From the NCBI GenBank assembly GCA_025451235.1, contig JANWKT010000024.1:1-64000 (forward strand): a stretch of DNA of 64,000 bases. The letters are read 5' to 3'. Made by a program: the position numbers and the translations under genes. The stretch's first letter is position 1. Every line of letters starts with the position of its first letter. The notes beneath the pieces were generated by a model, which saw nothing but the letters and a program-made list of their open reading frames with translations, ran no database searches and was not told the origin of the DNA. This document shows, in pieces, positions 1-64,000 of the stretch. Origin of the DNA: Flavobacteriales bacterium (GTDB lineage Bacteria; Bacteroidota; Bacteroidia; CAIKAF01).

Positions 1-1
1 C

Positions 2-265
2 TGCACCATCGGGATCGATGAAACTGAACAAAGCTCAAATACGATTTCCATATATCCTAACCCATCGAACGGTCAATTTGAAGTGAATGCGGAACAGGAA
101 ATCACTTTCATTGAAATTTTGAATGCTGTTGGACAACAGGTATGCCAGCTGCAACCTGCAAGTAAAAAGGCAGAGATCAACCTGGCAAAATGTCCTCCGG
201 GTGTTTACTTCGTAAAACTAAACAGCGGAAATAGAAATCTGATCAGGAAGATCATCATTCAATAG
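2..265 (+). CDS. C-terminal end of a T9SS-sorted secreted protein (partial)
   Basis: Only the last 87 codons lie in the window; the frame is open to the left edge, so the start is missing. The visible part is a type IX secretion C-terminal (Por, type A) sorting domain: the entry motif IYPNPSNGQFEV, a central strand ending in NAVGQQV, and the closing PPGVYFVKL ... KIIIQ strand. Such domains are recognised by the T9SS in the outer membrane and are usually removed or anchored at the cell surface. The passenger domain is outside the window, so its activity cannot be judged. The stop overlaps the 3' end of the convergent XRE gene by 11 bases. Confidence 0.85.
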   Translation, partial: CTIGIDETEQSSNTISIYPNPSNGQFEVNAEQEITFIEILNAVGQQVCQLQPASKKAEINLAKCPPGVYFVKLNSGNRNLIRKIIIQ

Positions 266-482
266 TTGGATCATCAGTCTTTTCCGTGTATTCTAATAGA
301 TCCGCCGGTTGACAATCCAATGCTTTACAAATAGATTCCAATGTACTGAATCGAATGGCTTTTGCTTTACCTGTTTTGAGTATAGATAGATTGGCCAGGG
401 TGAGATCAACTTTCTCCGAAAGTTCATTCAATGACATTTTCCTCTTTGCCATCATTACATCTAAGTTTACAATAATGGGCAT
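255..482 (-). CDS. XRE-family transcriptional regulator (YozG-like)
   Basis: A compact helix-turn-helix protein of about 75 residues that is almost entirely one Cro/CI-type HTH domain. Visible landmarks are MSLNELSEKVDLT (helices 1-2), LANLSILKTGKAKAI (recognition region) and the family-typical ending LESICKALDCQPADLLEY. I chose the ATG at 480-482, because the codon before it (483-485) is TTG. It lies 3 bases downstream of the DUF2975 gene, and DUF2975 plus YozG-like HTH is a recurrent pair, so the two are almost certainly one operon. The regulator probably controls its own operon through the palindrome at 1067-1078. The signal it senses is unknown. Confidence 0.85.
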   Translation of the reverse strand: MPIIVNLDVMMAKRKMSLNELSEKVDLTLANLSILKTGKAKAIRFSTLESICKALDCQPADLLEYTEKTDDPTIE

Positions 483-485
483 CAA

Positions 486-1028
486 TTATACGGTTAAGTC
501 GTTTTCAGATTGGATCTCTACACCACGTTTAAAAACCTGAGCAATGATAAATACAATTCCGGCCATAAAAATGAATTCCCCAGTACTCCACTCTGCATGG
601 AGGATCCCTGTTCTTTTAACCAACCAATCGGAGTAACCATTGTTTATCAAAGCAAGGATCCATGCTCCAAATAAAACATAACTCATTTTTTCGAGTATTT
701 GTGCTATTTCAACGGTAAAAGGATTCATCAATTTAACTTTGGAAAGAGCCTTGATAACCATAAATAAAACATAGCCTTTCATACCTATCAGGGCCACCTT
801 CATAGAAACAGCCACTGTATAATGCCAGAAGTTGTACTCTCTGAGAGAATGCATACTCAGTCCCTGATAAAGATCCTTGGAAGCTTGAGAATTAAAGCAA
901 CTTACACCAAAAGAGATCAGGATGGCACCTGCTTCTATCATCAAGCCAATAAATGCGATCCATGTAAGAACATGCATTACTGTAAGGATTTGTTTGGTTC
1001 TGGTGGTTTTGAGTTCAGTATTCATCAT
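486..1028 (-). CDS. DUF2975 membrane protein
   Basis: A 180-residue protein with four predicted transmembrane segments: one near the N-terminus (HVLTWIAFIGLMIEAGAIL), one around VAVSMKVALIGMKGYVLFMV, one around MSYVLFGAWILALI and one near FIFMAGIVFIIAQVF. The topology, length and ending match DUF2975, a family of unknown function found next to YozG-type XRE regulators in Firmicutes and Bacteroidota. It is the first gene of a two-gene minus-strand operon with the HTH gene 3 bases downstream. The pairing suggests that the membrane protein modulates, or is controlled by, the regulator; that is inference from context only. Confidence 0.8.
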   Translation of the reverse strand: MMNTELKTTRTKQILTVMHVLTWIAFIGLMIEAGAILISFGVSCFNSQASKDLYQGLSMHSLREYNFWHYTVAVSMKVALIGMKGYVLFMVIKALSKVKLMNPFTVEIAQILEKMSYVLFGAWILALINNGYSDWLVKRTGILHAEWSTGEFIFMAGIVFIIAQVFKRGVEIQSENDLTV

Positions 1029-1066
1029 ATCGTTGATTAAATAGGATGGTGTAAATATATACCATA

Positions 1067-1078
1067 TTTATCGATAAA
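1067..1078. promoter_or_regulatory. Perfect 12-bp palindrome, candidate operator of the DUF2975/XRE operon
   Basis: The sequence TTTATCGATAAA is perfectly self-complementary and lies 39 bases upstream of the DUF2975 start. It sits in an AT-rich intergenic stretch shared with the divergent flavoprotein gene at 1209. XRE regulators bind short dyads and commonly autoregulate, so this is the natural operator. The same ATCGAT core recurs twice at 12421-12455. Confidence 0.5.
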
Positions 1079-1208
1079 CAATAAATATAGTTCGATTTTC
1101 AATAAATTTAACAAAATGAATCTATCATGCAGAGGTTCAATAATGTGTGAATTATATAACAATGGGATGAGCACAAATCAATACTTTCGACCCATCTGAT
1201 TCGCATAA

Positions 1209-2900
1209 ATGGAAAAATGGGATGTGATGATTATTGGATCCGGACCAGGCGGATTGAGTGCCGGTTTATGTCTGGCCAGGGAAGGTCTTAAAACATTGAT
1301 CCTCGAACAACATTATGTACCGGGAGGCTGGTGCCATAGCTTTTATTTAAAGGGGCAGAGATTCAGTCCTGGAGTACATTATGTAGGACGAATAGATAAA
1401 GGTAGATCTACTGCTGATCTTTTTGAAGGACTTGGGATCGCTAACGACCTGGTCTTTTTCCGCCAGAACAAATATGGATTTGAACATGCATATATAGGCA
1501 ATGAAAAAGTGGATATTGCCGCGGGCTTCGATATGATGTATGCAGGATTAGTAAGAAGATTTCCGAAGGAAAGAAAAAGATTAAAAAAATACCTGGACCT
1601 GGCACAAAAAGTAGACCAGGAAATTGATATGCTCCCTACCCTACCCACCTGGAAACGTTGGGAGTATTTGACCATTCCTTATCGCTTCCGACATTTATTG
1701 GCATTTGGGTTTTTAAGTTTGAAACAAGTGGTGAGGATGTTCATTAAAGATCCATTATTAAGGGATGTCCTTTGTGCTCAATGCGGAGATCATGGTTTGC
1801 CACCCTATAAAGCCAGCTTTCTCATGCATTGTGCGTTGTTGGGTCATTATAACAATGGGGGCTATTACCCCATGGGTGGTGGCAGTGGAGTAGCAAAAGC
1901 CATGACCAAAGCCATTAAAAAACATGGGGGTGAACTCAGGGTGGAAAGCGGAGTAAAAAAGATCTTATTGAATGAAGAGAAAAAAGCGATCGGAGTTGAA
2001 TTATACAATGGAGAAAGGATAGAAGCCACTACCATTATTTCAAATGCCGACCTGCATAAAACATACAACGAAATGATCGGTCCGCAACATTTGAGCAAAA
2101 AGCTCAACAGGAAACTGGGCAGGACAAAGTATTCCGTGAGCTGTCTCCTCTTTTTTGTTACTGTTGATATGGATGTACGCAAACACGGAATTGATTCCGG
2201 GAATATCTGGATGACGGAAGACATCGATATCAACAAACAATATAAGAAACTGGAAAAGGTGGACCTGCTTTCTCCAGAAGGTTTTCCTCAACTGTTCATT
2301 AGTTGCAGTACGTTGAAAGATCCGGTGAGTTATAACGGTCGTTACCATAATTTTGAACTGGTCGCCTTGATTGACAATACCTTGTTTGATCAATTCAAGG
2401 AAAAAGAAAAATACCAAACGGAAGAATACATTGTTTATAAAAAATCGATCACCGAAAAGTTTATGAAAAACCTGGAGAAAGTACTGCCAGGAGTTCGGGA
2501 ACATATAGTGCAGGCAGAACTAGGCACACCAAAAACCAATGAATTTTATACCAATGCCACCAAGGGGAGCATATATGGTATAGAAAAAAACCTGCGACAA
2601 TTGTTGTTTCCCTTCAGTGCAAAATCAGAAATAGGGAATTTGTTTTTATGTGGCGCCAGCATTAGCGCCCAGGGACTCTCCAGTGCATGTAACTCAGGTG
2701 TAAACGTGGCCGCCACGATTTTAGGCACTACTCGGGATGAATTGTTAAAACCCAGAGATGAACAAAACATACGGATCTATGATGCGGAAGATGAAAAAGA
2801 ATGGCCAGCCTGGATCTACCAGAAAATAAAAGACAAGAACAACCATCTCAAACTCTCCGAAAAGAAAATAAACGAGAAGACACTTTCCGGATCTGCTTAG
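1209..2900 (+). CDS. FAD-dependent oxidoreductase of the RetSat/CrtISO/phytoene desaturase family
   Basis: A 563-residue flavoprotein. The N-terminus holds a dinucleotide-binding fold, GSGPGGLSAG followed by the acidic residue of LILEQ. Close behind come GGWCHSFYLKG and FSPGVHYVG, typical of carotenoid cis-trans isomerases and retinol saturases. The C-terminus has the second FAD contact, NLFLCGASISAQGLSSA, as in the amine-oxidase/phytoene-desaturase superfamily. Family members reduce, desaturate or isomerise polyenes with FAD. There are no carotenoid genes next to it, so the substrate is open. A near-consensus -7 box, TACTTTCG, lies at 1182-1189. The gene is complete and ends 9 bases before the convergent LRR gene. 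Confidence 0.8.
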   Translation: MEKWDVMIIGSGPGGLSAGLCLAREGLKTLILEQHYVPGGWCHSFYLKGQRFSPGVHYVGRIDKGRSTADLFEGLGIANDLVFFRQNKYGFEHAYIGNEKVDIAAGFDMMYAGLVRRFPKERKRLKKYLDLAQKVDQEIDMLPTLPTWKRWEYLTIPYRFRHLLAFGFLSLKQVVRMFIKDPLLRDVLCAQCGDHGLPPYKASFLMHCALLGHYNNGGYYPMGGGSGVAKAMTKAIKKHGGELRVESGVKKILLNEEKKAIGVELYNGERIEATTIISNADLHKTYNEMIGPQHLSKKLNRKLGRTKYSVSCLLFFVTVDMDVRKHGIDSGNIWMTEDIDINKQYKKLEKVDLLSPEGFPQLFISCSTLKDPVSYNGRYHNFELVALIDNTLFDQFKEKEKYQTEEYIVYKKSITEKFMKNLEKVLPGVREHIVQAELGTPKTNEFYTNATKGSIYGIEKNLRQLLFPFSAKSEIGNLFLCGASISAQGLSSACNSGVNVAATILGTTRDELLKPRDEQNIRIYDAEDEKEWPAWIYQKIKDKNNHLKLSEKKINEKTLSGSA

Positions 2901-2909
2901 AATGGAAGA

Positions 2910-3989
2910 CTATTGCTTTACCAATTTAAATGATCTATGCGGTGATCCTATGTTGTCGGTTGCGATCATTATATAAACTCCAGGGTTCAAATCACGCATA
3001 TCAACCACCGAAGAATACCTGGTGGGAGTTACTACTTGTCCCGACATGTTTATGATCCTGAATGAACATGGTGTGTTGAGATATACAAAGTCTACCGTGG
3101 GATTATTCATGACTTGAATAGAATTATTTTCTAAGTTCTCGATTCCAACTCCCGGAGGCGGCGAGCATGTATCAGTAAACACGGTAAATGTATCCACATA
3201 CCATGGATCGTTCCAAGCGTAATTACTATAAGCTGTATCGTCAACACATACTGAATATAAATTGAGGTTTCCTCCACATCTGAACTCAAGGCTGTTCATG
3301 GCTGTGTTGTTACCATTGGCTACGTTTAAATAATTGAGATTACAGTTCATGACATTCAGGAAGTTTAGGTATGAATGCATCGATAAATCAAGACTGGTAA
3401 GATCCATATTAAATACTGTATATAGTTCTTGTAACCATAAGTTATTCGAAAGATCCAAGCTAGTCAGGTCGCAACCGGTGGCCCCTAACACTTGCAGGGC
3501 AGGATTGTTGGATAGATCAATACTGGTGATGGGATTTCCTCCCATATAGAGGTAAGTAAGTACAGGCAATCCAGTAACATCTATACTGCTAATATTACAA
3601 TACGAAATATTTATAGTAGTCAGGTTTGGATTCGAACCAAACGTAATGCTTTGCAAACTATCCGAATCATCTGTGATCAGTCTTTCCAAAGCAGTCATTC
3701 CGGTAACATCCAAAGAGGAATGTATATTACCATCAATATAAACATCCTGAACCCCCACGAATGCCTGGATCCCAGTAAAGTCGGCAATCGATGCATTTGA
3801 AATATTAATATCACCCGTATAAACCGTTGCTTCCGAAACTTGTATTTCGGCATCCAGATTGGTATTAATGGAAACCTCCCCTACCAGGTAAGCCTTAAAA
3901 AGTGGATCAGGAATATTTACAATTTGCGCTGAAGTAAATTGAATGGTAACAGCAATCATTGCTGAAAAAAGGTAAACAAGCTTTCTCAT
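2910..3989 (-). CDS. Leucine-rich-repeat protein with T9SS sorting domain
   Basis: A 359-residue secreted protein. Residues 1-21 are a signal peptide (ending FTSAQ). Residues of roughly 60-245 carry irregular internalin-like leucine-rich repeats with the pattern LTSLDLSNNxxLQxL, including SIDVTGLPVLTYLYMGGN and SLDLSMHSYLNFLNV. A short Cys-containing linker follows (CVDDTAY ... DTCSPPPG). The last ~75 residues are a degenerate Por sorting domain ending in NPGVYIMIATDN ... FKLVKQ. LRR surfaces usually bind proteins or glycans, so a surface adhesion role is plausible but not shown. It is convergent with the flavoprotein gene. Confidence 0.82.
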   Translation of the reverse strand: MRKLVYLFSAMIAVTIQFTSAQIVNIPDPLFKAYLVGEVSINTNLDAEIQVSEATVYTGDINISNASIADFTGIQAFVGVQDVYIDGNIHSSLDVTGMTALERLITDDSDSLQSITFGSNPNLTTINISYCNISSIDVTGLPVLTYLYMGGNPITSIDLSNNPALQVLGATGCDLTSLDLSNNLWLQELYTVFNMDLTSLDLSMHSYLNFLNVMNCNLNYLNVANGNNTAMNSLEFRCGGNLNLYSVCVDDTAYSNYAWNDPWYVDTFTVFTDTCSPPPGVGIENLENNSIQVMNNPTVDFVYLNTPCSFRIINMSGQVVTPTRYSSVVDMRDLNPGVYIMIATDNIGSPHRSFKLVKQ

Positions 3990-4173
3990 AGTATGTGGTT
4001 TTAGCTAATTTGTATTTTCATCCTATCGCATGAAGTCAATACGAATAAGGATGCATCCAAAGAAACTTCAATCGATCAACTTTGACAATTCTCTCCTCCA
4101 ATAACCTTACGTCTCATTTGGTCGGTTTTTATCGGGATACCCAATATTTAGAGGGCCTGTATTCAACCTGGTC

Positions 4174-5253
4174 TTACTTCCACGGTCCATCTTGGGTAAT
4201 ATTGATAAATGACTTTCCGTTGAACCGAAAAAGTCCTCCTGAAAAACCGAACCAAAGCGTTCCGTCCCTATCTTCCAGTATACTTTGGATCCCCATAAAG
4301 TTACCAATAAGGTCCGGTCTGTCTGATTCGTTGAATAAAGTAAAATTTTTACCGTCATAACAATAGGCTCCATGACCCGTTGCACCTATCCAAATATTTC
4401 CCGATCTGTCTTCATAAATCGTATAAATATCATTTTTGCTCAGGCCCTGTACTTCCGGATATTGAGTAATAGTCTTTCCCTGCCCGACTGAGTCGTTCAG
4501 GCTGGCATCATATCGACATAACCCTCCTTCATTTACAAAGGAAGGAAAGTCGGATGAGAGACATCCGAACCAAATATTTCCTTGTTGGTCTTCCACAATA
4601 CAGCTTACATTGTTACTGCATAGGCCGTCTTTTTTAGTGAAATGAGTGAATCCACCCGTGGTAGGATCAAATTTACATGCACCATATCCGTCCCTGGCAA
4701 ACCAGATATTACCTTTTCTATCCTCCATCAGTGTCCAGATTTTACCAGCCTCCCATTTATAAGAGAGGTTTTCCACAGTAGGATTAGGTATCTTGAATTC
4801 GGAGAACATGGATCCATTATAACGAAAAGCACCATGGTTCGTACCTGCCCAAATGTTCCCTTTGCTATCAACTAGGATATGACAACCTGGTCCATGTAAA
4901 CCCTCCTTGTTCCAATAATGGGTAAATTTTTTTCCGTCATATTTCGATGCACCACTATGCGTCCCAAACCACATATTTCCTTCTTTATCCTCCCGAATAC
5001 TAGCAACCGTATTCTCACATAGCCCATCTTTTGTAGATAAGTAGGTAAGCGTTTTTCGATCATAACGTGCTGCTCCCTTAGCCATAGTACCAAACCACAG
5101 GTTCCCATTTTTATCCTCAAATATTTCTACTACATAATCATCTATTTGTAAAGAAGAATCCTTTTTCACACCTTGTCCCTTGCAGGAAGTACTCAACATG
5201 AATGAAAAAAATAGCAGGTAAACATATCTATGTAAACAGTCTTTTTTCATCAT
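4174..5253 (-). CDS. Two-component-regulator-propeller (reg_prop) lipoprotein
   Basis: A lipoprotein of about 359 residues. It starts at one of two adjacent ATGs (5251-5253 or 5248-5250), followed by a hydrophobic stretch and the lipobox LSTSC. The rest is a run of reg_prop repeats with the signature EDxxGNIWFGTxxxGAxxYDGK, which in hybrid two-component sensors form seven-bladed propellers. Here there is no transmembrane segment, kinase or DNA-binding part, so the propeller stands alone, attached to a membrane by its lipid. An in-frame TTG further upstream (5283) would place residues before the signal sequence and is unlikely. Its ligand is unknown. Confidence 0.8.
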   Translation of the reverse strand: MMKKDCLHRYVYLLFFSFMLSTSCKGQGVKKDSSLQIDDYVVEIFEDKNGNLWFGTMAKGAARYDRKTLTYLSTKDGLCENTVASIREDKEGNMWFGTHSGASKYDGKKFTHYWNKEGLHGPGCHILVDSKGNIWAGTNHGAFRYNGSMFSEFKIPNPTVENLSYKWEAGKIWTLMEDRKGNIWFARDGYGACKFDPTTGGFTHFTKKDGLCSNNVSCIVEDQQGNIWFGCLSSDFPSFVNEGGLCRYDASLNDSVGQGKTITQYPEVQGLSKNDIYTIYEDRSGNIWIGATGHGAYCYDGKNFTLFNESDRPDLIGNFMGIQSILEDRDGTLWFGFSGGLFRFNGKSFINITQDGPWK

Positions 5254-5376
5254 GTTTTTTTTGCAAGATAAAACCCTTTCCAATCAGAACTTGTTATTAA
5301 GAAGTTATCGATTGGATTTTGAACATAATAACATCTCAATAACTAGTCAATAACAAGATTGCACAGATGGTGACCA

Positions 5377-5384
5377 TACCTTTG
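5377..5384 (+). promoter_or_regulatory. Bacteroidota -7 box upstream of the propeller lipoprotein
   Basis: TACCTTTG matches the TAnnTTTG consensus exactly. Transcription would start near 5389, which rules out the GTG at 5384 as a start and supports the ATG at 5411. The -33 element is weak (ATTG at 5358-5361, spacing 15). Confidence 0.5.
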
Positions 5385-5410
5385 TGATACAATCAATAAA
5401 AAATATGGGT

Positions 5411-6445
5411 ATGAAAAATTTTGGAATATTATTGGCCTGCATCCTAATGGTTTCTTGCTTTGGGCAAAACAGCTCATCCTTGCTGTTTAACTATTTTAAT
5501 CGTCCGGTTGATATTATGGCTGGCTACGAATCTACACCCACAAAGGCAACAATCGTTCAACCGGGACAAGTCCTTTTTCAATCTACGGATGGAGGAACCA
5601 CCTGGCAAGATCTCAGTAAAGGATTACCGGATGATATCCAGGTAAACCAATGCTTTGCTAAAGGCAACGAGGTGTACCTTGGCACTTTTGATGGTAAAAT
5701 TTACCATAGTAGCGATGTAGAATCGGGTACATGGGATCTACAATTCGATGGGAAAGAAAGTGAGGGTGCCATTACTGGAATTTTTGAAGGAAAATCGGGT
5801 ATATATTTTAGTATTTATATGGGTGGTTTTTATAAACAAACACCTGGCACCAATACATGGAAACCCATGCATCAGAACCTGGTATCACAAAGCATTTTCT
5901 CGGTCGTAGAAACCGAGGTGGGCACCATTTGGATAGCCGGCGGCAGTGGGGTCTACAAATCCAGTGACGACTGCAAAACATGGAAACAAGTATATGCTGA
6001 AGGCTGGGTAAATAGCCTGGTGTATAAATCCAATATATTTTTAGCTAACACTGTCAACGGTTTGCTTCGCTCAGCGGATAATGGTGAGCATTGGGATTGT
6101 GTAGTACCGGACGTATTTGGTGTTCACAAAGCCATGATCATTGAAGATTATTTTGTGATCATACGTGCAGGATCTCAATCCAATTGGGCTGAGGTTTCAA
6201 TTGATGAAGGTAAGACCTGGCAATCCATGGACCCGGGTAAACCAGCAGATATCAACGTTTTTGACCTGGCAAAAGCAGGTAAGTATCTTTTTAGCTGTCG
6301 CAAAGCTGGTCTTTCAAGGTCTTCGGATATGGGAAAAACCTGGGAGCTTCTGTTATCCCCCCAAACCCAGGATGATCTTACCTTATTTGAAATGGTATCT
6401 TCTAACTCTACCCTGTTTGTGGTGGTGAAAAAAGGAGGCTGCTAA
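5411..6445 (+). CDS. Secreted BNR/YVTN-type beta-propeller lipoprotein
   Basis: A 344-residue lipoprotein: MKNFGILLACILMVSC is a signal peptide with lipobox MVSC. It carries repeated Asp-box-like motifs, STDGGTTWQDLS, SSDDCKTWKQV, SADNGEHWDCV, SIDEGKTWQSM and SSDMGKTWELL, one per blade, as in sialidase-like and photosystem-assembly-type propellers. No catalytic sialidase residues are recognisable, so I call only the fold. I chose the ATG at 5411 because of the lipobox spacing and the -7 box at 5377-5384. It is followed by a hairpin terminator at 6505. Confidence 0.75.
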   Translation: MKNFGILLACILMVSCFGQNSSSLLFNYFNRPVDIMAGYESTPTKATIVQPGQVLFQSTDGGTTWQDLSKGLPDDIQVNQCFAKGNEVYLGTFDGKIYHSSDVESGTWDLQFDGKESEGAITGIFEGKSGIYFSIYMGGFYKQTPGTNTWKPMHQNLVSQSIFSVVETEVGTIWIAGGSGVYKSSDDCKTWKQVYAEGWVNSLVYKSNIFLANTVNGLLRSADNGEHWDCVVPDVFGVHKAMIIEDYFVIIRAGSQSNWAEVSIDEGKTWQSMDPGKPADINVFDLAKAGKYLFSCRKAGLSRSSDMGKTWELLLSPQTQDDLTLFEMVSSNSTLFVVVKKGGC

Positions 6446-6504
6446 TATATTTGCGTAAATTCTCATAAAGCCTGAGGGATTATTTACCTAAAGGTGTTAT
6501 TTAC

Positions 6505-6538
6505 AAAGAAGGGGTTCCGAAAGGAGCCCTTTCTTTTG
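6505..6538 (+). terminator. Rho-independent terminator after the propeller lipoprotein
   Basis: A GC-rich hairpin closed by a GAAA tetraloop: GGGGTTCC, GAAA, GGAGCCC. It is extended by AAAGAA pairing with TTTCTTT and followed by a T-rich run (6530-6537). Confidence 0.6.
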
Positions 6539-6589
6539 GTAGAAATTTTTTATGAAATTTTCATACTTTCGGTGTAAACAACTAGACAG

Positions 6590-6820
6590 ATGAAAATGAC
6601 CAACACATGTTCGAAGTGCAAAAGCAACGAAATATACACGGATCAGGGTAAAGTAAAACGGGGCGATAGAACGGCATTGCAAATAGGGAATTTTAGCTGG
6701 CTTTTTCTGGATGTATATGTTTGCCTCAATTGTGGTTACGTAGAGGAATACGTTCAGGACAAGGACCTGAAGGATGCTAAAAATATGGCGGCACTTAAGA
6801 AAAATTGGAAGAAAAAATAG
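6590..6820 (+). CDS. Small zinc-ribbon protein
   Basis: A 76-residue cytoplasmic protein with two Cys pairs, CSKCKSNEIY near the N-terminus and CLNCGYVEEY about 40 residues later. This is a four-cysteine zinc ribbon like those in transcription and nucleic-acid-binding proteins. The C-terminus is Lys-rich (LKKNWKKK). I do not recognise a named family. A near-consensus -7 box, TACTTTCG, sits at 6564-6571, about 20 bases before the start. It lies upstream of another small Zn-ribbon gene (6932), which has its own promoter. Confidence 0.65.
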   Translation: MKMTNTCSKCKSNEIYTDQGKVKRGDRTALQIGNFSWLFLDVYVCLNCGYVEEYVQDKDLKDAKNMAALKKNWKKK

Positions 6821-6882
6821 GATTGATCCTTATCTCCTTTTTTAGGACCCCAAAAGAAGTCCTCAATGCATAGGATAGATTG

Positions 6883-6915
6883 TTTTATGGGGCATGCTAT
6901 AAATTCGTATGTTTG
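6883..6915 (+). promoter_or_regulatory. Promoter of the YjdM/PhnA-like gene
   Basis: The -7 box TATGTTTG (6908-6915) is a perfect TAnnTTTG match, with TTTT at 6883-6886 as a partial -33 element 21 bases upstream. The predicted start point near 6920 gives a leader of about 12 bases to the ATG at 6932. Confidence 0.5.
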
Positions 6916-6931
6916 CACACACTCCATTTAT

Positions 6932-7276
6932 ATGTCAGAAGAATCACAACCTTGCCCTCATTGCAAATCACCATTTGGATATCAATCCGGTGGTGAATTA
7001 TTCATGTGTCCTGAATGTGGGCATGAATGGAATCCTGCGGATGTGATAGCAGAATCAATTGGTACGGTGGTAAAGGACTCGAACGGAGCCATTTTACAGA
7101 ATGGCGATAGTGTGGTTCTTATCAAAGACCTTCCAGTAAAGGGTGCCCCAAAACCATTAAAGGCTGGAACAAAGGTGAAGAGCATCCGATTGACGGATGG
7201 TGACCATAATATCAGCTGCAAAATTGATGGATTTGGCTCAATGGCCTTAAAATCAGAATTCGTAAAAAAGGCGTAA
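6932..7276 (+). CDS. YjdM/PhnA-family zinc-ribbon protein
   Basis: A 114-residue protein, the usual length of the family. The N-terminal zinc ribbon has Cys pairs CPHCKSPF and [10 protein letters not shown]-terminal SH3-like domain follows with the family signature [16 protein letters not shown], then IKDLPVKG and [12 protein letters not shown]. The family was named PhnA because of an early link to phosphonate use, but it is distinct from phosphonoacetate hydrolase and its true role is unsettled. I set the start at 6932, not the upstream 6866, because the family begins shortly before the first Cys pair and the -7 box at 6908-6915 lies between the two. Confidence 0.85.
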
Positions 7277-7388
7277 CCTGGCATCAATTGCCTTCATCTT
7301 TTGGAATCTTCCAATCATATAAAATTATGTATGATTCGTGTAAAACTCCCATATGATGTTTTACCTAAATTGCCCATAAAACAAATAT

Positions 7389-7847
7389 ATGGACAATGAA
7401 AAAAATATAGTTGTACTCAATCAATTGGTTGAGATCAACAATGATCGTGTTGAAGGATACGAAACAGCCTCAAAAGAGACACAAGCAAATGATCTAAAAA
7501 AATTGTTTACTGAGCTTCAATCTACCAGCAGGTCAAATCTCCAGGAACTCAGCCGCGAGGTAGTGGCCTTAGGTGGGACACCTACAGAAAGCACCAAAGT
7601 AACCGGGAAGTTCTTCCGGGTCTGGATGGATGTAAAGGCTGCACTCACAGGTAACGATCGTCATACGATCCTCTCATCTTGTGAATTTGGAGAAGATGAA
7701 GCCCTTAAAACTTACCAGGATGTACTTGACAATAAAAGTGACACACTTACAGCCGGACAATTGGAAATGGTGCGTAGGCAAGAACAGAAAATTCGTGCTG
7801 ACCATGATAAAATAAAGGCTTTAAGAGATGAAAAGGTAAGTAGCTAG
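7389..7847 (+). CDS. PA2169-family four-helix-bundle protein (DUF2383)
   Basis: A 152-residue, highly helical, cytoplasmic protein resembling the PA2169/DUF2383 group of ferritin-like four-helix bundles. Recognisable pieces are LNQLVEINNDRVEGYETA, LGGTPTESTKVTGKFFRVWMD and HTILSSCEFGEDEAL. Proteins of this type are common in Bacteroidota and Proteobacteria stress-associated gene sets, but no biochemical activity is established as far as I know. The gene stands alone, with 209 bases before the next promoter-bearing gene. Other small stress-type proteins in the window (YciE-like at 55622, lmo0937-like at 25147) belong to the same broad functional class. Confidence 0.8.
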   Translation: MDNEKNIVVLNQLVEINNDRVEGYETASKETQANDLKKLFTELQSTSRSNLQELSREVVALGGTPTESTKVTGKFFRVWMDVKAALTGNDRHTILSSCEFGEDEALKTYQDVLDNKSDTLTAGQLEMVRRQEQKIRADHDKIKALRDEKVSS

Positions 7848-8003
7848 CTAGATCTTCTTCATATATAGTTGACCTTTGGGGCGGCAAGCCAACCATGGCT
7901 CCAGCCAGGAATAAGGCCGGGAGGCTTCCACCCCCATGCCTCATTATTCCATGCGGAGCATTTATTGCTAGACCATCACTACATAAAATAGAAAATATTT
8001 TGT

Positions 8004-8033
8004 TTTGCTTCAAGTGTTTAAAGACTATATTTA
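8004..8033 (+). promoter_or_regulatory. Promoter of the MscS-family channel gene
   Basis: TTTG (8004-8007), 18 bases, TATATTTA (8026-8033): a full -33 box and a 7/8 match to the -7 box. Transcription from about 8038 leaves a 19-base leader to the ATG at 8057 and rules out the long in-frame extension to 7895. Confidence 0.55.
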
Positions 8034-8056
8034 CCAGGTCATTTTTACCCTGCACA

Positions 8057-10429
8057 ATGAAGAATATATTCTGTCTTGGACTCCTGTTAGCCATTTTTAG
8101 TTTTCAATCCCAGGTGCATTGCCAAAAGGATTCTATCAATATCGATACCGATTCTCTCCTAAAAGCATTCTTTAAAACTTCCAAAGAGGATCCGTACAGC
8201 AAAAGCGTATTTATTCAAAGGACAGATGCAGCATATGATATATTAGATGAGGCTAAAAACGTGAGTACCCTGGGATGGCAAGAGTTGACCATGTATGACC
8301 AACTTCAGGAGAACAGGAAGATATTACGCGTATTGCGTAGGGTATTGAAACGGCATACCAATAGTGAGTTCAGGAATCTGCAGCTTTATCATAACATGAT
8401 AACGGAGATTCGGGGTAAAAACGAAAGGATCGGAGAATACCTTCTCAATAAGAAAGAACAAATACTTACTTCCCGAAAAAATATCCTGACCATTCCAAAC
8501 GATACTATCCTCCATGAAATGATCAAGCGAAGCGTTATTGATACCACAACTGGTCAAAGACGGACAAAGAATCTGCGTAAAAAATGGGGATTAACAGAAG
8601 AATTGATAAAAACCAGTCTGGATTCGGTTAACAGATGGATTGGGATGGTTTCAATGCAGTCAATTACAACAGCTAGTCTGCTCCAAAAAACAGATAGTCT
8701 CATGCAACAAAATAGTGTGCAGGCATTAAAAGGAGATTACCCTTTTTTATGGAAAAAACAGGAAAAAGTGGTAACCCCCATTGATACCTCAGCCGGTGCA
8801 CAACAAAACACTGTTGCAAGCGACAACAAAAAGGTGATCAATTATTACGTACGCAAAAATATTTCTACCATACTATGGCTTCCATTGGTGGTGCTTGTTA
8901 TTCTATATATGTTGATCAGGAGGCAGTATAAGCGATTCAAAAGAGCATCTCCAGAGTTATTAGGCGGGGATCAATTCCTGGTGTTTATTAACCGAAGTAG
9001 GTTTCTCTCTGCTTTGGTGATCAGTTTAAGTCTTTTTCCTTTGTTTGATGTGCATGCTCCGTGGTTCTTCTTGCTTATTAATCAATTTATAATTATAGGC
9101 TCTGTATTATTCCTATTCTGGCAAAAAGAAAGAAAAGGATTTCTACCCGTATTCTTTTTTCTAATAGCTATGTTGATTGGTATTACGGTGATTAATACAG
9201 TTGAACCTGGTAAAGGACAACGCTTTGCACTTCTTGGGCTGAATCTGATCTCCATTGCTACGGCATTCATTCTTCTTCCACGGATAAAATTGCTTCCACA
9301 AATCAAGAGAACCGTAAGAGTTATTACCATTTTATATGTGGTGGTCAACCTCCTGGCAATTATCAGCAACATGTTTGGGAGGGTAATTGTAGCGGAGGGA
9401 CTCACCAATGCAGGAATTATCGGTATCACACAAATCATTACACTTTCCGTTTTTCTGCAAATCTTCAGTGAAACATTATATCTGCAACTTGCAGTTAGTA
9501 GGATCAAGAGAAATATCAAACTTTCTGCAGATTATATGCATGTATTGCAATCCGTTAATAAACCAGTATTTGTCTTTACCCTTGTTATCTGGTGCATGAT
9601 GTTCTTTGCCAATATTTATATGTATGAAATGATCGAAGGCGGGATAGTGAAAATACTCACTTCAGGCATTCATCTCGGAAGTCTTTCATTTACCATAGGA
9701 AATGTTGCCTTGTTCTTTATTGTTATCTGGATCGCCCATTTGCTTCAAAAATATATTGGTGCCTTTTTTGGTGATGCTGACATGGATGAAGATGCAGAAA
9801 ATAAAAAGGGAAGATCACGTATGATGATTGTAAAACTCGTGGTACTTTGTGCTGGGTATTTAGTGGCTGTAGGAGTTTCGGGATTACCGGTTGATAAGAT
9901 CACCATCATTATTGGGGCACTTGGAGTTGGAGTCGGTATGGGTTTACAAAGTATTGTCAACAACTTCGTTTCTGGTGTAGTATTGATCTTTGACCGACCA
10001 TTACAAATTGGCGATGCAATTGAAGTGGACGGTCACAGTGGAAAAGTAAAAAATATTGGAATCCGGGCCAGCACTATATTAACGGATGATGGTGCAGAAG
10101 TGATCATTCCTAATGGGGATATTTTATCCACGCCCATTATTAACTGGACCTTAAGCAATAATCAAAGAAGGATCATCCTGCATTTTCATCTGAAAGGGAC
10201 TGTTGATAAAGAGTTCATTAGCCAGCTCGTTAAAGATACCATTATGTCAACCGAAGGGGTAGTCTTGGATAAAGACCCTATCATGTTATTCGAAAGTATC
10301 AAGAATGATGATATGAGGATCAAAATATTCTTCTGGAGCAGTAATGCGGGCAAAACCGATTGGTTAAAAAGCGAGGTACGTTATTTATTGTATGGAAAAT
10401 TCAGAGAGAAAGGAATAACTATATTGTAA
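8057..10429 (+). CDS. Mechanosensitive ion channel, MscS family, with long periplasmic N-terminus
   Basis: A 790-residue inner-membrane protein. It begins with a signal peptide (FCLGLLLAIFSFQSQVHCQ), followed by about 250 mostly helical residues likely to be periplasmic. A series of transmembrane helices follows (first around ISTILWLPLVVLVILYMLI). The conserved MscS core is near the C-terminus: pore helix TM3 in GALGVGVGMGLQSIVNNFVSG, then VLIFDRPLQIGDAIEV, IRASTILTDDGAEVIIPNG and SNNQRRI. The family opens under membrane tension to release osmolytes. The architecture is like the large MscK/YbdG-type members. I chose the start at 8057 from the signal peptide and the promoter at 8004-8033. Confidence 0.88.
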   Translation: MKNIFCLGLLLAIFSFQSQVHCQKDSINIDTDSLLKAFFKTSKEDPYSKSVFIQRTDAAYDILDEAKNVSTLGWQELTMYDQLQENRKILRVLRRVLKRHTNSEFRNLQLYHNMITEIRGKNERIGEYLLNKKEQILTSRKNILTIPNDTILHEMIKRSVIDTTTGQRRTKNLRKKWGLTEELIKTSLDSVNRWIGMVSMQSITTASLLQKTDSLMQQNSVQALKGDYPFLWKKQEKVVTPIDTSAGAQQNTVASDNKKVINYYVRKNISTILWLPLVVLVILYMLIRRQYKRFKRASPELLGGDQFLVFINRSRFLSALVISLSLFPLFDVHAPWFFLLINQFIIIGSVLFLFWQKERKGFLPVFFFLIAMLIGITVINTVEPGKGQRFALLGLNLISIATAFILLPRIKLLPQIKRTVRVITILYVVVNLLAIISNMFGRVIVAEGLTNAGIIGITQIITLSVFLQIFSETLYLQLAVSRIKRNIKLSADYMHVLQSVNKPVFVFTLVIWCMMFFANIYMYEMIEGGIVKILTSGIHLGSLSFTIGNVALFFIVIWIAHLLQKYIGAFFGDADMDEDAENKKGRSRMMIVKLVVLCAGYLVAVGVSGLPVDKITIIIGALGVGVGMGLQSIVNNFVSGVVLIFDRPLQIGDAIEVDGHSGKVKNIGIRASTILTDDGAEVIIPNGDILSTPIINWTLSNNQRRIILHFHLKGTVDKEFISQLVKDTIMSTEGVVLDKDPIMLFESIKNDDMRIKIFFWSSNAGKTDWLKSEVRYLLYGKFREKGITIL

Positions 10430-10433
10430 AAAA

Positions 10434-10461
10434 GCCCCCAGCCTTATACAAGATCGGGGGC
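10434..10461 (-). terminator. Rho-independent terminator for the small lipoprotein gene
   Basis: Read on the minus strand: GCCCCC, a 16-base loop, GGGGGC, then TTTTTT. The poly-T lies on the minus-strand side, so it serves the lipoprotein at 10542-10931; the channel gene ends 4 bases before it on the other side and may share the hairpin. Confidence 0.6.
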
Positions 10462-10541
10462 ATAAACATTCTATTAGTTGTTTGATCAGGTGACCCCTAA
10501 AGACCATTTTTTACTTGGCCCTTACTACAATGCTACTAATA

Positions 10542-10931
10542 CTATTTGGTTCCTGTAAAAACCCCCACCCCACTACTTCCAGATAAAGATACCACTCCAT
10601 CCAAAGTAACGGTATTTCCTGTAAGGGTGCCACTGATCATCTGCATATCCATATAGACATTGGTACTAAAAGTATAACTATAGGAAATCACATCTCCATT
10701 TTTACTGATCGTTACACCCTCTGCATAATCACTTACCGATGGATAATTGCAAACAAGGAACATGTCTACTTTTGTATCACTCACTTTGGTAATATTAATG
10801 CTGCCTGGATAGCTGTATCCATTCACTAAATAATTACCCGTAAAATGGCCACTGGCCTTTTCACCGGTTGTAGCACAAGATGCCATGGCAACGATACCAA
10901 CAACGATCACTAAGAATTTCATTTTTTTCAT
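10542..10931 (-). CDS. Small hypothetical lipoprotein
   Basis: A 129-residue lipoprotein: MKKMKFLVIVVGIVAMASC with lipobox MASC, then about 110 residues predicted to be all beta. The mature part alternates hydrophobic strands and Gly/Thr turns (GHFTGNYLVNGYSYPG, ISYSYTFSTNVYMDMQMISG, TGNTVTLDGVVSLSG). This pattern resembles small lipocalin-like or immunoglobulin-like domains seen in many Bacteroidota lipoproteins. I do not recognise the family. It is transcribed alone and ends before a strong terminator at 10434-10461. Confidence 0.65.
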   Translation of the reverse strand: MKKMKFLVIVVGIVAMASCATTGEKASGHFTGNYLVNGYSYPGSINITKVSDTKVDMFLVCNYPSVSDYAEGVTISKNGDVISYSYTFSTNVYMDMQMISGTLTGNTVTLDGVVSLSGSSGVGVFTGTK

Positions 10932-11031
10932 GGTATTTAAGATTCATTTGGTTTTATACTGCAAATAAAGAGGAACCAGCAGTGCATAAAACCAGGGTTA
11001 ACCATGAAATTGAAAAACTCAATCAGCCATC

Positions 11032-12000
11032 CTATTTTTGTAAAAAAAGACTCTGTCCATAGAGATAGCCGTTGTCCTTATCCAAACAGACCAATTCATT
11101 TCCATTCACGATCTTAAAATGCCAATGTTCTTTTCTTGAATCCGATACTTCATCGGGGTTGTAGTCTTCTAAACTCATACCACTTTCTGGTATATAGACC
11201 GTTGTGATCTCCAGGATACCATTTTCAATTTTACCTTCTGGCACCAGGTAATCGGTGATGCTTCTCATGGTACCGCTGTATAAAGAGTATTCCCCGGTGA
11301 TCTTTTTTCCAACATTCAATGTCAAGGAAAACCAATAGGGGACTTCATCATGACCAAAATCAGGAATATCTCTTGTATCGGTCCAATATCCATAATAAAA
11401 CAGATTTTCTCCTGGTTTTAAGGTGCTGTTGGGCGATTTTTGGGCACGGTTTAACTCCGTGGTCTGGTCGGTTTCTTTTACTATTCGCCAACCCGAAGTT
11501 GCTCTCTTAAAGTTCAGATATGATTGAATCTTTGTGGTATCATTCTTATCAATACAAATTTTGGTAAACCTCGCCATAAAAATCAATCCTGCAGTATCAT
11601 CATCCATATAGTACACCTCCAGGTCCTCTATTTTTTGCTGATATCCTGCATGTGCTGTTAACCACTTGGTCTTATTATCTATACAGGCTCCTTTGGTAAG
11701 GATTTTCGAATAGTAATTAACGGTATCTGCATATAGATGATGAAAATCTTGAGGCTGGTTCCCATCAATCGCTGCATTCCATTCCGTTGTTAACCTTTTT
11801 GCTTCATTATAACGAACAAATACCCCTTCGGAGTTGGGATCAAAATGTGCACTCGAATCTGTATTTGTTGTGGTTACCAGGGTTGAATCCTTGGATGGAT
11901 GACCGGTATTTTTGTTGGTCCCATTCTTGCAGCCCATTTGCAAAACTGCGGATACAATAGATATTAATACGCAGGTAAGTGTTCTATTCATGACATTCAT
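11032..12000 (-). CDS. Hypothetical lipoprotein with an NTF2-like middle region
   Basis: A lipoprotein of about 322 residues, starting at 12000 (or the ATG at 11991). The signal peptide ends in lipobox LQMGC, followed by a Ser/Thr/Asn-rich linker. The next ~110 residues (VRYNEAKRLTTEWNAAIDGN, FHHLYADTVNYYSKILTKG, FKRATSGWRIVKETDQ) have the helix-then-sheet pattern of NTF2-like/SnoaL-type domains. A C-terminal beta-rich region follows (NLFYYGYWTDTRDIPDFGHD, GEYSLYSGTMRSITDY). No catalytic residues are evident. It lies 57 bases downstream of the small hypothetical gene at 12058-12312 on the same strand and may be cotranscribed with it. Confidence 0.65.
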   Translation of the reverse strand: MNVMNRTLTCVLISIVSAVLQMGCKNGTNKNTGHPSKDSTLVTTTNTDSSAHFDPNSEGVFVRYNEAKRLTTEWNAAIDGNQPQDFHHLYADTVNYYSKILTKGACIDNKTKWLTAHAGYQQKIEDLEVYYMDDDTAGLIFMARFTKICIDKNDTTKIQSYLNFKRATSGWRIVKETDQTTELNRAQKSPNSTLKPGENLFYYGYWTDTRDIPDFGHDEVPYWFSLTLNVGKKITGEYSLYSGTMRSITDYLVPEGKIENGILEITTVYIPESGMSLEDYNPDEVSDSRKEHWHFKIVNGNELVCLDKDNGYLYGQSLFLQK

Positions 12001-12057
12001 TTTAATACAGTAATGTATGATAAAACTAAAAAGAATTGACAGAACTCTAACCAATAA

Positions 12058-12312
12058 CTATAGGAGTTTGGCCTTATCAATAGCCAATGCCATATTACAA
12101 CCTACATTTTGTATCATCACCGAATAGGATTTTTGGGTATTTGCATTAAGTATTTCCGTATGTCCACATTCGCTTAGGTTACCATAAATGATATCCCCTA
12201 CTCTGAATGCAACCACATCATCTGTTTCAAAAACCAAAAAATTTTCTGCATTTACCATTACCACGAACATACCTCCTGAGAGATTGCGGTAATAAACTAC
12301 ACCATGTTCCAT
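12058..12312 (-). CDS. Small hypothetical protein
   Basis: An 84-residue soluble protein without a signal peptide, rich in beta-strand-forming residues (VVYYRNLSGGMFVVMVNAE, FLVFETDDVVAFRVGDIIYG). Two cysteines (SECGH, VGCNM) are visible. I recognise no family. The gene is first in a possible two-gene unit with the lipoprotein gene 57 bases downstream. Its upstream region is unusually long (about 400 bases) and contains the paired ATCGAT motif at 12421-12466, which may control it. Confidence 0.55.
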   Translation of the reverse strand: MEHGVVYYRNLSGGMFVVMVNAENFLVFETDDVVAFRVGDIIYGNLSECGHTEILNANTQKSYSVMIQNVGCNMALAIDKAKLL

Positions 12313-12719
12313 ATTAGCGAGAAGAGGATTAAAGATTTACCCGTTCTTACATTCTGGAGTGGCCCTCCTGCACCGCTAATAGAAAAAGCGTATGCTAAAA
12401 GTTGAGGGCAAACATAGGTCATTTATCGATAAGTTGTCAAAAATCATCGATAAATAGTTTTTGACACCCTGTTAATCTAAACAAGTTTAGGTGATTATCT
12501 TCTTCTGAAACAGCATGTTTTGGTTATGCATTTATGATTGATTATACTGAGTGGGTTTTTAAACGGATCCTGTTCATCCCCTCCGCCTAAGCCAACCGAA
12601 AAGAAAATCTTACCAACCGATAAAACCATGGATCATCTATTCATAGAAATGTACACCTTTATGAACTTCATTTTGATGAATATTATATTACCTTGGATTA
12701 TTAATTTAAAATCATTTTT
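12313..12719. other. Gene-free stretch with paired operator-like/hairpin motif
   Basis: About 400 bases between divergent genes. The left part holds two interleaved inverted repeats (12421-12466, listed separately). The right part (12538-12719) has a weak in-frame stretch that could be a decayed lipoprotein signal region (GSCSSPPPKP), with no usable ATG, so I do not call a gene. A near-consensus -7 box, TACCTTGG, lies at 12689-12696 ahead of the plus-strand membrane pair. Confidence 0.6.
12421..12466. repeat. Interleaved inverted repeats A-B-A'-B' containing two ATCGAT cores
   Basis: Arm A ATTTATCGAT (12421-12430) is the exact reverse complement of A' ATCGATAAAT (12446-12455). Arm B TGTCAAAAA (12435-12443) is the exact reverse complement of B' TTTTTGACA (12458-12466). 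The arms interleave, so in RNA the two hairpins exclude each other or form a pseudoknot. In DNA, the two ATCGAT cores are 21 bp apart, two helical turns, as for a pair of dimer-binding operators. The core matches the 12-bp palindrome at 1067-1078. Confidence 0.75.
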
Positions 12720-13121
12720 ATGCTGTTTTTTGTTGGAGGTTTTTTTCTGCTGATGGCATTCATTATGCTCATCAAGTTTATCGTATTCTCACAACGCCCT
12801 AAACTGGAGCTGCCGGTAAAGGAATTTTTTTTCGCTAAACTAAAAACTGATATGTTGGGTATTGGCCCATCACAAAAACATGCCAGGGTTTCTTTTACAG
12901 TTGATGGTAAGGAATACAATGCCGAAGTACCTGTGATGAAAAATAACAAAACCCAGGTGGGTGAAAACATTCGTGTTACCTATAAAAAATCCAACCCTAA
13001 ATCGGTGCGTTTGCATGATCCCAAAAAAGAGCTTTTGATGATCTTCATGATGTTTTTGATGGGTGCTATTGTATGCGGAATCAGCCTTGTAGTTAGCGCT
13101 GTATTGGAGTCAATGAGATAA
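12720..13121 (+). CDS. DUF3592-like membrane protein
   Basis: A 133-residue protein with one transmembrane helix at each end (MLFFVGGFFLLMAFIMLIKF at the start; LMIFMMFLMGAIVCGISLVV near the end). Between them is a soluble beta domain (ARVSFTVDGKEYNAEVPVM, GENIRVTYKKSNPKSVRL). This arrangement, with the YxxxNPxxxRL-like end of the domain, is typical of DUF3592 proteins of unknown function. The next gene starts 1 base after its stop codon, so the two are cotranscribed. The domain faces one side of the inner membrane; I cannot tell which. Confidence 0.65.
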   Translation: MLFFVGGFFLLMAFIMLIKFIVFSQRPKLELPVKEFFFAKLKTDMLGIGPSQKHARVSFTVDGKEYNAEVPVMKNNKTQVGENIRVTYKKSNPKSVRLHDPKKELLMIFMMFLMGAIVCGISLVVSAVLESMR

Positions 13122-13122
13122 G

Positions 13123-13704
13123 ATGATTGGGATGTTCATCAATGGACAGTTATACACTATTCTATCCATCGCACTTCCCATAGCTATTTGGATAGGTTTA
13201 ACGGTTGCCATCAAGAAAATATTCAAAAACTATTATGGGGTAATTGTTGGCGTAATTATCTCTGGGATGCTATTTGGCTTTTTTCAGGAAGGTGTCCCTA
13301 AGGTATATATCGTCAATAACAATATGCATGTAAAAGCTTTCAGATTAATCGGAACCATCAAGTATACATTTGATAACGGTAATACTATACAACTTCAACC
13401 TAACCCAAAGGACCTGGTTGTGATCAATAATTCCTCTCATATGCTGGTGATAGAAGAGATCACCTATCAAAATTCCAATTTTATAAAAAACAGGAAGAAA
13501 TTTGAAGAACTATTGGCCAAGACAGATTCTACTTATGAGGCGAAAAATGAACCCAAATTATTTTCTATTGGCACCTATACAACGGGTAACTTTCGTTTGG
13601 CTCATAAATGGATCGATTATTTTTTTGATGAATCCGTTCCACAAAAGATCAAAGAATACGGAAGCTCCAATAAAAAGAAATATTGGTTAAGGAAAGTGGA
13701 TTAA
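13123..13704 (+). CDS. Hypothetical membrane-anchored protein
   Basis: A 193-residue protein with two N-terminal transmembrane helices (TILSIALPIAIWIGLTVAI and YYGVIVGVIISGMLFGFF) and a soluble C-terminal domain of about 140 residues. The domain begins with a beta-rich part (VKAFRLIGTIKYTFDNGNTI, QPNPKDLVVINNSSHMLVI) and continues with an alpha/beta part. I do not recognise the family. It starts one base after the DUF3592-like gene, so it is the second gene of a two-gene operon, and a physical complex of the two is plausible. Confidence 0.6.
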   Translation: MIGMFINGQLYTILSIALPIAIWIGLTVAIKKIFKNYYGVIVGVIISGMLFGFFQEGVPKVYIVNNNMHVKAFRLIGTIKYTFDNGNTIQLQPNPKDLVVINNSSHMLVIEEITYQNSNFIKNRKKFEELLAKTDSTYEAKNEPKLFSIGTYTTGNFRLAHKWIDYFFDESVPQKIKEYGSSNKKKYWLRKVD

Positions 13705-13744
13705 ATTCGGTAACTGTGGAGATAATATTATCTTAGATTTATCT

Positions 13745-15730
13745 ATGAAAAAACTGGCCACTCTATTATTTTTCTTATTTACTGTCCAAACATGGGCTCA
13801 GGTGGATGTTTGGAAAAAGCAATTGGTGAATACCAATATTGATACTACCAAAGCTAGATTAATGTACAAGATCGGTTGGGAACTCAAGAATATTGATCCG
13901 GCCGCATCTCTTGCTTATACGGACTCCGCTTATCAAATAGCAGAAAAGAACAAGCTCGACAAATTGCTCATTAACTGTATCCTGCTCAAGGCTAGAATGG
14001 AAAGATTCTTTGGGAATTATGACAAGGCTATGGAGTATTGCCAGTCGTCCCTTCAACTAAGTATGGAAAATAGTGATCCGTTCCTAATTCTTTCATCCAT
14101 CCAGGAAACAGGTAATTTATATGGCAATCTCAATGATTTTACGAATGCGCACCGTTATTATGACCTGGTCATCAAATTTTCTATTCAAACAGGTAATGTG
14201 GATCTGTTGATGAAAGGTTTGAGCAATAAAGCGCTCATTTTTGATAAGCAAGGTAACTTGGAGGAAGCCTTTAAATATTATTACCAGGCCCTTACTATAG
14301 GATTGAAAAATGGTCTGGATGAAGAAGCAATTGCCTCTACAAAAGTAAATCTTGGTTTTTTATATGTGCAAACGGGTAATTTCAAAGCAGCTATCAATCT
14401 TCTACAGGAAGCTGCCGCCACTTATCAGAAATTTAATAACCAACCAGGTTTGGCGAATACATCCTCTACATTGGCCACAATAGCCCTTTTTTCCGGGAAT
14501 TTTGAACAAGCGTTGCTGGGTTATCAAGCCTCTTTAAAAATAAACGAGCAGCTTCATAATATAGGCGGTATTCAGGCAGACTACAGCAATATTGCCGGAC
14601 TCTTGGGCAATATGGGCAGATTCAATGAATCCCTTGCATGGCTGAAAAAAGGAATGGAGCTTGCAAAAAAAATGGATGATAAAAGAGTTATTGCCACTTC
14701 ATATACTAACCTGAGTGATGTTTACCTGATGATGGGAGACTTTTCCAAAGCCGTCCAATATGGTGATAGCGCCAAATATGCAATGGTCGAAGTGGGGATA
14801 TCAGGCGGGGATCTTCGTCATGTATATAATAATCTCGTTCAAGCATATAAGGGAATGCATAACTATAAGGAAGCATTTGAAAATTATGAGCAGTTTACTG
14901 TAGTAAGCGACAGTATCTATACATTGGAAGTTGAAAGAGAGGCAAATGAATTAAAGATCCAATACGGGGTAGAGGTACAGAAAAAACAGTTTGAACTATT
15001 GAAAGAACAAGACAAAGTAAGAATCCTCCAGGTCAAACAAAAGAATTACTTAATCGCCGGCCTCATAGGAGGCATATTAACTTTTATCGGATTGGTGGTG
15101 GTTATCTTTTTTATATTGATTTCAAGATCACAAAAGAAAGAGGCGGTCTTTGCACGAAAAAGAGCAGAGCTGGAACAGCAGGCCCTGCGTTCCCAAATGA
15201 ATCCACATTTTATTTTTAACAGCCTCAACAGTATCCAGCGACTGTATGTGGAAGGGAAAACAGATAAGGCCAATGAATACATGGCTGACTTCAGTACTTT
15301 GATGAGAAAAATATTGGACAACAGTACAAGGAATAAAATTACGGTAAAAGAAGAGTTAAATACTTTGCAGCTATACCTCGAAATGGAAAAACTTCGCTGT
15401 GGTGATCTATTGGAATATCATATCAGCATCGATCCTACCATTGATCCGTTAAATACACTCATACCACCCATGGTTATTCAGCCTTTTGTTGAAAATGCCA
15501 TCTGGCACGGGATCTTACCCAAAAAAGTAAAAGGGACTGTAAAGATCCAACTGCAAAAAGCAGGACAGGGATTGATTTGCATAATAGAAGATGATGGGGT
15601 GGGATTATCCAATAAAACAGGGACCCACCAACCTATGGGAATAAAATTGACTGAACAGCGATTGAAAACAAAAGTAAAAGTAGAAAACTTATCACCTGGA
15701 ACCAGAATCTCATTTACCGTATACCCATGA
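13745..15730 (+). CDS. TPR sensor histidine kinase, LytS/YehU type
   Basis: A 661-residue sensor kinase. Residues 1-18 are a signal peptide (ending TWAQ). Residues ~40-400 are tetratricopeptide repeats, probably periplasmic (for example AIASTKVNLGFLYVQTGNFK). A transmembrane helix lies at ~436-460, then a short coiled coil. The His_kinase domain has phospho-acceptor His488 in QMNPHFIFNSLNSIQ, and the HATPase part shows the N-box PFVENAIWHG and G-box DDGVGL. It passes phosphate to the LytTR regulator, whose start overlaps its stop by 4 bases (ATGA). A possible promoter, TTCG-N19-TATCTTAG, lies just upstream (13707-13737). The ligand of the TPR part is unknown. Confidence 0.88.
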   Translation: MKKLATLLFFLFTVQTWAQVDVWKKQLVNTNIDTTKARLMYKIGWELKNIDPAASLAYTDSAYQIAEKNKLDKLLINCILLKARMERFFGNYDKAMEYCQSSLQLSMENSDPFLILSSIQETGNLYGNLNDFTNAHRYYDLVIKFSIQTGNVDLLMKGLSNKALIFDKQGNLEEAFKYYYQALTIGLKNGLDEEAIASTKVNLGFLYVQTGNFKAAINLLQEAAATYQKFNNQPGLANTSSTLATIALFSGNFEQALLGYQASLKINEQLHNIGGIQADYSNIAGLLGNMGRFNESLAWLKKGMELAKKMDDKRVIATSYTNLSDVYLMMGDFSKAVQYGDSAKYAMVEVGISGGDLRHVYNNLVQAYKGMHNYKEAFENYEQFTVVSDSIYTLEVEREANELKIQYGVEVQKKQFELLKEQDKVRILQVKQKNYLIAGLIGGILTFIGLVVVIFFILISRSQKKEAVFARKRAELEQQALRSQMNPHFIFNSLNSIQRLYVEGKTDKANEYMADFSTLMRKILDNSTRNKITVKEELNTLQLYLEMEKLRCGDLLEYHISIDPTIDPLNTLIPPMVIQPFVENAIWHGILPKKVKGTVKIQLQKAGQGLICIIEDDGVGLSNKTGTHQPMGIKLTEQRLKTKVKVENLSPGTRISFTVYP

Positions 15731-16479
15731 TTAGAGCATTGATAATAGATGATGAAAAAGATGCCAGGTTCCTTTTAAGGAATTTATTGGAGCAGGATTA
15801 TAATACCACCATTACGGTGGTAGACGAAGCGGATGACATCGATACAGGGATCAGTATCATTGAAAAGCATAAACCCGACCTTGTATTCCTGGATATCAAA
15901 ATGCCTCAGGGAACAGGATTCGATCTCTTAGAAAAACTAAATACCATCCACTTTGAAGTAGTGTTTATAACGGCCTATGATAGTTATGCGATCAAGGCAT
16001 TCCAGTTCTCTGCCTTTGGCTATTTACTAAAACCCATTAAAGCCACAGAGTTAAAAGCCACTATTTTAAAGCTCGAAAATCATTTGCAATTATTGAAACA
16101 GGGAGCAGAGAAAAGATTAAAAGTATTGGTGGAAAATTATGGAGATGACCGGAAGATCAAAAAGCTGGTCATTACCAATATGGAAGGATTTAAGGTAGTG
16201 AACATTGATGATATCATGCGGCTCGAAGGAGATCGTAACTATACCCATTTTATATTGGCCGGAAATAACCGGATCACTACTAGTAAGACCTTGGCGGAGT
16301 ACGAAGAGTTATTGAACGAACATGGGTTTTTTCGTATCCACCAAAGCACCATCGTTAATCTTCGCCATGTGAAGGGTTATGTAAAAGGCGATGGAGGAAG
16401 TGTAGAAATGACAGACGGTAAACAATTACAATTGGCCCGCAACCGTAAGCAGGAGTTTATGGAAAAATTTATTGGTTGA
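15727..16479 (+). CDS. LytTR-family response regulator
   Basis: A 250-residue two-domain regulator. The receiver domain has the acidic pair DDEKDAR, the phospho-acceptor Asp56 in FLDIKMP, the Thr/Ala switch in VVFITAYDSYA and the Lys of LLKPI. The C-terminal LytTR DNA-binding domain shows IMRLEGDRNYTHFIL, ITTSKTLAEYEELL, FFRIHQSTIVNL and the closing QLQLARNRKQEFM. LytTR domains bind direct repeats and act as dimers. Its ATG overlaps the kinase stop codon, so synthesis of the two proteins is coupled. No LytTR direct repeat could be assigned with confidence in the promoter regions I checked, so the targets are unknown. Confidence 0.92.
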   Translation: MIRALIIDDEKDARFLLRNLLEQDYNTTITVVDEADDIDTGISIIEKHKPDLVFLDIKMPQGTGFDLLEKLNTIHFEVVFITAYDSYAIKAFQFSAFGYLLKPIKATELKATILKLENHLQLLKQGAEKRLKVLVENYGDDRKIKKLVITNMEGFKVVNIDDIMRLEGDRNYTHFILAGNNRITTSKTLAEYEELLNEHGFFRIHQSTIVNLRHVKGYVKGDGGSVEMTDGKQLQLARNRKQEFMEKFIG

Positions 16480-16545
16480 TAAAAACACATCTTAATCTTC
16501 TACTGGCTTGATCAGCTTATCAGGATTAAGTCTTTCTTTAAAAAA

Positions 16546-17208
16546 TTATTCCGGACGATATACATCCACACTATCATATTGGGCAAACTTGCTTGGCACC
16601 ACACCGATTGGCCAACCTTTTACCGAAGTTTCTATATAGGCATATTTTTTCCCATTCAATTCATAGGTACCTTCAACACAGTCTTCACACCATATACCTG
16701 CGGCCATATGCCCAGGTGGACTAATCAGGATCGCCTCAAACCCAAAAGTATTGAGCAACGCAACCAGCAAGGCCGATTTATCTTCGCAATCTCCTGCCCT
16801 ATCAATAATTGTTTCTATTGGATATCTTGGATAATCATATCCATCATTTTCCGGATCATCTTTATATGGAATGGCCTGTTGCACAAAAGCAACTAAGTAC
16901 TCAGCCAACTCCTGACCTTCATAACCGGCTTTTTTTGCATTCTTATCCAGCTCTTTGGCAAGTTTGATAAGATAGGGATGCTCGGTACTTTCGGTAGCAT
17001 AATCTCCATAGTTAGGCGTAAATTGTTTTTTACCTAAACGCTTATAATAATAATAGTCGCTGGCATTAAAAACCAACTCGTTTTTAAAGGTATCCTGGTC
17101 GTAAATAAATTGAACTTTACGGCTAATGGTAGCTGAAGACTGAGCCTGAACTGAAATACCGAACAAGCCTAGTCCAGCAAAGAATATTATTTTTTTAAAT
17201 AATTTCAT
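16546..17208 (-). CDS. Secreted transglutaminase-like cysteine protease fold protein
   Basis: A 220-residue secreted protein. The start at 17208 (MKLFKKIIFFAGLGLFG) gives a signal peptide ending VQAQ; the upstream in-frame ATG would precede it by 13 polar residues. The core is transglutaminase-like: catalytic Cys in RAGDCEDKSALLVALL, catalytic His in SPPGHMAAGIW, and a third-residue candidate in YAYIETSVKGWPIG. Such bacterial domains act as peptidases or protein crosslinkers. Four extra cysteines (GIWCEDCVEG among them) could form a disulfide. The gene is transcribed alone, divergent from the LysE gene. Confidence 0.78.
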   Translation of the reverse strand: MKLFKKIIFFAGLGLFGISVQAQSSATISRKVQFIYDQDTFKNELVFNASDYYYYKRLGKKQFTPNYGDYATESTEHPYLIKLAKELDKNAKKAGYEGQELAEYLVAFVQQAIPYKDDPENDGYDYPRYPIETIIDRAGDCEDKSALLVALLNTFGFEAILISPPGHMAAGIWCEDCVEGTYELNGKKYAYIETSVKGWPIGVVPSKFAQYDSVDVYRPE

Positions 17209-17401
17209 CTGGATCATCCTGGTTGAGCAGTTAGTTAATAAACGCATTTATGAGTTCTATTGTTGTTTTGAAAGCCTTGATTTTAAAAGGTTTTTAATAA
17301 ATCTCGTTAAAGAAATCACAACCTATTGATGACCAGCTATTCTCTTGCGGATAATGATTAGACGTATCTCCCAACCAAATAATTCCCTTACTTTTACTCC
17401 C

Positions 17402-18016
17402 ATGTCATTTATAGAGGGTTATCTCATTGGTTTAGCCACTGTTATATTTTTTGGTCCGGTATTTTTTACCATACTGAACGGTACCCTGCAATTTGGCACC
17501 AAAGCGGGATTGATCGTTACCTTTGGGATTATTGTGAGTGACCTGGCTTGTGTGCTGCTGTGCTCTCTGGCAAGTCCCTTCGTAACCAGTCCCACCAGTC
17601 AGTTCTGGTTATCGGTCGTGGGTTGCTTCATCTTATTAGGAATGGGGGTCAAATATTTCATTAAACCCATCAGGTATTCTGAGGAACTGCTTAAACTCAA
17701 TCGGAAACATTATGCCGGTTTTTTTACCAAAGGGTTTGTGGTGAACTTTACCAGTCCATTTACTTTTGCCTACTGGCTGGGAGCTGTAGCTTATGGAAAT
17801 GCCAATTACCTGGACACATCTTCTCTTATTATTTTTGCTGGATCCATTCTGCTGGGGATCTTAACCATAGATGTGTTGAAAGTGATCCTGGCGAAGCAAC
17901 TCAAAAAGTTTGTTCAGCCCAAAGTACTTAAATTGATCTCTCTTGCCTGTGGGATTATTCTGATCGGTTTTGGGATCAGGTTGATCTGGTATATCTATAC
18001 TAAACAGCAGGTGTAA
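17402..18016 (+). CDS. LysE-family amino-acid exporter
   Basis: A 204-residue inner-membrane protein with six predicted helices, the family's normal size. The LysE signature region is visible: FIEGYLIGLATVIFFGPVFF, in which the Gly-Pro pair is conserved, and a central NFTSPFTFAYWLGAVA equivalent to the family's N-P-x-x-x motif. LysE/RhtB proteins export amino acids or related small compounds using the proton gradient. The substrate cannot be read from sequence. I chose the ATG at 17402, since the family starts immediately before the first helix. The 3' end overlaps the convergent FemAB-like gene by 17 bases. Confidence 0.82.
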   Translation: MSFIEGYLIGLATVIFFGPVFFTILNGTLQFGTKAGLIVTFGIIVSDLACVLLCSLASPFVTSPTSQFWLSVVGCFILLGMGVKYFIKPIRYSEELLKLNRKHYAGFFTKGFVVNFTSPFTFAYWLGAVAYGNANYLDTSSLIIFAGSILLGILTIDVLKVILAKQLKKFVQPKVLKLISLACGIILIGFGIRLIWYIYTKQQV

Positions 18017-19202
18017 ATTCAGCCTTAAAAGGATATCTTAATTCAAATTCACTTGGAGTAATCGTGGCAATAATAGGACCTAATAATTTGTTGGAGATGG
18101 AATTTCGGTGACGTAAATATAATTTCATATCCGTTGGTTCTGCTCCTATACAACTTTTGATCTCTTCGGCTGTGCGACCCAATCTCAATTCCTTAGCCTT
18201 TCTTTCAATGGCCAGCTCTACAAAATCATATAACATGCGCTGATAGGTGGCATGGGTATAATTGTATTCATAATCCAATCCAACATAATTGGCATCTACG
18301 CTTTCATTGGCAATAAAAGAAGAGCTGAAACCTACGAGTTTCTCTTTCAAAAAATAGGCCTTGAAGATAAAATCATCCTGGTGGTTCTTCTTAAAATTAA
18401 CAAATGCGTCCCCGTTTAATACCCCGAATTTAAAATCGGCTCTCTCAACCACAGCACTATATAAATTTTCTATTTCCGCCTTGTGTTCTACAATATCTGC
18501 CTCTGTAAAATCTTTGACTGCTATTTCACCTGATTTTTTATAAACCCCTTTGGCCTTTGTCCTGAATTTGGTGGTCATACTGGCCAGGTAATCCTCCATT
18601 TTGCCCCAGGTTGGATGGATCTTAAGGATCATATTTACATCCACCTTGAAATCCTTGAAACCTGCCGTTTTTAATATATCACTCTTACTGAAGGAACTAG
18701 GCCAGAACTCCTTTAAAAGGACCACCGATATAGGTTTATCTGTTTTCTGGGTCTGACGAAGCTCATAAAGGCCATTAGAGAGGTTATTATATGCATCTTC
18801 AGAGCTAACATCGTTGGTATGCATGAATCCATTCTCGCCGCAGGCAAATACATTCCCGCAGACCATCATTTTCACATCCAGGTTCTCCAGCAGTTTGTTC
18901 TTGATCTTGGTAGAAACTTTGCAATAAACGGTATTGGTTTTAAAACCTTCATTCGAAAAGTCCAAAATCTGAACCGAGGCCAATGCCACCGGCTTTGATT
19001 CCTTATTGTAAAAAATTATATAACGGAATTCCACCTGGCCCTTTAAAGCATCCTCTAGGGCTTGCAGATATTCTATCGATAAATAAATATTCCTGTTCTT
19101 TAGGATACTATCCCAATGATCCCTATTGATCTGATTTGAACTGGTGTAGAACTCAGGTTTTAATTCAATCTTTTTTGTTTTGCAGAGATTATACCAACTC
19201 AT
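18000..19202 (-). CDS. FemAB/GNAT-like acyltransferase-fold protein
   Basis: A 400-residue cytoplasmic protein. The C-terminal ~200 residues have a GNAT fold as in FemAB and 'peptidogalycan biosynthesis' proteins: MTTKFRTKAKGVYKKS, a basic helix, IENLYSAVVERADFKFG, then FKAYFLKEKLVGFSSSFI, VDANYVGLDYEYN and LRLGRTAEEIKSCIGA. The N-terminal half has a second, more diverged acyltransferase-like domain. Members transfer amino acids from tRNA or acyl groups from CoA or carrier proteins. No neighbours point to cell-wall synthesis, so the substrate is open. A near-consensus -7 box (TACTTTTA on the minus strand) lies in the upstream AT-rich DNA. Confidence 0.65.
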   Translation of the reverse strand: MSWYNLCKTKKIELKPEFYTSSNQINRDHWDSILKNRNIYLSIEYLQALEDALKGQVEFRYIIFYNKESKPVALASVQILDFSNEGFKTNTVYCKVSTKIKNKLLENLDVKMMVCGNVFACGENGFMHTNDVSSEDAYNNLSNGLYELRQTQKTDKPISVVLLKEFWPSSFSKSDILKTAGFKDFKVDVNMILKIHPTWGKMEDYLASMTTKFRTKAKGVYKKSGEIAVKDFTEADIVEHKAEIENLYSAVVERADFKFGVLNGDAFVNFKKNHQDDFIFKAYFLKEKLVGFSSSFIANESVDANYVGLDYEYNYTHATYQRMLYDFVELAIERKAKELRLGRTAEEIKSCIGAEPTDMKLYLRHRNSISNKLLGPIIATITPSEFELRYPFKAEFTPAV

Positions 19203-19330
19203 GGTGAATTATATGGGCTTAAAATCGATATTAAAAGTATGTAAATTTTAACATCGATCCATAATAATTTATCAACTTAGCATTATTTAAGGAAGGAATA
19301 TTATGATAGCCCTTATCCGCAAATTTTTTA

Positions 19331-22300
19331 CTAATCCTTACTCAGGAAATCCTCTTTTGATTTTAGTTCGGCAGGCTTCAACCCAGCCTTTTCAACGGCA
19401 GTCAAGTATTTTGCATAATACTTAGCCTTGATCTCAGCATATTTTTTGCGGGCATCTGCCATTTTAGTTTCAATCAGTTTGAGGTTATCCATCTGGGTTT
19501 GGGAGGGCCGACCATAATATCCAGCTATGGTGCTATAAAGATCTCCCATTTTCTCCCTTAGCTGAGGTTCTGCTGAACCTACATAGTTATCACCTTTAGT
19601 AACTACCAAGGTTTCTTTCAATGCATTCAACTCCAGGTTCATTTTATCCGTAAGCTTTTTAACTCCGGCATTTAATTTTCCATTGGCATCGGCATTTAAC
19701 ATGGTCTCGTCTATTTCATATACCATATAGGCCAGCTCTTCAGTCATATTATAGAGCTGAGTGGTAACGTCCTGCTGAAGTTTTCTATCCTCCAGTGTAA
19801 ATACCGAATTGGCTTTGTAGGTTACTTCTATTTCCGATTCAAATTTATCTTTACCCTTATTGATCACTATTTTATATTTACCGGCGGGTACCCGAGGAGC
19901 CGTTAAACCACCAAAAGAAAAAGTTTTTCCCTGAGCTACTTTGGGAGCTTTCATTACATAATCCCATTCAACAATATTGATGCCTTTTTGTTTACCCGGT
20001 GCCAGGGTATTGATCAATGTTCCCTTCATATCATAGATCTCCAGGGACATTTTTCCGAAGGTATGCCTTTTGGACAAATAATAAATGATCCTGGCACTCG
20101 AACTTTTATTGGATCCAACGAACTGAGTTTCGCTGCTCGTACCACCAAAAGTGCTTTCTTCTGGCATAGTAAAGGAAGAAGTTTGAATAAAATGCAGGTC
20201 CTTGTTTAGCACCTCTGGTTTGATCTGACGTAAAGGTGAAATATCATCTATGATGATCACTCCCCTCCCATGGGTTCCCATGATCAGGTCGTTTGTTTTT
20301 GGATGCATTTCAATATAATGAACCGCTACGGATGGCATATTGTTGGTGAATTTACTCCAGTTAATACCACCATCAACGGTGATATACAAGCCCAATTCAG
20401 TACCAAGAAAAAGAAGGTCCTTATTCTGATAATCCTCCTGTATACTTCTTACGAAACCAACTACATCAGGAGTAATAATTGATTTCCATGTTTTTCCAAA
20501 ATCGGTGGTTTTATAAGCATAGGGCTTTTTATCGTTTTGAGTATGCCCGTCAAACACTGCATAAGCACATCCTTTATCGAAGGAACTTGGTTCTATATGA
20601 TAACACCAGGTATTGGCCGGCAGCCCGGTTAAATTCACTGTAACGTTGGTCCAGGTTTTTCCTCCATCTTGAGTTACCTGCACATTTCCATCATCGGTAC
20701 CTACCCACAACACATTTTGATCGAGAGGAGATTCTCCAATGGTAAATATGGTACAATGATTTTCAGCACCGGAATTATCCGCCGATAACCCTCCGCTGCT
20801 TTCCTGCTGCTGTTTCGTTTTATTATTAGTTGTTAGGTCAGGAGAGATCTTTACCCAGTTATTTCCCATATCATCCGACTTGTGAAGGAACTGACTGCCC
20901 ACATAGAGTCTATCCGGATTATGCTTACTGGTGCTGATCGCTGCATTCCAATTGAACCGGAGTTTAGGATCACCTTCTACGGGGAATGGTTTTACAACAG
21001 TGGTTTGTCTTTTCTCGTTATCGTATCTCCAAATGGCGTCGGCTCCTTGCATTTCTGAATACATGATCCAGGGTTTGGTAGGATGGGGATATACCCTAAA
21101 ACCGTCACCGGCTCCAATGGTTTCCCAATCTCGTGCTTCTACTCCACCAGGACTGGATGAAGGCCCGAACCAAGATCCATTATCCTGCAAACCTCCATAA
21201 ATATTATAGGGTTCCTGGTTGTCAATACTCACATGGTAGAATTGGGAGAGTGGTAAGTTCTCAATGATCTCCAGCGTGGTTCCTGCGTTGAGTGATCTGT
21301 ACAAACCACCATCGGTAGCAAAAAACATTTTATCGGAATCCTTTACATCAAACCAGATATCATGAATATCGGAATGCATAGATCCCGGGGCACGAAATGT
21401 ATAACCTCCATCACGACTGATCGACCCGGATAATCCTGCTTTTACAACCACATTCGGGTCCTTGGGATCAACAACGATCCGCGAGAAATAAAAGGGACGC
21501 ACCGTTAGTCCGAAATCCCCATTTGTTTTTTTCCAGGTAGCTCCTGCATCATCCGATCTATATAATCCTTTATCGTTGTCTTTCTCAGCTTCAATCACAG
21601 CGTATAATTTACGCGGATCCGATGGGGCAACAGCCACTGCAATACGGCCTAACTTACCTACAGGAAAACCATTATGGATCTTGTTCCATGTTTTTCCGGC
21701 ATCCGTAGATTTGTATAAGGCACTATTGGTTCCACCTGAACTAAAAGACCAGGCAGTTCTGCGAAATTCCCAGAAAGAAGCATACAAAGTATTGGGATCT
21801 TTTGGATCCATGATCAGGTCCGAACACCCGGTCATGGAATTTACGTATAAAATCTTCTCCCATGTTTTACCTCCATCTGCGGTTTTGTAAATACCTCTGT
21901 CTTCGCTATCTCCCCATAATGCACCTAAAACCCCCGCATATACGATGTCAGGGTTTTGAGGATGTATGGAGATGGAACTAATCCTTTCGGAATTTTCCAA
22001 GCCCATTTTTAACCAATTCTGTCCACCATCAATTGATTTATAGATACCGTCACCCGCAGAGGTGCTGTTGCGTGTCCACACCTCACCCGTACCCACCCAT
22101 ATCACCTGGTCTGGATTACTTGGATCTACCGCTACAGCTCCAATAGACTGGCAATAGTCATCAAAGATCGGGTTGAAAATAACCCCGCCATCGTTTGATT
22201 TCCATACTCCTCCTCCTGCAGTTCCAATATAAATGATTTTTGAATTGGTGGGATGCCCTTCGATATCCGATACTCTTCCGCTCATGATGGCTGGGCCAAT

Positions 22301-22414
22301 ATGCCGGGCCTTTATATCGCCGAAAAGCTCCTTACCTTTTAATGGAATGCCGTCCTGGGCTCCAAGAAATATAGCATTTCCAAGAACCAAAAGAGATAAT
22401 ATTGATTTTCTCAT
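19331..22414 (-). CDS. Large secreted sortilin/VPS10-like BNR propeller protein
   Basis: A 1027-residue secreted protein with signal peptide MRKSILSLLVLGNAIFLGAQ. Residues ~30-730 form one or two beta-propellers built from Asp-box repeats (SNDGGVIFNPIFD, SIDGGQNWLKMGL, TADGGKTWEKILY, SDDAGATWKKTNG, TQDGGKTWTNVTV) with IGTAGGGVWKS at the start, as in the Sortilin_N group. Residues ~790-880 are an Ig-like domain, FnIII or FlgD type (MSLEIYDMKGTLINTL, GLTAPRVPAGKYKIVI). The C-terminus is helical. There is no T9SS sorting domain. Family members are often annotated as glycosyl hydrolases or exo-sialidases, without proof. The LolA-like gene lies 29 bases upstream, suggesting one operon. Confidence 0.82.
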   Translation of the reverse strand: MRKSILSLLVLGNAIFLGAQDGIPLKGKELFGDIKARHIGPAIMSGRVSDIEGHPTNSKIIYIGTAGGGVWKSNDGGVIFNPIFDDYCQSIGAVAVDPSNPDQVIWVGTGEVWTRNSTSAGDGIYKSIDGGQNWLKMGLENSERISSISIHPQNPDIVYAGVLGALWGDSEDRGIYKTADGGKTWEKILYVNSMTGCSDLIMDPKDPNTLYASFWEFRRTAWSFSSGGTNSALYKSTDAGKTWNKIHNGFPVGKLGRIAVAVAPSDPRKLYAVIEAEKDNDKGLYRSDDAGATWKKTNGDFGLTVRPFYFSRIVVDPKDPNVVVKAGLSGSISRDGGYTFRAPGSMHSDIHDIWFDVKDSDKMFFATDGGLYRSLNAGTTLEIIENLPLSQFYHVSIDNQEPYNIYGGLQDNGSWFGPSSSPGGVEARDWETIGAGDGFRVYPHPTKPWIMYSEMQGADAIWRYDNEKRQTTVVKPFPVEGDPKLRFNWNAAISTSKHNPDRLYVGSQFLHKSDDMGNNWVKISPDLTTNNKTKQQQESSGGLSADNSGAENHCTIFTIGESPLDQNVLWVGTDDGNVQVTQDGGKTWTNVTVNLTGLPANTWCYHIEPSSFDKGCAYAVFDGHTQNDKKPYAYKTTDFGKTWKSIITPDVVGFVRSIQEDYQNKDLLFLGTELGLYITVDGGINWSKFTNNMPSVAVHYIEMHPKTNDLIMGTHGRGVIIIDDISPLRQIKPEVLNKDLHFIQTSSFTMPEESTFGGTSSETQFVGSNKSSSARIIYYLSKRHTFGKMSLEIYDMKGTLINTLAPGKQKGINIVEWDYVMKAPKVAQGKTFSFGGLTAPRVPAGKYKIVINKGKDKFESEIEVTYKANSVFTLEDRKLQQDVTTQLYNMTEELAYMVYEIDETMLNADANGKLNAGVKKLTDKMNLELNALKETLVVTKGDNYVGSAEPQLREKMGDLYSTIAGYYGRPSQTQMDNLKLIETKMADARKKYAEIKAKYYAKYLTAVEKAGLKPAELKSKEDFLSKD

Positions 22415-22443
22415 TGGTAAAATATAAGTATTACGGAATAATA

Positions 22444-23226
22444 TTAGTTCGTAGGGAATTTAAAAAGGCTGTCTTCTACTTTAGGGTTTACTTCAACCGA
22501 TTCGATCACTACTGTTTGTCCAGCCCCGTCTTTCAATCGTGAAAGAATGGAATAAGGAAAATAAATCCCTCCCACTTCCTGGTAATCGCTGAATACTGTT
22601 TGAGCTATCTGGCCTTTAGCCTCGCCTGTTTTAATGGTTGTTTCAATCATTATAGGGACATTGTTCTCTGTATCAAAATAATAATACTGGATATTTTCTT
22701 CTTCTTTACCATCCACCAACTGAGTTTTTTTCGTGAGCTTGATCTTATAACAGGATACTCCCTCCGCTGTTTCTTTACCCATTAATTCCACTTTATATCC
22801 CTTTTCTTTATAGCCAATTATATCATTGGGAAAATCTTTGGCGTCCCGTTTTTTATTTTCGGTAGCCTCTGCATCACTTTTTTCAGGTTTCATGGTCATG
22901 AAGTTAGTACTCCATAAAACTTCACCATCAAACACATCCTGGGCAATCTTTTTCCCTTGAAGCTCAAAAGAAGTATATGATCTTCCATCCGCCATATTGA
23001 TAATCTCCAGAGGTAAAGTCATTCCCTGAGCATCAACCTTCGCTTTCATACGAATGCCGGTTATTTTGCTCCAGGCATCCTTGCCCCCAATGGCAGTAAT
23101 GTATTTATCAATGATATCCTCCGCTTTTTGAGCTTTTGCAGGAGCCACTGAGGCGATGAATAAAAGAAAAACGAACGCCAGTTGTGTATATACCGGCTTG
23201 GTAGTAAATAGTGGTATTGATTTCAT
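22444..23226 (-). CDS. LolA-like outer-membrane lipoprotein-sorting-fold protein
   Basis: A 260-residue secreted protein: a signal peptide ending in APAKAQ, then DIIDKYITAIGGKDAW, a helix typical of Bacteroidota LolA-like/YhcN-type proteins. Paired beta strands follow, including MKAKVDAQGMTLPLEIINM and VFDGEVLWSTNFMTMKP, forming an incomplete barrel such as those that carry acyl chains. It is not the housekeeping LolA by length and start. It is followed 29 bases later by the giant propeller gene. A perfect -7 box (TATCTTTG, minus strand, 23264-23271) lies upstream. Confidence 0.72.
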   Translation of the reverse strand: MKSIPLFTTKPVYTQLAFVFLLFIASVAPAKAQKAEDIIDKYITAIGGKDAWSKITGIRMKAKVDAQGMTLPLEIINMADGRSYTSFELQGKKIAQDVFDGEVLWSTNFMTMKPEKSDAEATENKKRDAKDFPNDIIGYKEKGYKVELMGKETAEGVSCYKIKLTKKTQLVDGKEEENIQYYYFDTENNVPIMIETTIKTGEAKGQIAQTVFSDYQEVGGIYFPYSILSRLKDGAGQTVVIESVEVNPKVEDSLFKFPTN

Positions 23227-23263
23227 ATGGATAGAGTGTATGATTAAACTAACATAATAATTT

Positions 23264-23271
23264 CAAAGATA
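23264..23271 (-). promoter_or_regulatory. -7 box for the LolA-like/propeller operon
   Basis: Minus-strand TATCTTTG matches TAnnTTTG. TTTA at 23291-23294 is a 3/4 match to the -33 box at spacing 19. Transcription would start near 23259, about 33 bases before the ATG. Confidence 0.5.
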
Positions 23272-23538
23272 TTCGAAACAACGGCTTTTGTAAATTAAAT
23301 ATTCAAAAAAAAAATTAAAATGCAATTTTAAGCCCTTTATTCTATATGCATGGATTCCCTCAGGGATTAAAAGTATGGAAATTTAATGGATGACATATTT
23401 TATTTTAGGTACTTATCATTATTTAAGGGCCTATAAATAAGAAAGGGCCTTCTTTACGAAAGCCCCTTCTTATTCCATCAAACGGTATCCGAAGATATCA
23501 TCCGACTTATTTTTCATATTGTTGGAATGATCATCCTG
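23272..23538. other. Gene-free stretch between the LolA-like and acidic-protein genes
   Basis: With the promoter region at 23227-23271 this makes about 310 bases without a gene. It is AT-rich and contains the imperfect terminator hairpin at 23439-23471. I see no open frame with coding character and no RNA gene. Confidence 0.6.
23439..23471 (-). terminator. Probable terminator for the acidic protein gene
   Basis: AAGAAAGGGC pairs with GCCCCTTCTT (one A-C mismatch) around a 13-base loop. On the minus strand it is followed by a T-rich run, TTTCTTATTTAT. It lies 68 bases after the stop at 23539. Confidence 0.45.
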
Positions 23539-23925
23539 TTACAGGCCTTTTTTACGGGTTTCCTCATCTCTCTCTTCGTCTTCCTCGTCATCCATTTCAC
23601 GGTCATCCTCTTCTTCGATCTCCTCATCTTCTTCCTCATCCAACTCTTCCTCTTTCCTGTTTTTAATATCAGGCGTAGTTTTTCCTTTGATTCCGGTTTC
23701 AGGTTTTTCTTTGGTCAGGGTATCAGGTTTTTCTTTTGCTCCTTGGATCTCTTTTTCTTCGAAATCTTCATCAGGAGTTCTTTTTCCTTTCTGGATCTCT
23801 TTGCTATGATCTTGTCTGTCGTCTTGAGGGCTTTGCTCTTTTTTTTCTGTTTTAGGTTGCTGACTGGTTTTAGGGTTCGTCAGGTTAGGGTTTAGTTTTC
23901 CGGTATTTCTGATTTGCTTATTCAT
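23539..23925 (-). CDS. Highly charged, acidic-tailed disordered protein
   Basis: A 128-residue protein of low complexity, without hydrophobic core, cysteine or signal peptide, so predicted to be intrinsically disordered. The first two-thirds mix Lys, Glu, Pro and Thr (KPDTLTKEKPETGIKGKT). The last third is almost pure Asp/Glu (EEELDEEEDEEIEEEDD). Acidic disordered tails often act as chaperone-like, cation-binding or nucleic-acid-mimic segments; nothing here decides between these. I take the minus-strand frame as the real one because it has an ATG and ends at a terminator, while the opposite frame is only a hydrophobic mirror of the acidic codons. A similar acidic tail ends the YciE-like protein at 55622. 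Confidence 0.6.
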   Translation of the reverse strand: MNKQIRNTGKLNPNLTNPKTSQQPKTEKKEQSPQDDRQDHSKEIQKGKRTPDEDFEEKEIQGAKEKPDTLTKEKPETGIKGKTTPDIKNRKEEELDEEEDEEIEEEDDREMDDEEDEERDEETRKKGL

Positions 23926-24106
23926 GGTATAAAAAATTTAAATGTTTATCGGATAACGTTGATCAAAACATTTACCAAAAGTTCAAGACATTCATTTTTA
24001 GAAGATTATTTAAATATCTCTATCCATGTTGAAATCAAAATGAGAAATAATTATTAATTTTTGAAAGGCGAAGAAATTGGAGTGCCCAATTTTGAAAGGA
24101 GGTTTT

Positions 24107-24484
24107 CTAGAAAGGAGTGTTGATGCAAATGCAGGTATCTTCAACTGCCGACCAGCCTACCAATCCTTTACCGGTGATGACCAGGTTATAATAACAGTTC
24201 CCGTTTTCATCCGGGCCGTGAAGAGATAGATCTGCATCATCGTTGCCAGCGCTTTGCAAGGTGCCAGGTAAGCAAACTTGGCCGGATATCTTGGTTTCGC
24301 AGCTGCAAAGCTCTTCTGGCATAATGGTAGAACCACAATCCGACAATAAACGGTAGATGGCCTTTGCTTTGGAAGATATATCCTCATGCTGGAACATGGG
24401 TGAATTGTACGATCCACAAACTGCTTTACCGAATACCAGGCCCTTAGTTTTACAAACCAACCCTTTTTCTACCTCATTGCTCAT
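24107..24484 (-). CDS. Cysteine-rich hypothetical protein
   Basis: A 125-residue protein with nine cysteines (in GLVCKTKG, KAVCGSYN, LSDCGSTI, ELCSCETK, GQVCLPG, GNCYYN, DTCICIN) but no signal peptide. That many cysteines in a cytoplasmic protein suggests metal binding or a leaderless export route. The C-terminal half (HGPDENGNCYYNLVITGKG, SAVEDTCICI) is beta-rich. I recognise no family. The gene stands alone between the acidic-protein gene and the divergent cold-shock gene. Confidence 0.6.
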   Translation of the reverse strand: MSNEVEKGLVCKTKGLVFGKAVCGSYNSPMFQHEDISSKAKAIYRLLSDCGSTIMPEELCSCETKISGQVCLPGTLQSAGNDDADLSLHGPDENGNCYYNLVITGKGLVGWSAVEDTCICINTPF

Positions 24485-24665
24485 GCTGAACTGAATTATT
24501 TGCGATAAATATATTTACTATACCCAAGTATTGCAAAAGCCTTTTTAAAAACATATAACTACTTCATTTATAATATTTTAGGTTAACCGATTTATGCCTA
24601 TCCCTTTGATTTTAAGCCCTTTTAGGGATCAAAACAGGGGACGAAGCTGATAAATATGTGTATAA

Positions 24666-24698
24666 ATTGCAGAATTATAAAGAATAGTATTACTTTTG
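24666..24698 (+). promoter_or_regulatory. Promoter of the cold-shock gene
   Basis: ATTG (24666-24669), 21 bases, TACTTTTG (24691-24698), the latter a perfect TAnnTTTG. Transcription near 24703 gives a leader of about 25 bases before the ATG at 24728 and excludes the longer in-frame start at 24656. The leader is much shorter than that of enterobacterial cspA. Confidence 0.6.
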
Positions 24699-24727
24699 CC
24701 CATTATTTATTATTAGTAAAATTAACA

Positions 24728-24919
24728 ATGCAAAAAGGAAAAATTAAATTTTTTAATGAAACCAAAGGATTTGGTTTTATTACACCAGATGCTGGTGGAG
24801 AAGACATTTTTGTTCACTCAACTGGTTTGATTGACAAAGTTCGTGAAAATGACAATGTAACATACGAAGTGCAGCAAGGCAAAAAAGGCTTGAATGCAGT
24901 TAATGTTAAGCTTGCATAA
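24728..24919 (+). CDS. Cold-shock domain protein (CspA family)
   Basis: A 63-residue single-domain OB-fold RNA chaperone. Both nucleic-acid-binding motifs are visible: RNP1 in KGFGFITP and RNP2 in DIFVHST. The start MQKGKIKFFNETKGFG matches the usual Csp start. Csp proteins bind single-stranded RNA and DNA and melt secondary structure during cold or growth transitions. The gene is monocistronic, with its own promoter and a strong terminator at 24954-24977. Confidence 0.95.
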   Translation: MQKGKIKFFNETKGFGFITPDAGGEDIFVHSTGLIDKVRENDNVTYEVQQGKKGLNAVNVKLA

Positions 24920-24953
24920 TTCGACAAACTTTTTTAATTCAAAAAATGCAGAA

Positions 24954-24977
24954 GGCCAGCGTAAAGCTGGCCTTTTT
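24954..24977 (+). terminator. Rho-independent terminator of the cold-shock gene
   Basis: GGCCAGC, loop GTAAA, GCTGGCC, then TTTTT; perfect 7-bp stem extended by AA/TT. Confidence 0.9.
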
Positions 24978-25146
24978 GTTTGATGCGTTTTTTGAGTAGT
25001 TTTTTATACCACGTCTGGTTAAACACCTTTCGGACAGGGTGCTTGGTTCGATTCCCGCAAGGCCACTCACCACCGGGTATTTTGCTATATCTTTTTATGG
25101 GCTAAAGCCCTCATTAAAAAGGATGACGCCCCACCCCCTGGCGCAG

Positions 25147-25302
25147 TCAAACAGGGTCTTTCCCCCTGATGATCCTGATGAGGATAGCAATCACCGCGAG
25201 TACCAACAGAATATGAATTACATACCCGGCATTAAAAGCAAAGAAGCCCAATGCCCAACCAATCACCAACAGGATTGCTATTATATACAAAAATGTGCTC
25301 AT
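25147..25302 (-). CDS. lmo0937-family (DUF5670) small membrane protein
   Basis: A 51-codon gene: ATG at 25300-25302, stop TGA at 25147-25149. The product begins MSTFLYIIAILLVIGWALG and continues through GFFAFNAGYVIHILLVLAV to IIRGKDPV. It has two transmembrane helices separated by a short turn that contains the family's hallmark GFF...AG..IHILLV...I. Proteins of this type are common in Bacteroidota, often in stress-induced sets beside CsbD- or YciE-type genes; the function is unknown. Base composition around it is normal. There is no clear promoter box upstream. Confidence 0.85.
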   Translation of the reverse strand: MSTFLYIIAILLVIGWALGFFAFNAGYVIHILLVLAVIAILIRIIRGKDPV

Positions 25303-25490
25303 AACGATTATTTTTATTTGATTATTCAGAACATCTATGAAAATATAATGCCGGATGAAGTCAACCTGTTCAACTTCCTTTATTTACTGGTCAAGTACGA
25401 ATTTTGTAAAGCTGTATAGAATTCATTTTTGAGAAAAAATTATCATTTTGAGAAGCCGAAACAATCAATGATAAATGGATACATGAGAGC

Positions 25491-26885
25491 TTAGATACAA
25501 CCAGCGATCATATCCGGCATCAAGCTGATAACAAGAAGGATCAGCGTAAGAATGATCAAAAGGAATTTATAGGAACTGCTTACTTCAATAGGGGTATTAT
25601 CAGGTTTGCGTGCATACATGGCCACAAAGATCCTGAAATAGAAATAAACGGAAAGCACCGTATTGATGATTGCAATGATCACAATTAATAAAAGGTCCTT
25701 GCTCAATGCTGCACTTAAAATATAATATTTCCCCCAGAAGCCGGCTAATGGAGGTATGCTCGCCATGGATAACAACGCGATCGTTAATGCCACCGCCAGG
25801 ATAGGTCTTTTGAAAAAGAGTCCGTTAAAAGCCGCCACATTTTCGTTTTTCATACTTTTGAACACTGGAATCGCCACCCCGAAACCAACCAGGTTTGCAA
25901 AACCATATCCCATTGTATAATAAGCAATTACATGCCAATGATTAAAGTCTACCGCTAATATCCCAAGGATCATAAAACCGGCATGGGAGATCCCTGAGTA
26001 GGCCATCATCCGTTTGAAATTGGTTTGTACGATAGCTAATATATTTCCGATACAGATGGTTGCGATGCAGATGAGTATGAGTAATATGTCATATAGTTCG
26101 TGCAGGGCAACAAAAACCTGGTTCAGCAAAAGATATAAACTGGTAACTGCAGCGATCTTGGCAATGGTAGCCATAAACGCAGTTACAATAGAGGGAGAGC
26201 CCTGATATACATCAGGACTCCAGAAATGGAAAGGAGCTGCGGATATCTTAAAGAAGAAACCAATGAGGATCAGCACCATTCCAGTATATAGGAAACCGGT
26301 ATTCGGGGTACTGTTATTAAAGGCGAGTAAAAATGTATTCAATTTTTGGTAATGCAGTGTACCGGTAGCTCCAAATAGCAATGCCATACCAAATAATAAG
26401 ATCCCTGAAGCAAATGCCCCCATGATGAAGTACTTCATCCCTGCCTCATTGCTCTCGACTTTGGTTCGATTGCTGCCAGCCAGCACATATAAGGATACCG
26501 ACAATATTTCAATACCTATGAAGGTCATCAAAAGATGATGGGAACCGATCATTAGGATCGCTCCACAAACGGCAAATATGTAAATGGATAAATAATCTGA
26601 CCAGTGTTTCTTTTCGTCTTTATAGAAATTAGCTCCCATGAAAACCAGGAAAACTGCTAACGAAAGAATGATAGCATTAAATACCATGGTCATCTTATTC
26701 ACCACGAACATATCGTTGTATATAGGGTCTAAAACCACCACCTCTTCATTCCAATGCATGAAGTTTAAATAGAGGGTAACCAACAACCCTAACACCGCTA
26801 CTGGTCCCACCAGTTTACGCAGACCCAGCAACTCCACCAACATGATGAGCAAACCGAGGGATGATATGGCTATTAGCGCTTCCAA
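25491..26885 (-). CDS. nuoN: NADH-quinone oxidoreductase subunit N
   Basis: A 464-residue antiporter-like membrane subunit of complex I, with about 14 transmembrane helices. Landmarks are LMTFIGIEILSVSLYVLAG near the N-terminus (a conserved Glu in the helix), KISAAPFHFWSPDVYQGSP in the discontinuous helix region, and GISHAGFMILGILA. It is one of three Mrp-like proton channels of the membrane arm, lying near the junction with the peripheral arm. It is the last gene of the nuoA-N operon, 2 bases after nuoM. I see no terminator in the 71 bases after its stop. Confidence 0.95.
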   Translation of the reverse strand: MEALIAISSLGLLIMLVELLGLRKLVGPVAVLGLLVTLYLNFMHWNEEVVVLDPIYNDMFVVNKMTMVFNAIILSLAVFLVFMGANFYKDEKKHWSDYLSIYIFAVCGAILMIGSHHLLMTFIGIEILSVSLYVLAGSNRTKVESNEAGMKYFIMGAFASGILLFGMALLFGATGTLHYQKLNTFLLAFNNSTPNTGFLYTGMVLILIGFFFKISAAPFHFWSPDVYQGSPSIVTAFMATIAKIAAVTSLYLLLNQVFVALHELYDILLILICIATICIGNILAIVQTNFKRMMAYSGISHAGFMILGILAVDFNHWHVIAYYTMGYGFANLVGFGVAIPVFKSMKNENVAAFNGLFFKRPILAVALTIALLSMASIPPLAGFWGKYYILSAALSKDLLLIVIIAIINTVLSVYFYFRIFVAMYARKPDNTPIEVSSSYKFLLIILTLILLVISLMPDMIAGCI

Positions 26886-26887
26886 TT

Positions 26888-28372
26888 TTAATCAGGTAAT
26901 ACGGTGTTTGGCATGGTAAAATGTGAACTGGTAACTGATTCTATCAATTTGTTGAGGGGTTCAAACGAGAGATCAAATATAGGTTGATATACTACCCCAA
27001 AAACGAAAATAAGTATCACAAATGGATAGATGGTAAATGCTTCTGTGTTATTCAGGTCTCTAAATCCAGCTGTATTGGGATTGGCAGGCCCTAACACGGT
27101 TTGTCTGAACATCCGCAACATAAATACGGCACCTAAGACCAAAGAGAAGGCTGCCATCAATGCAAATAAGGGTGAATGTTGGAAGATCCCATAGATGGTG
27201 ACCACTTCGCTGATAAAACTATTCGAAAATGGGATGGCTGCGGTAGCTAACATCACCACAAAAAAAGCGGTTGTAAACTTGGGTGCTTGTTTTCTTAAAC
27301 CACCAAGCTTGGCAAATTCTGTTGTCCCCAACCGGCTCGAGATCACCTCCACACAAATAAACAGAGCAATGGTATTGAGTCCATGAGAAAATGCCTGCGT
27401 AAAGGCTCCCTGCATCCCGGTTAAAGTAAGTGAAAAGATTCCTGCCACCATTAAAGAAATATGGGCTAAGGAAACGTATGCAAACATTCTTTTCAGGTCT
27501 TTCTGCATTATAGCCACAATGCCGGCATAGATCACTCCCAGGACGGCAGCCAATATAAGATAAGGGGCAAAAGTAAGGGTGGCTAACTGCAAGCCAGGTA
27601 TCATCCATCTTACAATGCTAAATAAAGCCATTTTTGCTAATAACCCTGATAGGATCATGGTTCCCTGGGTGGGTGCCATATGGTAGGTATTGGCCTGCCA
27701 GGTATGAAAAGGTATCAATGGAAGTTTAACAGCAAATGCCATCAGAAAACCAATAAACAGCCAATGCTGGGTTTGAACCTGGATGTTCATTCCGTAAATG
27801 CTTACACTGTCTATGGCTGCACCTTGCGAATAATTTGCATAGAGATACAAGATGGAAACCATCATCAACAAACTTCCGAAAACGGTATATAAAAAGAATT
27901 TAAAGGTAATTCGCCGGCGGTCCTTCCCTCCCCAGTACAATAAAAGGAAATAAGCAGGAATGATTGTAAGTTCCCAGAAAACATAATATAACAAAAGATC
28001 ATCCGCGATAAATACTCCGATCAAAGCTGTTTGCATCAGGAATATCAGGAAATGATAAATCCTTGGACGATCCAGGTTACGACCATTGGCGGAAAGATGA
28101 ACAAAGGGAATACAAATATTGGTAAGAATGATCAATAACAATGCAATCCCATCGACCGTGAACTTAATATTGATGGCAGGGTTTTTTATCCATACCTGGT
28201 TAACGGCAAATTCTGCTGCCCCATTGGCCCTGAATGAACAATAGGCATACACTGAAATGGCCAGAGGGATAAACGAAAGCAAAGCAGAAAACTTAGCTGT
28301 TGACTGCTTAGGTCCTGCTAAGATTAACAGGCCAAACACCAGGGGTAATATGATCAACAGCAAGGATATCAT
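26888..28372 (-). CDS. nuoM: NADH-quinone oxidoreductase subunit M
   Basis: A 494-residue proton-channel subunit of the complex I membrane arm. The conserved core YYVFWELTIIPAYFLLLYWGG contains the Glu of TM5; AVKLPLIPFHTWQANTYHMA holds the Lys of TM7; and SLAHISLMVAGIF the following half-helix. It is related to Mrp antiporters and subunit L. Its start overlaps the stop of nuoL by 4 bases (ATGA), so translation is coupled. Length is normal. Confidence 0.96.
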   Translation of the reverse strand: MISLLLIILPLVFGLLILAGPKQSTAKFSALLSFIPLAISVYAYCSFRANGAAEFAVNQVWIKNPAINIKFTVDGIALLLIILTNICIPFVHLSANGRNLDRPRIYHFLIFLMQTALIGVFIADDLLLYYVFWELTIIPAYFLLLYWGGKDRRRITFKFFLYTVFGSLLMMVSILYLYANYSQGAAIDSVSIYGMNIQVQTQHWLFIGFLMAFAVKLPLIPFHTWQANTYHMAPTQGTMILSGLLAKMALFSIVRWMIPGLQLATLTFAPYLILAAVLGVIYAGIVAIMQKDLKRMFAYVSLAHISLMVAGIFSLTLTGMQGAFTQAFSHGLNTIALFICVEVISSRLGTTEFAKLGGLRKQAPKFTTAFFVVMLATAAIPFSNSFISEVVTIYGIFQHSPLFALMAAFSLVLGAVFMLRMFRQTVLGPANPNTAGFRDLNNTEAFTIYPFVILIFVFGVVYQPIFDLSFEPLNKLIESVTSSHFTMPNTVLPD

Positions 28373-30261
28373 TTTAATAAAAACTGTAATAAGATTAGAC
28401 CTATCACAGAAAGGGTCATAATAAACAGGTATAGACCCACCTTTCCGGATTGTACTTTCCTGATCGCATCACCACTGCTTAAAGCGGTAAGTCCGGCAAG
28501 GTTGACTGCTTTATCAATAATTTTTGAATCGATAAAATATAAAGCTTTTGAAATAAAATTGACAGGTAATTTAAACAGGTAATTATACAATTCATCCAGG
28601 TAAAATTTCCGGTACACCAGCTTTGAAAAGAAATTCATTTCCGATTCACTGTTCTCCGGCAAGGTATTTTTCTTGGTGTACAATACCCAGGCCAGTAGCC
28701 AGACTAATACAGCTCCGCCAACTGCAATGCCCACTAACATAAATACTGTAGATTGGGCTACCTCTTCGGCATGTGGTATAAAAATATGTGCTCCCAGATA
28801 ATCGTGTAACCAATGATGTGCTCCTAAGTAATGAGGTAAACCTATTGCTCCGGCTATCGTAGAGAAAATGGCCAGAATGATCAATGGAATGGTGATCACT
28901 TTTGGTGATTCGTGTAAGTGATGTTTGGCTTCTTCCGTTCCCCTGTAGGAAGTGTGAAAAACCAGGTAGAATAAGCGAAACATATAAAACACCGTTAGTA
29001 AGGAGGCAAATTGAACCAAACCATACGCCAATGGATTATGGACAAATACATGTTCTAATATCTCATCCTTTGAGAAAAACCCCGAAAATGGAGGAATACC
29101 GGAAATGGCCAAAGTTCCTATCAAAAATACTGCATAAGTAACCGGAATATGTTTTTTCAATCCTCCCATTTTGCGTATATCCTGCTCACCCGACATTGCA
29201 TGGATCACAGATCCGGCACCGAGGAATAACAATGCTTTAAAGAAGGCATGGGTGATCAAATGGAAAAAGGAACTCACCGGGGCATCTGAACCCAAGGCCA
29301 CAAATAATAAGCCTAATTGTGAAACCGTTGAATAAGCCAGCACTTTTTTAATATCGTTTTGTTTGACCCCAATAATAGCTCCGAGTAAGCAAGTGGCTAC
29401 CCCAATCCATAAAATCGTTTCCATGGTAATGGGTGCCATGCTGAACAAGGCAAAATTTCGTATCACTAAATATATACCAGCAGTTACCATCGTGGCAGCA
29501 TGGATCAAGGCAGATACAGGAGTGGGACCCGCCATAGCATCAGGTAACCAGGTAAGCAATGGAAGCTGGGCTGATTTACCGGTAGCCGCAAAAAACAGTA
29601 AAAGTGTAATGATCGTAATATCCCTCACATTCATGGATTCCAATACTGCCTTCGCATTCACCATATCGAACTCAAGTGAACCAAAGAGTTGTAAAATATA
29701 GAACATGGCCAGTACAAAGCCTACATCCCCTATCCTATTCATCACGAAAGCTTTTTTAGCCGCCAGGTTATATGCATTGTTATCCGACCAGAAACCAATC
29801 AGGAGATAAGAACAGAGTCCTACCCCTTCCCAACCAATGAACATGAGCAAGAAATTGCTTCCGGTAACCAGGAAGATCATGAAGAATACAAACAAATTCA
29901 AATACGCAAAGAACCGGGCATATGCCTCATCCCCTTTCATATAACCGATCGAATAGATATGGATCAATAATCCCACACCGGTAATGATCAATAACATGAT
30001 ATTGGAAAGATGATCGATAGTAAAAGAAAAGTCAATACTCCACTGGCCAATATGGAACCAATGGCATAGATTAATTTTTACCGGAGTTTCAGACCCATTC
30101 AGAAAAAACAACAGGGAAACAATAAAGGATCCGGCTATTAACAAACTACCGAATATACCCGCAACAGCACCAGGCATTTTTTTACCTAACAATCCATTGA
30201 TAAGAAATCCCAATAACGGTAATCCTAACAGAAGGATGATATAGATCTTATCTCCTCCCAT
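28369..30261 (-). CDS. nuoL: NADH-quinone oxidoreductase subunit L
   Basis: A 630-residue subunit at the distal end of the membrane arm, the largest of the three antiporter-like subunits. Landmarks are LLMFIGWEGVGLCSYLLIG (conserved Glu), GKSAQLPLLTWLPDAMAGPT (conserved Lys and the Pro of the broken helix) and STVSQLGLLFVALG. The C-terminal extension with a long lateral helix that clasps subunits M and N is present (KLVYRKFYLDELYNYLF and onward). Its ATG overlaps the nuoK stop by one base (TAATG). Length is normal for the family. Confidence 0.96.
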   Translation of the reverse strand: MGGDKIYIILLLGLPLLGFLINGLLGKKMPGAVAGIFGSLLIAGSFIVSLLFFLNGSETPVKINLCHWFHIGQWSIDFSFTIDHLSNIMLLIITGVGLLIHIYSIGYMKGDEAYARFFAYLNLFVFFMIFLVTGSNFLLMFIGWEGVGLCSYLLIGFWSDNNAYNLAAKKAFVMNRIGDVGFVLAMFYILQLFGSLEFDMVNAKAVLESMNVRDITIITLLLFFAATGKSAQLPLLTWLPDAMAGPTPVSALIHAATMVTAGIYLVIRNFALFSMAPITMETILWIGVATCLLGAIIGVKQNDIKKVLAYSTVSQLGLLFVALGSDAPVSSFFHLITHAFFKALLFLGAGSVIHAMSGEQDIRKMGGLKKHIPVTYAVFLIGTLAISGIPPFSGFFSKDEILEHVFVHNPLAYGLVQFASLLTVFYMFRLFYLVFHTSYRGTEEAKHHLHESPKVITIPLIILAIFSTIAGAIGLPHYLGAHHWLHDYLGAHIFIPHAEEVAQSTVFMLVGIAVGGAVLVWLLAWVLYTKKNTLPENSESEMNFFSKLVYRKFYLDELYNYLFKLPVNFISKALYFIDSKIIDKAVNLAGLTALSSGDAIRKVQSGKVGLYLFIMTLSVIGLILLQFLLK

Positions 30262-30593
30262 TATCCCTTCATTTTGTTTAAGAGGTTCACATCAGTACTC
30301 GATAAGTTTCTATATATACTAATGAGTAATGCCAGCCCCACAGCCACTTCAGCAGCAGCCACCACGATCACGAAAAAGACCACCATTTGTCCTTCGACAT
30401 TTCCCTGGTATGCTGAAAAAGCCACCAACAATAAATTAGCTGCGTTTAACATGAGCTCAACACACATCAGGATAATAATGGCATTCCTGCGCATCAAAAC
30501 TCCCATCACACCTATGCAGAACAATATGATAGATAGGTAAACATATTTGTTCACCGGATTGGATAATATATCAACTACTTCCAATGCTATCAT
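30261..30593 (-). CDS. nuoK: NADH-quinone oxidoreductase subunit K
   Basis: A 110-residue, three-helix membrane subunit. It keeps the two acidic residues of the proton path: Glu in [19 protein letters not shown] and Glu in [20 protein letters not shown]. The subunit sits between NuoJ and NuoN in the E-channel region. Its start overlaps the nuoJ stop by 4 bases. The first ~10 residues before [12 protein letters not shown] are a little longer than in E. coli. Confidence 0.96.
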
Positions 30594-31093
30594 GCTTCTT
30601 TTTTAGAAATGAGTACCACACCTACCATGGCTGATAAAAATAAAACGGAAGATATTTCAAATGGTAATAAATAATCTGTGAACAATGATTTCCCTAGGTC
30701 CTTTACCATGCCAATGGAATGCATGGACGGATGCGTACTTGCCGGTAGATTTAAGTTCTCTGATTTAAGAAGGGCAGCCACCAAAACCAATACCAATAAT
30801 GATCCCGATATGACCGAGGCAAATTTGATGATCGCCGGTTTATGGGGTTCGGATTCCTTATTCAGGTTCAGTAACATGATCACGAATAAAAACAACACCA
30901 TGATAGCTCCTGCATAGATAATAACGTGGACCACCGCAAGGAATTCGGCATTTAAAATAAGATAATGGCCAGCAATGGAGAAAAAACAGATCACCAGATA
31001 TAAAACACTATGAATAGGGTTCTTGGAGAACACTACCATCAATGCACTAATGATAGATACGAAAGCTAAAAAATAAAATATATATTCTCTCAT
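30590..31093 (-). CDS. nuoJ: NADH-quinone oxidoreductase subunit J
   Basis: A 167-residue, five-helix membrane subunit of complex I. Landmarks are the conserved helix 3 region [20 protein letters not shown], which contains the pi-bulge ([12 protein letters not shown]), and the start [20 protein letters not shown]. It follows nuoI after 48 bases, the largest gap in the operon. The gap shows no promoter box or hairpin that I can support. Confidence 0.95.
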
Positions 31094-31141
31094 TCCCAGT
31101 TTAAAGCCGCAAGTTTAACAAAAAACCTGCTCATTAGGTTT

Positions 31142-31675
31142 TTATTTAAATGTTTTCTTTTTCCGTTCACTTACATCTATTCTATCATCCATCTTCTCTA
31201 CTAATAGATCCTTTCCATATACAAATCCCTCCCTGGTATATTCAGATGGAACCAAACGATCTGTTAAGTATATGGCATCTTTAGGACAAGCCTCTTCACA
31301 TAATCCACAATAAATACAGCGAAGCATGTTAATTTCATATTTAGCAGCATATTTTTCTTCCCTGTATAAACCTTCTTCTCCCTCCATCCTTTCGGCAGCT
31401 TCCATGGTAATCGCCTCGGCTGGGCAAGCCACAGCACATAATCCACAGGCTGTACAATTTTCTCTTCCTTCTTCATCTCTTTTTAAAACGTGCATTCCTC
31501 TATATACCGGCGCAAATTCCCTTTTAACTTCAGGATATTTTAATGTAACCTTTTTCTTAAAAAAATGACCCAAGGTAATTTTTAGCCCTCCTAAAATTGC
31601 AGGGATATAAAGTCTCTCAAGAAAAGATAATTTCTTATTGGAGACAACTTTTGATCTATTGGTTAGTGCCTGCAT
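31142..31675 (-). CDS. nuoI: NADH-quinone oxidoreductase subunit I (ferredoxin-type)
   Basis: A 177-residue peripheral subunit carrying two [4Fe-4S] clusters (N6a and N6b). The binding motifs CTACGLCAVACP and CIYCGLCEEACP are complete. The N-terminal helix region (ERLYIPAILGGLKITLGHFF) contacts the membrane arm. An in-frame ATG further upstream (31753) would overlap nuoH by 76 bases; I chose the ATG at 31675 (MQALTNRSKVV), which lies 2 bases after the nuoH stop and gives the expected length. It passes electrons toward NuoB. Confidence 0.95.
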   Translation of the reverse strand: MQALTNRSKVVSNKKLSFLERLYIPAILGGLKITLGHFFKKKVTLKYPEVKREFAPVYRGMHVLKRDEEGRENCTACGLCAVACPAEAITMEAAERMEGEEGLYREEKYAAKYEINMLRCIYCGLCEEACPKDAIYLTDRLVPSEYTREGFVYGKDLLVEKMDDRIDVSERKKKTFK

Positions 31676-31677
31676 AT

Positions 31678-32733
31678 CTATCTGGTAAATAAAGTCATTA
31701 CTAAACCTGTTGCTAAAATGTTTAAAATGCAAAGTGGTATGAAAATCTGCCATCCCAGTTTCATCAATTGGTCATATCTAAACCTTGGAATGGTCCACCG
31801 GATCCACATAAAAACAAAAATCATAAAAAATATTTTTGCAAATAAGGTACATATACTTACAATGCTTAACCAATTAGGCGAAAGACCCAGATTTTCCATA
31901 CCTGGAAAATGATATCCACCCAGGAATAAGATAGAAATAATGGTTGCGGAAACAAATACATTCACATATTCACCAAACAAAAACAACGCAAGTTTCATGC
32001 TACTATATTCGGTATGATATCCTCCAATTAATTCAGATTCTGTTTCGGCCAGATCGAAAGGTGTTCGGTTACACTCGGCCAAAGCACAGGTAAAGAAAAT
32101 AATAAATGCCAATGGTTGATAAAATATATTCCAGTTCCACCCTGCCTGTGCTTCTGTAATATCCCTTAAACTCAGAGAAGAAGCCATCATTACAATTGGT
32201 ATCAACGATAGGCCCATCGCTAATTCATAGCTGATCATTTGAGTAGAAGCACGAACAGCTCCCAATAAAGAGAATTTGTTATTAGAGGCCCAGCCCCCAA
32301 TCATAATTCCATAAACCCCCAAAGAAACAATCGCGAAGGAATATAAAATGCCAACATTCAAATCGGCTAATTGTAAAGAGAAAGGTTTACCATTGATAAA
32401 AAGGTCTTTTCCCCAAGGTATAATGGCATAGGTCATCAATGCAACGGTCATAAAAATGCAAGGACCTAGTATAAAAAGAAATTTATGAGCTCTTCCTGGA
32501 ATAATCTCTTCTTTCATGATACTTTTTACCCCGTCAACAATGGGTTGTAGTATCCCGAAAAATCCTGCCCTGTCCGGACCAATTCTATCCTGCATAAAAG
32601 CTGCGATCTTTCTTTCGGCCAAAGTGCTGTAGGCCGCAATGCCCAATGCCACTGCAAACAAAATACCGATCAGTATTAATTTATCTGTAATTAATACCCA
32701 GTTCCAATTTGCAAATGTATTTAGCACCAACAT
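31678..32733 (-). CDS. nuoH: NADH-quinone oxidoreductase subunit H
   Basis: A 351-residue, eight-helix membrane subunit that forms much of the quinone-binding chamber with NuoB and NuoD. Landmarks are AERKIAAFMQDRIGPDRAG, followed by FGILQPIVDGVKSIMKE, and the acidic loop ECNRTPFDLAETESELIGGY, one of the most conserved regions of the subunit. Its ATG overlaps the nuoG stop by one base (TAATG). Length is normal. Confidence 0.97.
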   Translation of the reverse strand: MLVLNTFANWNWVLITDKLILIGILFAVALGIAAYSTLAERKIAAFMQDRIGPDRAGFFGILQPIVDGVKSIMKEEIIPGRAHKFLFILGPCIFMTVALMTYAIIPWGKDLFINGKPFSLQLADLNVGILYSFAIVSLGVYGIMIGGWASNNKFSLLGAVRASTQMISYELAMGLSLIPIVMMASSLSLRDITEAQAGWNWNIFYQPLAFIIFFTCALAECNRTPFDLAETESELIGGYHTEYSSMKLALFLFGEYVNVFVSATIISILFLGGYHFPGMENLGLSPNWLSIVSICTLFAKIFFMIFVFMWIRWTIPRFRYDQLMKLGWQIFIPLCILNILATGLVMTLFTR

Positions 32734-33698
32734 TAGTCTTCAAAAGGTTTAATATCGTTCAATTTAAAAAGAGAAGGCTCCACTATTTTTTCATAATGGT
32801 TGGCAGAAATAACAGAATGCCGGTCTATAGCAGTCGGCCCTTCTATTTCCCAATCCAAGGTTTGTTTTTTCTCGAACCGGCATTCATTACAAATAAATTC
32901 CTCCACCTCACCCCATTTATCTTTTCTTCCGGTTACTCTTAGCACTTCATCTCCCTTATACCAAAGCGTTACTTTTCCACAACATTTTTTGCAATCACGA
33001 TGTGCCGATACAGGGTTGGTGAACCATACCCTGCTTTTAAATCGGAATGTCTTATCCGTTAATGCACCTACCGGGCAAACATCGATCATATTTCCTGAAA
33101 AATCATTCTCGATGGCCTTGGTTATATAAGTAGATATTTCTGACACCTCTCCCCTGTTCAATACTCCATGAACACGTTCATCTGTAAGCTGATCTGCTAC
33201 CTTTACGCAACGATAACAAAGAATACAACGAGTCATGTGCAACTGTATGAATGGACCCAGGTCTATTTTTTTGAATTTCCTTCTTTCAAACTCATAACGT
33301 GTATCATCAGAACCATGATCATACGATAAATCTTGCAAATGACATTCTCCTGCCTGGTCGCAAATAGGACAATCCAATGGATGGTTGGCCAGTAAAAACT
33401 CCACTACTCCTTTTCTTGCTTCTACGATTTCTGGAGAAGTATAATTCAATACCTCCATACCCTCTTCTACATTTGTTCTGCAGGAAGCCACCGGTTTTGG
33501 TATGGGATTCGGGTTAGCTTCTGACATTTTAGAAACTTTTACGATGCAGGTACGACAATATCCACCACTCGTTTTTAATGAAGTATAATAACACATGGCG
33601 GGAGGAGTAACTTCAGCTCCTATCATCCTTGCGGCTTGCAGGATGGTAGTACCTTGTGGGACTTCTATGGTTTTACCGTCTATGGTTACTTTTGGCAT
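32733..33698 (-). CDS. nuoG: Short NADH-quinone oxidoreductase subunit G
   Basis: A 321-residue iron-sulfur subunit, far shorter than the 700-900 residues of proteobacterial NuoG. Present are the [2Fe-2S] domain (CYYTSLKTSGGYCRTC), the His/Cys cluster HPLDCPICDQAGEC, the [4Fe-4S] motif CILCYRCVKV with DVCPVGAL, and a last cysteine set, RDCKKCCGK with FICNECRFE. That set resembles the start of the molybdopterin-type domain. The protein stops there, so the whole catalytically silent molybdopterin-like part is missing. The stop codon overlaps the nuoH start, so the short form is native, not a frameshift. It lies 15 bases after nuoF. Confidence 0.93.
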   Translation of the reverse strand: MPKVTIDGKTIEVPQGTTILQAARMIGAEVTPPAMCYYTSLKTSGGYCRTCIVKVSKMSEANPNPIPKPVASCRTNVEEGMEVLNYTSPEIVEARKGVVEFLLANHPLDCPICDQAGECHLQDLSYDHGSDDTRYEFERRKFKKIDLGPFIQLHMTRCILCYRCVKVADQLTDERVHGVLNRGEVSEISTYITKAIENDFSGNMIDVCPVGALTDKTFRFKSRVWFTNPVSAHRDCKKCCGKVTLWYKGDEVLRVTGRKDKWGEVEEFICNECRFEKKQTLDWEIEGPTAIDRHSVISANHYEKIVEPSLFKLNDIKPFED

Positions 33699-33713
33699 AG
33701 TTTACTTATCTAT

Positions 33714-35057
33714 TTATGCAAGTTCCTTTTTTTCTATCTGATTGAAATAATGTTTTACGTCAAGGTGCTTTTCAGGATGCTGAACAAAATCTTCGAACTC
33801 TGATCTGAAATGCCTTATTGCACTGGCTACAGGCCATGCTGCAGCGTCTCCAAGCGGGCAGATCGTTTTGCCATCAATATTCTTTTGCAAGGTCCACAAG
33901 AGGTCAACATCCTTTAATGTTCCGTGACCATGTAAAATTCTATGTAAAATTTTCTCCATCCATGCGGTCCCTTCGCGGCATGGGCTGCATTGTCCGCATG
34001 ATTCATGATGATAAAAACGGGTAAAATTGAATAGGTTTTTCACAATACTGGTGGTTTCATCCATGACTATAAACCCACCTGAGCCAAGCATGGTACCGCT
34101 TGTAAATCCTCCATCCGATAAGGATTCGTATGACATGAGCCTAGGCTCCCCTTTCTCCGTTTTTAATATGAGCTCCGCTGGAAGAATAGGTACAGAAGAT
34201 CCACCCGCAACTACCGCTTTGAGTTTCCTTCCTCCCCTAATACCTCCGCAATATTCATCCGAATAAATAAATTCTTCCACTGGTAGTCCTAATTCTATTT
34301 CATAAATACCAGGTTTCTTGATATGACCACAAGCGGATATCAATTTGGTGCCTTTTGAATGTCCAATTCCAATCTTTGCATACTCCTCACCTCCCATGGC
34401 AATGATGGCTGGAACGGTAGCAATGCTTTCCACATTGTTCACCACTGTAGGATTATTGTATAGCCCGGATATGGCAGGAAAAGGTGGTTTTATTCTTGGA
34501 TTTCCTCTTTTTCCTTCCAAAGACTCTATTAAGGCTGTTTCTTCACCGCATATATACGCTCCGCCACCTGGATGACAATAAAGCTCAAGATCGTAACCCG
34601 TTCCCAGGATGTTTTTTCCCAAATAACCTGCTTCGTAAGCTTCTGCAATGGCTTTTTCAAGAATATGGTATACATATAACAATTCACCCCTTATATAAAT
34701 ATAAGAAAGATGTGCTCCTAAAGCAAAACTAGAAATGATCATCCCCTCGATCAGCAAATGAGGATTTACTTCCATTAAATACCGATCTTTAAAAGTCCCG
34801 GGTTCACTTTCATCCGCATTACAAACGAGGTATCTTGGTTTGCCTGATTTCTTATCAATAAATGACCATTTTCTTCCTGTCGGAAAACCTGCTCCTCCTC
34901 TTCCTCTTAAACCGGAGGTCATTACCTCATTTACAATTTCATCCGGAGTTTTCTTCAGGGCCTTTTCTAAGGAAGCATACCCACCATGCTGCTTATATAC
35001 TTGCAGTTGTTGGATCCCCTGAACACCAAAATGTTCTGTTAGTAGCTTCTTGCCCAT
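33714..35057 (-). CDS. nuoF: NADH-quinone oxidoreductase subunit F (NADH-binding)
   Basis: A 447-residue subunit with the NADH and FMN sites and cluster N3. Landmarks are GLRGRGGAGFPTGRKW (NADH/FMN-binding Gly-rich loop), CNADESEPGTFKDR, GAYICGEETALIESLEGKRG and the cluster motif ESCGQCSPCREGT with the fourth Cys in KTICPLGDAA. It receives hydride from NADH. Its ATG overlaps the nuoE stop by one base. Confidence 0.97.
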   Translation of the reverse strand: MGKKLLTEHFGVQGIQQLQVYKQHGGYASLEKALKKTPDEIVNEVMTSGLRGRGGAGFPTGRKWSFIDKKSGKPRYLVCNADESEPGTFKDRYLMEVNPHLLIEGMIISSFALGAHLSYIYIRGELLYVYHILEKAIAEAYEAGYLGKNILGTGYDLELYCHPGGGAYICGEETALIESLEGKRGNPRIKPPFPAISGLYNNPTVVNNVESIATVPAIIAMGGEEYAKIGIGHSKGTKLISACGHIKKPGIYEIELGLPVEEFIYSDEYCGGIRGGRKLKAVVAGGSSVPILPAELILKTEKGEPRLMSYESLSDGGFTSGTMLGSGGFIVMDETTSIVKNLFNFTRFYHHESCGQCSPCREGTAWMEKILHRILHGHGTLKDVDLLWTLQKNIDGKTICPLGDAAAWPVASAIRHFRSEFEDFVQHPEKHLDVKHYFNQIEKKELA

Positions 35058-35602
35058 TAAGGTTTAATTTTATCTTTTGACCAATGTGATATTGGCGTTT
35101 TTGTATTATTCTGATAATCGTTCAATATAGTATCAACCTTCGCAAAAGTGAGGTCTTCATGATATTTTTCGGCCACCTGCATCATCGGTGCACCACCGCA
35201 GGCGGCTAAACACTCTACTGTTTTTAGGGTAAACATTCCGTCTGAAGTAGTCTCCCCAACTTTTATATTCAGTTTTGATTCAATATGATTAACAATGTCT
35301 TCTGCTCCCATTAACCAACAAGGCCCTGTACGGCAAACCTCAATTACACATTTACCTACCGGTTGCAGATTGAACATGGAATAAAAAGAAGCCACTTCAT
35401 ATACTTCGATCGGCTGAAGGTCCATGATCTTTGCTACATAATCCATCCCTTGAGGACTTAACCATCCACCAAACTCCGACTGTGCAATATGCAAGATAGG
35501 AATGATGGCTGACTTATGTTTTCCTTCCGGATATCTGCCCATGAGCTTCTTTGCCAATGCCAGGGCATCAGCTGAAAATTCAATATGTTGTTTATTTTCC
35601 AC
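35057..35602 (-). CDS. nuoE: NADH-quinone oxidoreductase subunit E (thioredoxin-like)
   Basis: A 181-residue thioredoxin-fold subunit carrying the [2Fe-2S] cluster N1a. The four ligands are in EVCRTGPCWLMG and ECLAACGGAPMM. The N-terminal helical part (ALAKKLMGRYPEGKHKSAII) binds NuoF. The C-terminal ~25 residues are extra relative to E. coli. It starts 16 bases after nuoD and is coupled to nuoF. Confidence 0.95.
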   Translation of the reverse strand: MENKQHIEFSADALALAKKLMGRYPEGKHKSAIIPILHIAQSEFGGWLSPQGMDYVAKIMDLQPIEVYEVASFYSMFNLQPVGKCVIEVCRTGPCWLMGAEDIVNHIESKLNIKVGETTSDGMFTLKTVECLAACGGAPMMQVAEKYHEDLTFAKVDTILNDYQNNTKTPISHWSKDKIKP

Positions 35603-35618
35603 TTATACTATTCTTATT

Positions 35619-36836
35619 TTAGGCATCTAGTTCACCAGCAATTACGTTTAGGGAACTCATGGTCATTACGGCGTCACTGATCATACCTCCACAAACAATT
35701 TCAGGGAAGGCTTGATAATAAATAAAACAAGGTCTTCTAAAGTGTAAACGATAGGCGGCTCTTCCTCCATCGCTTACCAGATAAAATCCTAGTTCTCCAT
35801 TTCCTCCTTCCACTGCATGATAAACTTCTCCTACCGGAACATCCGATTCTCCCATCACAATTTTAAAATGCCAAATAAGGGCCTCCATTTTTGTAAACAC
35901 ATCCGCTTTGGGAGGTAAATAAAATTCAGGCACCTCACCGTAATGCTTACCTTCAGGTAAATTATCGTAGGCCTGTTTGATCATTTTCAGGCTTTCTTCA
36001 ATTTCCCTGTTCCTCACCATAAATCGATCATATACATCACCTGCAGATCCAATGGGAATCGTAAAATCGAAATCCTGATATGAACAATAAGGGTTCATTA
36101 CCCGTACATCATAGTCCACTCCACAAGCCCTCAAATTAGGCCCTGTAAATCCATAATTCAATGCTCTTTCTGCCGAAATTCCTCCCACCCCAATCGTTCG
36201 ATCCATAAATATTCTATTCCTTTCCAGCATTGCTTTGAATTCATTAAACATTTTAGAAAAGCCTTGAAGAAAAGCTTTAATTTTTTTATGGGCTGCCGGG
36301 TTAAAATCTCTTTCGAAACCCCCAATTCTACCAATATTGGTTGTTAAACGGGCACCACAAACCTCTTCAAAAATGTCATAAATTTTTTCTCTCCATTGAA
36401 AAACATAAGTAAAGCCGGTTAATGCTCCCATATCCGCTGCAATTACTGAGTTACAAACCAGGTGGTCGGATATTCGGGCAAGCTCCATAATGATCACACG
36501 CATATAATCCACCCGTTTAGGGATATCAGCCTGAATGAGTTTTTCAACCGTAAGATGCCATCCAATATTATTGATGGGAGAGCTGCAATAATTTAAACGA
36601 TCTGTAAGCGGGGTTATCTGATAAAAAGGTCGATGCTCGGCTATTTTTTCAAACGCCCTATGAATATACCCAATAGTTTGATCACATTCTACGATCGTTT
36701 CACCATTTACCTTCAAAATATTTTGCATCACCCCATGAGTGGCAGGATGGATCGGCCCGAAATTTAACGTGGTTAATTCCTGCTCGTTCACCCGTGTTGT
36801 AGGTTCAATGGTGATATCTTTCTTTTTATCTTCCAA
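35619..36836 (-). CDS. nuoD: NADH-quinone oxidoreductase subunit D (49 kDa)
   Basis: A 405-residue subunit that shapes the quinone site with NuoB and NuoH. Landmarks are NFGPIHPATHGVMQ (quinone-site His), GYIHRAFEKIAEHRPF, DRLNYCSSPINNIGWHL and the closing DAVMTMSSLNVIAGELD. It is separate from NuoC, unlike the fused NuoCD of enterobacteria. Its start overlaps nuoC by 11 bases. It is related to the large subunit of NiFe hydrogenases but lacks the metal-binding cysteines. Confidence 0.97.
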   Translation of the reverse strand: MEDKKKDITIEPTTRVNEQELTTLNFGPIHPATHGVMQNILKVNGETIVECDQTIGYIHRAFEKIAEHRPFYQITPLTDRLNYCSSPINNIGWHLTVEKLIQADIPKRVDYMRVIIMELARISDHLVCNSVIAADMGALTGFTYVFQWREKIYDIFEEVCGARLTTNIGRIGGFERDFNPAAHKKIKAFLQGFSKMFNEFKAMLERNRIFMDRTIGVGGISAERALNYGFTGPNLRACGVDYDVRVMNPYCSYQDFDFTIPIGSAGDVYDRFMVRNREIEESLKMIKQAYDNLPEGKHYGEVPEFYLPPKADVFTKMEALIWHFKIVMGESDVPVGEVYHAVEGGNGELGFYLVSDGGRAAYRLHFRRPCFIYYQAFPEIVCGGMISDAVMTMSSLNVIAGELDA

Positions 36837-37329
36837 AATAATCGTCTTCCTTATCGGTTCTTGTTTGATCTTCCAATGGATATTCTTTCCTCATTGGAAA
36901 ATAATCCATTTCATCCACATTTAATATTCGTTTCAAATTTGGGTGACCTGTAAAAATAACTCCAAAAAAATCAAACGCCTCTCTTTCCAGCCAATTCGCT
37001 GCTGAATACAAGGAGGTAGCGGACTTTATTTCAAGATTTTCTAAGGGTAACCGGCATTTAATTCTGAGACGAAAGTTATTTACAAAACTATGTGCATGGT
37101 ATATTACTTCGAACTCCTCCCCCTTTCTATCGGGATAATGGGCCGCAGTAATATCCGTTAAAAAGGTCATTTGTATAGCTGGGTCCTGATGTAAGAATTC
37201 TAATAGATCTATATTTCTGTTCGCTGAAATATTAATGGATAACATCCCAAAACTTTCTGTGGAAGATATGAAATCTGGACCAAGAAAATCTTTCACCTTT
37301 GAAAGTAAAATATCTGAGGTTAGGGTCAT
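36826..37329 (-). CDS. nuoC: NADH-quinone oxidoreductase subunit C (30 kDa)
   Basis: A 167-residue peripheral subunit. The family signature is ANWLEREAFDFFGVIFTGHP followed by LKRILNVDEMDYFPMRKEYP. It stabilises the junction of NuoD and NuoI. It begins 4 bases after nuoB and overlaps nuoD by 11 bases, so the three peripheral subunits are made from a tightly coupled stretch of message. Confidence 0.96.
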   Translation of the reverse strand: MTLTSDILLSKVKDFLGPDFISSTESFGMLSINISANRNIDLLEFLHQDPAIQMTFLTDITAAHYPDRKGEEFEVIYHAHSFVNNFRLRIKCRLPLENLEIKSATSLYSAANWLEREAFDFFGVIFTGHPNLKRILNVDEMDYFPMRKEYPLEDQTRTDKEDDYFGR

Positions 37330-37333
37330 TTAA

Positions 37334-37888
37334 TTATTCTATTCCATATTGGTTTAAAAGCTCTTTGTACTCAGGTAAAGATCTTCTTCTTAATGATTCA
37401 CTTTTTACAATGTCCTGAATTTTCATAAACCCATCCAAAATTTGTTCTGGTCTTGGAGGGCATCCTGGTATATATACATCTACCGGAATCACCTTGTCTA
37501 TTCCTTGAAGCACAGAGTAGGTATCAAATATTCCACCGCTGCTGGCACAAGCTCCTACGGCTATTACCCATCGTGGTTCTGCCATCTGGATATAGGTTTG
37601 TTTGAGAACAGGTCCCATTTTCTTGGCAATGGTACCCATCACCATCAGCAGGTCAGCCTGGCGGGGAGAAAAAGATAGCTTTTCTGAACCAAATCTTGCC
37701 AAATCGTAGTTGCTACCCATGGTGGCCATAAATTCAATACCACAGCAAGAAGTAGCAAAGGGTAATGGCCAAATAGAATTGGCTCTGGCCAAAGCCAACA
37801 CTTTATCAAGCCTGGTAGCAAAGAAGCCTTCTCCTTTTAACCCTTCCGGCTCATCAACCATTTTTATTTTTGAAAGCTCTTCAGTCAT
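37334..37888 (-). CDS. nuoB: NADH-quinone oxidoreductase subunit B (cluster N2)
   Basis: A 184-residue subunit carrying the terminal [4Fe-4S] cluster N2, which reduces the quinone. The four ligands are all visible: the adjacent Cys pair in [12 protein letters not shown], the Cys of VGACASSGG and the Cys of [10 protein letters not shown]. The ~25-residue N-terminal extension ([17 protein letters not shown]) is variable in the family. It lies 25 bases after nuoA. Confidence 0.97.
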
Positions 37889-37913
37889 TCTTATTTAATT
37901 CCTAATAGGAAAA

Positions 37914-38279
37914 TTATTTTTCCCATTTAAGTCCACCTTTTTTGACGATATAAAAAAATCCAATTAATAACGTAGCAATAAAAATAATCATTTCAATAAA
38001 CCCTGTAGTTCCCAATGCCTTAAAATTGACGGCCCATGGGTATAAGAAAATGATCTCCACGTCAAATAGCACAAATAAGATCGCCACCACAAAATACTTA
38101 ATATTAAAGGGCAGCCGGGCATTCCCCACTACCTTGATACCAGCCTCAGTATTCTCTTGCTTAAGCTTGGTCTTTCTTTTAGGACCCACCAAATGTGTAA
38201 GGAGCATGACCACCACAACAAAACCGACAGCCAGCATAAGTTGCAGAAGTATAACCAGATAATCTATTTCTTGCATCAT
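37914..38279 (-). CDS. nuoA: NADH-quinone oxidoreductase subunit A
   Basis: A 121-residue, three-helix membrane subunit, first gene of the operon. Landmarks are RLPFNIKYFVVAILFVLFDV, then EIIFLYPWAVNF, the conserved acidic region by the quinone chamber. I chose the ATG at 38277-38279 (or 38274-38276). The longer frame back to 38324 is excluded because the promoter's -7 and -33 boxes (38296-38325) lie inside it. The message therefore begins about 12 bases before the start. Confidence 0.95.
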   Translation of the reverse strand: MMQEIDYLVILLQLMLAVGFVVVVMLLTHLVGPKRKTKLKQENTEAGIKVVGNARLPFNIKYFVVAILFVLFDVEIIFLYPWAVNFKALGTTGFIEMIIFIATLLIGFFYIVKKGGLKWEK

Positions 38280-38585
38280 TCTGTGTATAACCTTGCAAAT
38301 GTATGCAATTAACCTATTTTGCAAAGAAAAAGTGCCTAAATTTTAGTTTTTGTTATAAGCAGGTAAGTTGATAGGAAAATCAGGGTTATTGGTGAAATGA
38401 AAATAGGTTTGAGAAAATATTAATATTAATTTAAATCCACAGATGTTACTCAGCTGGTTTGAAACGGCCAGGTGAAATACAAAAAACCGGTTTATAAATA
38501 ATTGATAAATCCAAAATAATGGTTTTTATTTGGCACCGTTATTGACTTTCCGATAGCTCAGTGTAAAACCTGTTGAATTCTTTAT
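38280..38585. other. Divergent intergenic region upstream of nuoA
   Basis: About 306 bases between nuoA (minus) and the secreted-protein gene at 38586 (plus). It holds the nuo promoter at 38296-38325. The rest (38330-38585) is AT-rich; I see no RNA gene, repeat or consensus -7 box for the plus-strand gene. Confidence 0.6.
38296..38325 (-). promoter_or_regulatory. Promoter of the nuoA-N operon
   Basis: On the minus strand: TTTG (38322-38325), 18 bases, TACATTTG (38296-38303). Both boxes match the Bacteroidota sigma-A type consensus exactly. It is the only promoter I can support for the 12.8-kb operon. Confidence 0.8.
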
Positions 38586-39602
38586 ATGAAAAAAAATCTA
38601 TTCAGTTTTTTGCTCCTGTTGACCCTCTGGTCTAATGGATTTTCACAAAAGACCGCCACTTATCCTGTAAAAGGATACCCTGCCTGCTTTAATTATTTAC
38701 CTGACGATTATACAGTGGCTCAGGATGGGGCTGCCAGTTATACGGTTACTGGTACCGGTGGAGAGGAGTATTATATTAACCTTTTCAAGGCATCGGCTCG
38801 TTTCAATGCGGATAGCCTTCGGTATATGTTCATGGGTCTGTACCAACAGGATCCGGCGGTAGAGAATATCCAGGTAAACGAGGTAGGGCCTGGCAAAGCC
38901 GGAAGCCTGGATGCCGAAAAGGCAAGAATTACATTTCTGTCGAATGGGGGATATTATACCGCCACAGCTGTCTTGGTAAGATTCCACCTGAACCGGAAAT
39001 ATAATTCCTTTCTTATTTATTATGAAATGGCTGATATGAACCAGAACAATGCTACCCGGTTCAACGCGGTTAAACAGGGATTTGAGGATCTCTGTGCCTC
39101 CTTTGTCTATACCGAATTTAAATACAAAAAGCATTTTTACGAGGAAGATTCGGTAACCATGGAATATCCCGATTTCTGGTATGCCGGACAAAATGATACC
39201 TGTATGCTGATCGATGATGGAAGAAGCCGGATCACTTTGATCGCTTATGATGCCAAAGACAGCACAACTACTGAAACTTACGCTAAATGTGAAAGGGATA
39301 AAATGAAGAAATCATCGGCCTTGTATCCAGGATTTAAGGGTGGATATACCCGTGAGAATTGGAGAAATGATGAATTGGCTACACGATTTACCGGCAGTTA
39401 CCAATACGAGGAATATGGTGCCCGCAAAGAATGGTACTTTCTAAAATATATCATCCGGCGAAGTGTTGGCGGTAAAATGAAGGATTTCCATGTTTTATTC
39501 GAATGCCCTCAAATGTATCAGGAAACCTATTATGCCTCCAAATTCGAGATCATGCTCAAGTCTCTGGTACTGCCGGGTACAGCTGGAGAAATGAAAAAAT
39601 GA
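38586..39602 (+). CDS. Secreted hypothetical protein with two similar halves
   Basis: A 338-residue secreted protein with signal peptide ending NGFSQ. The mature part seems to be two domains of ~140 residues, each beginning with an aromatic-rich strand (ACFNYLPDDYTVAQDG; VTMEYPDFWYAGQND) and ending with a strand and helix of similar pattern (NSFLIYYEMADMNQNN; KDFHVLFECPQMYQET, then FEIMLKSLVL). This pattern recalls the Mog1/PsbP-like fold, but the match is by eye only. No catalytic residues are evident and I do not recognise the family. The gene precedes a T9SS-sorted protein gene by 68 bases, but that gene has its own -7 box. Confidence 0.6.
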   Translation: MKKNLFSFLLLLTLWSNGFSQKTATYPVKGYPACFNYLPDDYTVAQDGAASYTVTGTGGEEYYINLFKASARFNADSLRYMFMGLYQQDPAVENIQVNEVGPGKAGSLDAEKARITFLSNGGYYTATAVLVRFHLNRKYNSFLIYYEMADMNQNNATRFNAVKQGFEDLCASFVYTEFKYKKHFYEEDSVTMEYPDFWYAGQNDTCMLIDDGRSRITLIAYDAKDSTTTETYAKCERDKMKKSSALYPGFKGGYTRENWRNDELATRFTGSYQYEEYGARKEWYFLKYIIRRSVGGKMKDFHVLFECPQMYQETYYASKFEIMLKSLVLPGTAGEMKK

Positions 39603-39636
39603 TCCACTAAAAGGCCCATTCTTTCAAACATTGTTC

Positions 39637-39644
39637 TAGCTTTG
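39637..39644 (+). promoter_or_regulatory. -7 box of the T9SS propeller gene
   Basis: TAGCTTTG is a perfect TAnnTTTG, 26 bases before the ATG at 39671. No convincing -33 box is present at the expected place. Confidence 0.4.
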
Positions 39645-39670
39645 TTTCTTAACTAAACTTAGCAACAACC

Positions 39671-40810
39671 ATGAAGAAAGTTCTACTCCTTGCATTTGCC
39701 TTTGGTATTTATGCTTTTAATCACACCAGTTTACTGGCTCAATCAAGTAACCCATTTTCCGACATCGATCCGGCTCTTCCTTTGAAGCCATCCAACACTG
39801 GTTCTACAAAAGCCATGTGGGACGTTGAATTTAGCTACGATATTACCGCTCAGGTAGGCAGTTCAGGTAACGCCGGTGGTATTTTTGTAAATAATGAATA
39901 CTGGGTTTCTAAGTGGGCAAGTGATACTCTTTTCCGTTTGAACAACACCGGTACTTATGTAAATACCTTTACTATTGCCGGTTTATCAGCTATCAGGTCT
40001 ATGACCTATGATGGGGCATATGTTTATGCCAGCAACAATACCGGAACTATTTATAGAATTGATCCTTCAACCGCCACTCTTGCACCACCTCATATCAATA
40101 CAAGTGTAACCCCAACCGTTAGGTTTGCTTCTTTTGATTCAACGCTGAATGGTAACGCAGGAGGTTTTTGGGTAGGTAATTTCAATACCGATATTTTTGC
40201 CATCGATATGAACGGTGGTTTAATTTCAAGCATAGCTGCTGGTGTGCATACTCTTACCGGTATGTATGGAGCTGCTTTCGATAACCAAACTTCAGGTGGT
40301 CCTTATTTATGGGTGTTTAGCCAATCAGGTACCAATAATTCTCAAATTACTCGTGTTACCCTTAGCTCAGGAAACCCTGGTATTAACCATGATGCTTTTA
40401 CCGATATCAGTGGTCCACATTCATTGACCAGCTCTTTGGCCGGAGGTATTTTTATTACCGACCAGGTAGTGTCGGGTGAATGGACCTTGGTAGGTGTTGC
40501 GCAAGGAACTCCTAATAATGTGCTTGTGGGTTATGACCTGGATGATGTAGGTGCTTCTGTAAATAACCTGGAAGAGTTAAATATTCATATCTATCCGAAT
40601 CCAACTACTGATTTTATCAATCTAGTGATGGAAGAAAACGGATCATATGAATTTAAGATCATGGACATTGCCGGAAGAACCATTCGTACCGGTATGATCA
40701 ACGGATCTAACCAAAGCATTGATGTTTCTACATTGGCAAATGGTAGTTATGTATTACAACTGGCCCAGGAAAATCAAATCATAGGTTACCAGACCATCAT
40801 TAAAAACTAA
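39671..40810 (+). CDS. Secreted propeller-like protein with T9SS sorting domain
   Basis: A 379-residue surface or secreted protein with signal peptide ending LLAQ. Residues ~40-290 contain beta-propeller-like repeats of the kind GGIFVNNEYWVSKWASDTLF, MTYDGAYVYASNNTGTIYRI, GGFWVGNFNTDIFAIDMNG and YLWVFSQSG. The last ~75 residues are a standard T9SS type A sorting domain: IHIYPNPTTDFINLVM, FKIMDIAGRTIRTG, LANGSYVLQLAQ. No catalytic residues are identifiable. The codon usage and composition are slightly more GC-rich and regular than those of the hypothetical genes around it, which may indicate high expression. A terminator follows directly. Confidence 0.85.
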   Translation: MKKVLLLAFAFGIYAFNHTSLLAQSSNPFSDIDPALPLKPSNTGSTKAMWDVEFSYDITAQVGSSGNAGGIFVNNEYWVSKWASDTLFRLNNTGTYVNTFTIAGLSAIRSMTYDGAYVYASNNTGTIYRIDPSTATLAPPHINTSVTPTVRFASFDSTLNGNAGGFWVGNFNTDIFAIDMNGGLISSIAAGVHTLTGMYGAAFDNQTSGGPYLWVFSQSGTNNSQITRVTLSSGNPGINHDAFTDISGPHSLTSSLAGGIFITDQVVSGEWTLVGVAQGTPNNVLVGYDLDDVGASVNNLEELNIHIYPNPTTDFINLVMEENGSYEFKIMDIAGRTIRTGMINGSNQSIDVSTLANGSYVLQLAQENQIIGYQTIIKN

Positions 40811-40830
40811 AGTTAAATATATCATGACGA

Positions 40831-40867
40831 AACCACGATATGAGCCATCATTTCGTGGTTTTGTTTT
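40831..40867 (+). terminator. Rho-independent terminator of the T9SS propeller gene
   Basis: AAACCACGA (40831-40839), 14-base loop, TCGTGGTTT (40854-40862), then TGTTTT. Perfect 9-bp stem; it can also serve the convergent minus-strand gene at 40902. Confidence 0.8.
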
Positions 40868-40901
40868 ATATAATGCATCAGGGATTACTCGCCTTGCAAA
40901 C

Positions 40902-41672
40902 TCATTTATAGATATACTCGTATACCACTCCCTCCATCCTATTGGACCGGTACAATCCATCTCCATCATATTCAGGTCGGATCTCCAGGGTACTGCTATC
41001 CATACCTGCTGGGAACAGTTCTGCTTGGATAAGATTATTAGCACTGAACATGGTTACATAAAATTCCAGGGTTCCTGTAGTGGTAAGGTATTCCCATTTA
41101 ATAGGTTCAAGCATATTGGGGATTTGGTCGTAAGCTAATTTCATTCGATAGTTCAGGTCACCATCCGCATTGTTCACTTCAATTACATTCCCGTTTTCCC
41201 ATGTAAAAGTAAAATCCCTGGCGATGATCGAGTTCTTTTTGATCATGAAATTCACCACCTTTCCAAGACTATCGTATTTGAAAGTAAAAATATGGTCAAG
41301 GTCATCTGCTTTTCCATCATAATCCATATCGGATAGTTTTTCGATCTTTTCTACCTGGTTTGCGGTATTGTAATAGTAATTGAACGAATAAATAACCGTT
41401 GTACTTACATCCTTTACTTCAGTGGTCTTCAGCAGGTTGTTTTTATCACGAATGAAAGAATAGAACATCAATACAGTGGACGAATCCTTGGTGGTAGAAA
41501 TAATACTGATGGGTTGATTGTTCTGGTTATAACTCCAATAATCAATATAACGGGGTATTTTATGGGAAACAGAACGGAGCAAAGGTATTTGAGCCTGAGC
41601 CCATATTGTACACAGAAATAAAAACAAAAAAGCTACGATGGATCGGTATGTATGCCTGGTGATGAAGGGCAT
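40902..41672 (-). CDS. Secreted YD-repeat-like hypothetical protein
   Basis: A 256-residue secreted protein with signal peptide ending IWAQAQ. The mature part consists of beta-hairpin units of the form YDSLGKVVNFMIKKNS, FTWENGNVIEVNNADGDLN and MKLAYDQIPNML, as in the YD/RHS-related or DUF4595-like proteins of Bacteroidota. No enzymatic motif is seen. Its ATG overlaps the stop of the topoisomerase gene by one base (TAATG). The two are therefore cotranscribed and translationally coupled, an odd pairing of a cytoplasmic enzyme and a secreted protein. In many Bacteroidota the parC gene follows parE; here this gene occupies that place. Confidence 0.65.
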   Translation of the reverse strand: MPFITRHTYRSIVAFLFLFLCTIWAQAQIPLLRSVSHKIPRYIDYWSYNQNNQPISIISTTKDSSTVLMFYSFIRDKNNLLKTTEVKDVSTTVIYSFNYYYNTANQVEKIEKLSDMDYDGKADDLDHIFTFKYDSLGKVVNFMIKKNSIIARDFTFTWENGNVIEVNNADGDLNYRMKLAYDQIPNMLEPIKWEYLTTTGTLEFYVTMFSANNLIQAELFPAGMDSSTLEIRPEYDGDGLYRSNRMEGVVYEYIYK

Positions 41673-43534
41673 TATGCAACGGCCTCTCCCTCCAGCAAAT
41701 CCACCTCAATTTTGAGGTTATTAATGATGAACTCTTGGCGCTCGGGGGTATTTTTACCCATATAGAATTCCAATAATTGTTTAATCACTCCATCCTTACT
41801 GATCTCTACCTGTTCGAGCCGAATATCTTTGTTGATGAATTGGCGGAACTCGTCGGGTGAGATCTCCCCCAAGCCTTTAAAGCGAGTAATTTCGGCTGTT
41901 TTCCCCAGCTTATGGATGGCTTTCTGGCGTTCCATATCATCATAGCAGTAGAAAGTTTCCTTTTTATTCCTTACCCGGAATAAGGGTGTTTGAAGTATGT
42001 ATAAATGCCCCCCTTTTACCACATCCGGGAAGAATTGAAGAAAGAAAGTGATCATTAATAACCGGATGTGCATTCCGTCCACATCGGCATCGGTAGCTAT
42101 TACTATGTTGTTGTAACGAAGGCTCTCTATCCCATCCTCAATGTCTAAAGCATGCTGCAACAGGTTGAATTCTTCATTCTCATACACTATTTTTTTAGTC
42201 AAGCCGTAAGTATTGAGAGGTTTTCCTTTGAGACTAAAGACTGCCTGGGTATTTACGTCCCTGGCTTTGGTTATGCTTCCACTTGCAGAGTCACCCTCAG
42301 TAATAAACAGCGTGCTGTTTACCTTGTCGGTGTTTTTATCCGTTAAGTGGATACGGCAATCACGAAGTTTCTTGTTATGTACCGCGGCCTTTTTAGCTCG
42401 TTCACGGGCAAGTTTTTTGATCCCAGCCAGGTCTTTTCGTTCCCTTTCACTGGCCATGATCCGTACTTTGAGCTGTTCTGCAGTATCAGGATGCTTATGT
42501 AAATAATTATCCAGTTCGCGGCCAATAAAATCATTCATGAACTGGCGAATGGTCAACCCATCAGGGCTCATATGCGTGGAGCCCAGTTTGGTTTTGGTCT
42601 GGCTCTCAAAAACAGGCTCCATGATCTTCACCGAAACCGCAGCTATGATGGCCGAACGGATATCCGCTGGATCGAAATCCTTTTTATAAAAGTCTTTGAT
42701 GGTTTTTACAATAGCCTCTCTAAATGCCTGTTGATGGTTACCTCCTTGGGGAGTAAATTGTCCATTCACAAACGAATAATACTCCTCCCCATAGCTGTTA
42801 CCATGGGTCATCGCCACTTCAATGTCATCTCCTCTTAAGTGAATGATCGGATAAAAGGTTTCGGCACCTCCAATATTATTGTTCAAAAGATCCAATAATC
42901 CATTTTCGCTAAAGATCCTGTTACCATTGAAGACCAGCGTAAGCCCGGTATTCAGGTAAGCATAGTTCCAAAGCATCTTCTCAATATAATTGTTCCGGTA
43001 GTGGAAGTTATGAAAGATATCATCGTCAGGAGTAAAGGTGATAATCGTACCTTCTTTTTCCTTGGATTCCTTTACCTTATGGTCTTTCACCAGTTCGCCA
43101 CAGGAGAATTCAATGATCTTGGTCTTCTTTTCGCGAATAGATTGCACTTTAAATTCAACGGATAAAGCATTCACTGCCTTGGTACCAATCCCATTCAATC
43201 CGACTGATTTTTTAAAGGCTTCACTATCGTATTTAGCTCCGGTATTGGGTTTGGCAACGCAATCAAACACTTTTCCCAACGGGATCCCTCGTCCAAAATC
43301 TCTTACGGTTATTTCCCTTTCATTGATTTCAATATGGATCTCTGTTCCATTGCCCATCACAAACTCATCGATGGAGTTATCTATGATCTCTTTGATGAGG
43401 ATATAGATACCATCATCGTGGGCAGCACCATCACCAGTTTTACCAATATACATTCCAGGACGCAAGCGAATATGCTGCTTCCAGTCTAAGGATTTAATGT
43501 TCTCTTCGTTATACAGTACTTTCTTCGTAGCCAT
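41672..43534 (-). CDS. parE: DNA topoisomerase IV subunit B (type IIA topoisomerase ATPase)
   Basis: A 620-residue type IIA topoisomerase ATPase subunit. The GHKL ATP site is clear: the N-box [20 protein letters not shown], and [15 protein letters not shown] (the Gly-rich lid). QTKTKLGS is the transducer lysine loop, and the TOPRIM domain has [11 protein letters not shown] and [10 protein letters not shown]. The length, and the absence of the 170-residue TOPRIM insertion of many GyrB proteins, favour ParE over GyrB. With ParC it would decatenate chromosomes; parC is not in the window. The start is ATG at 43534. A near-consensus -7 (TACCTTTT) lies upstream. Confidence 0.88.
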
Positions 43535-43670
43535 AATCTTAATTCGCTCTATTCAAAAGGTAAAAATACAGAAGAGACTGAGGATATGGAAGAGGAGACC
43601 CATTTTAGATATTAACAGGTTCAGGCTGAATACTTAATTATGATAAAAGCCTTGCCAGCAATGGGTTTTC

Positions 43671-44132
43671 CTAGAATTCAAAATATATAAATGGCAATGG
43701 TGTACGTCTATTCGTGTCGATAATTTTCCCATACTTAAAGATCTGCTCCATTTCATACGTAGTATAATATGGGTTTAAATGGTAGTAGGTAGAGTCACCA
43801 GATTCCACAGGCGCATCTTCTTTCTTGACATCAAGGTGGTAAACCAGTAAAAGAATACTGTCTTTTACCATGTATCCAAACTCATGATCTGCATCTATAT
43901 CCAGGTAGTGTACTTTTAATAATGAGTCGTTTTTTGAGGAGTAAGTGCCATTATGTTTAAGAATAGTATCTTCATTGACATAGAACTCCTGTTGAAAATG
44001 ACCATCCTCTTTGAACTCCAAATAGAATTCCTTTCCCTGGTACCATTTGTTGCAGATCTTCTGCTTCATATTGGTTTTTGAATGGCAACTAATGAAGGCA
44101 ATAAAGGTCATCAGTATGACTAGTTTTTTCAT
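43671..44132 (-). CDS. Small lipocalin-like lipoprotein
   Basis: A 153-residue lipoprotein: MKKLVILMTFIAFISC with lipobox FISC. The mature domain starts with ICNKWYQGKEFYLEFKEDGH and continues in antiparallel strands (HNGTYSSKNDSLLKVHYLDI, MVKDSILLLVYHLD). This is the pattern of the lipocalin-like/DUF4488 groups, in which a W-x-x-G-like start is followed by calycin strands. It resembles, in plan, the tandem pair at 49417 and 49827. No ligand is known. Confidence 0.65.
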   Translation of the reverse strand: MKKLVILMTFIAFISCHSKTNMKQKICNKWYQGKEFYLEFKEDGHFQQEFYVNEDTILKHNGTYSSKNDSLLKVHYLDIDADHEFGYMVKDSILLLVYHLDVKKEDAPVESGDSTYYHLNPYYTTYEMEQIFKYGKIIDTNRRTPLPFIYFEF

Positions 44133-44261
44133 AGATTGAAGATATGATTTTTTTTCGCCTGGTTATTCACCCCTCCAACAAGAGGGCCTAACACATATTC
44201 CTGAAATTTTATTATTTCTATTTCATTATGAGGTTGATAAGGACTTAAAAGCCATATAACA

Positions 44262-44292
44262 TTTGAAAAGTGAAGAAATTAACTTAAGTTTG
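44262..44292 (+). promoter_or_regulatory. Consensus promoter of the methyltransferase gene
   Basis: TTTG (44262-44265), 19 bases, TAAGTTTG (44285-44292): both boxes exact. Transcription near 44297 gives a leader of about 59 bases, long for this window. The leader contains the small inverted repeat ACCAT-CGTA-ATGGT (44303-44316). Confidence 0.75.
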
Positions 44293-44355
44293 AATAGTTA
44301 CTACCATCGTAATGGTAATCAGAAGGATGTTCCATAACCCATTTATGCGACGTGA

Positions 44356-45171
44356 ATGAAGACTGATCTCAAGCCCAAGACCTACCTTAAAAAAAATATA
44401 GTTAATGACCATTCTATACTGGAATTTTATCAGGATGATGGGCTGAATTATCAAATTCCATTGGCTGATGGAGATGATCCCAAAACAGGTTTAACATTGG
44501 GTGAAAAGATCATCGAATCCGACATTTTTCCTGAAAAGGTGCTGGAAATTGGTACCGGGAAATATGCTCCGGCTTCCTTTATACTTCTCAACAATTTTGA
44601 AAATATCTCGATCGATGGGACAGAAATTGATGAGTATGATTATGGGGTCTTAAATTCAATCATACAACAAAATGGCCTTGAGGATAGATTCAAAAACCAT
44701 CTCGGTAATCTTTTTGATCCACTTGTACCTGGTAAATATGACCTGGTTTATTCAAATATCGCATTGTTGCCTGTTCCGCCTAAATTCAACGCCACCCATC
44801 ACGACCATGGGGGCTATGATGGATGGCTCTATTTAAATGAGATCATTGAAAAGGCATCTACACATTTGACCAAAGATGGGTATTTAGCATTAGTGGTTTT
44901 CGACTTTCTGGGGATCCATAAAAGAAATTCTACCTCCATTCCATCACTAAAGGAAAGACTTCATGAAAACGGTTTTATTATTGTAAATGAAAAACCCCAT
45001 TATAAATACATAAGAAAAAACGGGGCAACATATCAAGTACTACCCCATATAAAAAATGTATATCCTGAGGCATTATTTTACAATGCTAAAAAACAGCTTA
45101 CCCCTTTTAGCCTAACCTCCGATGACCTTTATGTATATTATCCTTTTATCCTTGCTCAGAAAATAGGATAA
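44356..45171 (+). CDS. SAM-dependent methyltransferase (MTS/PrmC-like Rossmann fold)
   Basis: A 271-residue cytoplasmic enzyme with a class I methyltransferase fold. Motif I is VLEIGTGKYAPA, the acidic end of strand 2 is SIDGTEIDEYD, and motif IV is YDLVYSNIALLPVPP, occupying the place of the NPPY motif of N- and base methyltransferases. Here NPP is replaced by SNI followed by a proline-rich end. The C-terminal ~70 residues (NPHYKYI-like, then LFYNAKKQLTPFSL) are family-specific. The Asn-Pro loss suggests a substrate other than a typical amide or exocyclic amine. It is monocistronic with a perfect promoter. Confidence 0.7.
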   Translation: MKTDLKPKTYLKKNIVNDHSILEFYQDDGLNYQIPLADGDDPKTGLTLGEKIIESDIFPEKVLEIGTGKYAPASFILLNNFENISIDGTEIDEYDYGVLNSIIQQNGLEDRFKNHLGNLFDPLVPGKYDLVYSNIALLPVPPKFNATHHDHGGYDGWLYLNEIIEKASTHLTKDGYLALVVFDFLGIHKRNSTSIPSLKERLHENGFIIVNEKPHYKYIRKNGATYQVLPHIKNVYPEALFYNAKKQLTPFSLTSDDLYVYYPFILAQKIG

Positions 45172-45266
45172 GCAAAAAAGCAATAGTTAATGCCCTCCAA
45201 ATAACACTAAAAAGTATTAATTATTTCATCGTAAATGATGAATTGATCTACCTTTAAATAAAAAAG

Positions 45267-46067
45267 ATGGTCTTCAGATATTCGCTTATTTTATTTCTAT
45301 TTACTGTTTGGACAATGAATATCCAGGCCCAGGAAAGTATGGCCGATCAATACTTTGAACAAGCGGATGCCTATAAAAAGAATTCAAAACCAGATAGTGC
45401 CATTCTATTTTATGAAAAAGCCTCCATTGGATATGAGCTAGAAGACAATGTTGAAAAAATGGTGAGTTCATTTAACCAGATTGGAGGTATTTATACAAGA
45501 CAGGACAATTATGAGGAAGCCAAAAAGTACCTGAATATGGCTTTAACAAAGGGGTTATCAGTTCTTGGCAACAACCACTTAACGATTGCCACTACCTATC
45601 TGGGTCTGGGTGTAATTTATAGTGCTGAAGAATTGTATGATCAGTCATTGGAATATCATTATAAAGCCTTAAATATACGAGTATCCAATTTGGGAGAATT
45701 CAGTACTGAGGTAGCTACCAGTTATGGAAATATCGGAAATGTTTACTTACGTAAAAAGGAATATGATAAATCCATAGAAGCTCATTTAAAGGCTTTGGAA
45801 ATACGTAAAAAACTGTTTGGGGCATCAGGGATTGAGGTCACCCAATCTTATTTTCACTTAGGAAATGCGTATAGGGAAAAAAAGGAGTACAAAACTTCGA
45901 TAGGCTATTTTGAGAAAGCATTGGAAAACAAAACCAAGCAACTGGGAGCCGATCATAAGGATCTTGTCAAATATTATGAAAGCATCAGTGAGGTGTATTA
46001 TTTAATGGGCAATAAAGAGCAAGGGGACTTGCATAAAGAAAAGGCTGAGGCCATCAAAAAAAACTAG
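45267..46067 (+). CDS. Secreted tetratricopeptide-repeat protein
   Basis: A 266-residue protein with signal peptide ending IQAQ, followed by about six TPR units of the longer Kinesin-light-chain-like type (TIATTYLGLGVIYSAEELYD, VATSYGNIGNVYLRKKEYDK, EVTQSYFHLGNAYREKKEY). It lacks an output domain, unlike the TPR sensor kinase at 13745, and ends in Lys-rich sequence. Likely a periplasmic scaffold for protein-protein contacts. The promoter appears to be TTTC-N21-TACCTTTA (45224-45256), which would place the transcript start about 6 bases before the ATG. It is convergent with the DUF4878-like gene. Confidence 0.75.
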   Translation: MVFRYSLILFLFTVWTMNIQAQESMADQYFEQADAYKKNSKPDSAILFYEKASIGYELEDNVEKMVSSFNQIGGIYTRQDNYEEAKKYLNMALTKGLSVLGNNHLTIATTYLGLGVIYSAEELYDQSLEYHYKALNIRVSNLGEFSTEVATSYGNIGNVYLRKKEYDKSIEAHLKALEIRKKLFGASGIEVTQSYFHLGNAYREKKEYKTSIGYFEKALENKTKQLGADHKDLVKYYESISEVYYLMGNKEQGDLHKEKAEAIKKN

Positions 46068-46098
46068 TTTTCCGAATGTTTTGGAAAGTCTGTATCCT

Positions 46099-46593
46099 TT
46101 ACAAGCCCTTTAAATACCACTTATTATCTTTCTGTTCGAGTATAATTGTTTCTTCCTCTCCGCCTTCAGCAGTAGTTTTAATATCCACTTCAGCCATGTT
46201 TCCTTTGATTCGGGTAGCTTTTATGGATGCATTTCCAAAGAAATCATTGTATTCTTCTTTATTCCCTTTTCCTTCCGCCAAACCGCAAATATCCTTGGCA
46301 TCCCCATCCATGTCGATCGCATTGTTGCAAAGCTTGCCGAGTTGTTCATAGTTCCCCGTCTTTCCTGCCTTTATCATTGCTTTTACCGCATTCTCGGGTG
46401 ATGAATTGGGATCCACCGAATTGGCATCATCCAAAGGAATCGTTTCTTCATTCTTTGTTGCTGTCTTATCCTGAGCAGTTGTATCCGAAACCGTATCTTT
46501 TTTTGGAGTTTCTGTTTTAGATCCGCAGGAAAGCAGACCTGTAAATGTGATGACGAATATGCCGGTTAGCAGACGAAATTTCATGGTATTCAT
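46099..46593 (-). CDS. DUF4878-like lipoprotein
   Basis: A 164-residue lipoprotein with lipobox LLSC. A disordered Thr/Asp/Lys-rich linker follows (ETPKKDTVSDTTAQDKT), then a domain of ~90 residues: SPENAVKAMIKAGKTGNYEQ, ... NASIKATRIKGNMAEVDIKT and IILEQKDNKWYLKGL. This helix-then-sheet layout with a final W-Y-L strand matches DUF4878/NTF2-like lipoproteins. The start is ATG at 46593 or 46584. It is divergent from the GNAT gene at 46658, with back-to-back promoters in the 64 bases between them. Confidence 0.7.
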   Translation of the reverse strand: MNTMKFRLLTGIFVITFTGLLSCGSKTETPKKDTVSDTTAQDKTATKNEETIPLDDANSVDPNSSPENAVKAMIKAGKTGNYEQLGKLCNNAIDMDGDAKDICGLAEGKGNKEEYNDFFGNASIKATRIKGNMAEVDIKTTAEGGEEETIILEQKDNKWYLKGL

Positions 46594-46606
46594 TTTTAGT
46601 TGAGAT

Positions 46607-46635
46607 CAAATATAGGTTTCTTTCCCTAATTCAAA
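46607..46635 (-). promoter_or_regulatory. Promoter of the DUF4878-like gene
   Basis: On the minus strand: TTTG (46632-46635), 17 bases, TATATTTG (46607-46614), both exact. The start point near 46602 leaves a leader of about 9-18 bases. Confidence 0.6.
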
Positions 46636-46650
46636 AAAGAAGTATTTTTG
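46617..46650 (+). promoter_or_regulatory. Promoter of the GNAT gene cluster
   Basis: The -7 box TATTTTTG (46643-46650) is exact; TTTC (46617-46620) is a 3/4 -33 box at spacing 22. The predicted start point is about 3 bases before the ATG at 46658, so the message is practically leaderless. It overlaps the divergent promoter. Confidence 0.55.
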
Positions 46651-46657
46651 TTCCTTC

Positions 46658-47107
46658 ATGAATTTGAGAGAAGCCATCATTGAAGATTATCCAGCCATGC
46701 ATAGGGTGCGAATGTCTGTGAAAGAAAACATACTCAACAATCCTTCTTTAGTTACCGAAGAAGATTATATTTCTATGGTCACCCAAAAAGGTAAAGGATG
46801 GATCTACGAAATGGATGAAGTAGTTGTGGGTTTTGCGATCGTAGATATTTCTACTCAAAATATCTGGGCCTTGTTCCTCCTTCCTGAGGTGGAAGGAAAA
46901 GGGATTGGCAAAAAATTGTTTCATACGCTGCTCTATTGGGCATTTCAGCAGAAGATCGATTCTCTATGGCTCAGCACATCACCAGGCACCAGGGCAGAAT
47001 ATTTTTATAGGCAGGCGGGATGGAAGTCAACTGGCATAACCGGTACGGGTGAGATTAGATTTGAGCTCACGAAGGAGGAATGGTTCCTTCAGGATGCATC
47101 AAAATAA
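46658..47107 (+). CDS. GNAT-family N-acetyltransferase
   Basis: A 149-residue acetyl-CoA-dependent acetyltransferase. It begins with LREAIIEDYPAMHRVRMSV (the usual R-x-A..D start). Motif A, the acetyl-CoA pyrophosphate loop, is in LFLLPEVEGKGIGKKLFH, and motif B is in SLWLSTSPGTRAEYFYRQAGW. The substrate is unknown. It is the first of five closely spaced plus-strand genes (to 49223), with the second GNAT gene beginning 13 bases after its stop. Confidence 0.85.
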   Translation: MNLREAIIEDYPAMHRVRMSVKENILNNPSLVTEEDYISMVTQKGKGWIYEMDEVVVGFAIVDISTQNIWALFLLPEVEGKGIGKKLFHTLLYWAFQQKIDSLWLSTSPGTRAEYFYRQAGWKSTGITGTGEIRFELTKEEWFLQDASK

Positions 47108-47120
47108 TTACCTTTATACC

Positions 47121-47693
47121 ATGTTAACCTTTCAATTCTCCTCTTTTCCAGTTCTGAAAACCTCCAGGCTCCTTCTTCGAGAAGTTACCCCCGAAGATGT
47201 GAAGGAGATCTATGAGCTCAGGACCAACCGTGACATTATGCAGCATATTGACAAGGAAAAACTTAAAAACACGGAAGAAGCCAAGGAACTCATTCAAAAA
47301 ATGAAAGAAGGATACGATACCTGCACGGGAATCAGCTGGGGTATTACTCTCCAAGGTTCCAACAAGATCATTGGCGGAGTTGGCTTCTGGAGAATTGTAC
47401 GTGAACATTATAGGGCAGAGATCGGCTATTCATTGATGCCGGAGCACTGGAATAAAGGTATTATTTCAGAAGCCATTTCGGTAGTGGTTGATTTTGGGTT
47501 TGAGCACCTGCAAATCCATAGCATGGAGGCCAACCTCAACCCCGGAAATACAAAATCAGCCAGGGTTTTGGAAAAAGCAGGGTTTCAGGAAGAAGGATAT
47601 TTTAAAGAAAATTATTATTTCCAAGGAAAATTTTTCGATACCCTTACGTATAGTAAGGTAAACAATCCATTCATTGGCAGCGACCAACTCTAG
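47121..47693 (+). CDS. RimJ/RimL-type GNAT acetyltransferase
   Basis: A 190-residue acetyltransferase of the RimJ/RimL branch (Acetyltransf_3). It begins FPVLKTSRLLLREVTPEDV, with EIYELRTNRDIMQHID. The acetyl-CoA site follows YSLMPEHWNKGIISEAISVV, then ANLNPGNTKSARVLEKAGF. Some family members acetylate protein N-termini, others antibiotics or small molecules. I chose the ATG at 47121 (MLTFQFSSF); in-frame ATGs upstream (47049, 47094) lie inside the previous gene. Confidence 0.85.
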   Translation: MLTFQFSSFPVLKTSRLLLREVTPEDVKEIYELRTNRDIMQHIDKEKLKNTEEAKELIQKMKEGYDTCTGISWGITLQGSNKIIGGVGFWRIVREHYRAEIGYSLMPEHWNKGIISEAISVVVDFGFEHLQIHSMEANLNPGNTKSARVLEKAGFQEEGYFKENYYFQGKFFDTLTYSKVNNPFIGSDQL

Positions 47694-48039
47694 TAAACCC
47701 CATTTTTTATTATCAGGAAAAGCCTGGACAAGCATTATTTCCAATTTTTTTATCTGGTTGATCCCAGGAATTTTTGTGCTGGCAGGCTTTCTGGCAGTAT
47801 TGCTTATTTGTTTAACGGCCGCAGATGGATCATTGTTAGAGATCAATCCGAAACTTCCAAATGGCTTAAATTCATTTATGTCTTTGGCTTTGTTAATGGT
47901 TCCCCTGGCTTGTATCGGCTCATTCTGGGTATTTGATATACATATGATAAAAGAATCTGCTTCAATTATTTCTGTTGGCCTGGCCTCTCTTTGTTTTGGC
48001 ATCCATTTATTGAAGAGAGAATTGATAAGATTGAGATAA
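47674..48039 (+). CDS. Small membrane protein with TTG start
   Basis: A protein of about 121 residues with three predicted transmembrane helices: ISNFFIWLIPGIFVLAGFLA, FMSLALLMVPLACIGSFWVF and ASIISVGLASLCFGIHL, the last ending in the basic tail LKRELIRLR. No ATG is available before the second helix. The earliest possible start is TTG at 47674, overlapping the GNAT stop by 20 bases. The hydrophobic pattern is far more protein-like here than in the overlapping opposite-strand frame (47556-48044), which I reject. Function unknown. Confidence 0.55.
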   Translation: MAATNSSKPHFLLSGKAWTSIISNFFIWLIPGIFVLAGFLAVLLICLTAADGSLLEINPKLPNGLNSFMSLALLMVPLACIGSFWVFDIHMIKESASIISVGLASLCFGIHLLKRELIRLR

Positions 48040-48060
48040 AACATAAATATCGTACCTTGG
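48030..48060 (+). promoter_or_regulatory. Possible promoter of the DinB-fold gene
   Basis: ATTG (48030-48033), 19 bases, TACCTTGG (48053-48060): 3/4 and 7/8 matches. The start point would coincide with the ATG at 48065, a leaderless message. Confidence 0.4.
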
Positions 48061-48064
48061 TTCT

Positions 48065-48502
48065 ATGCAAACAGCCGAAGAACTGAGAAAGACTATTGAT
48101 GAAGCTTGTATACGATTTGCTTCAATACCAGAAAAGGATTGGAACCATAAACCTCTTCCCGAAAAATGGAGTAAAAAGGAAATACTGGGCCATTTAACCG
48201 ACAGTGCTTTTAATAACCATAGAAGGTTTGTTGTTACCCAGTATGACCAAAACAACAAGATCATTTATTTGCAAGATGATTGGGTAAGAATCAATGCCTA
48301 CCAGCAAATAAAAACAGACGAACTTATTCATTTATGGAAATTACTGAACAAGCAAATCGCCAGAGTAATGGAATCGATTCCCACAGAAAAACTTTTATGT
48401 ACCTGCGATACAGGTAAGCAAGGTAAAGATTTGAAAACCTTGAAATTTTTGATGGAAGATTATATAGCCCACATGAACCATCATTTGGGTAAAATCATTT
48501 AG
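48065..48502 (+). CDS. DinB-superfamily (DUF664-like) protein
   Basis: A 145-residue four-helix bundle of the DinB/YfiT superfamily. The metal-binding histidine triad is visible: His in EILGHLTDSA, and two in EDYIAHMNHHLGKI. The start AEELRKTIDEACIRFASIP, then PLPEKWSKKEIL, are typical. Family members bind Ni or Zn; several use thiols such as bacillithiol or mycothiol as co-substrate. It has no relation to DNA polymerase IV, which shares the name DinB. It is followed after one base by the membrane-protein gene. Confidence 0.82.
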   Translation: MQTAEELRKTIDEACIRFASIPEKDWNHKPLPEKWSKKEILGHLTDSAFNNHRRFVVTQYDQNNKIIYLQDDWVRINAYQQIKTDELIHLWKLLNKQIARVMESIPTEKLLCTCDTGKQGKDLKTLKFLMEDYIAHMNHHLGKII

Positions 48503-48503
48503 C

Positions 48504-49223
48504 ATGGCTGTTTTTGATCATTTTAAGCATACACCCACCTTTAAACTGCTTGAAATAGCTGAGAATCCAGCTAACTATGATCCCTTGGCTGTACATGCCG
48601 TAATGGAAGAATTGGAGAGAAGAGGGGTATCTTCACATGAGCTAAACTTACTTGTACAGCCACCTTCATTCGTGGAGAAAAAAACAATCCCATCTGATAA
48701 CCTGATCTGGAACTATGTTCAAAAGGTATGGATCAATAACCGAAACATGGATAAGGCCACAAATCGATACGTTTACCTCATTTCTATATGCAGCTTGATT
48801 TTTTATTTGTTCATCTTAATCTTTGATTTTAAAAAAATAGTTGTTTTTTTCTGGATGTTCTTTTCTCCTGATGTTTTGAATATTAAATTATTGTATGACT
48901 GCGCTTGTTTAATATTATTACCAATAGGCCTATTGGCCTTCTTCCAAGGTAAAAGAATTGGATGGTTAACATTAGTATTTACCTGGATTCATTATATTTT
49001 AACCGATACTATTTCCCTTATATATTCTGGCACAAAATATTTAGAAGTGTTACCTCAGGTGGTTATCTTCTACTCGATAATTATTTTTTTACATCTAGTC
49101 GTCCTGGTGGTCTTATTTACTCCAAAAATCCTTCGTAGCTTCAAATTAGACACATACCATGTTTTTTCGGTAATAACCATTGCAGTGCTGCTTTTCTTTG
49201 CCATAGAAAATTTGCAGAATTGA
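48504..49223 (+). CDS. Hypothetical membrane protein
   Basis: A 239-residue protein: a ~75-residue cytoplasmic helical N-terminus (FDHFKHTPTFKLLEIAENPA, LAVHAVMEELERRGVSSHEL) and five predicted transmembrane helices (first YVYLISICSLIFYLFILIF). The N-terminal part looks like a short helical adaptor seen before membrane domains in several Bacteroidota hypotheticals; no name is known to me. It begins one base after the DinB-fold gene and is the last gene of the plus-strand cluster. Confidence 0.6.
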   Translation: MAVFDHFKHTPTFKLLEIAENPANYDPLAVHAVMEELERRGVSSHELNLLVQPPSFVEKKTIPSDNLIWNYVQKVWINNRNMDKATNRYVYLISICSLIFYLFILIFDFKKIVVFFWMFFSPDVLNIKLLYDCACLILLPIGLLAFFQGKRIGWLTLVFTWIHYILTDTISLIYSGTKYLEVLPQVVIFYSIIIFLHLVVLVVLFTPKILRSFKLDTYHVFSVITIAVLLFFAIENLQN

Positions 49224-49416
49224 ATTATCAAAATGATCCAAAGCCCCCCTTTTTTTTCAAAATGAGAAAAAAATGTTAATCCATCATAAAAAGGTTAAAT
49301 AAAAATAGGCCTTTAAATACCTGATTTATACATAGATAACTCCCTTTCTCTGCAATGGTCTGCCGAATGGCACCATGATTGAAAATTAGGTTATAAGAAA
49401 CTTAGCGTACTTAATT

Positions 49417-49803
49417 ATGAAATCAACCATACAAATAGCAACCTTAATAACTGTTATGATGATAGGCTTAACAGGTTGTTTCCAGGAAAATATATCAGAA
49501 ATGAATTATATAGGTCCATGGAGAATTATTCAATATTATAACCATGGTGAAAATCAAACAATGAACTATGTTCATAACCATAAGTACTATACTATCTATT
49601 TACAATCAGGCAATATTTTTAATGAAACATGGATAGAATCCGATGAGACCTATGATATCAACGGCATGTGGAAACTGGACGAAGATAAACGGCATTTGTT
49701 ATTGAATGATCGTTATAACGGTGAAAGAAAATTTGAGATCACTTATACGCATACCATTAGGATCAAAAACGGGAAGGAAGAATGGATACTTAAGAAAATA
49801 TAA
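49417..49803 (+). CDS. Lipoprotein, first of a tandem paralogous pair
   Basis: A 128-residue lipoprotein with lipobox GLTGC. The mature part is lipocalin-like: a start with IGPWRIIQYYNHGENQT, alternating strands, IFNETWIESDETYDING, and the ending RYNGERKFEITYTHTIRIKN then EEWILKKI. It is clearly related to the neighbour 23 bases downstream, which shares the same signal-peptide pattern (MKSTIQIA / MKTTIKVA), the YLQS strand, the Y(D/T)(I/V)NG(M/T)W turn and the EEW(I/H)LK end. The pair arose by tandem duplication. Function unknown. Confidence 0.7.
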   Translation: MKSTIQIATLITVMMIGLTGCFQENISEMNYIGPWRIIQYYNHGENQTMNYVHNHKYYTIYLQSGNIFNETWIESDETYDINGMWKLDEDKRHLLLNDRYNGERKFEITYTHTIRIKNGKEEWILKKI

Positions 49804-49826
49804 GGATATGTATTAAAAAGAGGAAT

Positions 49827-50216
49827 ATGAAAACAACCATCAAAGTAGCTGCATTTTTAATCATGGCTACCATGGGATTGGTGGCATGCAGGGATCATTA
49901 TAAGGAGTTTTATTCTACCGGTGAATGGAAACTCGAAAGCTATTACTATAATGGGTCGGATAATACCAGTATTTATTTACAATCACATGAGAATTACACT
50001 TTTGTGCTAAAAATTGGACATAGCTTTATCGAAACATACACAGTAAATGATTCACCCTATACGGTAAATGGCACATGGGATGTAAGCTATGATGTAACGA
50101 TACTTCGATTGTATGATGCTGTTAACGGGACCAGGGAGTACGAAATTACCCAGAGTTCTACCATAAAATTATTTTTAAAGAAAGGAATTGAAGAGTGGCA
50201 CCTGAAGAGGCCATGA
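49827..50216 (+). CDS. Lipoprotein, second of the tandem paralogous pair
   Basis: A 129-residue lipoprotein with lipobox LVAC. Its layout matches the upstream copy: STGEWKLESYYYNGSDNT, SIYLQSHENYTFVLKIGH, PYTVNGTWDV and the final IEEWHLKRP. Identity to its neighbour is low (I estimate about a third by eye), so the duplication is old and both copies have been kept. Aromatic and Asn residues alternate as in small ligand-binding barrels. The two share a transcript ending at the terminator at 50235-50269. Confidence 0.7.
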   Translation: MKTTIKVAAFLIMATMGLVACRDHYKEFYSTGEWKLESYYYNGSDNTSIYLQSHENYTFVLKIGHSFIETYTVNDSPYTVNGTWDVSYDVTILRLYDAVNGTREYEITQSSTIKLFLKKGIEEWHLKRP

Positions 50217-50234
50217 TTCCTGCATAGGTTGGTT

Positions 50235-50269
50235 AAAGTCCCGGTTTTAAAAAGCTGGGACTTTTTTTT
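50235..50269 (+). terminator. Rho-independent terminator of the paired lipoprotein genes
   Basis: AAGTCCCGG (50236-50244), 10-base loop, CTGGGACTT (50255-50263) with one G-T pair, followed by TTTTTTTT. Confidence 0.85.
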
Positions 50270-50292
50270 ACATTAGCTTAAAATCCCCTATC

Positions 50293-50661
50293 ATGAAAGC
50301 CCTCGAATCACTTACTTCGAAAGGATGGAAAAAAGAAAATGCAATTCCATTCAGAGAACAAATTGTAAAGGATGCCAAAGAATGTTATTCTTATTCAAAT
50401 GCTAAGAATACACAGATAGCGCTTATGCCCTTTACGGATCAGTCGGTCCTAACGATCCGTTTAGCTGGAACTCGTGGAAATAACTTCAATTATTTCCAAA
50501 TAAAGATTGATGCAACCAATGAGCAGTTAGTGGTCGATAAGATCGACTCCATCAAGGATGAAGTTGATATCAACAACTATTTCAATGTGTATTTTGGCTT
50601 ACAGGCGGTAGGAGAAGTGGCCATTATGGCCTGGGAACAGTGGGAGGTCAACTACCGATAG
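50293..50661 (+). CDS. Hypothetical small soluble protein
   Basis: A 122-residue cytoplasmic protein without signal peptide or membrane helix. It starts with a helix (ALESLTSKGWKKENAIPFR) and continues with a beta sheet (TQIALMPFTDQSVLTIRLAG, FNYFQIKIDATNEQLVVDK), ending in GLQAVGEVAIMAWEQWEVN. The mix looks like a compact alpha/beta domain. I recognise no family. It is 76 bases after the tandem lipoproteins, but the terminator between them separates the units. It is convergent with the DUF6356 gene, with no gap. Confidence 0.55.
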   Translation: MKALESLTSKGWKKENAIPFREQIVKDAKECYSYSNAKNTQIALMPFTDQSVLTIRLAGTRGNNFNYFQIKIDATNEQLVVDKIDSIKDEVDINNYFNVYFGLQAVGEVAIMAWEQWEVNYR

Positions 50662-50871
50662 TTAAGCCTCATGCTTCCGGTCTTCGATCTGATCGTTTAA
50701 ACCTTTAACGATCCGACTGGTGGTATGGGTGAACATAAATGGAAACACCGAATGAACGCTGCAGCATATAACGGCTTTCATCAGTTTAAAAACAACTGAC
50801 CAGGCGAAAATAAAATGCCCCGAGTAGGATAAACCTACTTCTTTAGGATGTTTGGTAAACGCATTACTCAT
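50662..50871 (-). CDS. DUF6356-family small membrane protein
   Basis: A 69-residue protein. It starts SNAFTKHPKEVGLSYSGHFI, followed by a membrane segment (FAWSVVFKLMKAVICCSVHS), VFPFMFTHTTSR and a charged tail. The pattern F..HP..VG.SY..H, then a helix, then H..FPF.F..T.SR matches DUF6356 as I remember it, a small family of unknown function. Its ATG overlaps the racemase gene stop by 4 bases (ATGA). It is the third gene of a coupled operon with the peptidase-methyltransferase and the racemase. Confidence 0.75.
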   Translation of the reverse strand: MSNAFTKHPKEVGLSYSGHFIFAWSVVFKLMKAVICCSVHSVFPFMFTHTTSRIVKGLNDQIEDRKHEA

Positions 50872-51599
50872 AGGTCAATTTTTTCTATATGATTAGTTTC
50901 GATCTGATACAACTTAGATAACGAATATTTCATTTGATTGGTATCTCCGCTGGTTTGCCATTGTACCAATCCATTTTCATCAGCCACATCCCAGGTCGAA
51001 AGAATCCAGTTACACATTTCTTGAGCAGGATCAAGCAAAACCGCCTGTCCGGTGAAATCAATTATTCTATTGGCAATTAATGGATAATGGGTGCATGCCA
51101 GTAATATATGTGGAATCGTTTGGATTGGCGAAAAAATAGCCTGAATATCTTCCATTAATCCATCTGAGTCAATATCTCCTGCCTCTATTCTGGCAGATAA
51201 GGGTTGCGCTATCCGCTGATACACCTGGATACCATTCGCCTCCAGCTTATTTTTATAGATCTCCGATTCTATGGTGCGCTTTCCTCCTACTATGCCCACT
51301 TCCTTGATCCCTGCTTTTAAAACCACATTGATCCCATGTTCAATAATACCGGTGATGTTTTTATCATCTCCTAGAACTGTACTTGCTGCATTACAGCCAA
51401 CAATGATCTTTTCGATACCCAACTTATTGAAATGTAGAAAAACATGGCTTAAACGGGCCTTTAATTCGTTTTCGGGCACTTTACCATAGGGGGTGAAACC
51501 CGTGTCGGAAAAATAGACCACGTTTACGTTGCTACTTTTGCGCAATAACTGGTAAATACCAACTCCCCCTATTCCCCAATCGCAAATCCCTATAGCCAT
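50868..51599 (-). CDS. Aspartate/glutamate racemase-family protein (MurI-like)
   Basis: A 243-residue cytoplasmic enzyme of the cofactor-independent two-cysteine racemase family. Both catalytic cysteines are in place: Cys69 in IIVGCNAAST and Cys169 in LLACTHYPL, with the His two residues later. FSDTGFTPYGKVPENEL matches the substrate-side motif DTxxxPYG. The N-terminal motif is CDWGIGGVG where MurI has DSGxGG: Trp replaces the conserved Ser, which could change substrate fit. It overlaps its neighbours by 1 base upstream (TAATG) and 4 downstream. It could be glutamate racemase for peptidoglycan, but the context and the Trp favour a specialised role. Confidence 0.8.
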   Translation of the reverse strand: MAIGICDWGIGGVGIYQLLRKSSNVNVVYFSDTGFTPYGKVPENELKARLSHVFLHFNKLGIEKIIVGCNAASTVLGDDKNITGIIEHGINVVLKAGIKEVGIVGGKRTIESEIYKNKLEANGIQVYQRIAQPLSARIEAGDIDSDGLMEDIQAIFSPIQTIPHILLACTHYPLIANRIIDFTGQAVLLDPAQEMCNWILSTWDVADENGLVQWQTSGDTNQMKYSLSKLYQIETNHIEKIDL

Positions 51600-52888
51600 T
51601 ATGGATAAGTTAAATAAATTTCGTTCATATTTTCAATCTTACCTGAATCGAATGCCAGCATGGTAGAATGATAACCTATATTGATCTTTTCCACATTCCT
51701 GCCAGGGAACCTACTTTCCAGATACCACTTCATTTCATGCTCCGCCCTGATAGGATTATATTTCAGCATATGTTTCCAATCCGGATCATTCACCAATTTT
51801 TTCAAATTCCTGTAAAATTTCCTGTTCGCATATCGCTGAAAAATATGTTTTACTTTATGGGCCAGAAACCTGGGTATCTCTTTCCTTTTTACAGGTACGG
51901 TTACCATGTCAATGATCAGCACCTTTCCTCCTGGTTTCAATACTCTTTTTATCTCATTCATCAATGGGTCCCAGTCCAGATACCTAAACGATAACAAAGA
52001 GGTGACCACATCGATGGAATGGTCCTCCACGGGTAAGATTGGGCCTGTTAGTTGTTTGAAATCCAGGTTCTTATTATGGGTGTTTAAAAGTCTTGCTTGA
52101 GCCAGTATATTGGCCGAAATATCTACTCCAATACCGCAATTGAGCTTTGGTGATAGTTCTTTTAACAAGGCCCCATTACCACAACCAATATCCAATAAGG
52201 TAATATCGTTCGAACCTGTTAAATGGGAAGAGATCCACTTCCACTCATCTTTTCTCACTTTGATATCCTGGAATACCTGGTCATAGAGTCTGGCAACCCT
52301 GTTATAGGTCCTGTCATCTGCAAATTCATCAGGCTTAAATGATTTCATGGTTTCCAGGGGTTCCCATCCAGCATATTTTTTAAATGAGCCGATCCATCCA
52401 TGTGATTTCTTTCCTTTACATCCAACCGCATAAACGGGTCCGTTTTCAGTTTTTACTTGACGAAACCTGTTTTTGTTGGAAGTAACTGTGGTATACCAAT
52501 AATAGCCAAATGATTCCACTCCATGGTTTTTGGCAAAAAAAGCAGCAAACCATCGCGCCGATCGGCAACAATGAAAATAAGCCTTTGCATTGGGTGCAAA
52601 AGGGATCTCCAGGTTTTTTATCTCATAGGGACTAAATTGTTCCGGATATTGACGTGTACCATACATGGGACCATACATTCCTGAGTGGCCTACAAAATGG
52701 TATTCATTGATTTGTTTTTGGCCGTTTTTCAAACCCAGAAAGATCTCCACCAATTCCTTCTTATGCAAAATACCGTGGCAAATCACTTCTTTACCTGCCT
52801 CATTGAATTCAGCTTCAAGTGTCTTGGCAGCCCTTGCAAACATATCGCTACCTTCACGGTATTGAGTAGTATAGATAATGAGGATCAA
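51599..52888 (-). CDS. Caspase/CHAT-like domain fused to a SAM methyltransferase
   Basis: A 429-residue fusion. Residues ~1-180 resemble a caspase-like (CHAT) cysteine peptidase fold: strand MILIIYT, a long helix, strand EYHFVGHSGMYGP with His68 as the candidate base, then AYFHCCRSARWFAAFF with Cys107/Cys108 as the candidate nucleophile. Residues ~190-340 are a Methyltransf_11 domain: motif I LLDIGCGNGALL, acid in GVDIS, IDVVTSLLSFRYLDWD, and RVLKPGGKVLIIDMV. The last ~90 residues are a helical family-specific cap. The start codon is TTG at 52886-52888, supported by a promoter at 52914-52947; no upstream ATG exists. It heads a coupled three-gene operon. Confidence 0.7.
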   Translation of the reverse strand: MILIIYTTQYREGSDMFARAAKTLEAEFNEAGKEVICHGILHKKELVEIFLGLKNGQKQINEYHFVGHSGMYGPMYGTRQYPEQFSPYEIKNLEIPFAPNAKAYFHCCRSARWFAAFFAKNHGVESFGYYWYTTVTSNKNRFRQVKTENGPVYAVGCKGKKSHGWIGSFKKYAGWEPLETMKSFKPDEFADDRTYNRVARLYDQVFQDIKVRKDEWKWISSHLTGSNDITLLDIGCGNGALLKELSPKLNCGIGVDISANILAQARLLNTHNKNLDFKQLTGPILPVEDHSIDVVTSLLSFRYLDWDPLMNEIKRVLKPGGKVLIIDMVTVPVKRKEIPRFLAHKVKHIFQRYANRKFYRNLKKLVNDPDWKHMLKYNPIRAEHEMKWYLESRFPGRNVEKINIGYHSTMLAFDSGKIENMNEIYLTYP

Positions 52889-52913
52889 TGAAAGATAAGG
52901 AATTAGATTTTTA

Positions 52914-52947
52914 CAAAATTACCAAAATAGAAAAAGCCTTTTGCAAA
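52914..52947 (-). promoter_or_regulatory. Promoter of the peptidase-methyltransferase operon
   Basis: Minus strand: TTTG (52944-52947), 22 bases, TAATTTTG (52914-52921), the latter exact. The -33 box falls in the loop of the preceding terminator. The start point near 52909 gives a leader of about 20 bases to the TTG start codon. Confidence 0.55.
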
Positions 52948-52970
52948 AAATCATGCAAAAGGCTTTTTCT
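52929..52970 (-). terminator. Strong terminator of the large T9SS gene
   Basis: A perfect 17-bp inverted repeat: arm 52929-52945 (core AAAAAGCCTTTTGCA) and arm 52954-52970, separated by 8 bases. It is symmetric with poly-T on both sides, so it works in either direction; the gene at 52984 ends 13 bases upstream of it. Confidence 0.88.
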
Positions 52971-52983
52971 TGAAAGCTATTCA

Positions 52984-55011
52984 TTATTGTTTAACAAACT
53001 TGCCAACCGCAAATATATTTCCGTTTTGAATTAACTGATAAGTATAAATACCGGAGCTCAAGGCTTCCACGTTTAGTTGAAGGTTATCCAAATTCATTTG
53101 ATAAGGAACCGCTATGTTTTTACCTGCAACATCTGTTAGTTGAAGATATACAGGATCATTGGAAACTGCGTAGATAAATTGGATGTTTACGATCGACTCG
53201 GCAGGGTTTGGGAAAACAATGGCATTGTTTAACAACCAATTTTCGATGCTGAAATTATTGATCACTACACAAGCACTTGTATCCAAACAGCCGGCAAAGT
53301 TCAGCTGAACGGCATAAGATCCATTGGCCGGTGCCATAAAGTTCTGAGCAGTTGCTCCCGGAATAACTGCATAACTATTGTTGCAATCCAACCACTGGTA
53401 GGTAGCTCCGGCCTGATTGGCGGTAATGGTAATTCCAACAACCGAAGTGCTGTTATCTAATCCCGGAGGAGTGATATGCACTTTAAAGGCCGCATCCTGG
53501 TTGCTGTTTTCGCGGTATTCCGACCATGATCCATCCAAAATTTCATACGTATTTCTTGAAATAGGTGCGGCGGTTTCCAGACCCAGAAAAATATTCGGCC
53601 CAGCCTGGAAAAAGACCACATAAAATCCACCTGAATCGATTTGAACCGGAGTTAAAAGATCTACTGAATTCCATGATGCTGTAATTACAGAGGCTCCCGG
53701 AACTACAGTACTCGACAAAATGGTTCCTGGGGCACCAAATGGAGCATCATTGGCAAAAATGGTGGCAGTATAACCATCTCCTAAAGCATTTTGAACAAAG
53801 AACTCCAATGAATCTATGAGGATTGGATAAACCGGGGGCTTATAGAACACCCCAATCCCATCGTCATTGCCTATTCCCGAATTCCAGCTTACCTGCTGAT
53901 CTGGCAAGTTGGGTGTATGATAGGTAAATACGGTAGGCGAACATGCATTGATCACTTCTATTTCCGATAACTTGATATTATTAGCCGGATTGATATCAGT
54001 GGCGCAGTTAGTAGATACCTGATAAGAATATTGACCAGGTACCGTGAGATAAGCTGGAAGAAAATTTACGATGGTAAAAGCACCTGTATTGAGGGAAGCG
54101 AGTGTATCATTGTCCTGATGCAACAATACAAAAGCAAGGTCTCTCACCTGAGCATTGATGGCAATAGGTGAACTAATGGTAGCATTTCCAACATTTTTTA
54201 TGTTCGTAGCAAGTGAAATAGAACCTGCAGGCACGATCACTCCTTTGCTACCCACATTTTGGTTCCAGAAGGGCGTTGCATCGGGTACTTGCAAGGTAAC
54301 CACCGGTGGATAATAAAATTTTATCGCATAATTGGCAGGGGGAACAAGATCGACATAACATTGCAAACCAATATTGCCGGTAAGGTTCTCGATCCCAATC
54401 ACAAGATCATTGCAGCCTGCAATATCATTTAGCGTATTTAAGGTTTGATACTGGAAAGTAATAGAGCTGTCTGATCCACATAAAATGATCTGGAATGTGG
54501 TAGTTCCAGCTGTATAGTTGGGCGCAGCCGCCATCCAATGCGGAACGTTGCTGTATTGAACAATAAATGAATCGGTAAAATTCGTCCAGTAAAAAGCCTG
54601 CGCAGGATTACCTCCTCCAAAAAAAGTGAGATCGGTCATAAAAGCGGCCAGGATATTATCGGCAGGTCCCCCAGCTGTTGGGAGAGAAGGAAAACAAGAA
54701 GCAATATTACTTGGATTATCAAAACTTACCCAACCATTCGATCCTACTTTTACCTTGGTGTAATCACTCCAATAATAATGGAAATTAAAGCCAATATTGT
54801 ATTGCATCGGTGCACTATTATCATCTGCAAGACCGGTAATGGGTAGGCCAATTGTTGAAATATCGATCCAGTTATAAACGGGTCCTCCCGGCTCATTGCT
54901 GTCTTTCCAGACATAGCCGTAAGCATCAGGACCACCTGAAAGCGCAAATAATGGAGTAAAAGAAATAAGCCCTGTAAATACAAAGAGTGTAAATAGTTTT
55001 TTCATTTTCAT
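52984..55011 (-). CDS. Large secreted protein with T9SS sorting domain
   Basis: A 675-residue secreted protein with signal peptide ending PLFALS. The N-terminal ~250 residues show the GYVWKDSNEPGGPVYNWIDI start and QYSNVPHWMAAAPNY, NDLVIGIENLTGN motifs of a Bacteroidota 'choice-of-anchor' beta-jelly domain. CARDB-like Ig domains follow (ATNIKNVGNATISSPIAIN, NTGAFTIVNFLPAYLTVPG). Near 530-600 is a PKD/SprB-like domain (ANQAGATYQWLDCNNSY, GSYAVQLNFAGCLDTSACV). The C-terminus is a type A sorting domain (AIVFPNPAESIVNIQF, QLNVEALSSGIYTYQL). No enzymatic motif is seen. It is divergent from the thioesterase gene. The -7 box TATATTTG (minus strand) lies at 55025-55032. Confidence 0.85.
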   Translation of the reverse strand: MKMKKLFTLFVFTGLISFTPLFALSGGPDAYGYVWKDSNEPGGPVYNWIDISTIGLPITGLADDNSAPMQYNIGFNFHYYWSDYTKVKVGSNGWVSFDNPSNIASCFPSLPTAGGPADNILAAFMTDLTFFGGGNPAQAFYWTNFTDSFIVQYSNVPHWMAAAPNYTAGTTTFQIILCGSDSSITFQYQTLNTLNDIAGCNDLVIGIENLTGNIGLQCYVDLVPPANYAIKFYYPPVVTLQVPDATPFWNQNVGSKGVIVPAGSISLATNIKNVGNATISSPIAINAQVRDLAFVLLHQDNDTLASLNTGAFTIVNFLPAYLTVPGQYSYQVSTNCATDINPANNIKLSEIEVINACSPTVFTYHTPNLPDQQVSWNSGIGNDDGIGVFYKPPVYPILIDSLEFFVQNALGDGYTATIFANDAPFGAPGTILSSTVVPGASVITASWNSVDLLTPVQIDSGGFYVVFFQAGPNIFLGLETAAPISRNTYEILDGSWSEYRENSNQDAAFKVHITPPGLDNSTSVVGITITANQAGATYQWLDCNNSYAVIPGATAQNFMAPANGSYAVQLNFAGCLDTSACVVINNFSIENWLLNNAIVFPNPAESIVNIQFIYAVSNDPVYLQLTDVAGKNIAVPYQMNLDNLQLNVEALSSGIYTYQLIQNGNIFAVGKFVKQ

Positions 55012-55024
55012 GGTTGTTTGTGAT

Positions 55025-55032
55025 CAAATATA
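55025..55032 (-). promoter_or_regulatory. -7 box of the large T9SS gene
   Basis: Minus-strand TATATTTG, an exact TAnnTTTG, about 9 bases before the transcript start and 14 before the ATG. The GATCAAATATA stretch here is identical to that of the promoter at 46607. No clear -33 box. Confidence 0.45.
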
Positions 55033-55067
55033 TAGAATTTCGGCCAATAAGTTATATTTTCATCCTC

Positions 55068-55490
55068 ATGAATGACTCGCAGATTTACAACAGCATCCTT
55101 GAACTCCGTATTGATTGGAGCGAGCTTGACCTGTTTGGGCATGTGAATAATGTAATGTATTTTAAGTACTTGCAAGCGGCACGGGTAAATTACTGGGATC
55201 GCACCGGTTTATCTGAAAGTTATGAAAGGGATCGATTGGGTGCAATGCTTTTATCGACCCACTGCTTATTCAAACAACCTCTATTTTATCCTGGAAAGAT
55301 CACCATTAAAACGAAACTGGAATTTATAAAAAACACCAGCTTTGGATTGCAACACCATATCTTTAATGATAAAAATGAAATCGCCGCCATTGGTGATGAC
55401 GTGATTGTATTCTATGATTACAATCTGAATCAAAAATCCAATATCCCGGAATGGTTAAGAAAAAATATCGACCATTTGATCCTGGGATAG
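55068..55490 (+). CDS. Acyl-CoA thioesterase, 4-hydroxybenzoyl-CoA (hotdog) family
   Basis: A 140-residue hotdog-fold thioesterase. The active-site motif is in IDWSELDLFGHVNNVMYFKY, with the conserved Asp (here in ELDLFGHVNN) that activates water, followed by YFKYLQAARVNYW. Family members such as YbgC/FcbC hydrolyse acyl-CoA. The substrate is open. I chose the ATG at 55068 (MNDSQIYNS), because the longer frame back to 55014 runs across the promoter of the divergent gene. A 7/8 -7 box, TATATTTT, lies at 55053-55060. Confidence 0.88.
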   Translation: MNDSQIYNSILELRIDWSELDLFGHVNNVMYFKYLQAARVNYWDRTGLSESYERDRLGAMLLSTHCLFKQPLFYPGKITIKTKLEFIKNTSFGLQHHIFNDKNEIAAIGDDVIVFYDYNLNQKSNIPEWLRKNIDHLILG

Positions 55491-55621
55491 GTCATCGTTT
55501 ACATGATTCACACTTTGCACATTAATTAACTTTAAGGTCTTGTTGAATGAATTTCTGTTGGTTAAATTTGAAACCAGACATGAGTCTATCTTAGATTTTT
55601 AAATTTGTAAAACAAAGAAAC

Positions 55622-56380
55622 ATGAAAACTACAGCAAGAAAAAAAAATAAACCTTCCTCAAGAGTAGCTCAACGTAGCACTAAATCATCAGTTAAAGCAA
55701 CGAAAACCAGACAAAGAACCAAAAAAGCCAGTCCAAAAAAGGAAAAACCAGATGAAGATAAATTCAAGGAGTTATTTAATGACCTGTTAAAAGATACTTT
55801 GAATGCCGAAAAACAATTGGTAAGAGCATTGCCAAAAATGGTAAAGGCGGCCACATCAAAACAACTGGCCAGTGCCTTTAAAAAACATCTTTCCGAAACC
55901 GAGAAGCAAGTAAGCCGTCTTGAAAAAGTTTTTTCCGTTTGCGGATTTAAGGTAGTTGGTAAAAAATGTGAAGCCATGGAAGGTTTGGTGAAGGAGGGAG
56001 AAGAGGCCATCAAAGAAACTACTCAAGGCTCTTTTGTCCGTGATGTAGCATTAATTGTAGCTGCCCAAAAAGTGGAACATTATGAAATGGCAGCATATGG
56101 CTCACTCCGTTCAATAGCAGAAACCCTTGGATATTCCAAAGCGGTTGATCTATTGCAAAAAACCCTTGATGAAGAAGGGGCTGCCGATAAAGCGTTAACA
56201 GAATTATCAGCGTCCATCAATGCAAAAGCAGCGGGTACAACAGGTAGCAAGGTTCAGGCAAGTGCATCCGATCAGGAGGAAGAAGAGGAGGAACCCATTG
56301 AAGAGGCTGTATATTTAGATGCAGATGAAGAAGAAGAAGGTGACCAAAGATCCGACAGGAACATGGGCAATTCGCTGTAA
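55622..56380 (+). CDS. YciE/DUF892 ferritin-like protein with basic N- and acidic C-tails
   Basis: A 252-residue protein. Residues ~45-205 are a DUF892 (YciE/YciF) four-helix ferritin-like domain: KFKELFNDLLKDTLNAEKQL, then LPKMVKAATSKQLASAFKKH, AEKQL and ETEKQ acidic sites, KVEHYEMAAYGSLRSIAETL and LLQKTLDEEGAADKALTEL. The ~45-residue N-terminus is histone-H1-like (KPSSRVAQRSTKSSVKATK, many Lys/Arg). The last ~35 residues are acidic (SDQEEEEEEPIEEAVYL). The core is thought to bind metals and belong to stress responses; the tails suggest DNA contact and self-regulation. Possible promoters: TAAATTTG at 55563-55570 or 55600-55607. Confidence 0.82.
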   Translation: MKTTARKKNKPSSRVAQRSTKSSVKATKTRQRTKKASPKKEKPDEDKFKELFNDLLKDTLNAEKQLVRALPKMVKAATSKQLASAFKKHLSETEKQVSRLEKVFSVCGFKVVGKKCEAMEGLVKEGEEAIKETTQGSFVRDVALIVAAQKVEHYEMAAYGSLRSIAETLGYSKAVDLLQKTLDEEGAADKALTELSASINAKAAGTTGSKVQASASDQEEEEEEPIEEAVYLDADEEEEGDQRSDRNMGNSL

Positions 56381-56444
56381 TTAAGTATCGATCCCGAATG
56401 GTGGTTGATTTACCTTCCGGATCATTTCTCTAAATGTTTTTATA

Positions 56445-56452
56445 TAACTTTG
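56445..56452 (+). promoter_or_regulatory. -7 box of the NMT1-like gene
   Basis: TAACTTTG is an exact TAnnTTTG; TTTC at 56425-56428 is a partial -33 box. The transcript would start near 56457, 14 bases before the TTG start codon at 56471. Confidence 0.5.
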
Positions 56453-56470
56453 CCTAATAACCATAGCGAA

Positions 56471-57355
56471 TTGGCAGAGAAAATAATTATTGGAGGAGTG
56501 CCGGAACATTTTAATATTCCTTGGTATTATGGTACCCAACATGGAATGTTTAATTCTACCGGCTGGGATGTTCGTTGGCAATCCTATCCAGGAGGAACAG
56601 GAGCTATGCTGGTTGATCTGAAAGAAGGCAAGCTGGACATGGCCACCTTACTAACCGAAGGTGCTATATCAGGCATCTTAGGGGGCATTGATGCGAGCAT
56701 TGTGAAGTTCTACGTGGATTCACCATTGAGTTGGGGCATTCATGTGAAGAAAGGAAGTGGAATTACTATGGACCATTTGGAAGGAAAAAAATATGCGATT
56801 AGCAGGTATAAATCCGGTTCGCATTTAATGCCTTATGTAAATGCTCGCCAGAAAAATATCCAGCTCAATGACGACGATTTCATCATAGTTAAAGATCTCG
56901 ACGGGGCTCGTGAAGCACTTGCAAAAGGCAATGCGGATGTTTTTTTCTGGGAGAAATATATTACCAAACCCTTTGTTGACAATGGAGAGTTTGAAAAAAT
57001 AGGTGTCTGCCCTACTCCATGGCCCTCATTCGTGGTGGTATGTCAAAACAGTTTATTGAAAAATCACTTTAATGATCTTCATCTTTTGTTTGATCAACTT
57101 CATCAGGTCATTAGGGATTTAGTGCTGTCGGGTGACATCATTAACATGGTTGCCAATGAATTTGGATTGAAATATTTTGATGCGGTTAAATGGTACGCTG
57201 CGGTAGAATGGAATATGGAATTGGGTGTAGATACCGAAAAACTAGGAGCAGCGGTTAATCGCTTAATGAAATTAGGACTGATTGAAACCATCCCCTTGGA
57301 TCTTGCCATTCAAAAGCTGGTGGATAAAAGATCTATTTTCAATTTTACAGAATAA
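56471..57355 (+). CDS. NMT1/ABC substrate-binding-like protein without signal peptide
   Basis: A 294-residue type II periplasmic-binding fold (NMT1/SsuA/ThiY-like) without any signal peptide or lipobox, so probably cytoplasmic. Landmarks are KIIIGGVPEHFNIPWYYGT, GGTGAMLVDLKEGKLDMATL, LTEGAISGILGGIDASI, GSGITMDHLEGKKYAISRY and CPTPWPSFVVVCQ. No ABC ATPase or permease is nearby, so it is not part of a linked transporter. Cytoplasmic relatives in yeast and some bacteria are enzymes of the THI5 type or ligand sensors. The start is TTG at 56471 (MAEKIIIGGVPEH), supported by the promoter box at 56445-56452, which lies downstream of the earlier in-frame TTG at 56405. Confidence 0.75.
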   Translation: MAEKIIIGGVPEHFNIPWYYGTQHGMFNSTGWDVRWQSYPGGTGAMLVDLKEGKLDMATLLTEGAISGILGGIDASIVKFYVDSPLSWGIHVKKGSGITMDHLEGKKYAISRYKSGSHLMPYVNARQKNIQLNDDDFIIVKDLDGAREALAKGNADVFFWEKYITKPFVDNGEFEKIGVCPTPWPSFVVVCQNSLLKNHFNDLHLLFDQLHQVIRDLVLSGDIINMVANEFGLKYFDAVKWYAAVEWNMELGVDTEKLGAAVNRLMKLGLIETIPLDLAIQKLVDKRSIFNFTE

Positions 57356-57409
57356 AATATCCTATCTTAGGCAGTCTTAAACCGCCGATTTTTCTGTCAC
57401 GATATACAC

Positions 57410-58741
57410 ATGCAAAAAAACATTAACCAGAATGAACTAAGTAAAAACCTGGAGGCTTCGGTGATGTTCATTGATATGAATAGTTTTTTTGCCAGCTGTG
57501 AACAACAGGATAATCCTTCCTTAAGAAATCAACCAGTAGCAGTTTGCATCTATATATCACCGTATAGCCCAATCATTGCACCCTCTATTGAAGCGAAAAA
57601 ATTCGGTGTAAGAACAGGTATGCGCATGAACGATGCTAAAAAACTTTGTCCCGGTCTTATACAAGTCGATACAAGTCCCGATAAGTACAGAGATTACCAT
57701 ATCAAGATCATGGATATTTTAAAATCTTATTCTCAGGATGTGATCCCTAAAAGTATTGATGAGGCAGTGATCAATTTTAAAAATTATCATTTGGTTTACA
57801 AAGACCTGCATCAGGTGGGTATGCAAATAAAACAGGATATATATACCCAAGCAGGTGATTGGCTCAAATGCAGCATAGGGCTTGCACCCAATACCTTCCT
57901 GGCTAAGTTGGCAAGTGGGATTCAAAAGCCTGATGGATTTGTAACCATTACTCCGAGTACCATTGATGATGTATTGAGTAAATTAAACCTGGAAAGTCTT
58001 CCTGGGATTGCTAAAAGTACATCTAGAAAGCTGGTCATGGCTGGGATCAACAGTCCACTTGAACTGCGGTATGCACAACCCTTGTTTCTGAAGAATGCCT
58101 TAAAAAGTATTGTTGGTTATTATTGGTACTGCCGGCTCAATTTTATGGAAGTGGATCTGAGCAGCAAGCCCTATAAAAGCATGCAGGCTATGCGACAAAT
58201 ATCAAAAAATAACAGGGAATCCATCCAGTATTTGCAGGATCTTATGCTGGCATTGTGTATGCGATTGGAAAAAAGAATGGTAACACAGGAGTTGTATGCA
58301 CGCAGTATCAATATTCATTTATCCTACGAAGATGGTAAAGCCTGGGCGGATCATACCAGGTCGGAATTACCTATACAGGATGGGAACAGGTTATTGGATA
58401 TTTATAAAAAACTCATTACGGAAGGAGAGGAAAAATTTGGAGGACCGCTGATCAACCATCAAATGACAAGTATGAGTTTGAATGTAAGCGCATTTGTAAC
58501 CAGTGACCTTGTTCAGTCAGATCTTTTTTATACGGATCAGAAAAGAGACCATTTGCGAAAAGTAGTCTACCAGATCAAAGATAGATTTGGAAGTACCGCT
58601 TTGATGAAAGGGGCTGAAGTAACGCGGCAAAAGGCTTTTCAGGACATGATAGGTTTTGGTTCCATAAAAGATCTCCAAAAAGAAGAAGTATGGGAGGATA
58701 ATGATGATTGGCTGGAAACTGATTTTGATGTATTTGATTAA
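57410..58741 (+). CDS. Divergent Y-family DNA polymerase (DinB/Pol IV-like)
   Basis: A 443-residue translesion polymerase of the Y family. The catalytic acids are present: Asp in MFIDMNSFFASCEQ (usual form D-M-D-x-F-F) and Asp-Glu in SIDEAVINFKNY. Finger and palm sequence follows as PSIEAKKFGVRTGMRMNDAK and CSIGLAPNTFLAKLASGIQ, then a helix-hairpin-helix thumb (LESLPGIAKSTSRKLVMAGI) and a little-finger domain. The motif Y-E-A-R-K-F-G of Pol IV reads I-E-A-K-K-F-G here, so the Tyr and Arg near the triphosphate are lost. The second acid D of D-M-D is Asn. The C-terminal tail is acidic. It starts 54 bases after the NMT1-like gene. Confidence 0.82.
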   Translation: MQKNINQNELSKNLEASVMFIDMNSFFASCEQQDNPSLRNQPVAVCIYISPYSPIIAPSIEAKKFGVRTGMRMNDAKKLCPGLIQVDTSPDKYRDYHIKIMDILKSYSQDVIPKSIDEAVINFKNYHLVYKDLHQVGMQIKQDIYTQAGDWLKCSIGLAPNTFLAKLASGIQKPDGFVTITPSTIDDVLSKLNLESLPGIAKSTSRKLVMAGINSPLELRYAQPLFLKNALKSIVGYYWYCRLNFMEVDLSSKPYKSMQAMRQISKNNRESIQYLQDLMLALCMRLEKRMVTQELYARSINIHLSYEDGKAWADHTRSELPIQDGNRLLDIYKKLITEGEEKFGGPLINHQMTSMSLNVSAFVTSDLVQSDLFYTDQKRDHLRKVVYQIKDRFGSTALMKGAEVTRQKAFQDMIGFGSIKDLQKEEVWEDNDDWLETDFDVFD

Positions 58742-58781
58742 AAGTATAACCCCTTCTATTACATGTCATTTTTAGCCCTGA

Positions 58782-58812
58782 TTTGTCATTATCGGTAGAT
58801 TGGTTAAATTTG
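58782..58812 (+). promoter_or_regulatory. Consensus promoter of the BNR-T9SS gene
   Basis: TTTG (58782-58785), 19 bases, TAAATTTG (58805-58812): both boxes exact. The transcript starts near 58817, giving a 28-base leader before the ATG at 58845. Confidence 0.8.
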
Positions 58813-58844
58813 TTAAAATATTAAAAAATCAATCTCCATAATTT

Positions 58845-60668
58845 ATGAAAAAATCCTTACTTCTCGCTGCCACATTTGCATGTATCGCAGGTGTTGCTTT
58901 TTCGCAAAATCCACTTTCGGGAAATTCAAGGCATTTATTAAATGCCAAAGCCGTAAAAATAAATAGATTTAAAAGTGTACTTGCAGAAGCATCCTTAAGC
59001 AACCTGGAAAATCGTACGCCTGGTTCAACCAAGTCAACGTCCGCTACCGTTGGAACGTCTACTTATCAATTACAATCTAATAGCAGTATAGAGAATAGGA
59101 TTGTTCACAATTCTGATGGAACCATTGGAGCTGTATTTACTTTTTCGGATGATGCGGGTTCTACCTGGCCAGACAGAGGTACCGGTTATATTTACAACGA
59201 TGGAAGTAGCTGGAGTGCTGCGCCTACCACCCGTATTGAGGCAGTAAGAACAGGTTGGCCAACCGTATTGACCTTAGGCGATAACAGTGAAGTGGTGATC
59301 AGCCATAACACAGCCACTACCAACGATTATGATATTTATTTTTCAAAACGTCCAGTAAAAGGGACCGGTACATGGACCGAAAACGCCACCATACTTGCCA
59401 ATCCTGGAGCCCCTTATGGAAATCTTTGGCCCAGAGCCGCTGTTGGAGGTGCCAATAACATGTCCATCCATATGATCTCTATTTCTTTCCCTACAGATCC
59501 CTTGGTGACCACTACACCAGCCTTCTTTATGGGACAGCAAGGTGCCATTACCTATAGCCGTTCGACTAATGGTGGAACTTCATGGGATATTTTGCATAAC
59601 GTAAATGCACTTCATGATTCAACTCAATATTATGGATTCGATGCCGACGCTTACGCGATCGATGCCAGGGGAAATACAGTTGCCTACGTAGGTGGTGGTT
59701 TTACCAATGATGTTTTCTTAATGAAATCAACCAACAATGGAACTTCCTGGACCAAAACCATTGTGAACGATTTCCCGTTGGATCTTTTTGTTGACCAGAT
59801 CATAGATACCACCAGCACCAATGATGGATGCTTAGAGGTATTAGTCGATAGCAATGATTTAGTGCATGTATTCTTTGGAAACATGAACATATTGAATGAT
59901 GACAGCACCGATAACCAAATATCTTATTTCCCTGGAACTTCAGGCTTGATGTACTGGAATGAAAGTATGGGAGCAAATAATCCGGTGTTGGTCGCCGATC
60001 TAGAAGATGTGGACGCTGACCTAGTGATCACCCTTACTACTTTTGGAACTTACCAAAATTCGTTGAGCAGTTTCCCAAGTGCAGGTTTGGATGGAACCAA
60101 TGGTTTACACCTTACCTACTCCGCTATTGTAGAAAATTCGGATGATGGAGCAGGAAATAATGTAAGGAATGTATATTATACAAAAAGTATAGATGGAGGA
60201 GCCAGCTGGATCCCACCGGTACGTGTAATATCAGACGATTTTACCGAACAAGTATATTGTTCCATATCTAAAGATGTAGACCCTACTTGTATCAGCATGA
60301 TCTATCAAAGTGATATTGCCGTGGGTCATGGTGTTGGTGCCACAAATCCTGATGCGGGAAGTAATATTGGGAATGCTGCGGATATGATCTATGTATGTTA
60401 CGAACTATTCTCAGGGGTAAATGAATACCTCAACCTGAGTGAAGGGATCAGTATTTATCCGAATCCATCACATGGTAATGTAAATATTCAATCCGTTCAA
60501 ATTGTGAACAAAGTAGAAGTGATCAACTGTACAGGTTCGGTTTTATATTCATTCAATCCTGAAAGCCAGCAATATACCATGAACCTTGAAACCCTTGCTT
60601 CTGGTATTTACCTGATCAACCTGTATATGGGCAACCAGAAAGTGGTAAAACGATTTGTGAAAATGTAG
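58845..60668 (+). CDS. Secreted BNR-repeat protein with T9SS sorting domain
   Basis: A 607-residue secreted protein with signal peptide ending AFSQN and a short propeptide-like stretch rich in Ser/Thr/Lys. Residues ~70-520 form a beta-propeller with Asp-box repeats (FSDDAGSTWPDRG, STNGGTSWDILHN, STNNGTSWTKTIV, SIDGGASWIPPVR), as in sialidases, but the FRIP motif and catalytic residues of sialidases are not visible. The C-terminal ~75 residues are a type A sorting domain (GISIYPNPSHGNVNIQS, VEVINCTGSVLYSFN, ASGIYLINLYMGNQK). It has a consensus promoter and a very strong terminator, so it is likely well expressed. Confidence 0.86.
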   Translation: MKKSLLLAATFACIAGVAFSQNPLSGNSRHLLNAKAVKINRFKSVLAEASLSNLENRTPGSTKSTSATVGTSTYQLQSNSSIENRIVHNSDGTIGAVFTFSDDAGSTWPDRGTGYIYNDGSSWSAAPTTRIEAVRTGWPTVLTLGDNSEVVISHNTATTNDYDIYFSKRPVKGTGTWTENATILANPGAPYGNLWPRAAVGGANNMSIHMISISFPTDPLVTTTPAFFMGQQGAITYSRSTNGGTSWDILHNVNALHDSTQYYGFDADAYAIDARGNTVAYVGGGFTNDVFLMKSTNNGTSWTKTIVNDFPLDLFVDQIIDTTSTNDGCLEVLVDSNDLVHVFFGNMNILNDDSTDNQISYFPGTSGLMYWNESMGANNPVLVADLEDVDADLVITLTTFGTYQNSLSSFPSAGLDGTNGLHLTYSAIVENSDDGAGNNVRNVYYTKSIDGGASWIPPVRVISDDFTEQVYCSISKDVDPTCISMIYQSDIAVGHGVGATNPDAGSNIGNAADMIYVCYELFSGVNEYLNLSEGISIYPNPSHGNVNIQSVQIVNKVEVINCTGSVLYSFNPESQQYTMNLETLASGIYLINLYMGNQKVVKRFVKM

Positions 60669-60669
60669 A

Positions 60670-60746
60670 AGTCTGAAGACCGAAGCTCGAAGTAAGCCAC
60701 CTAATTTAGCTTCAAACTTCGAGCTTCGGTCTTCAGGCTTTTTTTT
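60670..60746 (+). terminator. 24-bp stem terminator built from heptad repeats
   Basis: Arm 60670-60693 pairs with arm 60716-60739 over 24 bp with a single G-T pair, loop of 22 bases, followed by TTTTTTTT (60739-60746). Each arm consists of three near-identical 7-base units of the form NNYGAAG (left) and CTTCRGN (right). It can act as the terminator of the BNR-T9SS gene. Confidence 0.85.
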
Positions 60747-60776
60747 ATCATTCTTCTACCCCATTTACGCAAGGGG

Positions 60777-61823
60777 TCATTTGATCATTTCTTTCAATGG
60801 TTTTTTATCCACTTTACCGGATAACTCTTTGGGTATTCTTCCATTCTTAATGCTTTCAGACCTTAACCTCCGCCCAACGATCTTTTCATTCATGGTGCCG
60901 ATCTCTAATAACCTATCCACATCAATGCCGGTTTCAATACCCATTTCATCCATCATGACCACCATGTCTTCTGTACTTACCAGACCCACCAGGTGCGGAT
61001 CTTTATAATAATATTCTCCTGTACCGGCCACAGGAGATCCATCTACAAAATTGGCCGGCTGCCCCCCGATTCCACCCAAGGTAGATTCATAATTGGTCAT
61101 TCCCGCCTGTAACGCAGCCAACACATTGGCCAGCCCCCATCCACGAGTAGTATGGAAGTGTACGATATGCTTGGATGGATCACCCATGGCATCCATGAGC
61201 ATGGAATAATATTTATATACCCGATCGGGTGATGCACTTCCATCATGGTCGGCATGTTCAATATCGGTAGCACCCATATCGAACCAGCGTTTGGAGAATG
61301 CAATGGCATCTTTCATTTCAGTAGGTCCGCTAATAGGACATCCCCAAATAGTGCTTACTGTTCCATTTACTTTCATCCCTGCTTCCAGCGCCAATGGAAT
61401 ATATTTTTCACACATCTTCCAGTATTCATCAAGGCTCATCCCTGAATTCTTGCGATGATGGGCCTCGCTGGTTGAAACCATGACCAGGATACGATCGGGT
61501 CCCCAGCCTGCTTTCCTGGCCTCTATGGCCCTCTCAATGGCTTTTTCGCGTATAGTAACGGCAGTTAGTTTAACCGAAGGAAGTAAATGTGCAATTGATT
61601 TGGTATTTCTGATCCCCTTCAACACTTCTTCTGCATCTTTGAACTGCGGCATACCTTTGGGATTACCCAGGTTAGTGGCTTCAATATGTTTAAAGCCCGC
61701 CAGGATCAATTGCTCTGCAACCCATATTTTAGCTTCGGTGGGGATAAATTTTTCTTCATGCTGGTAACCATCCCGAATGGTAATATCGCCAATGGTGACT
61801 TTTTTAGGATAATTAAAACTCAT
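60777..61823 (-). CDS. HMG-CoA-lyase-like (HMGL/DRE-TIM family) enzyme
   Basis: A 348-residue TIM-barrel enzyme of the HMGL-like/pyruvate-carboxyltransferase family. It begins TIGDITIRDGYQHEEKFIP, where the family has D-x-x-x-R-D-G-x-Q, with Asp and Arg for metal and substrate. The metal-binding HxH is in KHIVHFHTTRGWGLANVLAA. The glycine-rich loop is STLGGIGGQPANFVDGSP, where HMG-CoA lyase has a catalytic Cys (G-L-G-G-C-P). Here Gln takes the Cys position, which argues against HMG-CoA lyase proper. Lyases and acyltransferases acting on 3-hydroxyacyl-CoA or malate-like compounds are possible. No acyl-CoA pathway genes adjoin it. Confidence 0.72.
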   Translation of the reverse strand: MSFNYPKKVTIGDITIRDGYQHEEKFIPTEAKIWVAEQLILAGFKHIEATNLGNPKGMPQFKDAEEVLKGIRNTKSIAHLLPSVKLTAVTIREKAIERAIEARKAGWGPDRILVMVSTSEAHHRKNSGMSLDEYWKMCEKYIPLALEAGMKVNGTVSTIWGCPISGPTEMKDAIAFSKRWFDMGATDIEHADHDGSASPDRVYKYYSMLMDAMGDPSKHIVHFHTTRGWGLANVLAALQAGMTNYESTLGGIGGQPANFVDGSPVAGTGEYYYKDPHLVGLVSTEDMVVMMDEMGIETGIDVDRLLEIGTMNEKIVGRRLRSESIKNGRIPKELSGKVDKKPLKEMIK

Positions 61824-61925
61824 AGACGTGCATTTTCAACTCTATTTCCAGCAATAATTCAGCCAGAAAATCCTTGCTCTGTTTTTTTTACAAACAAAGT
61901 ATAGAGATGTACAAGTAGAAGTGAA

Positions 61926-62480
61926 TTAAAATAGTTTCTCCAGATACTGCAGTATTTGCTCGAACAAATAGTTGGTATTGTTCCTTTTGGATTCGGTAGG
62001 TCTGATCTTTACCTGCAAATGCCAGTTGAGCTTTGCATCGATTCCGCTTTTGAGCTTTGCATTCGACATGACGGCAAGGGCATGTATAGGAAAATGATAT
62101 TCTGTAGTTAGATCGACCAATACATCAAAATCCTCTTCATAAAAACGCCTGGTTTTTTTGGAAGTGGGAAGATAGTTGGTGTCGAAATCAGTTCTATCGA
62201 TAAAAACTACCTGGTCGATTTGCGGATGTGGTTTCTTTTTGGACGCTTTAAACCAGCAGATGATCTGCACATTTTTTCCTTCTAAAAAGGGGTTCTTCAA
62301 TACTTTGTGTAAATGTTTGAGATTGGACGCATCATCCATATAGTACAAGATCCCTACAGAAGCAATTTTCTGGAAGGGAACCGGTGAAGCATTTTTTATC
62401 TTGAGCTTTTTTAGTTTCTTCTTTCCGGATATCTTTCTGATAGAGGCTAAGACCATGGGCAAATTTACGATTATTCGCAT
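61926..62480 (-). CDS. DUF6913-family protein
   Basis: A protein of about 184 residues. It starts with a helical basic segment (LASIRKISGKKKLKKLKIK), followed by IASVGILYYMDDASNLKHLH, VQIICWFKASKKKPHPQID and DFDVLVDLTTEYHFPIHALA, matching the DUF6913 pattern of Bacteroidota, a family often found downstream of ligA. Its function is unknown. I set the start at 62480 (MRIIVNLPM); the ATG at 62528 lies within the inverted repeat at 62512-62604 and is unlikely. Same strand as ligA, about 160 bases downstream. Confidence 0.65.
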   Translation of the reverse strand: MRIIVNLPMVLASIRKISGKKKLKKLKIKNASPVPFQKIASVGILYYMDDASNLKHLHKVLKNPFLEGKNVQIICWFKASKKKPHPQIDQVVFIDRTDFDTNYLPTSKKTRRFYEEDFDVLVDLTTEYHFPIHALAVMSNAKLKSGIDAKLNWHLQVKIRPTESKRNNTNYLFEQILQYLEKLF

Positions 62481-62511
62481 ATATTTTGCAGCCGGGATGG
62501 AAGCGGCACCG

Positions 62512-62604
62512 CCCCCTATTTTTTGCATGGCGAATGTACGAAGCGGAGAGTGGCTGTAAAGAACTCCTATGCTGTGCTACAGGAGCATGCAAAAAAATAG
62601 GGGG
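62512..62604. repeat. Nested inverted repeat between ligA and the DUF6913 gene
   Basis: Outer arms CCCCCTATTTTTTGCATG (62512-62529) and CATGCAAAAAAATAGGGGG (62586-62604) pair over about 18 bp with one extra A/T. An inner hairpin is CTCCT (62554-62558), a 22-base interval, AGGAG (62581-62585). The outer arms end in GGGGG/CCCCC next to poly-A/poly-T, so each edge also looks like half of a terminator. The minus-strand context before it (CGGGCTGTTCGCTTTACTC) resembles short repeats I recall from Bacteroidota intergenic regions. Confidence 0.7.
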
Positions 62605-62639
62605 AGTAAAGCGAACAGCCCGATTGCTGCCCTGATTAA

Positions 62640-64000
<1,361 letters not shown>

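Follow-up and report, generated by a model that had tools for sequence, protein, structure and literature searches.

ORF1 and ORF2 of the window, i.e. of the whole stretch of 64,000 nucleotides of a Flavobacteriales contig that was analyzed here, form a real module which is common to two distant bacterial groups. The C-terminal part of ORF1 is a class I S-adenosylmethionine (SAM) methyltransferase and ORF2 encodes a relative of the glutamate racemase MurI. The N-terminal domain of ORF1 is probably a new and divergent caspase-like Cys-His enzyme of the clan CD type, in which Cys108 would be the catalytic residue. Each of these enzyme types is known; their combination appears to be new, and possibly there is a new pathway behind it. 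Tentatively, and at somewhat below an even chance, we propose that the three activities, namely a Cys-His enzyme of caspase type that recognizes acidic groups, the methyltransferase and the racemase, have a single substrate, which would be an acidic amino acid or peptide.

Arrangement of the locus

An earlier note on this DNA had described three coupled genes on the minus strand at 50662-52888. Both the coordinates and the gene overlaps of one and four bases were confirmed (Table 1). ORF1 and ORF2 have one base in common within the sequence TAATG, and ORF2 and ORF3 have four in common (ATGA). Pfam searches assigned a class I methyltransferase to ORF1, the Asp/Glu racemase family to ORF2 and DUF6356 to ORF3. 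At its 5' end the ORF1-ORF2-ORF3 unit is delimited by the terminator-like hairpin upstream of ORF1. Identical start, fusion and both gene overlaps were found in another Flavobacteriales metagenome-assembled genome (locus L004, 77% identity) and within the family of the window (loci L008/L091, 64%).

Table 1. Position of genes, domains and predicted functional residues in the window
Feature	Position	Strand	Remarks
ORF1, caspase-like domain (predicted) fused to SAM methyltransferase	51599..52888	minus	429 aa, TTG start; n=26 full-length relatives
N-terminal domain of ORF1, residues 1-185, predicted caspase-like	52334..52888	minus	AlphaFold2, Foldseek, hhalign to Peptidase_C14 and DUF4347
Arg11 codon, predicted S1 arginine, b1-a1 loop	52856..52858	minus	invariant 26/26; topological place of caspase-3 Arg64 (PMC4626109)
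His68 codon, predicted catalytic histidine	52685..52687	minus	invariant 26/26; aligned to His of C14 and DUF4347
Cys108 codon, predicted catalytic cysteine	52565..52567	minus	invariant 26/26; aligned to Cys of C14 and DUF4347
Class I SAM methyltransferase domain of ORF1, residues 186-429	51602..52333	minus	invariant C-terminal part NPxRxxHE..W...SRF
ORF2, MurI-like racemase	50868..51599	minus	243 aa; D7-W8-G9, C69, E139, C169-T170-H171
ORF3, DUF6356 small protein	50662..50871	minus	69 aa; single hydrophobic stretch (hydropathy); Pfam 76.6 bits
Terminator-like hairpin between upstream gene and ORF1	52929..52970	minus	17 pairs

Fold of the N-terminal domain of ORF1

Pfam searches gave no family match for the N-terminal domain, nor for any part of residues 1-191. 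None of the 26 members matched Peptidase_C14 (PF00656) at E 5, and DUF4347 (PF14252) was matched in two of the 26 below its gathering cut-off, with a best E value of 0.11. A search of the PDB with the N-terminal sequence profile yielded nothing significant.

An AlphaFold2 model of residues 1-185, built on an alignment of four sequences only, reached a mean pLDDT of 74. Residues 1-130 were predicted in blocks of 72-96, and residues 131-170 were of low confidence with no structure assigned. Since this stretch lacks resolved structure, the model gives no sign of p10-like strands. A model of the full-length protein (pLDDT 50) was discarded. The predicted order was b1 (2-7), a1 (14-30), b2 (35-40), a2 (43-55), b3 (60-66), a hairpin (73-77, 82-84), a3 (87-92), b4 (97-106) and a4 (111-122). 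This agrees with the published description of clan CD (PMC4357240) in having b1-b4 and a1-a3 in caspase order and a small b-section between b3 and a3, where the check refers to predicted secondary structure and the order of the sheet was taken over from the Foldseek match. Clan CD enzymes carry the catalytic His at the end of b3 and the Cys at the end of b4 (PMC4357240); in the model His68 follows b3 and Cys108 follows b4.

Comparison of the model with the PDB by Foldseek retrieved CED-3, caspases 3, 4, 7 and 8 and MALT1 as the best nine matches, and caspases or MALT1 made up 28 of the best 50. The best E value was 0.0034 with a TM score of 0.43. As both values fall short of the usual thresholds, this match is only suggestive and not conclusive. 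Profile comparison by hhalign pointed in the same direction, with P ~0.002 (probability 14%) for bacterial Peptidase_C14 and, as the slightly better of two weak matches, P 0.0017 (probability 16%) for DUF4347, against P 0.37-0.49 for unrelated decoy profiles. The value for C14 depends on the choice of columns and was 0.011 with columns set by the first sequence. In extended alignments to C14 (DACHAG) and DUF4347 (YGCNVG) His68 and Cys108 were both in register. CHAT (PF12770) and gingipain C25 had no Pfam match and were absent from the 50 best Foldseek matches in the PDB.

Taken together, weak to moderate statistics and the exact placement of the catalytic and specificity residues argue for a caspase-like fold. 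The suggestion of such a fold for residues 1-185 in the earlier note is thus upheld by the caspase topology of the model and by its top nine structural matches.

Predicted active site and specificity

The 26 N-terminal sequences shared 30 invariant columns. Among the invariant residues were H68, C108, R11, R109 and R112, and also His64, Gln84 and others, while H106 was present in 25 of the 26. A dyad of His68 in the motif FVGHSG and Cys107 or Cys108 in the motif FHCCRSA, both of which are present in ORF1, had been proposed before. His68 and Cys108 stand up to the comparison; Cys107 does not, as this position is occupied by Ala in 19 relatives, by Cys in four, by Ser in two and by Thr in one. 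Invariance alone would fit any enzyme, and it is the position of the residues which points to caspases.

The b1-a1 loop (L1) of the ORF1 family contains an invariant Y10-R11-x-G13. In caspase-3 the P1 Asp is read by Arg64, located behind b1 where a1 starts, and arginine-specific relatives have an Asp at this position (PMC4626109). Gln184 of caspase-7, a side-chain contact two residues before the catalytic Cys (PMC4357240), has its counterpart in His106 of ORF1, likewise two residues before Cys108. Clan CD peptidases have a strict P1 specificity, and for the predicted Cys-His enzyme Arg11 would suggest an acidic P1 residue. Going by topology, a basic S1 site and hence an acidic substrate are predicted. 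One trait of the clan differed. In the known families of clan CD the catalytic His is directly adjoined by a Gly (PMC4357240), whereas the ORF1 family reads H68-S/A69-G70 with the invariant Gly at +2, and G67, just before His68, is not invariant among the 26 relatives.

Methyltransferase part of ORF1

The proposed fusion to a SAM methyltransferase was borne out by a match to Methyltransf_11 over residues 232-325 (E 1.2e-18; 68 bits, cut-off 21.2) and by a SAM motif of the GxGxG type, LDIGCGNGAL. The SAM-binding core is shared with methyltransferases of the UbiE, phosphoethanolamine and sterol C-24 types. ORF1 differs from these by its invariant C-terminal part and by the N-terminal caspase-like domain.

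Racemase encoded by ORF2

At the family level ORF2 is homologous to MurI and scored above the cut-off of Asp_Glu_race (PF01177; 37.5 bits, cut-off 31). It remained below those of the MurI equivalog TIGR00067 (84 bits, with 80-124 bits for six relatives; cut-off 146.65) and of the cysteate racemase CuyB (NF052483; 29.2 bits, cut-off 190). As the earlier note had observed, both cysteines are kept, C69 and C169 being invariant, and DWG replaces DSG. Of the MurI active-site set D7, E139, T170 and H171 are retained as well, and the set is incomplete. Ser8 is changed to Trp in the module racemases (Tyr in L007), and the Thr following CN is changed to Ala in most of them (CNAAS versus CNTAS in MurI). 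In Helicobacter pylori MurI, D7, S8, C70 and T72 serve the deprotonation of D-glutamate and E150, C181, T182 and H183 that of L-glutamate (PMC6927343). Changes at the positions of S8 and T72 together with conserved E, C, T and H mean that one half of the active site is altered and the other is intact. This alteration points to a substrate of larger size or other shape, or to one direction of the reaction being preferred.

ORF2 is not the housekeeping MurI, since eight of ten genomes searched contained, besides the module racemase, a second family member with a MurI-like score. Elsewhere the organism of the window encodes a MurI of its own, with DSG and CNTAS (L038). Annotation as MurI carries the risk of confusing module racemases with the housekeeping cell-wall enzyme. 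A precedent for a larger amino-acid derivative as substrate of this family is OpaE, a fungal epimerase of the Asp/Glu family which acts on peptide derivatives in a pathway that also has a methylation step (PMC12661438). OpaE differs in being fungal, in belonging to the allantoin-hydantoin racemase subfamily and in serving a non-ribosomal peptide pathway without a caspase-like enzyme (PMC12661438).

Distribution and inheritance of the module

The N-terminal domain was rare and was found in 2 of 247 genomes of the class of the window, in 1 of 395 of the phylum sample and in 3 of 16 of the family. Relatives of ORF1 with 50-51% identity were present at two loci labelled Deltaproteobacteria (L005 and L006). 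A sample of 379 genomes from the phylum of L005, presumably Myxococcota in GTDB terms, contained the full-length fusion in 22 genomes. In a 23rd (G917) the C-terminal part of the fusion lay at a contig end, adjoining the racemase.

At all loci that could be aligned and were long enough to tell (25/25), the racemase followed 3' of the fusion on the same strand and started between -4 and +93 nt from the methyltransferase stop. One further locus (L089) ended at the contig edge, and its genome had a module-type racemase at the edge of another contig. A racemase search in these 379 genomes gave 25 genomes above the threshold, 22 of which were genomes with the fusion. The matches in G750 and G847 had the DSG of an ordinary MurI. 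A match in G837, for which the motif scan was blank, was counted as ordinary MurI too, since its 128 bits were like those of the former two and it grouped with them in the tree. In total, both genes occurred together in 22 genomes and neither in 356; the fusion occurred alone in one, the DWG racemase alone in none.

The one genome with the fusion only (G947, locus L087) had no module-type racemase, neither adjoining the fusion nor elsewhere. This observation counts against the module reading.

In a maximum-likelihood tree 24 module racemases formed one group separate from six ordinary MurI sequences (support 100/100). The Bacteroidota racemases were nested among those of the other phylum, grouping with L006 and L075 at a support of 94/91 that is just under the strict level; this nested position suggests horizontal transfer. 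The fusion and the racemase were correlated in their pairwise distances (r 0.84), and none of 2000 Mantel permutations gave a value as high.

Beyond the ORF1-ORF2 pair the genes varied by locus. Among the neighbourhoods examined there was no conserved peptide substrate or biosynthetic neighbourhood beyond the pair and, at eight loci, a cupin. The three-gene context of the earlier note holds for Bacteroidota, whereas elsewhere the unit consists of two genes.

Several weaker matches were discarded. Thirty pattern matches on viral contigs contained no relative. Plasmids matched only the generic methyltransferase part, and no place on them covered 80% of ORF1. A match of the N-terminal profile in G974 (E 1.8e-4) lay in low-complexity and probably non-coding sequence and was dismissed. 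In G899 a weak match to the same profile (E 7.5e-4) comprised 49 residues in a frame of 82.

DUF6356 as an accessory of Bacteroidota

ORF3 belonged to DUF6356 (PF19883), exceeding the cut-off of 24.4 bits. This family was found in 2 of 295 genomes of the class of the window, in both cases adjoining the module, and also in the genome of L004. It was absent from the genomes of L005, L006 and the related L007. With this distribution DUF6356 is an accessory of Bacteroidota and not part of the core, so that the membrane-tied module proposed earlier would be a Bacteroidota variant at most. Three plasmids that were examined carried DUF6356 next to unrelated neighbours and without a tie to the module. 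In the literature, DUF6356 was found only in one paper on genome comparison.

Putative function of the module

In the proposed mechanism, the substrate would be chosen by its acidic side chain at the basic S1 site with Arg11, and Cys108 would act as the nucleophile on the carbonyl next to this side chain, with the acyl group being released or transferred. The fused methyltransferase may methylate the same substrate or the product, and ORF2, a relative of glutamate racemase with one reshaped half of the active site, may invert the alpha carbon. All three activities would converge on Asp or Glu, either as the free amino acid or as a residue within a peptide or amide. Where the thiol-dioxygenase-like cupin is present, the substrate could be an isostere of Asp such as cysteine sulfinate, perhaps supplied by the cupin. 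DUF6356 of the Bacteroidota probably serves to tie part of the module to the membrane or to export it there.

With more reserve than for the common acidic substrate, we would regard the caspase-type Cys-His domain as an acid-specific metabolic hydrolase or acyl-transferase. It would be part of a methyltransferase that has a dedicated racemase, would make or break down a methylated acidic amino-acid or peptide metabolite in an undescribed pathway, and would be shared horizontally between Bacteroidota and the phylum of L005. If true, the caspase fold has been recruited to a small metabolic module with methylation and stereoinversion and not to regulated proteolysis. It would also mean an uncatalogued branch of caspase-like enzymes and a new branch of glutamate racemases. 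With a two-gene core, invariant residues and a hint at the substrate, the module is directly testable.

Caspases and orthocaspases commonly process themselves, and in 26/26 full-length members the domain is located N-terminal to a second enzyme. The caspase-like domain could accordingly be a protease with a processing or sensing role, which activates the methyltransferase by cutting itself or a partner, while the racemase makes an unrelated D-amino acid. We consider this unlikely. The presumed active site is conserved throughout (30 invariant columns, n=26), which is more like a metabolic enzyme than a broad processing protease, and racemase and fusion are inherited together, which would be needless for an unrelated racemase. 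A sensing role of the module, as suggested in the earlier note, found no support.

A narrower form of the acidic-substrate reading is a role in sulfur amino-acid metabolism, in which a cupin of the L005/L006 lineage makes a sulfinate, the isostere of Asp, for racemase and fusion, and only the pair, not the cupin, reached Bacteroidota. In eight non-Bacteroidota loci the gene directly upstream of the fusion encodes a small cupin similar to cysteine dioxygenase; the window lacks it. Within the two racemase clades that lie around and next to the Bacteroidota copies, these eight are the only members from outside Bacteroidota. The cupin has an invariant HDH with a third His upstream, resembling the HDH plus His site of type I cysteine dioxygenase (PF05995), and among solved structures it is closest to a bacterial cysteine dioxygenase. 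However, scores against CDO_I were weak (26-37 bits at the four loci scored, cut-off 23), some of the cupins also touch the WbuC cupin family, and ORF2 reached only about 30 of the 190 bits set for the cysteate racemase model. Since no cupin was found beside the other module loci, it is not part of the core, and this narrower form appears rather improbable.

It is likewise of low probability that the N-terminal domain merely binds the substrate without catalysis and is Rossmann-like with a superficial likeness to caspases, next to an ordinary pair of methyltransferase and racemase. The weak Foldseek and profile statistics would fit, as would flavodoxin and azoreductase folds in the lower Foldseek ranks. 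Such a domain does not account for the exact placement of the invariant His and Cys where b3 and b4 end, the invariant Arg in L1 and the b3-a3 hairpin, nor for two independent profile alignments that both superpose His68 and Cys108.

Caspase-like proteins are known from cell death and defence in bacteria, but an anti-phage or cell-death module with a caspase-like effector is very improbable here, given no meaningful PADLOC match, no defence genes recognized beside the loci examined, no relative on viral contigs and a strictly kept metabolic partner.

Comparison with known caspase-like systems

With caspases (C14A) and with orthocaspases and metacaspases (C14B) the N-terminal domain of ORF1 shares the order of secondary structure, the placement of His and Cys and the b3-a3 hairpin. 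An Arg in L1 is found where caspases read the P1 Asp (PMC4626109). ORF1 differs from both groups by HSG in place of HG, by the methyltransferase fusion and by the lack of a sequence-family match. The active-site motif of caspases is QACRG, and ORF1 also has an Arg after the catalytic Cys, in the form HxCR.

The literature searches, which were thin on subscription journals, found no description of a caspase-like enzyme combined with methyltransferase and racemase, in line with the earlier note, to which no described pathway of this kind was known. The text of a survey of 112 architectures of prokaryotic caspase homologs from 2012 contains no words beginning with 'transferase' or 'racemase' (PMC3501461). 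Searches for DUF4347 together with caspase found no literature. At the sequence level the motifs SHGxxG ... YGCxxA of DUF4347 (PF14252) are in register with GHSGMYG ... HxCRSA of ORF1, and most DUF4347 matches are located in much larger frames of up to thousands of residues.

Caspase-like domain and racemase

An SHG..G and YGC pattern, which resembles a caspase-type dyad, was conserved in DUF4347 (PF14252; L164, L167 and other loci), a family without an assigned function that may thus be caspase-like in its own right.

In genome G947 the caspase-methyltransferase fusion was present (locus L087), followed by a YARHG-domain gene in the racemase's place. A racemase search of this genome found neither a module-type racemase nor a recognisable MurI, which may be due to incompleteness or to another D-glutamate route. 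The contig of the module also carries a third gene of the Asp/Glu racemase family (L037; 149.7 bits against PF01177), located approximately 52 kb from it.

Genes near the module

The secreted protein encoded next to the module probably carries a C-terminal sorting domain. Since its gene was kept in the related locus L004 but absent from L091 of the same family, we place it outside the module. The ferritin-like protein had an N-terminal tail rich in Lys/Arg and an acidic C-terminal tail. On the downstream side, the DUF6356 stop was directly adjoined by the end of the convergent gene.

Features around the module and in related loci
Feature	Position	Strand
Large secreted protein, directly upstream	52984-55011	
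Ferritin-like protein, YciE/DUF892-looking	55622-56380	
Small lipoprotein-like genes, tandem, mutually similar	49417-49803, 49827-50216	
Relative of these, likewise adjoining module	L004 5324-5716	
Gene convergent with module	50293-50661	+
Its homologue, same position	L004 4818-5183	
Third Asp/Glu racemase family gene	G000:C24:103352-103999	
Fusion locus L087	G947:C6:304975-317493
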